Source of the DNA: a virus
DNA: 26,616 bases
IMG/VR virus record: IMGVR_UViG_3300006037_000028
Span: 1-26,616 of that record
Reading direction: 5' to 3' (one strand)
Shown here: piece after piece, positions 1 through 26,616 of the stretch
How the letters are laid out: each line of letters starts with the position of its first letter
Numbering within the stretch: the stretch's first letter is position 1
Translations under genes and position numbers: made by a program
Notes under the pieces: model-generated
The model's database searches: none
Seen by the model: the letters and a program-made list of their open reading frames with translations, nothing else
What the model was told of the DNA's origin: nothing

Positions 1-147
1 GTTCGCAATACCCTTGTCCATATAGGCCAGGGAGGACCCGCAAGCTGGCGAAGCAGTGTTCAGTTGTTGTTCAGTTGGGCGCATGGGTGCGGCTCTTCTA
101 ATAATTCGGGGCGCGGGGCATCGGTCTGTTGGTGTCGAAGCGTTGAG
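1..147. other. left edge, no supported gene
   Basis: No convincing coding region, promoter or RNA was recognised here. The short frames present lack a ribosome binding site and a believable protein composition. A minus-strand frame is open to the window edge and could be the start of a gene continuing outside, but nothing supports it directly. Confidence 0.4.
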
Positions 148-387
148 CTATTGCGGCTCGAAGTCCTGGGCATCCAGGGTGCGCATTTCCTTTGCCTTCG
201 CATTGTTCTGGCCGAATATGGATTCAAGACGGGCGAAGTAAGCGCGGCGATCCTCAATCATTGTGGATATCAACATGCGAATCATCTCTGGCGATGTAAC
301 ACCATCGGCCTCGGCAATTTCCTTGATCGCATGGAACATCGGTTCATCCATCGCCACTTCGATGGAGAATATTTTCTTCTCGGCCAT
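148..387 (-). CDS. small hypothetical protein, possible ribbon-helix-helix-like
   Basis: A 79-residue protein starting MAEKK. It has a short beta-like start (KIFSIEVAMDEP) followed by two predicted amphipathic helices, and the tail is rich in charged residues. That layout vaguely recalls small CopG/ribbon-helix-helix regulators, but no diagnostic motif is visible, so the function is unknown. I prefer the start at 387 over the ATG at 393 because a GGG lies about 9 bases upstream of it. It is the last gene of the leftward early unit and sits beyond a terminator hairpin (402-432), so it depends either on read-through or on a promoter I cannot see. Small accessory proteins are usual at this place in temperate phages. 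Confidence 0.5.
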   Translation of the reverse strand: MAEKKIFSIEVAMDEPMFHAIKEIAEADGVTSPEMIRMLISTMIEDRRAYFARLESIFGQNNAKAKEMRTLDAQDFEPQ

Positions 388-401
388 GATCATCTACCCA
401 A

Positions 402-432
402 CAAAAAGAAGCCCCGGCCCGAAGGCCGAGGC
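402..432 (-). terminator. rho-independent terminator (leftward)
   Basis: Read on the minus strand, a 9-bp stem with one mismatch closes a TTCG loop (stem arms 411-419 and 424-432) and is followed by TTCTTTTTG. It would end leftward transcription from the HTH regulator at 506-799 before the gene at 148-387. Confidence 0.75.
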
Positions 433-505
433 GAATGCGGACCAGCAGGGCGAAAAGAAGCCGGCCGCGATGGAGACACTTGGAAATGAGGTGGCTGCTG
501 ACATT

Positions 506-799
506 TCAGGCAGCCTTATTTTCATTACGCCGGTCCAGCTGCTGACGATGTTCGGGAGCGCGGCGCTCGCCATGGCGCGGATCGCTGGAACCGCATTCGG
601 GGATTGCCGGGGGACTTGCAATGGCGGTGACTTCGCTGTGCAAGGCGATCAACGCCTGCCCATCACCCCAGCGGACATCGGAATATTTACCTTGCGATGC
701 GGCAGCTACCCAAGCCTGAGAGCGACCGATACGCAAACCAATTTGCACCTGGGATAAGCCATGCGCACGAATCTCGGAAATGATGTTTTGCCAGTTCAT
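506..799 (-). CDS. Cro-like HTH regulator (leftward)
   Basis: A 97-residue protein from MNWQNII. Residues 1-55 look like a lambda-repressor-type helix-turn-helix: helix 1 WQNIISEIRAHG, then LSQVQIGLRIG and RSQAWVAAASQG as helices 2 and 3, then WGDGQALIALHSEV as helix 4. The C-terminal 40 residues are polar and look disordered. It diverges from the XRE repressor at 871, the usual arrangement of a Cro/CI pair. A strong promoter (807-835) directly abuts it; the predicted transcription start falls at about 800, so the ATG at 799 would be leaderless or nearly so. Upstream ATGs at 805 and 808 would lie inside or before the -10 region. The role as partner or antagonist of the repressor is inferred from layout. 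Confidence 0.7.
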   Translation of the reverse strand: MNWQNIISEIRAHGLSQVQIGLRIGRSQAWVAAASQGKYSDVRWGDGQALIALHSEVTAIASPPAIPECGSSDPRHGERRAPEHRQQLDRRNENKAA

Positions 800-806
800 A
801 TCCATC

Positions 807-835
807 ATTATCACGATCACGTTTATTTATGTCAA
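807..835 (-). promoter_or_regulatory. leftward early promoter with embedded operator
   Basis: On the minus strand there is a perfect TTGACA (-35, 830-835), a 17-base spacer and GATAAT (-10, 807-812). The plus-strand bases 807-823 match, in 16 of 17 positions, the reverse complement of 3901-3917 at the other divergent early promoter. The common core TTATCNNGAT(A)A is close to a palindrome. This is most simply a repressor-controlled promoter driving the regulator at 506-799. Confidence 0.75.
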
Positions 836-870
836 CGCAACAATGCTAACGATCCGCATGAAAATCAATC

Positions 871-1248
871 ATGACTACGTTTGCTGATCGTTTAAAAGAG
901 TCCAGGGTTAGAGCTGGACTGACTCAAGAGGGGCTTGCTAAGGCTATTGGCCAAAAAAGCCAGTCGGTTATTTCGTCTATTGAGTCCGGACAAAATAAAT
1001 CAACATCATATCTTCCAGAAATTGCAAAAGCCGTTGGTGTCGATGCCTTTTGGCTTAAAACCGGCAAAGGATCACCCAACAGCGCTGCTCTTAAGCCTGA
1101 CGAGCAACTAATCCTTGAAGCATTCCGCCTGTTCGATGATGACCGCCGGGAAGTTTGGTTGCTTATGGCTCGACAGACCGTAAAAGACACTAACGCGAAA
1201 CAAACAAACAAAGGCCGCGTGATCCAACTGGCGGACTACCGCAGATGA
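871..1248 (+). CDS. XRE-family phage repressor (CI-like, short)
   Basis: A 125-residue protein. Residues 5-60 form a typical XRE/lambda-repressor helix-turn-helix: FADRLKESRVRAGLTQEGLAKAIG, then QSVISSIESGQ as the recognition-helix region, then YLPEIAKAVGV and FWLKTGKG. The remaining 60 residues include a hydrophobic helix (LDEQ..AFRLFDDDRREVWLLMA pattern) but no LexA/CI-type Ser-Lys autopeptidase domain, so RecA-triggered self-cleavage is not expected; induction may depend on an antirepressor. It most likely keeps the lysogenic state by binding the repeated 17-bp sequences at 807-823, 3874-3890 and 3901-3917. Its stop overlaps ATGA with a tiny frame that is interrupted by the insertion sequence. 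It is more AT-rich than the late genes. Confidence 0.85.
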   Translation: MTTFADRLKESRVRAGLTQEGLAKAIGQKSQSVISSIESGQNKSTSYLPEIAKAVGVDAFWLKTGKGSPNSAALKPDEQLILEAFRLFDDDRREVWLLMARQTVKDTNAKQTNKGRVIQLADYRR

Positions 1249-1280
1249 TTTGTATGACGAAGGGCATATTCAGGCGCCTA

Positions 1281-1288
1281 AATTTTTC
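1281..1288. repeat. target-site duplication, left copy
   Basis: AATTTTTC directly outside the left inverted repeat; repeated exactly at 3392-3399. Eight bases is the length expected for ISL3-family insertion. Confidence 0.95.
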
Positions 1289-1323
1289 GGCTCTTCGGAT
1301 AGTAGTGTGTTTGGCGGGTGTTT
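1289..1323. repeat. IS left terminal inverted repeat
   Basis: Starts GGCTCTTCGGATAGTAGTGT. About 24 of 35 positions match the reverse complement of the right end, including the first 11 bases and the GTGTGTTT block. Confidence 0.88.
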
Positions 1324-1405
1324 CAGGTGATTTTGCCTGAGCACCCGTTGTTGTGTTTTCGGTCGGATTTCAGTGTGTTTGGCCTCGGATTGTTCTGTGG
1401 GCGAA

Positions 1406-2779
1406 TCAGCCCACGCCGGGAAGCCGCTTCTGCCCGGTTGCATCCTCTTCCAGCCAGTCGGCAAGCTTGGCAATGTCAATGCCGAACGTCACCTGTTTCT
1501 GCTCTTGCACCTGAACTGTTTCGTAACCGCCGTCGAAGCTCGACATCAAATACATGCGAGCCATGGACAGGTCTTCTTTCTTCTTGCGCTTGATGGAACG
1601 GTAGCTAGTGACAACGCCTTGCTTCTTCGGGGCGCGGAGCAGCTTCACCCGTAAGGCGTCAAAGCTGTAGCCCCTGCCCAGCCTGTCCATGGCTCGCGTC
1701 AGGCCGTTCTGGCATTCGGTGTAGGCATTGGTAATGGGTGTCTCGAAAAACTCCAGAATCTCCTTCTCCCAATTGCCCCAGCAGCGCAGCAAGTCGCTCC
1801 AGTGTTGCCATTGCTCAGGCGGGATGTTCTTTACGAACACCTCGAAGCGCGTCTTGGCCTCGCGCTTGGTCTTCGAGTCATAGACGCTGTAGAACTCTTC
1901 CTTCAAGTCATAGACTACGCCGACCTCCGGGAACATCTCACGCCAGCCATTGAGCTTGTCCCGCTGCCAGTCTTCCAGGTCGTGCTCACGGGTCTTCAGG
2001 ATGTATTTGTCGTGCATCAGCTTGAGCTTTGTGCGCTTGGCGGCGATTTCCTTGCGGATGCGCAGGCGAACCTTATCCACTGCGTCCTCGGCCATTTTCA
2101 GGATGTGAAACTTGTCTGCTACCACCTTGGCGTTCGGGAACAGGTCGTGAATCAGGTGCTTGTAGCGAGCGGTGCAATCCATCGAAACACCCTTGACGGC
2201 ATCACGGTTCGGCATCTGCTCGAAGTAGGCACGAAACGTTTTTGCGGAACAATCCTTCAGGAACTCAATGGCACTGTTGTTTGACAGGTTGGTGATGACG
2301 CCCCGTGCAGCGCCAGCGATGTCCAGTTCGTCGATACCCATGTATTCAGGCTGGGCGAACTTGGTCGTGTCGATGTCGTCCTTGTAGCGGCCATAGAAGA
2401 TGTTGCGGACGGTCTTCTCGTTGATGCCGTATTCGCGGGACAGGTCAGAGAACGAGCGTTCAAGGGCCAACTCGGCAATCCTATCCACAAATCGGGTCGT
2501 CGCCAGGTGGTCGTCATCCACCCACGGGAGAGGATGGAAGAACGTGCCGCCACAGTCCTTGCAGCGGTAGCGTTTCCGAACAAGGTGAATGCAGGTGAAT
2601 CGCGCCTGATGCGGCAAGTCCATCACTTGCTGTTTGTATTGACCATGGCCAATAAAACTCTTGCTGCCGCACAACTGACATTCCTCTGGTCGGCCTTCAC
2701 AACCGGCATGAATGGAAAACGTCGGGCCGTCAGACTCAGTGGCGGTCACAGCAATACCCGGCAGGTCGAGAGGCAGCAT
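1406..2779 (-). CDS. tnpA: ISL3-family DDE transposase
   Basis: A 457-residue transposase for the surrounding element. An N-terminal zinc-binding domain shows two CxxC pairs (C34/C37 and C73/C76), typical of ISL3 transposases. A helix-turn-helix-like stretch follows at about 105-128 (LERSFSDLSREYGINEKTV). The catalytic core has D150 in GIDELDI, D222 in VVADKFHILKM and E355 in NAYTECQNGL, followed by the family's RLGRGYSF segment. The family cuts and pastes DNA between the terminal inverted repeats. The C-terminal 60 residues are polar and somewhat longer than in many relatives. The frame is intact, so the element may still be active. No clear Shine-Dalgarno sequence precedes the ATG. Confidence 0.95.
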   Translation of the reverse strand: MLPLDLPGIAVTATESDGPTFSIHAGCEGRPEECQLCGSKSFIGHGQYKQQVMDLPHQARFTCIHLVRKRYRCKDCGGTFFHPLPWVDDDHLATTRFVDRIAELALERSFSDLSREYGINEKTVRNIFYGRYKDDIDTTKFAQPEYMGIDELDIAGAARGVITNLSNNSAIEFLKDCSAKTFRAYFEQMPNRDAVKGVSMDCTARYKHLIHDLFPNAKVVADKFHILKMAEDAVDKVRLRIRKEIAAKRTKLKLMHDKYILKTREHDLEDWQRDKLNGWREMFPEVGVVYDLKEEFYSVYDSKTKREAKTRFEVFVKNIPPEQWQHWSDLLRCWGNWEKEILEFFETPITNAYTECQNGLTRAMDRLGRGYSFDALRVKLLRAPKKQGVVTSYRSIKRKKKEDLSMARMYLMSSFDGGYETVQVQEQKQVTFGIDIAKLADWLEEDATGQKRLPGVG

Positions 2780-2812
2780 GGCGTTAACGCAAAAGGCATA
2801 TATTCTACGCCC

Positions 2813-2843
2813 ACGAGAAGAAAGAGCCTCCGAAGAGGCTCTT
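2813..2843 (-). terminator. hairpin terminator inside the IS
   Basis: A 9-bp perfect stem AAGAGCCTC / GAGGCTCTT with a 4-base loop (arms 2822-2830 and 2835-2843). On the minus strand it is followed by TTTCTTCT. It lies between the passenger gene and the transposase, so passenger transcription would stop before tnpA. Confidence 0.65.
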
Positions 2844-2864
2844 GAGAAACAAACGGTCAGCGCC

Positions 2865-3236
2865 TCAAGCGTTATCAGCCAAGTCAGCCTCGGTTACTTT
2901 CATCTCCCGAGACTTGCCGATAATCTTGTAGAAACGCCCGAGGTCTGTGTGCTTTTCAGCCCACTGAACAAGAAACTCTTCAAGCTCTTCCGCTGCCTCG
3001 TTACTGACATCAAGCCCGCCTTCAGCGCACTCGCCAACCTCGTCATAGAGGCGCTCTTCCATATCCTCGATGAGCCTCGACGCATCAACCAAATCCTTGC
3101 CGGTGATATGGCGGAAGTCAGCCTCGTAATAGACCGTTCCAACCGCTACGTCGCCGTTGTCCTTCAGCGCCTCCATAAGCTCGCTGAACTCGGTGTGGTT
3201 GAAGTCCTCGTCATTGGTGCTAAAACATTTCTCCAT
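2865..3236 (-). CDS. acidic passenger protein of the IS
   Basis: A 123-residue, strongly acidic protein from MEKCFSTND. It is rich in Glu and Asp with long helical stretches (for example the EELEEFLVQWAEKH segment) and has no membrane segment or metal motif. I do not recognise the family. The start at 3236 is supported by AGGG about 7 bases upstream; the longer frame to 3317 runs toward the inverted repeat and lacks such support. It lies inside the inverted repeats, so it travels with the element. ISL3 elements are known to carry passenger genes, but usual cargoes (for example signal-peptidase-like or metal-transport genes) do not resemble this one. It might be a regulator or inhibitor of transposition, which is speculation. 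Confidence 0.65.
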   Translation of the reverse strand: MEKCFSTNDEDFNHTEFSELMEALKDNGDVAVGTVYYEADFRHITGKDLVDASRLIEDMEERLYDEVGECAEGGLDVSNEAAEELEEFLVQWAEKHTDLGRFYKIIGKSREMKVTEADLADNA

Positions 3237-3356
3237 GATTTCTGCCCTTTTCTGATTTGCGTATAAACACAATAAAATCCTAATGCGACCACTGTAGCAC
3301 AGGCGACCTAAAAACACAATGTCATCCTATGTTGTGAGTATAGTCACGGGCGGTGT

Positions 3357-3391
3357 AAAACACGGCGAAACACACCAAGTTCCGAAGAGCC
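3357..3391. repeat. IS right terminal inverted repeat
   Basis: The reverse complement begins GGCTCTTCGGAACTTGGTGT and mirrors the left end at 1289-1323. Confidence 0.88.
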
Positions 3392-3399
3392 AATTTTTC
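3392..3399. repeat. target-site duplication, right copy
   Basis: AATTTTTC, identical to 1281-1288. Confidence 0.95.
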
Positions 3400-3425
3400 A
3401 CACTCAAGCGCGGAAAGGCAGATCA

Positions 3426-3632
3426 ATGAAGAAACGTAGAGAAATTCCCACCATTACCGTTGGCCAGCTCAGGCTAGCGCTTTCAGCATGGGAAGACGAT
3501 GACCTGCTTTCATTCAGCGGCCTGGAGTTCAACCGCGTCAAGGGACGCGGTGACCACCTGGTGCAGATCGAATTTATGGAACAAGTCTTTCTCGACGCGG
3601 CTGGCCGCGTGGTGGTTCAAAACCTAGAATGA
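3426..3632 (+). CDS. small hypothetical phage protein
   Basis: A 68-residue protein starting MKKRREIPTITVGQLRLALS. It has a basic head, a helix, then alternating hydrophobic residues suggestive of a small beta sheet (HLVQIEFMEQVFLDAAGRVVV). No family is recognised. An AAAGG about 8 bases upstream may serve as its ribosome binding site. Before the IS landed, it would have been the second or third gene after the repressor. Its last 59 bases overlap the opposite-strand gene at 3574-3825, tail to tail. Confidence 0.55.
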   Translation: MKKRREIPTITVGQLRLALSAWEDDDLLSFSGLEFNRVKGRGDHLVQIEFMEQVFLDAAGRVVVQNLE

Positions 3633-3825
3633 TCGAAGCGGCAGCAATGACGCCCTCGGCATCATCCATGGGCCGATAGCTTTCGTCGATAACGCCATCC
3701 AGGAAGCGGCGCAGTAATACGCCGCCTTCCGGCTTGAGATCGATCAACCATTGCTCACCCGCGCTGAGATTCACTTCAGCCCCGTCACTGCGACGGTAAA
3801 AAACGCCCATAGGTAAGATTTCCAT
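3574..3825 (-). CDS. small hypothetical protein, opposite strand
   Basis: An 83-residue protein from MEILPMGVFYRR. The body looks like a genuine folded domain (GEQWLIDLKPEGGVLLRRFLDGVID, then a helix with SIILGFEP), ending in a basic tail. GGAG lies 8 bases before the ATG, which supports this start. It diverges from the early operon; the 3872-3919 region between them holds an inverted operator-like pair, and its left arm contains a GATAAT that could act as this gene's -10 (with a weak -35, TTATTT, 17 bases away). The function is unknown. It overlaps the end of 3426-3632. Confidence 0.55.
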   Translation of the reverse strand: MEILPMGVFYRRSDGAEVNLSAGEQWLIDLKPEGGVLLRRFLDGVIDESYRPMDDAEGVIAAASIILGFEPPRGQPRRERLVP

Positions 3826-3840
3826 TTTCCAACTCCGCTA

Positions 3841-3867
3841 GCCCGGCACATGCCGGGCTTTTATTTT
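3841..3867 (+). terminator. rho-independent terminator (rightward)
   Basis: An 8-bp perfect stem GCCCGGCA / TGCCGGGC (3841-3848, 3851-3858) followed by TTTTATTTT. It would end rightward transcription from the repressor operon just before the next divergent promoter. The tight 2-base gap means the real loop probably opens the last pair of the stem. Confidence 0.8.
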
Positions 3868-3871
3868 GTCA

Positions 3872-3919
3872 CAATTATCATGATTACGTTGACATCAAAT
3901 AACGTTATCGTGATAATTG
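3872..3919. promoter_or_regulatory. paired inverted operators
   Basis: Two 19-base arms, 3872-3890 and 3901-3919, are inverted copies (17 of 19 matching) around a 10-base spacer. Each arm contains a near-palindrome TTATCNNGATAA. The same motif occurs once beside the repressor at 807-823. The natural reading is a cooperative binding site for the XRE repressor (or the leftward HTH protein), covering the -35 to -10 region of the early promoter. Confidence 0.75.
3889..3917 (+). promoter_or_regulatory. rightward early operon promoter
   Basis: TTGACA at 3889-3894, a 17-base spacer and GATAAT at 3912-3917: the same boxes and spacing as the promoter at 807-835. Predicted transcription start is near 3924, giving a short leader before the ATG at 3946. 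It is probably the main promoter for the variable-protein genes and the early operon. Confidence 0.8.
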
Positions 3920-3945
3920 GCTCTAGTACCAACCCGGAGCCGCAG

Positions 3946-4119
3946 ATGACAAACACCGAACGCCAGCAGATTTCCTTCTACCAGCGCACCGGTTTGTCAT
4001 TCCTCGGCGTCACGTACCAGAAGGCAATGCAAACACCGGCCATCCGCACCGCAATCGAATGCGGCGCCAGGGCCAGCAGCAAGGGAAAGACGGCGCCTGT
4101 TCAGCCGTCACTGATTTAA
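3946..4119 (+). CDS. small hypothetical protein, first gene of early operon
   Basis: A 57-residue protein MTNTERQQISFYQRTG... with a helical, fairly basic composition and no recognised motif. The longer frame to 3850 would start inside the terminator and promoter region; the ATG at 3946 has GGAG six bases upstream and lies just behind the promoter, so it is preferred. It stands 10 bases before the first variable protein. As the first gene after the promoter it may be a Cro-type regulator or leader protein, but no helix-turn-helix is evident. Confidence 0.55.
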   Translation: MTNTERQQISFYQRTGLSFLGVTYQKAMQTPAIRTAIECGARASSKGKTAPVQPSLI

Positions 4120-4129
4120 CGGAGCAACC

Positions 4130-4489
4130 ATGACCAACAAAATCACCATCCCAGAACTCGCCGAAGGCGAACGCTACATCGGCGCCAGCGTCGATCCGGA
4201 AGGAAACCTGACGCACGTCATCCTTCTCCCTGGTGAAAAGAAAGCCACCTGGAAAAGCGCCCTCAAGTGGGCGGCCAGCATTGGCGATCTGCCCACGCGC
4301 CTTGAGCAATCGCTCCTGTACGCACATGCCAAGGACGCCTTCGAGCCGGATTACTACTGGTCAAACACGCAGCACGCTTCCAATTCGGGCTGTGCCTGGT
4401 ACCAGTACTTCGGCAATGGCGGCCAGTACTACGACTACGCCGACGACGAGCTCCGGGCCCGTGCCGTCCGCAGATTAATCATTCAGTAA
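4130..4489 (+). CDS. DGR variable protein 1 (C-type-lectin-like, DUF1566-type)
   Basis: A 119-residue protein with no signal peptide. The fold pattern is that of the DUF1566/Lcl-like C-type-lectin domain: PELAEGERYIG at the start, ATWKSALKWAASI, LPTRLEQSLLYA, then YYWSN, AWYQYFGNG and the closing LRARAVRRL. The last third is the variable region (4376-4477), in which only first and second codon bases differ from its two paralogues at 4518 and 5593. DGR targets of this fold display variable side chains on a ligand-binding face, so the protein is inferred to be a binding protein; its ligand is unknown. GGAG precedes the ATG. Unlike phage DGR targets that are tail tips, it carries no virion domain. 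Confidence 0.85.
   Translation: MTNKITIPELAEGERYIGASVDPEGNLTHVILLPGEKKATWKSALKWAASIGDLPTRLEQSLLYAHAKDAFEPDYYWSNTQHASNSGCAWYQYFGNGGQYYDYADDELRARAVRRLIIQ
4376..4477 (+). repeat. DGR variable repeat VR1
   Basis: This aligns without gaps to 5013-5114 and 5845-5946, apart from one codon offset at the 5' limit that I cannot place exactly. From 4385 to 4450, 20 columns vary among the three copies and none is a third codon position; 16 of the 20 have A in at least one copy. The final 27 bases (4451-4477) are identical in all three and GC-rich in the first 20, as expected for the fixed end where mutagenic homing starts. Confidence 0.85.
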
Positions 4490-4517
4490 TTTATCAATTT
4501 CAAATTCGGAGATGACC

Positions 4518-5126
4518 ATGGGCGATCGCATCCTTGAATTAATGCGCAAGCGGTTGGAAAAGTGGGAACTTGAACACCTGCGCGAACTGGCCATTCAACT
4601 TCAGGACCGCCTCGAGCGCGCTGAAGAGGATGCAATCCAGGAACGCACATTCGGCGATCACTGGCATCGTGAAGCTATGTCGATGATTAGCGAACTGTCG
4701 GCAGAAGGCCGCACCATCGGCCTCACGAAGTCCGCTGAAATCCTTGTTTCTGCCCCGCCGACATCAAGCCTCGAAGTCCCCATCCTCAACGAAGGCGAGA
4801 TCTACCTGGGCGCCATCATCTGCGGCGAGAGCGCCCACCGTCATCACACCATCCTGTTGCCAGGCGATGTCGAGAACAAGACATGGAAGCAGGCCATGAA
4901 GTGGGCAGCCGACCAGGGCGGCGACCTGCCGAACCGTGTCGAGCAGGCACTGCTGTTCGCCACGCTGAAGAGCGAGTTCCAGGAAGCGGCCTACTGGTCG
5001 AATTCGCAGCACGCAGTCTTTTCGGACTTTGCCTGGTACCAGAGCTTCGGCAATGGCAGCCAGTACGGCGCCGTCGCCAGCAACGAGCTCCGGGCCCGTG
5101 CCGTCCGCAGATTAATCATTCAGTAA
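4518..5126 (+). CDS. DGR variable protein 2 with helical N-terminal extension
   Basis: A 202-residue protein. Residues 1-75 form long charged helices with heptad-like leucines (ILELMRKRLEKWELEHLREL, QDRLERAEED), probably a coiled coil for assembly. A short linker (PPTSS) leads to a DUF1566-type lectin-like domain: EGEIYLGAIIC, HTILLPGD, TWKQAMKWAADQG, LPNRVEQALLFA, AYWSNSQHAVFSDFAWYQSFGNG and LRARAVRRLIIQ. Its 3' end is variable repeat 2. The start at 4518 is chosen over 4512 because GGAG then sits six bases upstream. The coiled coil could multimerise the display domain or attach it to a partner, which is inference. Confidence 0.85.
   Translation: MGDRILELMRKRLEKWELEHLRELAIQLQDRLERAEEDAIQERTFGDHWHREAMSMISELSAEGRTIGLTKSAEILVSAPPTSSLEVPILNEGEIYLGAIICGESAHRHHTILLPGDVENKTWKQAMKWAADQGGDLPNRVEQALLFATLKSEFQEAAYWSNSQHAVFSDFAWYQSFGNGSQYGAVASNELRARAVRRLIIQ
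5013..5114 (+). repeat. DGR variable repeat VR2
   Basis: Second copy. It shares GTCTTTTCGGACTTTGCC with VR3 exactly, while the codons after TGGTACCAG differ from both other copies only at first and second positions. Variable codons include AGC, GGC, GCC, GTC and AAC, all NNC, consistent with AAC in the template. Confidence 0.85.
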
Positions 5127-5154
5127 TTCAATAATTTCGATTCCGGAGTCAGCC

Positions 5155-5385
5155 ATGAAACGTCCGCTCAATGCCGTTCTGCGTTCCGTCGCGAAGTTCC
5201 AGATGCGTTCTCTCGAGATCAGCCTGCAGGGGAAGCTGGACACCCTGCCCTACGTCACCGACGAAGCAACGCTGGCCTGCATGCGCATCTCGATCCGCCA
5301 GCTGCAGATTGATCTCGCCAAGGCCCGTTCGCGTTACCAGTCGTTTCTCCCGGCCGGCGAACGATTCATCTGGGAAGTGGCGTGA
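5155..5385 (+). CDS. small basic helical protein between variable proteins
   Basis: A 76-residue protein MKRPLNAVLRSVAKF... predicted to be almost entirely helical and basic, with leucines spaced for packing (SLEISLQGKL, ISIRQLQIDLAKARSRYQSF). There is no known motif. GGAG lies six bases before the ATG in a context very like that of variable protein 2. It sits between two DGR targets, so it may be an accessory or chaperone of those proteins. It overlaps the next gene by one base (TGATG). Confidence 0.6.
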   Translation: MKRPLNAVLRSVAKFQMRSLEISLQGKLDTLPYVTDEATLACMRISIRQLQIDLAKARSRYQSFLPAGERFIWEVA

Positions 5386-5522
5386 TGAATACCGGCCACC
5401 ACCTCGCCAGCATGGCAGAGCGCCGCGATCAGTTTGACCGCATGGCCGGCTTGCTTGTCGCCTTCCTGTGCTGCATCGGAACGTTTTCAGCCGGGCTGCT
5501 CACGTGGGCGGTCCTGTGCTGA
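5385..5522 (+). CDS. 45-residue single-pass membrane protein
   Basis: A short protein MNTGHHLASMAERRDQFDRM followed by one hydrophobic span (AGLLVAFLCCIGTFSAGLLTWAVL). The start overlaps the stop of the previous gene (TGATG), the mark of translational coupling. The arginine-containing head before the span suggests a single inner-membrane helix. It is too short for a family call. It could be a holin-like, toxin-like or anchoring peptide acting with the neighbouring variable proteins; none of this is shown by the sequence. Confidence 0.5.
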   Translation: MNTGHHLASMAERRDQFDRMAGLLVAFLCCIGTFSAGLLTWAVLC

Positions 5523-5592
5523 TCGGCCTAGCCATCGCACTGGCTGTGCTCTGTCTGACCAATCTCTTTCTCGACTAATCCAAGGAATCACG

Positions 5593-5955
5593 ATGCAAAC
5601 CATCTCCATGCCAGAACTCGCCGCCGGTGAGACCTACATCGCCACCCTCTTCGATGCGGCCTCCCAGACCGGACAGCACATCATCCTGCTCGATGGCGAC
5701 AACAACAACGCTACCTGGGAAGAGCAGAAATCCTGGGCAACCAGCATCGGCGGGGAGTTGCCGACCCGCTTCGAGCAGGCCCTGCTCTACGCCAAGCACA
5801 AGGATCTGTTCCAGGTCAATTGGTACTGGTCTGGCGAGCAGGACGCAGTCTTTTCGGACTTTGCCTGGTACCAGGTCTTCGGCGATGGCGGCCAGCTCAG
5901 CTACTTCACCTACATCAAGCTCCGGGCCCGTGCCGTCCGCAGATTAGCCATTTAA
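5593..5955 (+). CDS. DGR variable protein 3 (C-type-lectin-like, DUF1566-type)
   Basis: A 120-residue protein MQTISMPELAAGETYIATL..., a paralogue of the genes at 4130 and 4518: HIILLDGD, TWEEQKSWATSIG, LPTRFEQALLYA, WYWSGEQDAVFSDFAWYQVFGDG, and the fixed LRARAVRRL end. The frame is open further upstream to 5434, but AAGGA about six bases before the ATG at 5593 and the match to the paralogues fix this start. It has no signal peptide. It lies directly before the Avd gene, the classical order in DGR cassettes. The last five codons (TTA GCC ATT TAA) differ from those in the other two genes after the fixed block. Confidence 0.85.
   Translation: MQTISMPELAAGETYIATLFDAASQTGQHIILLDGDNNNATWEEQKSWATSIGGELPTRFEQALLYAKHKDLFQVNWYWSGEQDAVFSDFAWYQVFGDGGQLSYFTYIKLRARAVRRLAI
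5845..5946 (+). repeat. DGR variable repeat VR3
   Basis: Third copy. In this one GAG of the other copies is AAG, and GCC is ACC, giving the A expected in a template at those sites. The 27-base fixed block (5920-5946) is identical to that of VR1 and VR2. Confidence 0.85.
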
Positions 5956-5981
5956 CCATTTAATTATTGCTTTTCATCAGC

Positions 5982-6332
5982 ATGGCCCAAACCACCCACC
6001 TGCCGATTTACAAGGTTGCCTACGATCTGCTTGGCCTGGTCACCGACTTGGTCAGGAACATGCCGCGCGACTCGAAGCAAACGATCGGCATCAAGATCAA
6101 CCAGGAGTGCGTCGAGATCGTCGTTCTGATCTTCCGCGCCAACTGCGCCCGTGACAAGGCACCGCACCTGGAAGACCTGATCGAGCACCTGCAAGTCATC
6201 GAACTGCTGCTGCGCCTGTCGCGAGACAAGCGCCTGATCTCGACCAAGGGCTATGCCCAGGCCATCGAGCTAACCGGCAGTATCGGCAAGGCAGACCTTA
6301 CCAAAACCTATCGCAGGAGTATTTCAGCATGA
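5982..6332 (+). CDS. avd: Avd-type DGR accessory protein (four-helix bundle)
   Basis: A 116-residue, mostly helical basic protein. The order of signatures matches the bAvd/four-helix-bundle family: LPIYKVAYDLLGLVTDLVRNMPRDSK at the start, TIGIKINQECVEIVVLIFRANCARDK in helix 2, LEDLIEHLQVIELLLRLSRD in helix 3 and KRLISTKGYAQAIELTGSIGK in helix 4. In known DGRs Avd forms a pentameric barrel that binds the reverse transcriptase and template RNA and is required for mutagenic homing. Here it follows the third variable protein, but the reverse transcriptase normally nearby is missing. The start at 5982 is preferred over a TTG at 5967; neither has a strong ribosome binding site, so it is probably coupled to upstream translation. 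It overlaps the next gene by ATGA. Confidence 0.85.
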   Translation: MAQTTHLPIYKVAYDLLGLVTDLVRNMPRDSKQTIGIKINQECVEIVVLIFRANCARDKAPHLEDLIEHLQVIELLLRLSRDKRLISTKGYAQAIELTGSIGKADLTKTYRRSISA

Positions 6333-6709
6333 ATGTTGCAAGCGAAACCCAAGCCGTGAGTGGGGAAGATAACCTCGGCAGCGGCACATCGGACGACCTC
6401 CGTAATTTGTACCAACAGGACGAGGGTGCCGCCTTCGTTGAGCAGCCAAAGCCGGATGAATTGCCGGCCGAGGCTTGCTCCGATGTCGCCCGGACTATGA
6501 ACACCAGGCCGCTGGAAAATTATGTCGCTCGATGCGACGGAGGCAACTGCCCGAGCAAGAAGAACTGCCGGCGCTATACCGAGCGGCTCAGCGACGATTT
6601 GTACATGCTCCGTGCCGCTCTCTGGCTGCGCCGGGATGCCGGCGCCAGCGCCTGCGACATGGTGATCTGGATCGACCGTGTAACCACCTTCAAGGACGCC
6701 ACATTATGA
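6329..6709 (+). CDS. hypothetical early protein with Cys-rich segment
   Basis: A 126-residue protein. The first 60 residues are acidic and probably disordered; then comes a small Cys cluster (CDGGNCPSKKNCRRY), which may bind a metal, followed by a helix-rich tail (RLSDDLYMLRAALWLRRDAG, ACDMVIWIDRVTTF). There is no family name. It is coupled to Avd upstream (ATGA) and to the next gene downstream (ATGA). It is not a reverse transcriptase: there is no YxDD box and it is far too short. Confidence 0.6.
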   Translation: MNVASETQAVSGEDNLGSGTSDDLRNLYQQDEGAAFVEQPKPDELPAEACSDVARTMNTRPLENYVARCDGGNCPSKKNCRRYTERLSDDLYMLRAALWLRRDAGASACDMVIWIDRVTTFKDATL

Positions 6710-7056
6710 GCCATACGAAAGAGCCGTGGCCGGTATTCACCGACATCGCAACGACCATGACGCCCGACCCGGAAGGAACGCCGGTAGCGATTCTTTCTTG
6801 GGACGACTACATCCGCGCTCGGGCCTGCGTGAATGCTTGCGCCGGGATCAGTACAGACAACCTGGAAGAAAACCTTCCAGTCAAGGAACTGGCTAGACGT
6901 TACAACGCAGCACTCAGGCAGCGTGACGAACTGCTGGCATCTGAAAAATGGATGTACCGGAAGCTCTGGGAATCCATCAACGGCACCGGATCATGGGATG
7001 CAAACCCGTGGGTCTGGGTCGTGGAATTCAAGAAACTGGAAGGCGGTGCAGCATGA
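6706..7056 (+). CDS. hypothetical phage early protein
   Basis: A 116-residue soluble protein starting MSHTKEPWPVF. The central part (CVNACAGISTDNLEE, then a coiled helix ARRYNAALRQRDELLAS) is a pattern familiar from small early proteins of many temperate phages of proteobacteria, but the function is unknown. It overlaps both neighbours by ATGA, placing it firmly in the early operon. Confidence 0.65.
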   Translation: MSHTKEPWPVFTDIATTMTPDPEGTPVAILSWDDYIRARACVNACAGISTDNLEENLPVKELARRYNAALRQRDELLASEKWMYRKLWESINGTGSWDANPWVWVVEFKKLEGGAA

Positions 7057-7589
7057 GCCACGCCCTGATGGTTGATCTGGAAACACTGAGCAAACTCCCG
7101 ACTGCGGCGATTTCAAGCATTGGCGCGGTGATCTTTGAGCCGCACAGCGACTGGATCGGCGAAAGCTTCCATCTGCACGTCAGCCTGGAAAACTGCCAGC
7201 GCCATGGCCTGACGATCGACGCTTCGACGGTTACCTGGTGGCTTGGTCAGGATGATGTCGCGCGCCAGACACTGATCGTCGGCCAACTGGATGCCGCTCC
7301 GCTGATCACCGCTCTGGAAGCATTCAGCAACTTTTTTCCGTCCGGGGCCGAGATATGGTGCAACGGCAACAGCTTCGACTTGCCAATCCTCGCCAATGCC
7401 TACCACGCCATCGGCGCCGAAACGCCATGGGCCTTCTACAACGAGCGCGACCTGCGCACGCTAAAGGGCCTTAACAAAGGCGCCCGCATCCAGCGTGAAG
7501 GCACCCATCACAACGCGCTTGACGACGCTATTCATCAGGCGCGCCTGGTCCAGCACATCCTGCAATTCAACCCGGACGTCGACGCATGA
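7053..7589 (+). CDS. DnaQ-like 3'-5' exonuclease
   Basis: A 178-residue DEDD-type exonuclease. Exo I motif is MVDLETLS (D and E as metal ligands, residues about 6-8), Exo II is EIWCNGNSFDLPIL with the second Asp, and Exo III is HHNALDDAIHQARLV with the DEDDh histidine and Asp. The GAVIFEP strand and the WWLGQDD segment match the Rv2179c/RecE-C-terminus-like exonuclease group found in phages. It trims 3' ends of DNA or RNA; in a phage it may serve recombination or nucleotide recovery. It starts inside the stop of the previous gene (ATGA). Confidence 0.85.
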   Translation: MSHALMVDLETLSKLPTAAISSIGAVIFEPHSDWIGESFHLHVSLENCQRHGLTIDASTVTWWLGQDDVARQTLIVGQLDAAPLITALEAFSNFFPSGAEIWCNGNSFDLPILANAYHAIGAETPWAFYNERDLRTLKGLNKGARIQREGTHHNALDDAIHQARLVQHILQFNPDVDA

Positions 7590-7810
7590 AGCCGGCCGTC
7601 ACCCTGCCGCTCAGTCCGAGCATGAATCGCTGCCTGGCTGAAGGCCAGAAGGTTGGCGAATCCTGCGAGCGCAAAGACCAGTGCGCCCGGCACGTCACCA
7701 TCGAGCACGACGACGAACCGGTGCCGGCCTATTACCGAGCCTGCCACAGCGATCTGATGGTCGCTTTTATCCCGCTGACTGGCTGGCCCGAGGAGGAAGT
7801 CGAATCATGA
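7586..7810 (+). CDS. small Cys-containing hypothetical protein
   Basis: A 74-residue protein with four cysteines (RCLAEGQKVGESC, DQCARH, YRACHSD) and a conserved-looking YYRACHSD block, which may form a small zinc-binding fold. There is no family name. ATGA overlaps occur at both ends in the early operon. Confidence 0.6.
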   Translation: MKPAVTLPLSPSMNRCLAEGQKVGESCERKDQCARHVTIEHDDEPVPAYYRACHSDLMVAFIPLTGWPEEEVES

Positions 7811-8409
7811 GCGCCAAAGGCCAACCCCGCCACCTCTGGACGCATGAGGAAGATGCGATGCTGATCAGCCTTTACGACACCCAGCCAGCATCGGCAATCG
7901 CCAAGGCTATGGGTATGACCCGTGGCGCGATCAAGAATCGCGTCAATAAGCTGGGTATCACCAAGGGCCACAACTGCGGCTGCTTCGATAAAGGCATGAT
8001 GCCCTGGAACAAAGGACAGCACTTCGTGGCTGGCGGCCGTGCCGCAGAGACGCAGTTCAAGCCGGGCCAGAAGCCGCATACCTGGAACCCGATCGGCCAT
8101 GAGCGCATCACCAAGGATGGCTACCTACAGCGCAAGCTGACCGATACCGGCATCACCCGCCGCGACTACGTCATGGTGCATCACATTGTGTGGCGTGAAG
8201 CTGGCAATGATATTCCCACTGGCAGCGCCCTGATCTTCATTGACGGCAACCGGAAGAACTTCGCGCTGAGCAATCTGGCGCTGATCACCCGGGCCAACCT
8301 GATGCGCCGTAACAGCGTCCACAACTACGGGCCGGAAATCGCGGCCATCGCCCAGCTGCAGGGCGCCATTCAACGACAAATCAACCGGAGAGCGAGGGCT
8401 GAAGCATGA
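7807..8409 (+). CDS. HNH endonuclease with Myb/SANT-like N-terminus
   Basis: A 200-residue protein. Residues 8-55 look like a small DNA-binding helix bundle (LWTHEEDAMLISLYD, IAKAMGMTRGAIKNRVNKLG). The C-terminal half carries an HNH nuclease of the homing-endonuclease type: YVMVHHIVWRE holds the HH pair, and FIDGNRKNFALSNLALITR holds the central Asn and the closing N-L region. Such enzymes nick or cut double-stranded DNA; in phages they are often free-standing selfish genes or help processing. It is embedded in a chain of ATGA overlaps, so it is well fixed in the operon rather than a fresh insertion. Confidence 0.85.
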   Translation: MSAKGQPRHLWTHEEDAMLISLYDTQPASAIAKAMGMTRGAIKNRVNKLGITKGHNCGCFDKGMMPWNKGQHFVAGGRAAETQFKPGQKPHTWNPIGHERITKDGYLQRKLTDTGITRRDYVMVHHIVWREAGNDIPTGSALIFIDGNRKNFALSNLALITRANLMRRNSVHNYGPEIAAIAQLQGAIQRQINRRARAEA

Positions 8410-8720
8410 CTACGAAAAACATCACCGACCTGCGCCGCATCATGTTCGACACGCTTCAGGCGTTGCAGGACAAGAAAAACCCACTGGACATCGAGCGCGC
8501 ACTGGCCATCAAGGAAGTCGACCAGGTCATCGTCAATAGCGCGAAGGTCGAAATCGATTACCTGAAGATTACCGGCCAGGGCGGTAGCGGGTTTATTCCA
8601 GAGGAATTGACCAGCGCACCGCGCCTGCGGGGCGAAACCGTAGAGCCAACCGGCCATGGCATGAAGACCATCACGCACCTTCCCGGCGGCACCACGATCA
8701 CCCGACACAAGGCCAGCTGA
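8406..8720 (+). CDS. hypothetical phage early protein
   Basis: A 104-residue protein. An N-terminal helical part (DLRRIMFDTLQALQDKKNPLDIERALAIKEV) leads to a Gly-rich region and ends in a short beta-like stretch (THLPGGTTITRH). Similar small proteins with the DIERA/KEV pattern are common in temperate phages of proteobacteria; the role is unknown. ATGA overlap with the HNH gene. Confidence 0.65.
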   Translation: MTTKNITDLRRIMFDTLQALQDKKNPLDIERALAIKEVDQVIVNSAKVEIDYLKITGQGGSGFIPEELTSAPRLRGETVEPTGHGMKTITHLPGGTTITRHKAS

Positions 8721-8722
8721 CC

Positions 8723-9103
8723 ATGGGCCATAAAAAAAGCATCACATCAATGCTAGTCCATCGCCAGGTTCCAATCTTTCCAGAAGGCCTGCCGAAATAC
8801 ATCAATCGGCCAGATGCAAATCGCCGTCCGCTCATCGTTTCCACCGAGCAGTATCCGCAGGATATTGAGGACAAAACCGCTTTGCAGGCCGCTCGTCAAT
8901 GTTCTGGTGCAGCCAGCATTGCCCAGAGCCGCCATGCGGTAATGGATGCGATCAAGGCCGGCGCGAAGACGAAATCAGAGATTCAGGCGAAGTCCGGTCT
9001 GTCGAAATCCAGCGTTTTTAATCATGTCCGGTCGATGGCAAAGGATGGGATTCTGATGTTCGACAAATCGACTTCGCCTTGGACTGTTGAGGTGACGGGA
9101 TGA
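8723..9103 (+). CDS. winged-helix DNA-binding protein
   Basis: A 126-residue protein. Residues about 70-125 form a winged helix-turn-helix: AVMDAIKAGAKTKSEIQAKSG, then LSKSSVFNHVRSMAKDGILMF as turn and recognition helix, then a short wing TSPWTVEV. The N-terminal 60 residues carry several prolines and no known domain. It is probably a phage transcription or replication regulator. It is coupled to the following gene (ATGA). Confidence 0.7.
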   Translation: MGHKKSITSMLVHRQVPIFPEGLPKYINRPDANRRPLIVSTEQYPQDIEDKTALQAARQCSGAASIAQSRHAVMDAIKAGAKTKSEIQAKSGLSKSSVFNHVRSMAKDGILMFDKSTSPWTVEVTG

Positions 9104-9477
9104 TAAAGATTCCACTTGATTCAAAGCGCCGAGTCATTGAGAAAAACATTTTCCCTTGGTCTAGCTGCGCACCATTTGTCGAAAACTCTCGCGGCTCCTT
9201 GATCCATAGACCACGAAGCGGCGCTACCTACAACATCCACAAGCATCAGCATATCAGTGTCAGCTTCTGGTGCGGCATGGCCGTTGCCACACACACCAAT
9301 AATCTGACGTTTTTACCATCGCCACCTGACGGGAAAATACTCTGCGAAAAATGCGAGGCAAACGCCGTAAAGAACGGCCTACCTAGCGCCGACGACCTGG
9401 CTGGAAAGCACGTGCACAAAGGAAGAACGGTTGCCGTTGTGACTTGCTGCCCCGCGCACGAAGGGGTGACGAGATGA
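9100..9477 (+). CDS. hypothetical phage protein with CxxC motif
   Basis: A 125-residue protein. A beta-rich N-terminal half with several histidines (KHQHISVSFWCGM) is followed by a CEKC pair (ILCEKCEANAV) and a late CCPAH, so a zinc-binding fold is likely. No function can be assigned. The start overlaps the stop of the winged-helix gene. Confidence 0.65.
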   Translation: MIKIPLDSKRRVIEKNIFPWSSCAPFVENSRGSLIHRPRSGATYNIHKHQHISVSFWCGMAVATHTNNLTFLPSPPDGKILCEKCEANAVKNGLPSADDLAGKHVHKGRTVAVVTCCPAHEGVTR

Positions 9478-9941
9478 GCCTATCCCGCCAACAGCGCGCC
9501 CATCTAGCCGCCTGCGACCGCTTCAAATCTGGAAAGCAGAAGCCGCCAACCCGCAAGCAGGCCCAGGCATGGCTAGCACCGATCCGTAAAGCATTCCGCG
9601 AGATCAAGACCGGCGAAGTCGATTCTCACCGAGGCTACGCCATCACCCGCATTCATTGGGCCGATGAAGACTTCGCCCGTGTCGATCACTGCATCAACGG
9701 TTTCACCGCCATGCTCGATCGCCTGATGCCGGAATTCGACACCGGGGCGATGAAGCGCGTCAGCAAGAAGCTATCGGCAGGCGTGCTGCTCACGCACGAC
9801 GAGGTCGAGGCGTGCTTTGTGGTGCTGAACCTGTGCGAGGACCGCCTGATCAAGCATAAGCGCGCTGAGCTGATGGATGCCGCGCTGACCGAGCAAGTGA
9901 ATATCGAGCTGGAACGGCTCAATTTGAAGGATGCGGCATAG
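9474..9941 (+). CDS. hypothetical phage early protein
   Basis: A 155-residue, mostly helical basic protein starting MSLSRQQRAHLAACDRF. It contains WLAPIRKAFREIKTGEVDSHRGY and a long helical C-terminal half. It is not recognised by name. It overlaps its upstream neighbour and ends two bases before the methyltransferase start, so co-translation with the methyltransferase is likely. Confidence 0.65.
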   Translation: MSLSRQQRAHLAACDRFKSGKQKPPTRKQAQAWLAPIRKAFREIKTGEVDSHRGYAITRIHWADEDFARVDHCINGFTAMLDRLMPEFDTGAMKRVSKKLSAGVLLTHDEVEACFVVLNLCEDRLIKHKRAELMDAALTEQVNIELERLNLKDAA

Positions 9942-9943
9942 CC

Positions 9944-11635
9944 ATGCAAATGAATCTCGACATCCACGGCGAGCTGATCATCGATAACTTTGCCGGCGGC
10001 GGTGGTGCTTCAACGGGAATCGAGCTAGCGCTCGGTCGTCGCGTCGATATTGCCATCGACCATGATCCGGAGGCGGTCGCCATGCACACTGCGAACCATC
10101 CGGAGACGAAGCACTACTGCGAGAGCGTCTGGGAAATCGACCCGCGCGAAGTAACCCAGGGTAGGCCTGTCGCGCTGGTCTGGCTTTCTCCCGACTGCAA
10201 GCACTTCAGCAAGGCCAAGGGTGGCAAGCCCGTCGAGAAGAAGATTCGCGGCCTCGCCTGGGTTGCGCTGCGCTGGGCGGCTGTCGCCAAGCCGCGTGTG
10301 ATCATGCTCGAGAACGTCGAAGAGTTTCGCACATGGGGCCCGCTGGTGATCGACGGCGAAGGCAACACCAGGCCATGCCCGAAGAACAAGGGCAGGACGT
10401 TCAATTCGTTCTGCAATGCCCTGAGAGCCCAGGGGTATCAAATCGAGCATCGCGAGCTTCGTGCCTGCGACTATGGCACGCCGACGATCCGCAAGCGCCT
10501 GTTCCTGATCGCCCGCCGCGATGGACAGCCAATTGTCTGGCCAGCGCCGACGCACGGCGACCCGCGAAACATCGCCACCAAGGCCAATAAGCTGAAGCCG
10601 TGGCGCACCGCTGCTGAGTGCATTGACTTCACCGCGCCATGCCCGTCAATCTTTGAGCGCACCCGTCCGCTGGCCGACGCCACACTTCGCCGGATCGCCA
10701 AGGGCATCATGCGCTACGTTGTGAATGCGGCAGAGCCGTTCATCGTGAATACGGCGAATAGCAAGACCACCGGCAGAGGGCCCAACGCTTGGGATATTAA
10801 CGAGCCGACGCGCACAATAACTTCAGCGCCCGGATTCGCTGTTGTCGCACCAGTCCTGACCGAGCATGCCAACGCATCGACGCCCCGCTGCATGCCAGCC
10901 GACGAACCGCTGCGCACGATCTTAGCCCAGACTAAGGGCGGGCACCACGCCCTGGTTACCGCCTTCATGGCGAAGCACTACGGCGGCGTTGTCGGCCACA
11001 GCCTACAAGGCGAACCGCTGCACACCGTCACCAGCTCAGACCATAACAGCCTGGTCACCGCCAACCTGATTCACATGGGCCACGGCGAAGGCAAGGACGG
11101 AAGCAAGCGATTCAGCCACGGCATTCGTGACATTGAACAACCGATCAATACCATCACGGCCAACGGTGCGACCGCTGGCATCGTGACGAGCAACCTGGTC
11201 AAGATGCGCGGCACCAGCCAGGACGGCCAGCCAATCGACGAGCATCTGCACACAGTAAGCGCCCAGGGGACGCACCACGCCGAGGTCCGCGCCTTCCTTG
11301 TGAAATATTACGGATCAGACCAAGACCCACGCCTCGAGGAACCGTTGCACACGGTAACCACTAAGGACCGCTACGGCCTGGTAACTGTCGCCGGCGATGA
11401 ATACCAGATCGCCGACATCGGCCTGCGCATGCTGGCCCCACGTGAGCTATTCAAGGCCCAAGGATTCCCCGACAGCTACGTCATGGACTGGGGAATCGAT
11501 CACAACGGACAGCGCATTAACCTGACCAAAACAGCCCAGATTCGCATGTGCGGCAACAGCGTTTGTCCGCCACTGGCTGCGGCGCTTGTCCGGTCGAATC
11601 TTTCTGAACTGGCCGTCGCCAGGAGAGCGGCATGA
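9944..11635 (+). CDS. DNA (cytosine-5) methyltransferase
   Basis: A 563-residue enzyme that transfers a methyl group from S-adenosylmethionine to cytosine C5. Motif I is FAGGGGAS (residues 16-23), the catalytic motif IV is SPDCKHFS with Cys85 (a variant of the usual PCQ), motif VI is ENVEEF (123-128), motif VIII lies in TPTIRKRLFLIA, and motif X is CGNSVCPPLA near the C terminus. Between VIII and X is an unusually long target-recognition region built of about six repeats of 34-42 residues, each with a core like EPLHTVT and a later LVT or LVK. No restriction partner is seen, so it is an orphan phage methyltransferase, probably protecting phage DNA from host restriction. Confidence 0.92.
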   Translation: MQMNLDIHGELIIDNFAGGGGASTGIELALGRRVDIAIDHDPEAVAMHTANHPETKHYCESVWEIDPREVTQGRPVALVWLSPDCKHFSKAKGGKPVEKKIRGLAWVALRWAAVAKPRVIMLENVEEFRTWGPLVIDGEGNTRPCPKNKGRTFNSFCNALRAQGYQIEHRELRACDYGTPTIRKRLFLIARRDGQPIVWPAPTHGDPRNIATKANKLKPWRTAAECIDFTAPCPSIFERTRPLADATLRRIAKGIMRYVVNAAEPFIVNTANSKTTGRGPNAWDINEPTRTITSAPGFAVVAPVLTEHANASTPRCMPADEPLRTILAQTKGGHHALVTAFMAKHYGGVVGHSLQGEPLHTVTSSDHNSLVTANLIHMGHGEGKDGSKRFSHGIRDIEQPINTITANGATAGIVTSNLVKMRGTSQDGQPIDEHLHTVSAQGTHHAEVRAFLVKYYGSDQDPRLEEPLHTVTTKDRYGLVTVAGDEYQIADIGLRMLAPRELFKAQGFPDSYVMDWGIDHNGQRINLTKTAQIRMCGNSVCPPLAAALVRSNLSELAVARRAA

Positions 11636-11751
11636 ACCTGCTGAAAAACATCGCCATGAATATCGTCTTTGTGCCGATGGCCATTGCTGGGTTTGTTCTG
11701 CTGATGGTTTTTATCGCCTTCGACTGGGCCACAGGCGGGTTTGAGGCATGA
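11632..11751 (+). CDS. 39-residue membrane peptide
   Basis: A short protein MNLLKNIAMNIVFVPMAIAG... with one hydrophobic span (IVFVPMAIAGFVLLMVFIAF) and a soluble tail. Its ATG overlaps the methyltransferase stop (ATGA), which supports translation. The function is unknown; tiny membrane proteins are common in this part of phage early operons. Confidence 0.5.
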   Translation: MNLLKNIAMNIVFVPMAIAGFVLLMVFIAFDWATGGFEA

Positions 11752-11788
11752 CCATCCAGCAATACTTTTTGGCCGCCTGAGATAGCCA

Positions 11789-12097
11789 ATGAACACACTG
11801 GACCTCACGGACGCTGCAGCATTGCTTCACATGAGCGAAGACGCGCTCATGCGGAAAGCGCGCGCCGGGATCATTCCAGGGTGCAAGCCAGGACGGCAGT
11901 GGGTATTTCTTGAGGTTGATCTTATCGAGTGGATGAGGTCACAATACAGCCAGACACCCAAGACAAGAGCACGGCAATGGTCCTCGAAAAAAGAGGGAAT
12001 ATCTGGCACATCGACATCCGGCATCAAGGACGTCGAATTAGGCGATCTACTCAAACGAGTAATAAAAAGCAGGCCCAGGAACTGCATGACCGCCTGA
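11789..12097 (+). CDS. excisionase-like HTH protein
   Basis: A 102-residue protein. Residues 1-55 are a MerR/excisionase-type winged helix: LDLTDAAALLHMSEDALMRKARAGIIPGCKPGRQWVF, then EVDLIEWM. The remainder is low in structure and reads across the start of the integrase fragment in another frame. By position (directly before an integrase) it is a candidate recombination directionality factor. The overlap is large, so its natural C-terminus may have been shorter. Confidence 0.7.
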   Translation: MNTLDLTDAAALLHMSEDALMRKARAGIIPGCKPGRQWVFLEVDLIEWMRSQYSQTPKTRARQWSSKKEGISGTSTSGIKDVELGDLLKRVIKSRPRNCMTA

Positions 12098-12192
12098 AGG
12101 CTGAGCTATGGCGCGAAGATCACCTCGGCGTGGTGCGTCCCCTGGGCCAAGTTGTAAATCTTCGCTTCGGTCATCGCACACCTCCAAAATAA
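11977..12192 (+). pseudogene. int: phage integrase, N-terminal fragment only
   Basis: A 71-residue frame. The first 45 residues match the arm-binding start of tyrosine integrases: EKRGNIWHIDIRHQGRRIRR, then STQTSNKKQAQELHDRLKAE. Relatives run to about 320-390 residues with a catalytic R-H-R-Y domain; nothing of that is present in any frame downstream. After LWREDHLG the sequence becomes unrelated and overlaps genes on the other strand. So integrase coding has been cut off here, most simply by a deletion that joined early and late modules. The fragment cannot catalyse integration or excision. Confidence 0.75.
12106..12174 (-). CDS. tiny ORF, possibly truncated
   Basis: A 22-codon frame (MTEAKIYNLAQGTHHAEVIF...) whose ATG overlaps the stop of the upstream minus-strand gene (ATGA), with GGAGG about 7 bases before it. 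The coupling and ribosome site suggest a real gene start, but its reading frame ends inside the DNA that encodes the integrase fragment. It may be the front end of a gene lost in the same deletion. Confidence 0.35.
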   Translation of the reverse strand: MTEAKIYNLAQGTHHAEVIFAP

Positions 12193-12479
12193 ACGTCAGC
12201 TATTGCCTGCTCTTTCGTGGCCCAGCGCCTTATCGACATCAGGCGGTAGTGCCTTACGATATAGTGGCCATTGAACGCAATCACGAAATCATCACGGGTC
12301 CAGCGCCTTCCTTTTGGCGGAACGTACTCAACCGTCCGCATCCAGCGCCACCCGGTGCGCTCTGCATAGCCAAAGTGGGGGATGTACCCGCGAAGGCTAT
12401 GCGATCGGCGGACCCATGCGTATTGCCGGCAGTGACCGACTGCCCAGAACCACATGGCGACCAGCCAGCAGTTGAGCAT
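12171..12479 (-). CDS. hypothetical protein in lysis region
   Basis: A 102-residue protein rich in Trp, Tyr and Arg. The hydrophobic start (MLNCWLVAMWFWAVG) may be a membrane anchor, followed by a basic domain (SHSLRGYIPHFGYAERTGW and FVIAFNGHYIVRHYRLMSIRRW). An alternative GTG start at 12503 would overlap the Rz stop. No family is recognised. It follows the spanin genes at the end of the late operon. Confidence 0.6.
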   Translation of the reverse strand: MLNCWLVAMWFWAVGHCRQYAWVRRSHSLRGYIPHFGYAERTGWRWMRTVEYVPPKGRRWTRDDFVIAFNGHYIVRHYRLMSIRRWATKEQAIADVYFGGVR

Positions 12480-12490
12480 GACGCGATTGC

Positions 12491-12949
12491 TCACCTGGGC
12501 CACGCATCGATCAGGGTTTGTCGGTCGCTGGCGAGACTGTCAGCCGCTGCTGCCACTTCTCCAAGCTGAGCCGAGCACTCGCCGAATACGGAAAGGGTGG
12601 CATCGGCTGTGACACGGCAGGCATCGGCGGCAGCGCTGGGCAGCTCACGACGGAGGGCGGCGACGGTGTCGCGCAGGCCGAGAGCAGCCCGGTGAGCAGC
12701 GTCATAGTCAGCGCGGATTTTCTTTTCACGTTCGGTTGCGGCATTTTGGGCCTCGCTCAGCTTGGTCATCAGGGATTGCTCTTTGGTACGGGCGGCCATA
12801 TCGGCGACCAGGGCAGCCTGCAGGCGGATCGCCTTGTCGGCATCCCACTTGTCTTGAACCTGTTCGCGGCCGGTGACACAGCCGGCAACGAAGGTTGCGG
12901 CGAGGAAGGCGAGCACTGCGGCGATCCGGATCAGCGCCCCGGTCAGCAT
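12491..12949 (-). CDS. Rz: i-spanin (Rz-like)
   Basis: A 152-residue inner-membrane spanin. It has a single N-terminal transmembrane helix (IRIAAVLAFLAATFVAGCV), then a long periplasmic coiled coil (ADKAIRLQAALVADMAARTKEQ, SEAQNAATEREKKIRADYDA, LRDTVAALRREL), matching the Rz layout. Together with Rz1 it spans the periplasm and fuses inner and outer membranes at the end of lysis. The start MLTGALI overlaps the endolysin stop by a few bases, and Rz1 is nested within it in another frame. Confidence 0.85.
   Translation of the reverse strand: MLTGALIRIAAVLAFLAATFVAGCVTGREQVQDKWDADKAIRLQAALVADMAARTKEQSLMTKLSEAQNAATEREKKIRADYDAAHRAALGLRDTVAALRRELPSAAADACRVTADATLSVFGECSAQLGEVAAAADSLASDRQTLIDAWPR
12511..12744 (-). 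CDS. Rz1: o-spanin (Rz1-like lipoprotein), nested in Rz
   Basis: A 77-residue protein in a different frame wholly inside Rz. After a basic start (VKRKS) comes a short hydrophobic stretch ending in the lipobox LLSAC (Cys24), then a proline-rich mature part (PSPPSVVSCPALPPMP, QPMPPFPYS) typical of outer-membrane spanins. It is lipid-anchored in the outer membrane and pairs with the Rz C terminus. Full nesting is the lambda-type arrangement. Confidence 0.82.
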   Translation of the reverse strand: MPQPNVKRKSALTMTLLTGLLSACATPSPPSVVSCPALPPMPAVSQPMPPFPYSASARLSLEKWQQRLTVSPATDKP

Positions 12950-13491
12950 CCCAGCACCTTGCGCGCCCGCTCGAAGTAGGCCAGCCGGTCGGCGTAGCCG
13001 TTGAGGCCGCCGTTGATGATGCGGGTGATGGTTTGAAAGCTGCTCGGGCAATCGGCCGTGACGTTCAGGCCGCGAACCCACCAGAACCAGGCGGCCGAGC
13101 GTGCCGCATTGTTCGGCTCTTCGAGCAGCTCGGGTTCCGCAAGCAGGATGTCGCCATCGCCGAACAGCGCCTGGCTGCACTGCCGGTAATTGTGCTTGCC
13201 GGTTATCTGGATCAGGCCGCGCCCCTTGAAGCGCTGCCCATCGCCATCGGCTTCCGGCGTATTGCCGAGGCGGGCAGCCAGCCGGCCGGTGTCGTAGGCA
13301 GCACCGCTGGCCAGCTCGCGCGCATAGCGCAGTTCGGCAGACTCATGCGCCACCTGCGCCAGGAAGGCGGCGATCCGGCGCGGGGTATCGATGCCGAATT
13401 CCGTCATCGCCTCGTTGAGCGCATCAATCCACAGCAGCGCCCGGCTTTTGGCATAAGGCATGATCTTGATGAGCTGGTCGGCGGTAATCAT
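12943..13491 (-). CDS. GH19-type endolysin
   Basis: A 182-residue muralytic enzyme of the chitinase-like glycoside hydrolase family 19. The catalytic helix is QVAHESAELRYARE with the acidic residues, and the substrate-cleft block is RFKGRGLIQITGKHNYRQ; TRIINGGLNGYADRLAYF near the end is also typical. It cuts the glycan strands of peptidoglycan. The ATG at 13491 has GGAG upstream; the longer open frame to 13893 runs through the holin-like gene and is not used. There is no signal peptide, so release depends on the holin. Confidence 0.88.
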   Translation of the reverse strand: MITADQLIKIMPYAKSRALLWIDALNEAMTEFGIDTPRRIAAFLAQVAHESAELRYARELASGAAYDTGRLAARLGNTPEADGDGQRFKGRGLIQITGKHNYRQCSQALFGDGDILLAEPELLEEPNNAARSAAWFWWVRGLNVTADCPSSFQTITRIINGGLNGYADRLAYFERARKVLGC

Positions 13492-13727
13492 GTTTTTCTC
13501 CGGTCGGTAATCGCCAGTACGGCCAGGGCTAGCAGCAGAAGCGGCCCGCCGATCTGTGCGGCATTGAGGGCGACGGCGATGGCGCCGGGCACGGCAACCG
13601 CCCAAAATAGTGCAATGCCAGCGAACTGCCCACGGCAGCCGGTGAAGTCCCGCACATCGAGGCAGGCAATCACGGACAAGGCCTTGTAGAGCACGATGGA
13701 CATGGCGACGAGGTAGATCAGGCTCAT
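13488..13727 (-). CDS. small membrane protein of lysis cassette (holin-like)
   Basis: A 79-residue protein with two or three hydrophobic spans (LIYLVAMSIVLYKALSVIA, FAGIALFWAVAVPGAIAVAL, PLLLLALAVLAI) and a charged end (TDRRKT). It overlaps both the gene before it and the endolysin by four bases. Its size, membrane topology and position fit a holin or antiholin; which of the two membrane genes is the holin cannot be told from sequence. Confidence 0.65.
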   Translation of the reverse strand: MSLIYLVAMSIVLYKALSVIACLDVRDFTGCRGQFAGIALFWAVAVPGAIAVALNAAQIGGPLLLLALAVLAITDRRKT

Positions 13728-14092
13728 TTATTGACACCTCCAACAATGGTCTGCAGACGGGCAATGGCAAGAGGAACGATGGTCGGGCAAGCCGCGCCGA
13801 TGGCGATAGCCATGAGCAGCCGTAGCGGGCTGCCCGTATTCGCCAGCGCGGCTTGGTCGGATGACAACCAGGCGACGGCCACCGGCGATCCATACCCGGC
13901 CATCAGGCTGGAAAGGCCAACGGCAGCGGCCGCCTTGATGCGGTTATCGACTGCCGGCATCCAGATCGAGACAAAGATGGCCGAGCACATGCCGAGCAAT
14001 AGCGCGTCGATTTCCGCTCCGAATAGGCTGCCGGTAATGCCGATGCTGCCGCCGATGATGATGCCGGCCGTGGTTGAATGTGGTTCTGGCAT
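13724..14092 (-). CDS. putative holin
   Basis: A 122-residue membrane protein with several hydrophobic segments (TAGIIIGGSIGITGSLFGAEI, ALLLGMCSAIFVSIWM, AAAVGLSSLMAGYGSPVAVAWL, LLMAIAIGAACPTIVPLAIA). A long, multi-span holin is plausible, forming the lethal inner-membrane holes that free the endolysin. It is the first gene of the lysis cassette, after the last tail gene. Confidence 0.68.
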   Translation of the reverse strand: MPEPHSTTAGIIIGGSIGITGSLFGAEIDALLLGMCSAIFVSIWMPAVDNRIKAAAAVGLSSLMAGYGSPVAVAWLSSDQAALANTGSPLRLLMAIAIGAACPTIVPLAIARLQTIVGGVNK

Positions 14093-14104
14093 GTTTTCTC
14101 CCTA

Positions 14105-15586
14105 TCAAATCCAGCAGACTGGCGTTGTATCCCTGACGACCTGCCCGGTTACCGGGTGTTCGGTGCCGTAGATCGGGCCGGCGGAAAAGCTAGCCGCACT
14201 GATCGTCGAGGCGTCGCTACCGATGACACCGACAGCCTTGTGAAACAGGGTCTGGCGAGCCGAGGAATCGCCCCACACCTTGGGCTCCTGGGAGTACATG
14301 CCATAGACCTTGTTGGAATACCGCCAGCCCAGCGAATCCCCGTAGGTATTGTTATTGGCGTTCGGCCCCAGCACGCCGTAATGGGTCAATGAGCCGTAAC
14401 TGGTGCCGACGATCATCTGCTCGGCCCCGGTGACAGTTGTTGATCCGCCCCCCAATGAATAAGTCGTACTGGATGTGACGGGGAAAACTGCGCCGTCTGG
14501 CGTTGTAAAGACCCCTGATGCCGTGGCAGAGATCGTCATCGAACGGGTATCGATGGCCGTCCCGTTGGCTTTCAGCTCGCAGGTAATCTGTACCTGCGAA
14601 CTACTGCTGACCGTGTACTGATACAGATCCGGCAAGGGGACGGGAACCGCCGAGATGTCACCAGTCCCCGTGTAAAGCTCCCGGCAGTGCATGGTGATGA
14701 CCTCAGTGGTGGCGCCTGAGTAGCGAGCACCGATAAGGTATTCGATAGTACTTGAGTCATTTTGTGATTCGCAAAATGAGCGCGTACCGGCCAGCATGCC
14801 GTCTGGCCAAAGGTTTCCGGCCACACTGATGTAGGTGATTGTATGGCTAGGATACGCGCCGGTGGCAGAGGCGATTTTCCAGTGTTGATCGATAACGGAA
14901 GTCGGTGCGGCGAGCGCTGTGCGATCAGTGATCTTGGTCAGGGTGGCTGTCGCCGCCGGCGGCGTCCCGCTTATCGACAGCTCGAATATACCCAACACAC
15001 CGCGCTCGTATCCGGCGTCGTAGAGCGCAATCAGCGACTTTGCGCCGTCCGTTGAAACGTCCTCGAAATCGATCTTGGTCCGGTAGATGTCCGGTGTATA
15101 GGGCGTCGGGGTGGCACAGGTAGCGGTGAGCGTGGCCAGCGTCTGGGTGACGGGCGCTGCGGCCTCGTCAAAATCCCCGAAGCTGTGGAAGGTCACGTCG
15201 ATAGTCAGTGTTCCGGTAGTGCCGGCAAAAGCATAATTCTTGACTGTGTCGACCTTCCACGGCGTGCCATCCGGGGCGATGTAAATAGGGCCGCCGAGGT
15301 CTCGGCCGTAGAGCCGCATCGTCGATCCGGACATAATTGCGTAATTGAGCCAGGTGCGGCCGGCGGCATTGTCGGCGGCGTCATTGCTGGTGGCAGCAAC
15401 GCCCGGCTTTGCCAGCTTGTAGCTGGCGCCGTAGGGCTGATACAGGCTGCCATTCGGCGGCACGCCCGGGCAAGTAAATGCCGGCCCGGCGGGTGGTGTG
15501 ACCTGGTTTGTCGCGGCACGCCACAGGCCATGCCAGGGATCGCCGAACTTGACGACCTCGTCGAGGAAAAACGATTCGCCGCTCAT
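14105..15586 (-). CDS. tail-associated structural protein
   Basis: A 493-residue protein rich in Ser, Thr, Gly and Ala, with long beta-type stretches, as in distal tail proteins. Two blocks stand out: WHGLWRAATNQVTPPAGPAF near the start and TEHPVTGQVVRDTTPVCW at the end. No enzymatic motif is visible. It is the last and among the longest of the tail-tip genes before lysis, a place that often holds host-recognition or tail-tip proteins. No variable repeat like those at 4.4-5.9 kb was found in it. Confidence 0.65.
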   Translation of the reverse strand: MSGESFFLDEVVKFGDPWHGLWRAATNQVTPPAGPAFTCPGVPPNGSLYQPYGASYKLAKPGVAATSNDAADNAAGRTWLNYAIMSGSTMRLYGRDLGGPIYIAPDGTPWKVDTVKNYAFAGTTGTLTIDVTFHSFGDFDEAAAPVTQTLATLTATCATPTPYTPDIYRTKIDFEDVSTDGAKSLIALYDAGYERGVLGIFELSISGTPPAATATLTKITDRTALAAPTSVIDQHWKIASATGAYPSHTITYISVAGNLWPDGMLAGTRSFCESQNDSSTIEYLIGARYSGATTEVITMHCRELYTGTGDISAVPVPLPDLYQYTVSSSSQVQITCELKANGTAIDTRSMTISATASGVFTTPDGAVFPVTSSTTYSLGGGSTTVTGAEQMIVGTSYGSLTHYGVLGPNANNNTYGDSLGWRYSNKVYGMYSQEPKVWGDSSARQTLFHKAVGVIGSDASTISAASFSAGPIYGTEHPVTGQVVRDTTPVCWI

Positions 15587-15906
15587 GGCGGACTCTTGAA
15601 CTCGATCTGCACGGGATCACCGTTGGCGTCGAGGAAATCCACCGTTTTGACGGGCTTTATTCGGAACGCGAGAATGCCGTCGGTACTGACCAGCACTTTC
15701 TCGGTGTGCCAGGTACGGGCGGCATAGCTGGCCTCGACCAGCGGCGAGGCGATGCCACCACCGCTGGCTGGCTTGCCGTTGTTGTTGAGCGCGGCGGATT
15801 TCGCGGCGCCGGCTGTAGCCCGATTTTTCATGGGCTCGACGGGCTTGGCGGCGGCGCTGGCCTCTTCGGTCAGGCGGCGCAGTGCCTCGGTCAGGTCTTT
15901 GCTCAT
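15583..15906 (-). CDS. small tail-region protein
   Basis: A 107-residue protein. The N-terminal 60 residues are Ala/Lys-rich and likely flexible (EALRRLTEEASAAAKPVEP); the C-terminal part is beta-like (TWHTEKVLVSTDGILAFRI, VKTVDFLDANGDPVQIEF). It overlaps its neighbours by four bases on both sides, so it is part of the tail operon. The function is unknown. Confidence 0.6.
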   Translation of the reverse strand: MSKDLTEALRRLTEEASAAAKPVEPMKNRATAGAAKSAALNNNGKPASGGGIASPLVEASYAARTWHTEKVLVSTDGILAFRIKPVKTVDFLDANGDPVQIEFKSPP

Positions 15907-16319
15907 GTCTCGATCAGCTCATTGGTGGTCAGGCCGAGGTCGTTGTAGACGCCGACGACATGCAGGCTATCGAGCACGCGCATGTGTATGGGGATAGCGT
16001 TGGCGACCCCGCTCAACACCGTCGCCGGCAAAGCCAGTGCAGCGCCCGGTGTAGCCGACGACAGCCCCGCCGCCGACAGCGCCAGTCGCAGGGTGCTGGC
16101 TGGCAGTCCGGCAGCCGGAGCAGCATCGGTTGGAGAAACGGTAATGGCGGCAACGCCGGGCGAACTGTTGGCGCGGCATGTCTTGCCCGGCAGTGGGCTG
16201 CCGAAGTAGATAACCTTGTCGGCCGCAGCCGGGGCCAGATGGTCCTGCACGAATGCCAGGCGCGAACCCAGGCGGGTGGTCAGGGCTGGGTCGGCGTAGA
16301 AGCCGAAGCTCAGGGCCAT
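15903..16319 (-). CDS. tail-region structural protein
   Basis: A 138-residue protein MALSFGFYADPALTTRLGSR... It is low in charged residues and rich in Ala, Pro and Ser, which suggests a beta-sandwich virion component. It ends VGVYNDLGLTTNELIET. No recognised family. It is in the tail operon between the 614-residue tip protein and the 107-residue protein. Confidence 0.6.
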   Translation of the reverse strand: MALSFGFYADPALTTRLGSRLAFVQDHLAPAAADKVIYFGSPLPGKTCRANSSPGVAAITVSPTDAAPAAGLPASTLRLALSAAGLSSATPGAALALPATVLSGVANAIPIHMRVLDSLHVVGVYNDLGLTTNELIET

Positions 16320-16326
16320 GGCGACC

Positions 16327-18171
16327 TCAGAAAGTCACGGCCAGCGCGCCGCCGGCAATGGACCACGTTGCTGAAATGGTGCCGGCCTGCTCCAGGGCGT
16401 CGCGGTGGGTCTGATCGATGGCGGGCATGATCACGCGGAATTGCTCCTGGTAAGTGGGCGCGGTCGGGTCGTAGCTGTTGGCTGTCGGCAGCACGTTGCA
16501 AAGGAATCCGATCAGCGTGTCAGGGTCGGGTGTGCGGGGCGTATCGGCCCGGCCACCAACGTGGTTTGCCAGGGCGACCGGCGTCGCGATGTGGGCAACA
16601 ACCCCGGTCGGGGCCACGGCCGAAGCCGTGACGGCGGTGCTGCTGCCAATGCTCTCCGGCAGGGCCAGCACAAAGGATGTCTCGGCATCGGCACTGTCGA
16701 GATCAAGCATGTGCTCCAGATCCACGACCTGCCCCGTCGCACTGACGCCCTGCGCTGCAATGGCGAGCACGGCGCCGATTTCCCAGCGCGGATCGATCGG
16801 GCGGGCGAAAGACACGCTGCGATTGCGCAGCGCCCGGGCTACCTTGCGCACGACCTTGCCGACCATGTGCGTGGTGGCGGCATCGATGTCGGCATGCACG
16901 ATGTCGGCCCAGTAATCGCCGCCACCGTTGGCGCCGGGGTGCGGCGGTAACAGACCCTCATAGCCGGTCGGCGGCACGGCCACAGTTGGTGCATTGCTGG
17001 CCCAGATGCCAATATCCGCTTCGGCCGTTGGCGTGGTTTCCCACTCGCCGCCGTCAAACTCACTGCTCAGCGCCTCGTTGATGGTCTCGGTGCGCTCGGA
17101 GCCACCGGGCAAGGTGATCGTGTAGGTGTAAGCGGTCTCGACGTTTTGATACCATCGGCGGTACAGCGTGCAGTTCACCGAGTCGGCCAGGAATGGAGCG
17201 TTTTCGTAGGAGACGATGTAGGTGATGGTGGCCGGTCCGACGATCACGGGATACGTGCCCGGCGTCGGCGAGACGACATTGATTTCGCCCTTTGCCTGCC
17301 AGCCTGAGACGCCGGACAGCGCCTGCTTGACAGCGGCTTTCGTGGCCCAGTTCACGCCGTGCACGACAAAATCGGTATAGGTCAGGCGCGACCAGGTCAC
17401 GGCGCGCTCGATCTGGTGCAGGCGTGGGTGGCGGTGCTTGAGCGTGGCCGTGAAGGTACCCGGCAGATCGGCCGGCCAGGTTTGACTGATCGATACCGAC
17501 TCGTCAAAGACATCGCCGACGCCGAAGCTGGCGGCAGGGGCGCCAATAGCCCATGGAATCGCGCGCCACAGGCCGGCGCTATCGATGGCAACCGCGCCAG
17601 CCATGCTATCGAGCAAGGTGGCGAAATATCCAATGGGGTCCGGGTCGGTCGCATCCCAGGCGTAGAGCTTGGGCGCCGGGAAAGCCAGGCCACCGAACAG
17701 CGCCTCAACCTCGGCCGCCGACTTGCAGGCAGCAATCCGGGCCTGATATCCGTCGCGGCAGGCGATCTCGACCGTGTGCGATGTCATCTCAACCGGGGCG
17801 CGCTCGACGGTGCCCGCAAAGAGCTGGTAATAAGCCAGGGCGCCCGCCCGCTCCAGAGTGACCCCGATGGTGATCGGCTGGCCGGCCAGCGTGAACAAAT
17901 CGCTGGCCGCCACCGGCTGGTAAGACAGCGATGCAACGCGCGCCGAATCCTCGGCGGCGCTGATCTTGATCTGGCCCGACAAGCGCGCCGAGATATCCAC
18001 CCCGCCAAGCACGACAACCGGCAGCCAGTGCAGCCCCCCCGGGGCCGTCAGAAAGACATCCGGATTGACGACGGCGACCTGAATGCCGAGCGTGGCATAG
18101 CCGATTTCCGGTGCAGCAGATGCCGCCCCGGAATCAAACGACGCGTCGAAGGATGCGTCAAAAGCGCCCAT
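16327..18171 (-). CDS. tail tip / hub-like protein
   Basis: A 614-residue protein. It begins with a small repeat (FDASFDASFD), followed by a beta-rich domain (WLPVVVLGGVDISARLSGQI, ISAAEDSARVASLSYQPV, FAGTVERAPVEMTSHTVEIAC) that resembles the N-terminal region of baseplate-hub/tail-tip proteins, where the D...G and ARD-type turns set the first barrel. The size and position after the tape measure support a distal tail role. I do not see a lysozyme or peptidase motif. Confidence 0.65.
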   Translation of the reverse strand: MGAFDASFDASFDSGAASAAPEIGYATLGIQVAVVNPDVFLTAPGGLHWLPVVVLGGVDISARLSGQIKISAAEDSARVASLSYQPVAASDLFTLAGQPITIGVTLERAGALAYYQLFAGTVERAPVEMTSHTVEIACRDGYQARIAACKSAAEVEALFGGLAFPAPKLYAWDATDPDPIGYFATLLDSMAGAVAIDSAGLWRAIPWAIGAPAASFGVGDVFDESVSISQTWPADLPGTFTATLKHRHPRLHQIERAVTWSRLTYTDFVVHGVNWATKAAVKQALSGVSGWQAKGEINVVSPTPGTYPVIVGPATITYIVSYENAPFLADSVNCTLYRRWYQNVETAYTYTITLPGGSERTETINEALSSEFDGGEWETTPTAEADIGIWASNAPTVAVPPTGYEGLLPPHPGANGGGDYWADIVHADIDAATTHMVGKVVRKVARALRNRSVSFARPIDPRWEIGAVLAIAAQGVSATGQVVDLEHMLDLDSADAETSFVLALPESIGSSTAVTASAVAPTGVVAHIATPVALANHVGGRADTPRTPDPDTLIGFLCNVLPTANSYDPTAPTYQEQFRVIMPAIDQTHRDALEQAGTISATWSIAGGALAVTF

Positions 18172-18608
18172 TATTCGACGTGGCCCATGACCAGGATTCG
18201 TACAGTCATGTTGCTGGTCGGGTTGGCCAGCGTGCCGCTGGTGTTGTAAAAATTAATCGAGACGCTGCCGTAATTGCTGCTGGCGAAGTAGGTCCATCCG
18301 GCCGGCAAGCCGGAAATGCTGACCGAGCCAATTTCTGTCACCACCATGCTGCCAGCACGCACGGCATAGGCACTGGTATCGACTGTGGCCTCCCATTGGC
18401 CGGTGCCCGTCCTTGCAAACTGACTCACCATCGGGCGAATCGTCGTGTGCGAGGTTACCGAGCCGCTGACCTGCCAATCGAATCCGATCACATTGACCGT
18501 AAACAGACTGCCCACCTCCAGCACATGCGGTTCATCCCAGTCCGCGCCGCCGACTTTGCCGGCATCGGTATTCGCTTCGCCGGATACTTTTTCATGCGTC
18601 AAAATCAT
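18171..18608 (-). CDS. small tail protein
   Basis: A 145-residue beta-rich protein. Blocks include HVLEVGSLFTVNVIGFDWQV, TVDTSAYAVRAGSMVVTEIG and NMTVRILVMGH. It is probably a tail-tip adaptor. The ATG at 18608 is preferred over a GTG three bases upstream because GAGG then stands seven bases away; it overlaps the upstream stop (TGATG). Its stop overlaps the next start (TAATG). Confidence 0.6.
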   Translation of the reverse strand: MILTHEKVSGEANTDAGKVGGADWDEPHVLEVGSLFTVNVIGFDWQVSGSVTSHTTIRPMVSQFARTGTGQWEATVDTSAYAVRAGSMVVTEIGSVSISGLPAGWTYFASSNYGSVSINFYNTSGTLANPTSNMTVRILVMGHVE

Positions 18609-19048
18609 CACGCTACCTCGCAGGTTAATTCCCAGGCCGGGGCATTGCTGCGGCCATGGCGCTGGCTGGGGGGTTCGGCGATCACGGTCATCTTGATGTA
18701 GACGTAACGCGTTGAAACGCCGGCCTGATCGATGACGGTGTGCTCGGCATACGGCGCTGCGCGGGCGACCCAGCCGGGCGGCAAGGATTCGCCAACCTGC
18801 AGGGCAACCGGCATTGGCAGCTCGATCTCGAATGGCTGGTCATAGTTGATGGCGTTGAGCGCAGCCGGAACCCAGCCACCGGCGGAAATCGCAATCCGCC
18901 ACTTGCGCCAGTGCGTCAATTTGAAAGCGGCGCCATTACTCATGCGGCGCAGGGTTGAGCCACCGATCGGCTCGATGGTCTGCTCGTAATCGAGCCAGCC
19001 GATCGTGGAAAGCGTGACACCGGCAATGACAAGGGTCGGCAGACTCAT
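18608..19048 (-). CDS. minor tail protein (tail-tip adaptor)
   Basis: A 146-residue beta-rich protein starting MSLPTLVIAGVTLSTIGWLD. The first part (DYEQTIEPIGGSTLRRMSNGA) and the Trp-rich middle (KLTHWRKWRIAISAGGWVP) look like a distal tail adaptor domain. Its location directly after the tape measure agrees with that reading. Four-base overlaps join it to both neighbours. Confidence 0.62.
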   Translation of the reverse strand: MSLPTLVIAGVTLSTIGWLDYEQTIEPIGGSTLRRMSNGAAFKLTHWRKWRIAISAGGWVPAALNAINYDQPFEIELPMPVALQVGESLPPGWVARAAPYAEHTVIDQAGVSTRYVYIKMTVIAEPPSQRHGRSNAPAWELTCEVA

Positions 19049-21258
19049 GGCCGCCTCCCGAACTGCATCCGGGCACGATCAAAGACCCGCAGGATCTCGT
19101 CGGCGGAATCCCGGCTGGCCTCGGCATTGATGCGACCGAGCTTGCCGAAATCGAGCACCAGCGGTGTTTTACTGTCGGCGCCAGGCGCACTGCCAGAGGC
19201 CGAGGCCAGGCTGGGCAAGGACAGATTGCCGACCAGCCCGCCGGCTGAGTAGCCGGGCAGCACCTTGTTGCCATACTTGCGCAGGGCTTCGAGAAATGGG
19301 ATAACACCGCGCTGAGCGGTGATCTGTGAGGGTGTGACGTATTCCTGCCGGTGCACGATGCCGGCCGGCTCATACTTTCCGCCCCAGCCAGTCCAGCCGC
19401 CGCCGGCGAAACTGCCGGACGCCCCGGACGACGCCGGAGCCGGGGCGGCTTCGCCCTGCTGCGGAACCATCTTGATCGGCATCACGGCGCCTTCGCCGAT
19501 CTGCTTTTTGAGGGTAGCGATCTCGCCTTCCAGCTTTGTGATATCTGACTTGATTTCGAAGGCGGCAGCGGCCGTGTTGAGTTCTTTCAGCTTAGCCTCG
19601 ACGGTGGTCAGGTTGGCCATCTGGGTATCAGCGCGCTGTTGCATCTCGGTCGCTTCGGCCTGCTTGGCTTTGGCCTGGGTTTCCAGCGCCTTGGCCTGCT
19701 GCTCGGCGATGCCTTGCATGAGGCCGGCATCGCCGGACTTTTCGGCAAAGGCCTGAGCCCGGTCAAGGTATTCGCTGGCCTGCTGCTGGTACTGCTCCAT
19801 CTGTGCCAGGCGGCCGTCGAGCTTGGCGGCGCCGGCAGCGGCGGCATAGTAACGGCCCTGGTCGAACATGCTTTGCGCCTGCTGCCCGACGGCAGCGGCC
19901 TTGTCTTCTGGCGACAGGCCTTCCATGCCCATCTCGGTCGCCTTGTCGGCTGCCGTGGTGCGCACCTTGCGGGCCTGCTCGAAGAGCTTCTTCGATTCGT
20001 CGGCAGCTTTGACGGCGTCGTTTTTCGAGGCCTCATAGGCAGTGCGCAGGGCATCGCGCAGGCGCTCGGCATCCTTGATGCGGGCGTCGTTGAGTTCCTT
20101 GTCTGATTTCAGGATGTCACCGGAGGCTTTGCCGGCAGCGATGGCACGCAACTGCTCAAGCTCTTTTTGCTTTGCGGCAAGGTTCGTGGCCATGGTGGCG
20201 CGCTTGCTGTCGGAAATTCCCTGCTCGACTTCGAGCCGTTTGGCCTGGTCCTTGTAGTAGCCGACCAGCTTTTCCTGTGCGGCGATTTGCTTTTCGATAC
20301 CCGAGGTGTCAATCGATCCGCCATCGGATAGATTCTGCTTTTGCGCGGCGGCCATCTCGGCTTTGAGTTTCGCCAGATCGGCCGAGGCCTTCTTGAGTTT
20401 TTCCACCGGGTCGGCGCCTGGCGCATCGGTTCCCAGGCCGAGCATTTGCCAAAAAGACAGCTTGTTGCTTGCGGCATCCATGAGTTGCCCCATGAATTTA
20501 TTCATGACCGGAATCAGTCCGTTGCCGATAGTCTTGCCGAGCGACGAGGCCAGCGCCGCCATGCGATCGAGGTTGTCATTGAATTCAGCGCCAGCCTTGG
20601 CTTGATCTCCCGACATGACCAGCCCGAGGCGCTCGGCTTCATCACCCAGGGCTTTCAAACCATCCTTGCCCTGGTTGAGCAACGGGATCAGTTCGACGCC
20701 TATCTTCTTGCCGAAAAATTCGGTTGCCAGGGCGGTCTTTTCGGCGCCATCGGGCAGCGTCGTGAATACGTCGGCCAGATCGCCGAGGACATCGATGGTC
20801 GAGCGCACCGAGCCGTCGGCATTGCGGACGGCGATACCGTAGCGCTCGAATAGCTTGCTGCTCTCTTCGGCCCCACCGGCAGCGCCGACCATGAGGTTGG
20901 ACAGGACGGCCAGACCCTTGCCCAGTGCCTCATTCGTGGTGTCGCTCATCTTCGCAGCGAACTGCAGCTTAGCGAGATCCTCGACGGCGACGCCGGTGCG
21001 CTGGCTCATGTTGTCGAGCTGGTCGCCATAGTCGGCAGCCGACTTGGTAACCGCCCACAATGCTGCGGCGGCAGCCGTCGCCAATAGGCCAATGCCGGCC
21101 ATGCCGGCCATGCCGGAGAATGACAGCCCCTTGGCGCTAGCCGCTTCCAGCGCGCCCATTTGCACCTGCAGCTTGCCCAGGGCGCCTTGCGCGATGCCGG
21201 CCGCTTTGACAACGCCACTGGCGTCGCCATCGATGATTACTTTGGTCGGGTTAGCCAT
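19045..21258 (-). CDS. tail tape measure protein
   Basis: A 737-residue protein that sets the tail length and passes through the tube during assembly. The N-terminal hydrophobic stretch (MAGMAGIGLLATAAAAALWAV) and the tape-measure core (DQLDNMSQRTGVAVEDLAKL, TEFFGKKIGVELIPLLNQG) are typical. From about 270 to 600 there are long Lys/Glu/Gln coiled coils; Gly/Pro-rich and C-terminal parts follow (GGWTGWGGKYEPAGIVHRQE, GYSAGGLVGN). Its ATG overlaps the end of the GT frameshift extension, as in lambda-type chaperone/tape-measure pairs. Confidence 0.9.
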   Translation of the reverse strand: MANPTKVIIDGDASGVVKAAGIAQGALGKLQVQMGALEAASAKGLSFSGMAGMAGIGLLATAAAAALWAVTKSAADYGDQLDNMSQRTGVAVEDLAKLQFAAKMSDTTNEALGKGLAVLSNLMVGAAGGAEESSKLFERYGIAVRNADGSVRSTIDVLGDLADVFTTLPDGAEKTALATEFFGKKIGVELIPLLNQGKDGLKALGDEAERLGLVMSGDQAKAGAEFNDNLDRMAALASSLGKTIGNGLIPVMNKFMGQLMDAASNKLSFWQMLGLGTDAPGADPVEKLKKASADLAKLKAEMAAAQKQNLSDGGSIDTSGIEKQIAAQEKLVGYYKDQAKRLEVEQGISDSKRATMATNLAAKQKELEQLRAIAAGKASGDILKSDKELNDARIKDAERLRDALRTAYEASKNDAVKAADESKKLFEQARKVRTTAADKATEMGMEGLSPEDKAAAVGQQAQSMFDQGRYYAAAAGAAKLDGRLAQMEQYQQQASEYLDRAQAFAEKSGDAGLMQGIAEQQAKALETQAKAKQAEATEMQQRADTQMANLTTVEAKLKELNTAAAAFEIKSDITKLEGEIATLKKQIGEGAVMPIKMVPQQGEAAPAPASSGASGSFAGGGWTGWGGKYEPAGIVHRQEYVTPSQITAQRGVIPFLEALRKYGNKVLPGYSAGGLVGNLSLPSLASASGSAPGADSKTPLVLDFGKLGRINAEASRDSADEILRVFDRARMQFGRRP

Positions 21259-21424
21259 CGGTCAATACTTTCAGGGCGGCGAGGTAGAGGCCCATGGGAT
21301 AGCTCAGGACGTTGGGGTGGCCTCGCCCGGCGACGGCGGCAAGGGTATGGTCAAATTCAGCGAGTCGATTTCGGCTTGAATGGCCCGGGAGACGCTGACC
21401 AGCGCCTCCCGAGTCCTGAAAAAA
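21251..21424 (-). CDS. GT-type frameshift extension of tail chaperone
   Basis: A -1 frame reading past the chaperone stop. The minus strand has the canonical slippery heptamer TTTTTTC at 21424-21418, in phase with the codons CAT TTT TTC of the upstream gene. After a -1 shift the frame stays open to TAA at 21251-21253, ending with LAEFDHTLAAVAGRGHP, then a segment LSYPMGLYLAALKVLTDG with good protein character. The tape-measure ATG lies 5 bases inside this end. The layout is that of lambda G/GT. The exact slip site is inferred; only the last 36 or so residues look strongly coding. Confidence 0.7.
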   Translation of the reverse strand, partial: FFQDSGGAGQRLPGHSSRNRLAEFDHTLAAVAGRGHPNVLSYPMGLYLAALKVLTDG

Positions 21425-21675
21425 TGGGGGTTGAGTACCATGGCTTTGTCGCGGAGCGGCGTCAGTTCGGCGACTGTGCAGGCTTCCATATCGGCGGCCG
21501 GCATGTCGCAGAGGCGCGCCAGATCATCCAGCGAGCAGTCGTCGAAGACCATGGCCCGAACCGGATCGACCGGGGCGCCGGATTCAGCTTCGGCCACCCA
21601 GTTGCGGACGTCGGTCACGGTCAATTCCTTGACCATGACCAGGCGCTCGCCGACCATGACTTCGACAACGGCCAT
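21304..21675 (-). CDS. tail assembly chaperone (G-like)
   Basis: A 123-residue, acidic, mainly helical protein MAVVEVMVGERLVMVKELTV... with ADLP/CDMPAADMEA-type helices. Its place between the tube protein and tape measure, size and acidity fit the G chaperone that guides tube polymerisation on the tape measure. Part of the ribosomes probably shift frame at 21418-21424 to make the longer GT form. Confidence 0.75.
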   Translation of the reverse strand: MAVVEVMVGERLVMVKELTVTDVRNWVAEAESGAPVDPVRAMVFDDCSLDDLARLCDMPAADMEACTVAELTPLRDKAMVLNPHFFRTREALVSVSRAIQAEIDSLNLTIPLPPSPGEATPTS

Positions 21676-21678
21676 GGA

Positions 21679-22422
21679 TCAGGCCTCGAATTCTTGCTTG
21701 AGGAACTGGCTGATACCGGCGCCGGTAACCGTGGTGTCCTTCTGCACGGTGAAGCTGATATCGAGCGAGGCGAAATCTTCACCGATCATCGAGATGTTGC
21801 TGGCAACGCCGAGCTTTGCCTTGTAGATGCGACTCGTACCGTACTTCGAATCGACGGCATTGACGCCCTCGAAGAAGATCGAGACGTCAGGCGCAGCGCT
21901 GATTAGCGCCTGGACATCGGCCGATGCAACCGGGGTGTAATCGATGGTGATGGCGTCGCCATCCAGAACGCCAGCGGTGCTGATCGTGGCGGCGATGGTG
22001 ATACCGCCCTTGCTGACGGTATAGTCGCCGGCGGCAACCGTGGTGGCACCCTTCTTGACGACAGGCGCAGTGGCCGTGTTGATCAGGCGGTTGGTCGGGA
22101 TGAAGGCGCTGGAATTGATGACGTGCGCCTCGCCGACGATGGCGGTGGTGTTCAGGGTCGAGGTGCTACCCCACAGGGCAAGCGCGAGGTTTTCGGCAGT
22201 AATCTTGCGCAGGCTGATCTTGCCTTCGACGCTGGAAACCTTGGAGACGGAAGCAGCAACGCCGCCGGCCGGGTCCTGGTAGTCCTTGAGTTCCTTTTTT
22301 TCTTCGGTAAAGGAAAATTCCAGGGTGGAAGCGTTGCCGACGTCGCGGAACTTGCGGGCGGCGAACCAGGCGCCGGAGGCATAGGGGGCAATCTTGATCT
22401 TTCCGGTGCCGATGTAACTCAT
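21679..22422 (-). CDS. major tail tube protein
   Basis: A 247-residue beta-rich protein. It starts MSYIGTGKIKIAPYASGAWF, then FRDVGNASTLEFSFTEEKKELKDYQDPAGG, a block strongly typical of tube proteins, and ends with SLDISFTVQKDTTVTGAGIS. It polymerises into the tail tube. It follows the tail-terminator gene and precedes the chaperone. Confidence 0.85.
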   Translation of the reverse strand: MSYIGTGKIKIAPYASGAWFAARKFRDVGNASTLEFSFTEEKKELKDYQDPAGGVAASVSKVSSVEGKISLRKITAENLALALWGSTSTLNTTAIVGEAHVINSSAFIPTNRLINTATAPVVKKGATTVAAGDYTVSKGGITIAATISTAGVLDGDAITIDYTPVASADVQALISAAPDVSIFFEGVNAVDSKYGTSRIYKAKLGVASNISMIGEDFASLDISFTVQKDTTVTGAGISQFLKQEFEA

Positions 22423-22424
22423 GA

Positions 22425-22892
22425 TTAAAGCTCCTTCTCTGTTTTGCCCGGCTGATCCGAGCGCAGGGTGTATTTGCAGGTGACTGAAATTCGCCAGCCG
22501 CCAAGCGGCTGATCGAGTGAATCGCGGTCGAAATCAAGGGTTTCGCGGCTGATTTCCATGCCGCGTGTCAGCAATCCGCCCAGCGTCATGGCCGACTTGC
22601 TGCCGGTGAGCGCCAGGGCGGCGGCTTCGTGCAGGTTGCCGGCCGTGGTCAGAAAGCTGGCAGCGCCGGCTTTGGCGACGATGAAGACATCGAAGCGCAG
22701 CTCGCGCGCCTCTTCGATGACCAGGCCACGCAGGCGCTCGATGATTTCATCCTCGACGCCTTCGATGATGGCCGCCGGCAGATCGGCGTCTTCGAGCAGA
22801 TAGACCGGCTTGATGTCGGCTGTGACGATGCCCGGCACAGCCGCCAGGGCGGCGACAGTGGCGGCCAGGATGCGGTCGGCAACATGGCTCAT
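22425..22892 (-). CDS. tail terminator / completion protein
   Basis: A 155-residue protein MSHVADRILAATVAALAAVPG... The order (helix, then IKPVYLLEDADLPAAIIEG, RFDVFIVAKAG, helix, and DQPLGGWRISVTCKYTL) matches the small alpha/beta fold of lambda gpU/Z-type terminators. Its place before the tube gene supports this. It overlaps the preceding connector by four bases. Confidence 0.72.
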   Translation of the reverse strand: MSHVADRILAATVAALAAVPGIVTADIKPVYLLEDADLPAAIIEGVEDEIIERLRGLVIEEARELRFDVFIVAKAGAASFLTTAGNLHEAAALALTGSKSAMTLGGLLTRGMEISRETLDFDRDSLDQPLGGWRISVTCKYTLRSDQPGKTEKEL

Positions 22893-23152
22893 GGCTTGTT
22901 CAGCTCCACCAGCCAGACGCCGGATTCATCAACCGGACGGCTTGAGACGTCATAGGTAACGCCACGGGCGACAACAACCGAGCCGCGATTGATCAACACC
23001 GCATGCGGGAAGCGCGCCTGCGGCTTGACGCCGCCGACCCCGTACACATCACCCGGCGTCAGATCGAGCAGGCCGCGCACGACTTCGCCGTCGACGGTGA
23101 TGTCTTCGGCGAAGTCCTTGAAAAAATCGGCGGCTGCTGCGGAAAAGTCCAT
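22889..23152 (-). CDS. head-tail joining protein
   Basis: An 87-residue protein from MDFSAAAADFFKDFAED, with a beta-rich rest (GEVVRGLLDLTPGDVYGVGG, ARGVTYDVSSRPVDESG, WLVELNKP). This pattern matches the small ATP-binding-cassette-free head-tail connectors of phages (lambda FII/HK97 gp-type). The open frame further upstream to 23515 is non-coding shadow. The start overlaps the previous stop (TAATG). Confidence 0.7.
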   Translation of the reverse strand: MDFSAAAADFFKDFAEDITVDGEVVRGLLDLTPGDVYGVGGVKPQARFPHAVLINRGSVVVARGVTYDVSSRPVDESGVWLVELNKP

Positions 23153-23343
23153 TACTTCGCCTTCTTGCCCTTGGCCGGCTTTTCTTCCGGCGCGGCTTCG
23201 ATGATGCGAACGCGGCCAATCGACTGCAGATAGACGGCATCCGAACGGCTCAATGCGATGACTGGCGCCGGCTTGCCTTCTTCCGGCTCGATCTGCTTGC
23301 CTTCGAACCACATGGGCTCGATGACTTCGGCTTCGACTTTCAT
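23152..23343 (-). CDS. small head-tail region protein
   Basis: A 63-residue protein MKVEAEVIEPMWFEGKQIEP. It contains ALSRSDAVYLQSIGRVRIIE and a Lys-rich tail. Proteins of this size with the AxxLxxxGRV pattern occur just after the capsid gene in many siphoviruses; the role may be in head completion. It overlaps its neighbour by a TAATG junction. Confidence 0.62.
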   Translation of the reverse strand: MKVEAEVIEPMWFEGKQIEPEEGKPAPVIALSRSDAVYLQSIGRVRIIEAAPEEKPAKGKKAK

Positions 23344-23390
23344 GTTTTATCCTTGCGGACGGGCGAGGCCGAAGCCCCGCCCTGCCCTTA

Positions 23391-25343
23391 TCAGGTGATC
23401 GAAGAAGCGGCGGAGAAGGCGCCAGCGGTGCGCACGCCCACGTCGCAGGTGTAGAAGGCACGAATGCCGGTGATGCCTGCCTGGAAGTTTGCGAAGGGGT
23501 TGGCCGCGATTTCAACGGCGCCCCACTCGGCGAAGATGACCTGGCTGAAGTCGCCGAAGATCATCGTGGCAGCCGGCATCTGGGTGGTAGAAGCGCCACG
23601 GAAGCCGATCACGTTACCGTCGAGGATGTTGCCGGCCCACAGCGGGGTATCGGTACCCGAGAAGCGCTGACGCTGGGCCAGCAACGCGGCGACCAGCGGC
23701 GTGGTCAGGTAGGCGCAGTCCATCGACAGCGCATTGGCGCCGGCGACGTCGGTCTGGAATTCCAGAACCTTGGCAAGGTCGATCGTCGTGCCGGTGACCG
23801 CGCCGATGCCGGCGGTGCCGAGAATGCCGACTGGGGCACCAGAGCCGCCGGCGTTGATGGCGGCAGCATCCTTGGCGATGGCGATGACCTTGGTCAGGTC
23901 ATCCATGACAAACATGTCGGCGTCGGGCGTCGATTGCTGCAGCAGCAGGCGGGAAACTTCGGTGTAGGCACCGAGCACCTTCGGGCGGAGCTGGAGCAGG
24001 CCGACCGTCTGGCCGGATTCGGTGATCGCGGTCGCTTCGCTGGAGAGCCAGTAGGCGGTACCGGCACCGGTCTGCTTGGTGATGTCAGCATTACCGACGA
24101 GGCCGGTCAGCGAACGGGCGCCCAGTTGCGAAATCAGGGTACGGGCGCGCAGCAGTTCGATGAAGTCCTGCGGGCGCAGCTCGGTAGCGACCATGTTGCC
24201 GGCAGCAGTAGCCGAGGCGACGGTCAGGTCACGACGCTGCACTTCAACCGGCAGGAAGAAGCTGGCTTCGCTCTGGCGCTGGATACCAGACTTCTGGGCC
24301 TTGTCGGCAAAGGCGATGGATGCTTCGCGCTCGAAACCGGCCTTCGACCAGTCGCCGGACAGCATGGCATTGATGGCGCGAACGACGGAGAAGCGCTTGG
24401 CTTCCTTCTCGTTCATGCCGATTTCTGGTTCCCACTTGTTGCCCTTGGTAGAGACGTGGCCGAGCAACTTGGCCTGGAATTCACCGGCCGGCATGCCGGC
24501 ATCGATGGCGGCATCGGCCAGTGCGCGGACGCCTTCGAAGTCCTTGCACGACTCCGCCATGGCGCGGATGTCCTTGATGCGCTTGAGCGCGTTGTCGGCA
24601 GCGCTGCGCTCGATGGCGGCGACGTCGACGGGGGTTTCGACTACTTGAGGCATGATCTTGATCTCCTTGACGGATGCGGGGTGTTCCGGCGGCGCCGGCG
24701 GGGTTTCGGTCTCCCGACTGCGGCCATAGCCAACAGTCGTATCGGCTGGCACCGTGACGAGCGAGTTTTCGAGGATTTCCCAGTCCGTGACGCGGTAGGT
24801 CGTCGGCTCGTTGGCGGCTCGTTCAAATGCCCCGGCGGCGGAGTCCAAAGCGCGCCGGAAGGCGACCAGATCGCCCGGCGCATCCCGATGACTACGGGTC
24901 AGCACGCGGTCGAACATCTGGCCGTCCAGGGTTCGTTCAATTTTTTCGCCGGACTTGCCGACGGATTGCTCGATGATTTGGTGGATTTCGTAGCCGGTCG
25001 AGGTATGGGTCAGATGACCGCCCTGCACCAGCTTGATGGTCTTGCCTTCGTCGGCCGCCCAGGCAATCGCCACCTGGCCGCGCACCTTGCCTTCAATGCA
25101 GCGGACGGACCCGGGCAGATGATGTCCGCGCAATTCGTCCCAGTTGTGGTTGTACAGCAGCGACCCGCTGTCATTGATGCGGTCGAGGCGGACGGATTCC
25201 GGCGAACAATCGAGGATCTCGATGCCCCACCAGCGTTCGTACGGATCGTTGCTGGCGAAAGACAAGTCGACAATCAGGTCGATTCCGTCTTCGGAATCGG
25301 ACTTGATGTCCTGCTTGAAACTCAGATCGCGGGTCAAACTCAT
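23391..25343 (-). CDS. fused prohead protease and major capsid protein (HK97-like)
   Basis: A 650-residue fusion. Residues 1-220 are an HK97-type prohead protease: YNHNWDELRGH holds the catalytic His, HLTHTSTGYEI the Ser, and WEILENSLVTVPADTTVG the typical closing strand. A linker and delta-like scaffolding helices follow (AAIERSAADNALKRIKDIRAMAES). The rest is an HK97-fold capsid: LRPQDFIELLRARTLISQLGAR (E-loop and spine region), GTAYWLSSEATAITESG, VLGAYTEVSRLLLQQSTPD, ending TGIRAFYTCDVGVR. The protease cuts the scaffold and itself out during maturation. GGAGG seven bases upstream fixes the ATG at 25343. Confidence 0.9.
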   Translation of the reverse strand: MSLTRDLSFKQDIKSDSEDGIDLIVDLSFASNDPYERWWGIEILDCSPESVRLDRINDSGSLLYNHNWDELRGHHLPGSVRCIEGKVRGQVAIAWAADEGKTIKLVQGGHLTHTSTGYEIHQIIEQSVGKSGEKIERTLDGQMFDRVLTRSHRDAPGDLVAFRRALDSAAGAFERAANEPTTYRVTDWEILENSLVTVPADTTVGYGRSRETETPPAPPEHPASVKEIKIMPQVVETPVDVAAIERSAADNALKRIKDIRAMAESCKDFEGVRALADAAIDAGMPAGEFQAKLLGHVSTKGNKWEPEIGMNEKEAKRFSVVRAINAMLSGDWSKAGFEREASIAFADKAQKSGIQRQSEASFFLPVEVQRRDLTVASATAAGNMVATELRPQDFIELLRARTLISQLGARSLTGLVGNADITKQTGAGTAYWLSSEATAITESGQTVGLLQLRPKVLGAYTEVSRLLLQQSTPDADMFVMDDLTKVIAIAKDAAAINAGGSGAPVGILGTAGIGAVTGTTIDLAKVLEFQTDVAGANALSMDCAYLTTPLVAALLAQRQRFSGTDTPLWAGNILDGNVIGFRGASTTQMPAATMIFGDFSQVIFAEWGAVEIAANPFANFQAGITGIRAFYTCDVGVRTAGAFSAASSIT

Positions 25344-25412
25344 GGGCAAACCTCCATGAGTTCGAGTTTTTCAATTCGTCGTCAAACGATTAAGGCAGAG
25401 TGCTTGACGGAC

Positions 25413-25442
25413 GGGAAAAGAAAAACCGCCCGAAGGCGGTTT
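25413..25442 (-). terminator. rho-independent terminator (leftward)
   Basis: On the minus strand, an 8-bp perfect stem AAACCGCC / GGCGGTTT with a TTCG loop (arms 25423-25430 and 25435-25442) is followed by TTCTTTTCC. It lies between the NodB-like gene and the capsid gene, so the former appears to be a separately ended transcript. No convincing promoter for the capsid gene was found between the terminator and 25343. Confidence 0.8.
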
Positions 25443-25470
25443 GTGGTCATTGTGCAGAGGGGATTAGAAA

Positions 25471-26616
25471 TCAGACTGGCGCAGTGTTGGCACCATCGCG
25501 CGCCCACAACTGGCTGATCGTCAGGACATCAAGCAGGCCGGCATCGGTCTTTGTCTTGATGTAGTCAAGCAAGTCCGTGAGGATCGTAAGGTCGGTATTG
25601 CCACCGCTGGCACCGGCAGACACAGCGTGCGTGTAAAAGACAAAGTTCGTTCCGCGCAGTATCGCCTTATCAATGAATGCCTTGAGCGCAACGAGCGTTT
25701 GACCGCTGGTCGCCTGACCCGCCATAGTCATTTGCTGATCGCCGAAGCCGTAGCGGGTGTAAAAGTCACCGCCGACCGTCGTGCGCGCAGTGATCATGCC
25801 GTCTGCTTGCAGCGCAGCAAGGCGAGACTCGGACCACGCGCCATTGCTTAGTGCCATGTGATTGACTGCACGGGGCATCCCGTTTGCCGTAAGCCACGAC
25901 TTGACGCCAGCGAGATCTGCAACACAGTCAGCGTCAGTAGCGAATGCTGTAATAAGGCCGTCTGCTTGCGTGTTTGTCCCTATGTCCCATCCGGCAGCGT
26001 ACATTTCTTGCAGGTTGGCAACTGTCATGCGACCACCAGTACCTACCGAATTCTTGACTGCATAGATCGTTGCCGCGTATCCGCGAGACTGGAAAGCCGG
26101 GAAAACGTTGCTGTACTGGGTGTCGCTGCAATCATCGAATGTGAATACGATGGTCGGTCGGCCTGCCGCGTTATAGAGCAATGGCCCAATGACTACATCG
26201 GTCGTATAACCCGCATTCTGGTTGGCCGAAATCTGATACTGAACCGTTCCATTTGCGCCACTCGCGAACGTACCGAACTCGCTATTGTCAGCAGCAATCC
26301 ACCGGCGGCCTTTGCGGTAAGTCGTATCGGTATCGGTAAACGCCAGAGTTCCGGTAGCCGCACCGCGAGTCATTGCAGCAGTCAGGCCAGCTACGCCATT
26401 GAGCCGGTTAATCATGTAGGCGATAACGCCCATGTTTGCAGGGGTTAGGCTTTGGGTCGTTGTCTTACGGGCGAAAAGCGTAACGCTGGTGCCGTTGCCG
26501 GTCAGGCGTACTTTGCCTTCGCCTGCTTGACCTCCGTTGTAATCGGCAACATTGGTATTCGCCGAAAACGTGTATCCAGCAGCCCCGCTGCTCTGGAAGG
26601 CGTCGAGCATAACGGC
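25471..26616 (-). CDS. NodB-like (polysaccharide deacetylase-fold) protein, 5' end outside window
   Basis: The frame stays open to the right edge, so only the last 381 codons are seen and the true start is beyond it. The first ~150 residues seen are Thr/Gly/Asn-rich, beta-type and like a virion or tail-fibre domain. The rest has the NodB fold: FTFDD at about 156-160 (first motif, normally TFDDG), then FPAFQSRGYAATIYAVKN, and MYAAGWDIGTNTQAD where the usual His-x-x-x-His metal ligands are replaced. The final VFYTHAVSAG strand keeps its shape. The metal site is thus incomplete; it may bind rather than cleave glycans. It has its own terminator downstream. Confidence 0.7.
   Translation of the reverse strand, partial: AVMLDAFQSSGAAGYTFSANTNVADYNGGQAGEGKVRLTGNGTSVTLFARKTTTQSLTPANMGVIAYMINRLNGVAGLTAAMTRGAATGTLAFTDTDTTYRKGRRWIAADNSEFGTFASGANGTVQYQISANQNAGYTTDVVIGPLLYNAAGRPTIVFTFDDCSDTQYSNVFPAFQSRGYAATIYAVKNSVGTGGRMTVANLQEMYAAGWDIGTNTQADGLITAFATDADCVADLAGVKSWLTANGMPRAVNHMALSNGAWSESRLAALQADGMITARTTVGGDFYTRYGFGDQQMTMAGQATSGQTLVALKAFIDKAILRGTNFVFYTHAVSAGASGGNTDLTILTDLLDYIKTKTDAGLLDVLTISQLWARDGANTAPV

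Follow-up and report, generated by a model that had tools for sequence, protein, structure and literature searches.

Three paralogous genes in a viral record differ at their 3' ends in a manner that recalls the targets of diversity-generating retroelements (DGRs). Do these genes belong to a complete retroelement, and if not, what has become of the rest of it? We addressed this question in the 26,616-nucleotide stretch of DNA that makes up the record (hereafter the window), which a first-pass annotation had described as holding a three-target DGR cassette. The features of the locus are collected in Table 1.

Table 1. Coordinates of the targets, their variable repeats and the avd–rt junction in the window.
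Feature	Position	Strand	Description or basis
Target 1	4130–4489	+	119 aa, small protein with predicted lectin fold; PHROG 4245 match
VR1 with constant 3' part	4385–4475	+	Column-by-column comparison of the three copies
Target 2	4512–5126	+	204 aa; N-terminal extension, then target domain from near 4760
VR2	5022–5112	+	Column comparison; differences from the L023 orthologue mostly at first and second codon positions
Target 3	5593–5955	+	120 aa; PHROG 4245
VR3	5854–5944	+	Column comparison
avd, residues 1–103	5982–6290	+	PF22296 (bAvd); relatives about 15 residues longer
CAAG at deletion junction	6287–6290	+	Putative microhomology; comparison with intact L156
Last 13 rt codons and stop	6291–6332	+	In frame with avd, ADLTKTYRRSISA; RT-tail comparison
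Next gene after avd fusion	6329–6709	+	ATG overlaps fusion stop

Three lectin-like targets vary at codon positions 1 and 2

The variable repeats (VRs) sit at the 3' ends of the target genes, that is, at the C termini of the proteins. The first-pass annotation had placed them at 4376–4477, 5013–5114 and 5845–5946 and aligned them without gaps, and both the places and the alignment hold. On recounting, positions 4385–4450 contain the 20 variable columns it had reported, 11 at the first codon position, nine at the second and none at the third. Sixteen of these 20 columns show A in at least one copy, again as reported, the exceptions being 4392, 4427, 4433 and 4436. The seven TAC or GAC codons of VR1 are as it had described them; its statement that all variants lie one step from AAC is too loose, since GGC, GCC, GTC, CTC and TTC require a change of both adenines. 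From 4449 to 4477 the three copies show no difference, and the fixed VR columns have not drifted among them (71/71). Upstream, where divergence had been said to extend to third positions, it does: 69 of the 120 columns before 4376 vary, 27 of them at third positions. Of the third positions, 0 of 22 vary in 4385–4450, compared with 27 of 40 in the upstream columns (Fisher p = 6e-8).

Target 2 has an orthologue on another contig (L023), with 88.8% identity over 815 bp. Inside VR2, 13 of 75 bases differ, and 12 of these differences fall at codon positions 1 and 2; outside it, 16 of 276 bases differ, third positions accounting for 12 (inside versus outside, p = 5e-4). There is one counter-example, the third-position change at 5054 (T/C) inside VR2. 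Judged from these sequence comparisons, the VR variation bears the marks of a DGR, and the DGR origin put forward in the first-pass annotation is supported.

Structure prediction assigns target 1 a C-type-lectin-like fold. The model (mean pLDDT 96.5) retrieved the C-terminal domain of Legionella Lcl as top match in a PDB search (8q4e, E 1.7e-4), with C-type lectins next at weaker E-values; model and search agree with the lectin-fold DGR target proposed earlier. The domains of the other two targets have 52 and 59% protein identity to target 1 overall. Against Pfam Lcl_C (PF07603), targets 1 and 2 score 29.2 and 19.7 bits, below the gathering cut-off of 34.9, and target 3 has no match. All three targets match PHROG 4245, whose function is unassigned there. 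A plasmid search with target 2 as sole query gave no match, and a scan of genome contigs returned two weak matches (L020 and L021) and no host.

Relatives carry the template that the window lacks

A complete cassette is not what the window holds. In an ungapped scan of both strands, the best site outside the VRs matches 36 of the 71 fixed VR bases, and no template was found in a near-identical record, G002, which extends 10.1 kb past the window's right end. G002 (loci L013, L296 and L297) has 5 mismatches to the window in 21.6 kb. A search with RVT_1 (PF00078) for a reverse transcriptase (RT) gave no match in either record, two RT queries against three further stretches, of which two make up the remainder of G002, reached a best E of 0.25, and the RT remnant in the window consists only of a 13-residue tail. 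With template and RVT_1 match missing from the record and its near-identical counterpart, the claim that a three-target cassette is present is not supported. VR2 and VR3 are covered by G002 and identical to those of the window, which says little about activity given how close the two contigs are overall. An exact search of IMG/VR with the constant 29-mer of the VRs found two contigs only, where it lies in target genes rather than in a template; an earlier 30-mer query that began at a variable column found the same two.

Relatives of the targets, among the matches listed, occur in Burkholderia phage Magia (MT701587.1), Shewanella phage vB_Sb_QDWS (OK094664.1), Pseudomonas phage Cruim01 (PP179333.1) and IMG/VR contigs. 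The three phages likewise have several small lectin-fold targets followed by Avd, and in them the order targets, Avd, template, RT is complete. Their target proteins are at most 53% and their Avd proteins at most 67% identical to those of the window, which differs from them in having lost template and RT and in the RT tail that closes its Avd. The available part of the Magia report mentions a potential DGR (PMC7883833).

The templates of relatives were examined in 210 loci (not deduplicated) that have both Avd and a long RT match. They were picked by place alone, near the gap between avd and rt, and adenine was not required. In 204 of the 210 loci (124 distinct sequences) a stretch near this gap agrees with the window at 42 or more of the 71 fixed VR bases; in the remaining six the best stretch matches 37–41. 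In these templates adenine occupies 78% of the columns that vary in the window against 17% of its fixed columns, and 17 of their 28 A-majority columns are among the window's 20 variable ones (p = 1e-8, columns being treated as independent). A version that selected templates by A content was circular, and the place-only version gave the identical 17-column overlap. The template of L266, one of the best, matches 63 of the 71 fixed bases and has adenine at 19 of the 20 variable columns. The relatives' templates act as adenine templates: across 302 template–VR pairs of relatives, in which templates were told from VRs by A content, 44% of A positions differ compared with 1.3% of non-A positions.

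The AAC template family of the relatives fits the variable columns of all three VRs, in keeping with the single Asn-rich template that the first-pass annotation had proposed. It had also made the DGR reading depend on an adenine-rich template in the genome. In the available sequence there is none, so this expectation failed; the DGR origin stands nonetheless, because the scar described below and the relatives' templates explain the absence.

The RNA RT-15 (Rfam RF03018) lies directly before the template in the intact loci L266, L053 and L156. Searches found it in L030, L087 and L182, where avd and the first part of RT remain, and not in the window, L027, L012, L017, L256, L010, L238, L282 or L279. 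From these positions across intact and broken loci, RT-15 seems to be the leader of the template RNA of Magia/QDWS/Cruim01-type DGRs. Its absence from the window is as expected if leader and template were deleted together. No paper naming both RT-15 and a DGR was found in the literature searched.

avd is joined in frame to the end of rt

The open reading frame at 5982–6332 consists of Avd residues 1–103 joined in frame to ADLTKTYRRSISA. After SIGK, seven aligned intact relatives read Q and mostly ANGW, whereas the window reads this sequence and then a stop. The first nine residues of the tail, ADLTKTYRR, are the exact C terminus of intact RTs, ending those of three loci that represent two distinct sequences. 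When the 13 residues of the window are aligned with 160 distinct RT tails, the score is 50, a value reached by 0 of 300 shuffles. The motif [TR]K[TA][YF] occurs within the last 40 residues of 177 of 220 RTs from the retrieved loci, and the sole six-frame occurrence of TK[TA][YF]R in the window is the RT tail of the fusion. G002 carries the same scar. Because avd is joined to the RT C terminus, we conclude that the diversifying half of the element, template and RT, was deleted.

The fusion stop overlaps the ATG of the next gene, just as the Magia RT overlaps its own next gene (14346/14349 of L005), and the frame may have been kept because the next gene is translationally coupled. In intact L156, the end of avd (GGCAAG) and the end of rt (ATCAAGGCCGACCTTACC) have CAAG in common. 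A deletion between these CAAG repeats would comprise 1394 bp and would join the frames as in the window. We infer microhomology at the junction from this relative, which is not the ancestor.

Avd itself is an accessory gene that the first-pass account did not contain. PF22296 (bAvd) matches residues 14–103 with 47.3 bits, above the cut-off of 40, and residues 1–103 are 67% identical to the QDWS protein. Against NF033474 the window's Avd scores 50.9 bits, below the cut-off of 80; Magia's own Avd scores 53. The cut-offs missed for NF033474 by Avd and for Lcl_C by targets 1 and 2 are weak points of the deletion reading. In its structure model (mean pLDDT 85.9, low at both ends) the fusion keeps four helices, and it might still act in trans.

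Origin of the locus and alternative explanations

We consider it highly probable that the locus is the target half of a Magia/QDWS/Cruim01-type phage DGR, which wrote the variation before template and RT were lost in a deletion of about 1.4 kb, and that the variants are now frozen. The ancestor would have had the order targets, avd, RT-15 RNA with template repeat, and rt. Its RT would have copied an Asn-rich (AAC) template, placing random bases at template adenines, and the cDNA would have replaced the 3' ends of the three paralogous lectin-fold genes, so writing the variation seen today. The later deletion, probably bounded by one CAAG repeat within avd and another close to the 3' end of rt, would have taken out template and RT, fused Avd(1–103) in frame to the last 13 rt codons and preserved the overlap with the next gene. 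The three target variants would since have been inherited as ordinary genes. The VR pattern, the lack of template and RT in the available sequence, the fusion of Avd to the RT tail and the relatives' templates are what we observed; the microhomology, the order of events and the present inactivity are what we infer in this account. As neither template nor RT is present in cis, the three variants should be frozen; the targets are an orphaned DGR family, probably frozen unless helped in trans.

Help in trans is the main open alternative to the frozen state. Template and RT would then come from a helper DGR, located in the host or another prophage, and the phage would be a non-autonomous client in which the Avd fusion may work. 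Such help has precedents in the available parts of two reports, on Thiohalocapsa loci that lack their own machinery and are diversified in trans (PMC10907252) and on bacterial DGRs (PMC3521204). It would also suit the predicted retention of four helices in the fusion and the lack of drift at the 71 constant VR bases. A recent deletion accounts equally for that lack of drift, however, and the constant 29-mer occurs in IMG/VR only at the target genes of two contigs and never at a template, and we judge continued diversification in trans to be unlikely. Less likely by a clear step is a template and RT in an unsequenced part of the phage. The window record and G002 are linear and possibly fragments, but RVT_1 is unmatched in both, and in the Avd-anchored loci of the census below the RT, where present, directly follows Avd (101 of 109), exactly the place at which the window has its C-terminal remnant.

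Two further explanations deserve almost no credence. An assembly error might have skipped template and RT, given that template and VRs are near-repeats able to mislead assemblers. The junction links avd to the end of rt, however, and not a VR to a template; similar but different fusions are found in L238 and L282; and the same junction recurs in G002 with 5 differences in 21.6 kb, though the two contigs may share a sample. Equally far-fetched, to our minds, is a locus without any DGR, in which diversifying selection and gene conversion of 3' ends act on ordinary paralogues. Diversifying selection likewise favours codon positions 1 and 2, but it predicts neither the AAC templates of relatives, with A at the variable columns, nor the adjoining Avd and RT tail, and it is contradicted by the place-chosen templates and the 302 template–VR pairs.

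Comparison with known elements

DGRs, multi-target DGRs and degenerate loci are already known. The DGR of Bordetella phage BPP-1, with Avd and RT, directs adenine mutagenesis to a C-type-lectin-fold target and diversifies a tail protein. Its RT is 32% identical to the Magia-type RT. Unlike BPP-1, the window has three stand-alone small target genes outside the structural region, and a search after its VRs found only palindromes and no hairpin with separate arms.

Of the parts of a complete in-cis DGR, the window has the VR pattern, a predicted lectin-fold target and Avd, and has neither template nor RT. With targets present and key machinery missing or broken, it is a degenerate (orphaned) DGR locus in the sense in which the available part of PMC10907252 employs the term. 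VR targets that lack an intact RT or template of their own are described, in the portions of the reports that are available, for Thiohalocapsa PB-PSB1, Pseudogulbenkiania NH8B and Anabaena PCC 7120 (PMC10907252, PMC3521204, PMC7517822). Those degenerate DGRs are chromosomal, whereas the window belongs to a phage and carries an in-frame scar from Avd to the RT C terminus. As far as the searched literature shows, the phage Avd–RT-tail scar is new, as are recurrent losses within one family, in some of which an endonuclease gene occupies the site of template and RT. No description of an Avd–RT-tail fusion, or of an endonuclease gene replacing a DGR RT, was found in that literature, which covered few subscription journals.

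Template and RT have been lost repeatedly in this family

DGRs are usually found via their RT, and RT-less targets are therefore easily missed. Our census comprised deduplicated loci that had not been found via RT and had at least 2.2 kb of sequence beyond the anchor, 55 shorter entries being set aside. An RT counted as present when the match spanned at least 280 residues, and the frameshifted RTs of L057 and L072 thus count as present. In this non-random sample, drawn from among the matches listed, 101 loci have an RT against 12 decapitated cassettes. Avd is retained in eight of the latter (L013, which is the window's phage, L017, L027, L030, L087, L182, L238 and L256) and missing from four (L010, L012, L279 and L282). 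Nine lone targets without nearby Avd or RT (L015, L019, L229, L239, L241, L244, L264, L271 and L277) were omitted from the count as possible remote targets: an RT is encoded at another place in the records of L241 and L244.

The broken cassettes have distinct shapes. Three run in frame into an RT tail, the window from Avd at residue 103, L238 from Avd at about residue 80 and L282 from the last target at the end of its VR. Each of these tails beats 300 of 300 shuffles, and that of L238 is nearly identical to the tail of an intact RT. Elsewhere a foreign ORF is followed close by with an RT C terminus (L012, L017, L027, L279 and Pseudomonas phage vB_PaeS-D14O) or stands after the targets or an Avd stub where an RT tail was not found (L010 and L256). 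Foreign ORFs replace template and RT in six of the 12 decapitated cassettes, and Pfam HNH_3 matches four of these (L010, L012, L027 and L279). We rejected the idea that all seven foreign ORFs are HNH genes, as Pfam supports those four and gives no match for L017, L256 and D14O. The latter three are related to one another, and we take them to resemble small phage HNH proteins. In L030, L087 and L182 only the start of RT is kept. One of the three targets of L010 has an internal stop, which fits decay after loss of the machinery.

With seven ORFs as queries, no match lies within 1.5 kb upstream of RT in 143 distinct intact loci, 14 of which have a downstream match. Five of the nine RT-less cassettes then known match, against 0 of 143 intact loci (p = 2e-7), a value on which we do not rely because five of the seven queries come from RT-less cassettes and the intact slot is short. 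In the later census, 3 of the 101 loci with RT have a match of this kind within 1.5 kb after the anchor.

These shapes allow a speculative proposal, which we hold to be doubtful: in this phage DGR family, decapitation might be a regular outcome rather than random decay. Template and RT would be removed and the diversified targets kept, through in-frame deletions (window, L238, L282) or foreign ORFs (HNH_3 in L010, L012, L027 and L279; an unassigned ORF family in L017, L256 and D14O), either locking successful variants or handing them to a trans helper. Removal of the machinery after selection of a good variant is suggested for a cyanobacterial target in the available part of PMC7517822. A scar that names the lost enzyme makes the fate of diversified genes after loss of their engine countable, and decapitated cassettes are clean cases in which to ask whether orphan targets are kept for their variants and whether helpers act in trans.

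Whole records of at least 20 kb that contain the VR motif encode an RT in 41 of 50 cases. Two of the RT-less records, L219 and L224, stop less than 150 bases from the motif, with 144 and 15 bases remaining, and four, L211, L229, L239 and L245, are lone targets in the stretches examined. The other three, L182, L256 and L232, are broken cassettes. In the record of L232 (L300), Avd breaks off near residue 98 and is followed by neither RT nor RT tail, making this an additional decapitated cassette outside the census.

Replacement of the template and RT

In seven relatives of the cassette, the DGR slot expected to hold the template and reverse transcriptase (RT) is occupied by a foreign ORF, with the RT C-terminus close behind it in five of the seven. 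The foreign ORFs of L017, L256 and Pseudomonas phage vB_PaeS-D14O (L299) constitute a single family, for which there was no Pfam match. Two further features were seen in RT-less cassettes: target 2 of 3 in L010 (10385-10834) contains an internal stop codon, and RNA family matches lie near the lost-RT site in both L010 (C4 antisense RNA and isrK; 11825-12033 and 16484-16566) and L017 (C4 antisense RNA; 2981-3065).

The Rfam family RT-15 was placed between the accessory gene avd and the template in six DGRs. Given this location, RT-15 may form the 5' portion of their template RNA.

Foreign ORFs and RT-15 RNAs in related loci
Feature	Locus	Coordinates	Strand	Database
Foreign ORF, HNH_3 endonuclease	L012	10853-11448		Pfam
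Foreign ORF, HNH_3 endonuclease	L027	6371-7020		Pfam
Foreign ORF, HNH_3 endonuclease	L279	2804-2218	(-)	Pfam
Foreign ORF, HNH_3 endonuclease	L010	11334-11921		Pfam
Foreign ORF, second family	L017	3097-3725
Foreign ORF, second family	L256	7628-8065
Foreign ORF, second family	L299	5467-6172
RT-15	L266	5400-5591		Rfam
RT-15	L053	1439-1631		Rfam
RT-15	L156	5049-5231		Rfam
RT-15	L182	99-290		Rfam
RT-15	L087	6335-6529		Rfam
RT-15	L030	5099-5281		Rfam

Other genes in the window

Upstream of the targets, the window carries an ISL3-family transposase (1406-2779, minus strand). To their right are a polysaccharide deacetylase-like protein adjoining the capsid gene (25471-26610, minus strand; PF01522) and a C5 DNA methyltransferase (9944-11635, plus strand; PF00145), the middle part of which, judged by eye, contains several repeats of an apparent EPLHTVT-type motif.

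Follow-up and report, generated by a model that had tools for sequence, protein, structure and literature searches.

A phage DGR with three targets, probably broken by a recent deletion that joined avd to the end of the reverse transcriptase gene

The DNA analysed here (the window: IMG/VR record IMGVR_UViG_3300006037_000028, 26,616 nt or 26.6 kb, possibly a fragment) carries three lectin-fold target genes with variable repeats (VR1-3) and an avd gene whose reading frame ends in codons of a reverse transcriptase (RT) (Table 1). In all likelihood, this is a multi-target DGR of a tailed phage that was recently broken by one deletion of ~1.4 kb and is now frozen. Of the parts of a functional DGR, the locus keeps VRs that vary at adenine sites beside an invariant IMH, and an Avd with its last residues swapped for the RT tail; the DGR-type RT is reduced to 13 C-terminal codons and a template repeat (TR) with adenines at the variable positions is absent. 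Such a locus most likely no longer works as a DGR, since inactivation of RT, Avd or TR in the reconstituted BPP-1 system brought repair down to about 1e-9 (PMC12875486). What remains is probably a set of three recently scrambled proteins of a surface-binding type, frozen by the deletion.

Table 1. Features of the locus and its surroundings, in positions of the window
Feature	Position	Strand	Remarks
Phage repressor gene	871-1248		adjoins the ISL3 transposase
ISL3-family transposase ORF	1406-2779 (element ~1289-2840)	-	DDE_Tnp_ISL3 E=5e-48, plus HTH and zinc-ribbon domains
Target protein 1, 119 aa, C-type-lectin-like	4130..4489	+	VR1 core 4394-4450, IMH block 4451-4477
Target protein 2, 204 aa	4512..5126	+	VR2 core 5031-5087, IMH block 5088-5114
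Target protein 3, 120 aa from ATG 5593	5593..5955	+	VR3 core 5863-5919, IMH block 5920-5946
Avd ORF	5982-6332	+	ATG at 5982, stop at 6332
Avd-derived part, residues 1-103 (ending SIGK)	5982..6290	+	profile matches, alignment with 11 relatives
CAAG at the proposed deletion junction	6287..6290	+	in intact relatives on both sides, avd and RT
RT-derived tail, ADLTKTYRRSISA-stop	6291..6332	+	in frame with avd; leftover of the C-terminus of a DGR RT
Next gene, 126 aa	6329..6709	+	ATGA overlap (4 bases) with the fused ORF
C5 cytosine DNA methyltransferase, 563 aa	9944-11635	same as DGR genes	downstream of the DGR genes

The target proteins resemble those of Burkholderia phage Magia (MT701587): protein 1 is homologous to Magia gp47/gp46 (its match to Pfam Lcl_C, E=1.2e-6, stays under the cut-off), protein 2 is 56% identical to protein 1 over 121 aa and protein 3 is 50% identical to gp47. 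A sequence search of the PDB with the profile of these variable proteins (VPs) gave nothing convincing. Variation among VR1-3 touches 18 of the 84 aligned columns (57 of core and 27 of IMH), always at codon positions 1 or 2 and at none of the 28 third positions; in the 84 nt upstream of the VRs, 42 columns vary, 14 of them third positions. When a 66-nt VR core is aligned with the TR of the intact relative G003, 17 of the 20 variable columns fall on its adenines (p=1e-7). VR1-3 bear the adenine-mutagenesis signature of a DGR.

The repeats also look fresh, as the three copies agree at 66 of the 84 columns, so that either the loss of RT and TR was recent or another source still homogenises the VRs. 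If the sites are neutral, the 95% upper bound is ~1.5% change per site since the last homogenisation, a bound that selection would loosen. A relative, G007 (L027/L074, IMGVR 3300020045_011236), carries at its positions 60-874 an 815-bp stretch of the VP2-VP3 region with 88.8% identity to the window, and its VR differs from VR2 at 10 of the 18 variable (A-site) columns and at 1 of the 39 others; diversification therefore postdates the split of the two lineages. The rest of this 17-kb contig has no DNA similarity to the window outside the target genes, and target modules, or the cassette, seem to move between phages. A block shared by VR2 and VR3, CGCAGTCTTTTCGGACTTTGCC, sits where the TRs of relatives have few adenines and thus need not mean gene conversion.

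Most of the window is present in a twin contig, G001 (IMG/VR 3300006805_000097, 31.7 kb), which is 99.977% identical to positions 5006-26616 (21.6 kb), with 5 mismatches, none of them in the VRs, and with the same structure at the locus and no RT. It is identical to the window across the shared part of VR2 and all of VR3, and it reaches 10.1 kb beyond the right end of the window, so that 36.7 kb are covered by the two records. Their genes include those for the large and small terminase, portal, head, tail, tape measure, endolysin and primase; with such a set, the phage looks tailed and largely complete, at 36.7 kb or more. G001 starts at window position 5006, within VR2 and ~10 bp before the block shared with VR3, and G002 and G007 likewise end within VP/VR regions, perhaps because repeats broke the assembly or because the VRs truly vary in the G001 sample.

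A preliminary description of the locus had reported no RT frame and no fourth copy of the fixed 27-base block, and both statements were borne out. The RVT_1 profile has no match in the window or in the 31.7 kb of G001, and tblastn with a DGR RT has none either, which rules out an RT hidden elsewhere or in a dispersed cassette for the 36.7 kb. The IMH block, searched on the coding strand with 5-6 mismatches allowed, occurs three times only, each time in a VR, and no AAC-rich, TR-like sequence is present in the window or in the 10.1-kb extension of G001. An RT and template just outside the window, which the same description had named as the finding that would turn the locus into an ordinary DGR, are absent from these 10.1 kb on the right side.

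The gene after target protein 3 had been taken for an Avd, and profiles agree: Pfam bAvd (E=3.6e-12, above the cut-off), PHROG 3206, "Avd protein of DGR" (E=6.5e-27), and NCBIfam DivGenRetAVD (E=1.6e-13, under the equivalog cut-off of that model). An AlphaFold2 model of the Avd part, built on an alignment of the window with rows of its relatives, is predicted to be all helical (mean pLDDT 82), and the Avd profile, run against the sequences of the PDB, returned designed ankyrin proteins and other weak matches only, which we take as noise. The bounds of the ORF were given correctly, but the origin of its last 13 codons (6291-6329) had been missed: they are derived from RT and not from Avd. The window protein ends SIGK-ADLTKTYRRSISA-stop, whereas the alignment has SIGKQAxGWR... 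in intact relatives, and ADLTKTYRR continues a conserved RT C-terminus, G003, G004 and G006 having exactly KADLTKTYRR at the C-terminus of their RTs. The match of the tail to RT scores 51 against a maximum of 30 among 6000 random segments of the window, and 28 of 36 nt of its DNA are identical to the end of the G003 RT gene.

The junction downstream points the same way. The next gene does overlap the fused ORF by four bases (ATGA) and encodes 126 residues, as had been described, with a start at 6329; the same overlap of the RT stop with a following gene is found in 52 of 77 relatives. Homologues of the 126-aa protein were found only in G001 (100%) and L032 (54%), the latter copy not being beside a DGR in the part covered. 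An RT-like tail together with an RT-type ATGA overlap indicates that one deletion took the last part of avd and the TR along with almost the whole RT gene, and left a scar at which both ends of a formerly intact cassette meet. Measured on G003, the missing DNA would extend from after avd codon 103 to ~11 codons before the RT stop, ~1.39 kb (about 1.4 kb). Since CAAG stands on both sides in relatives, a deletion at this 4-nt microhomology is plausible.

We propose that the ancestral order would have been VP-VR1, VP-VR2, VP-VR3, Avd, TR and RT, and that a single ~1.4-kb deletion, starting close to the end of the avd gene and reaching to ~13 codons before the RT stop, would have removed the C-terminus of avd, the entire TR and nearly all of the RT. 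It would have left an in-frame avd::RT-tail fusion with its ATGA coupling to the next gene, and three intact target genes, presumably still expressed and fixed at their last diversified state, so that the phage could not rescramble them by itself. The deletion was perhaps tolerated with the coupling preserved and the targets still useful; such deletions may survive because in-frame joining keeps the ATGA coupling. Against this reading one can hold the fresh look of the VRs and the still open frame of the Avd part, as well as the extent of the sequence: several intact relatives measure 45-48 kb and ~37 kb of the present phage are covered, so that about a fifth of it may lie outside the two records, above all left of position 1. 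In addition, G001 is perhaps not independent of the window, since the samples may be related.

RT loss in this lineage is not confined to the window. With the Avd alignment as bait, we recovered 245 Avd relatives in IMG/VR and surveyed the best 80 of them. In 73 of these best 80 of 245 loci an RT lies directly downstream in one stretch, i.e., the nearest relatives of the window have an intact cassette; the other seven comprise four RT deletions (G001, L134, L151 and L128), two frameshifted RTs (L089 and L103) and one contig that ends within RT (L092). The Avd of L134 (G010) is truncated, ending ...AIELTNPTAR, in a 36.7-kb contig without RT. That of L151 (G028) is also truncated, ends ...EITGRRTK with an ATGA overlap and lies in a 41.5-kb contig without RT; its last bases fit an RT tail (RRTK-stop) and it is probably a second avd::RT-tail fusion. 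In L128 (G029, IMGVR 3300047446_000089, 5001-6023), Avd is separated by an HNH endonuclease gene from what is left of RT, its last 49 residues. The RVT_1 profile finds nothing along the whole of these three contigs (36-42 kb). Beyond the best 80, G012 (L046/L071, IMGVR 3300043406_000058), a distant relative, keeps TR and Avd and has an RT with a deleted catalytic core and a frameshift, and in G011 (L072, complement ~8500-9000) two VPs are followed by an HNH-type gene, without Avd or RT. Both HNH labels were read from the sequence, and homing-type endonuclease genes may have replaced DGR machinery in G029 and G011.

On a tree of Avd, built from few columns and with weak individual forks, the label "lost" takes 7 changes for the 7 RT-less or RT-broken rows and well-supported branches force at least 4; RT has therefore been lost repeatedly, in separate events. 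The terminal branches of G001 (0.32) and L151 (0.44) exceed the median of 0.067. Relaxed selection on Avd after RT loss was considered for this and set aside, as the fresh VRs speak for a recent loss and the other RT-less Avds are not long-branched. It is possible, though in our view rather unlikely, that phage DGRs of this lineage recurrently come to rest in a tolerated state in which Avd and intact targets remain while RT and TR are gone. At least two phages (window/G001 and G028/L151) would have reached it separately through in-frame avd::RT-tail fusions that keep translational coupling, and such phages would either lock in a successful receptor-binding variant or have their targets rewritten by the DGRs of other phages.

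Of the two readings in the preliminary description, an enzyme and template that act in trans and a remnant that has decayed but still shows fresh-looking diversity, the second is strongly supported by the scar and by the separate losses in relatives, and nothing positive was found for a supply in trans. The latter would mean that the deletion is real while VR1-3 are still diversified by Avd, TR and RT from a co-resident prophage or a co-infecting phage with a matching template. VRs that look recently rewritten, and the concentration of VR2/G007 differences at A-site columns, would fit this, but the template itself ought to match CAGNNCTTCGGCNATGGCNNCCAG...CTCCGGGCCCGTGCCGTCCGCAGA at the non-adenine sites, and the scans of IMG/VR (exact, with the 27-nt IMH, the 24-nt IMH and a degenerate TR core) place the IMH of the window only on G001 and G007 besides the window and the degenerate core only on G001 and an unrelated contig. 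None of 399 genomes from the family that has the nearest cellular DGR contains the IMH, and a TR that matches VR1-3 was found on no IMG/VR contig (27-nt or 24-nt IMH, degenerate core) and in none of the 399 genomes. A looser core gave 22 stretches, including further DGR phages and the two additional RT losses, G011 and G012. As the window and G001 moreover do not differ anywhere in VR3 or in the part of VR2 that they share, we consider continued diversification in trans improbable.

Even less credit is due, in our estimate, to a mixed population, in which sisters with an intact DGR coexist with a sporadic deletion allele that recombines fresh VRs from them. Long reads revealed such mixtures at DGR 3 and DGR 7 of Thiohalocapsa (PMC10907252), and the cassette seems mobile, judging from G007, but no intact sister above ~80% Avd identity is present among the 245 Avd relatives in IMG/VR. 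That RT and TR exist and were collapsed or skipped in assembly is scarcely credible: DGR regions do break assemblies, and G001, G002 and G007 end inside VP/VR regions, but the coding sequence around the junction is unique, with just ~4 nt common to both sides, and the junction recurs in two records with 5 SNPs between them. A recent deletion that froze the locus is thus the reading we retain.

Some observations concern the surroundings and the relatives. Sequences of the GGCTCTTCGGA type flank the ISL3 transposase on the outside, in opposite orientation; the element has no match in the Dechloromonas genome nor a close one in plasmids, and it may be the mark of a degrading prophage or a clue to the host. 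Shewanella phage vB_Sb_QDWS likewise has a cytosine methylase gene after RT, and G011 seems to have a similar one downstream of its VPs. Hujiaoplasma phage zrk29-1 (L014, OP650936; said to infect Tenericutes) and vB_Sb_QDWS (L013, OK094664) both measure 47,902, have nearly the same DGR region and are close to Magia; they are probably one phage with doubtful host labels. The Avd gene of G004 (L004, 10010-10246) is interrupted by a TGA stop while its DGR is intact in other respects, possibly an early inactivation or a sequencing error.

The locus belongs to a known class of decayed DGRs, and incomplete and RT-less loci have already been described in bacteria (PMC10907252); in the literature searched, with most subscription journals outside it, we found neither avd::RT-tail fusions nor a phage lineage with recurrent RT loss described. 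Surveys usually detect DGRs by their RT and therefore miss RT-less cassettes and leftover targets. Fossil DGRs could be detected with Avd or VRs as bait and the C-terminal tail of RT as the scar. The survey also gives a rough count of RT loss for one phage DGR lineage, six deleted or frameshifted among the best 80 of 245 Avd loci, and makes the question of whether DGRs are long kept or used and then fixed answerable by reads and complete genomes. We suggest, as a caution, that a deletion scar be sought before VR sets without RT are called trans-acting.

The intact counterpart of the locus is annotated in Magia as VP-VP-Avd-RT, with an RT stop that overlaps the next gene by ATGA, and this design recurs in vB_Sb_QDWS, in G002-G006 and in a genome region of Dechloromonas sp. 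CZR5, the TRs of the relatives being AAC-rich and placed between avd and RT or overlapping the 5′ end of RT. The window shares with them two to three lectin-fold VPs with VRs followed by Avd (~44-70% identity), the VR/IMH design, the TKTYR of the RT C-terminus and, as in many of them, the ATGA overlap with the next gene; unlike the window, they keep the AAC-rich TR and an RT of ~370-440 aa straight after avd, where the window has the avd::RT-tail fusion instead. The DGR of Bordetella phage BPP-1 (mtd-avd-TR-brt) is similar in its target-Avd order and its adenine-directed VR variation, as is generally known (PMC12875486), but has one target and a complete cassette. Similar in state are DGR 1, 3, 4, 5 and 7 of Thiohalocapsa PB-PSB1, which have target genes with VRs but have lost RT, TR or both, or have them disrupted (PMC10907252). 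There, supply in trans was inferred for RT-less loci, and for other loci a diversity older than the disruption or derived from intact siblings in the population (PMC10907252). Those loci lie on a bacterial chromosome, decayed through transposons and MITE-like arrays, and some are apparently served in trans (PMC10907252), whereas the window belongs to a phage and combines a clean deletion and its fusion scar with a search in which no helper was found.
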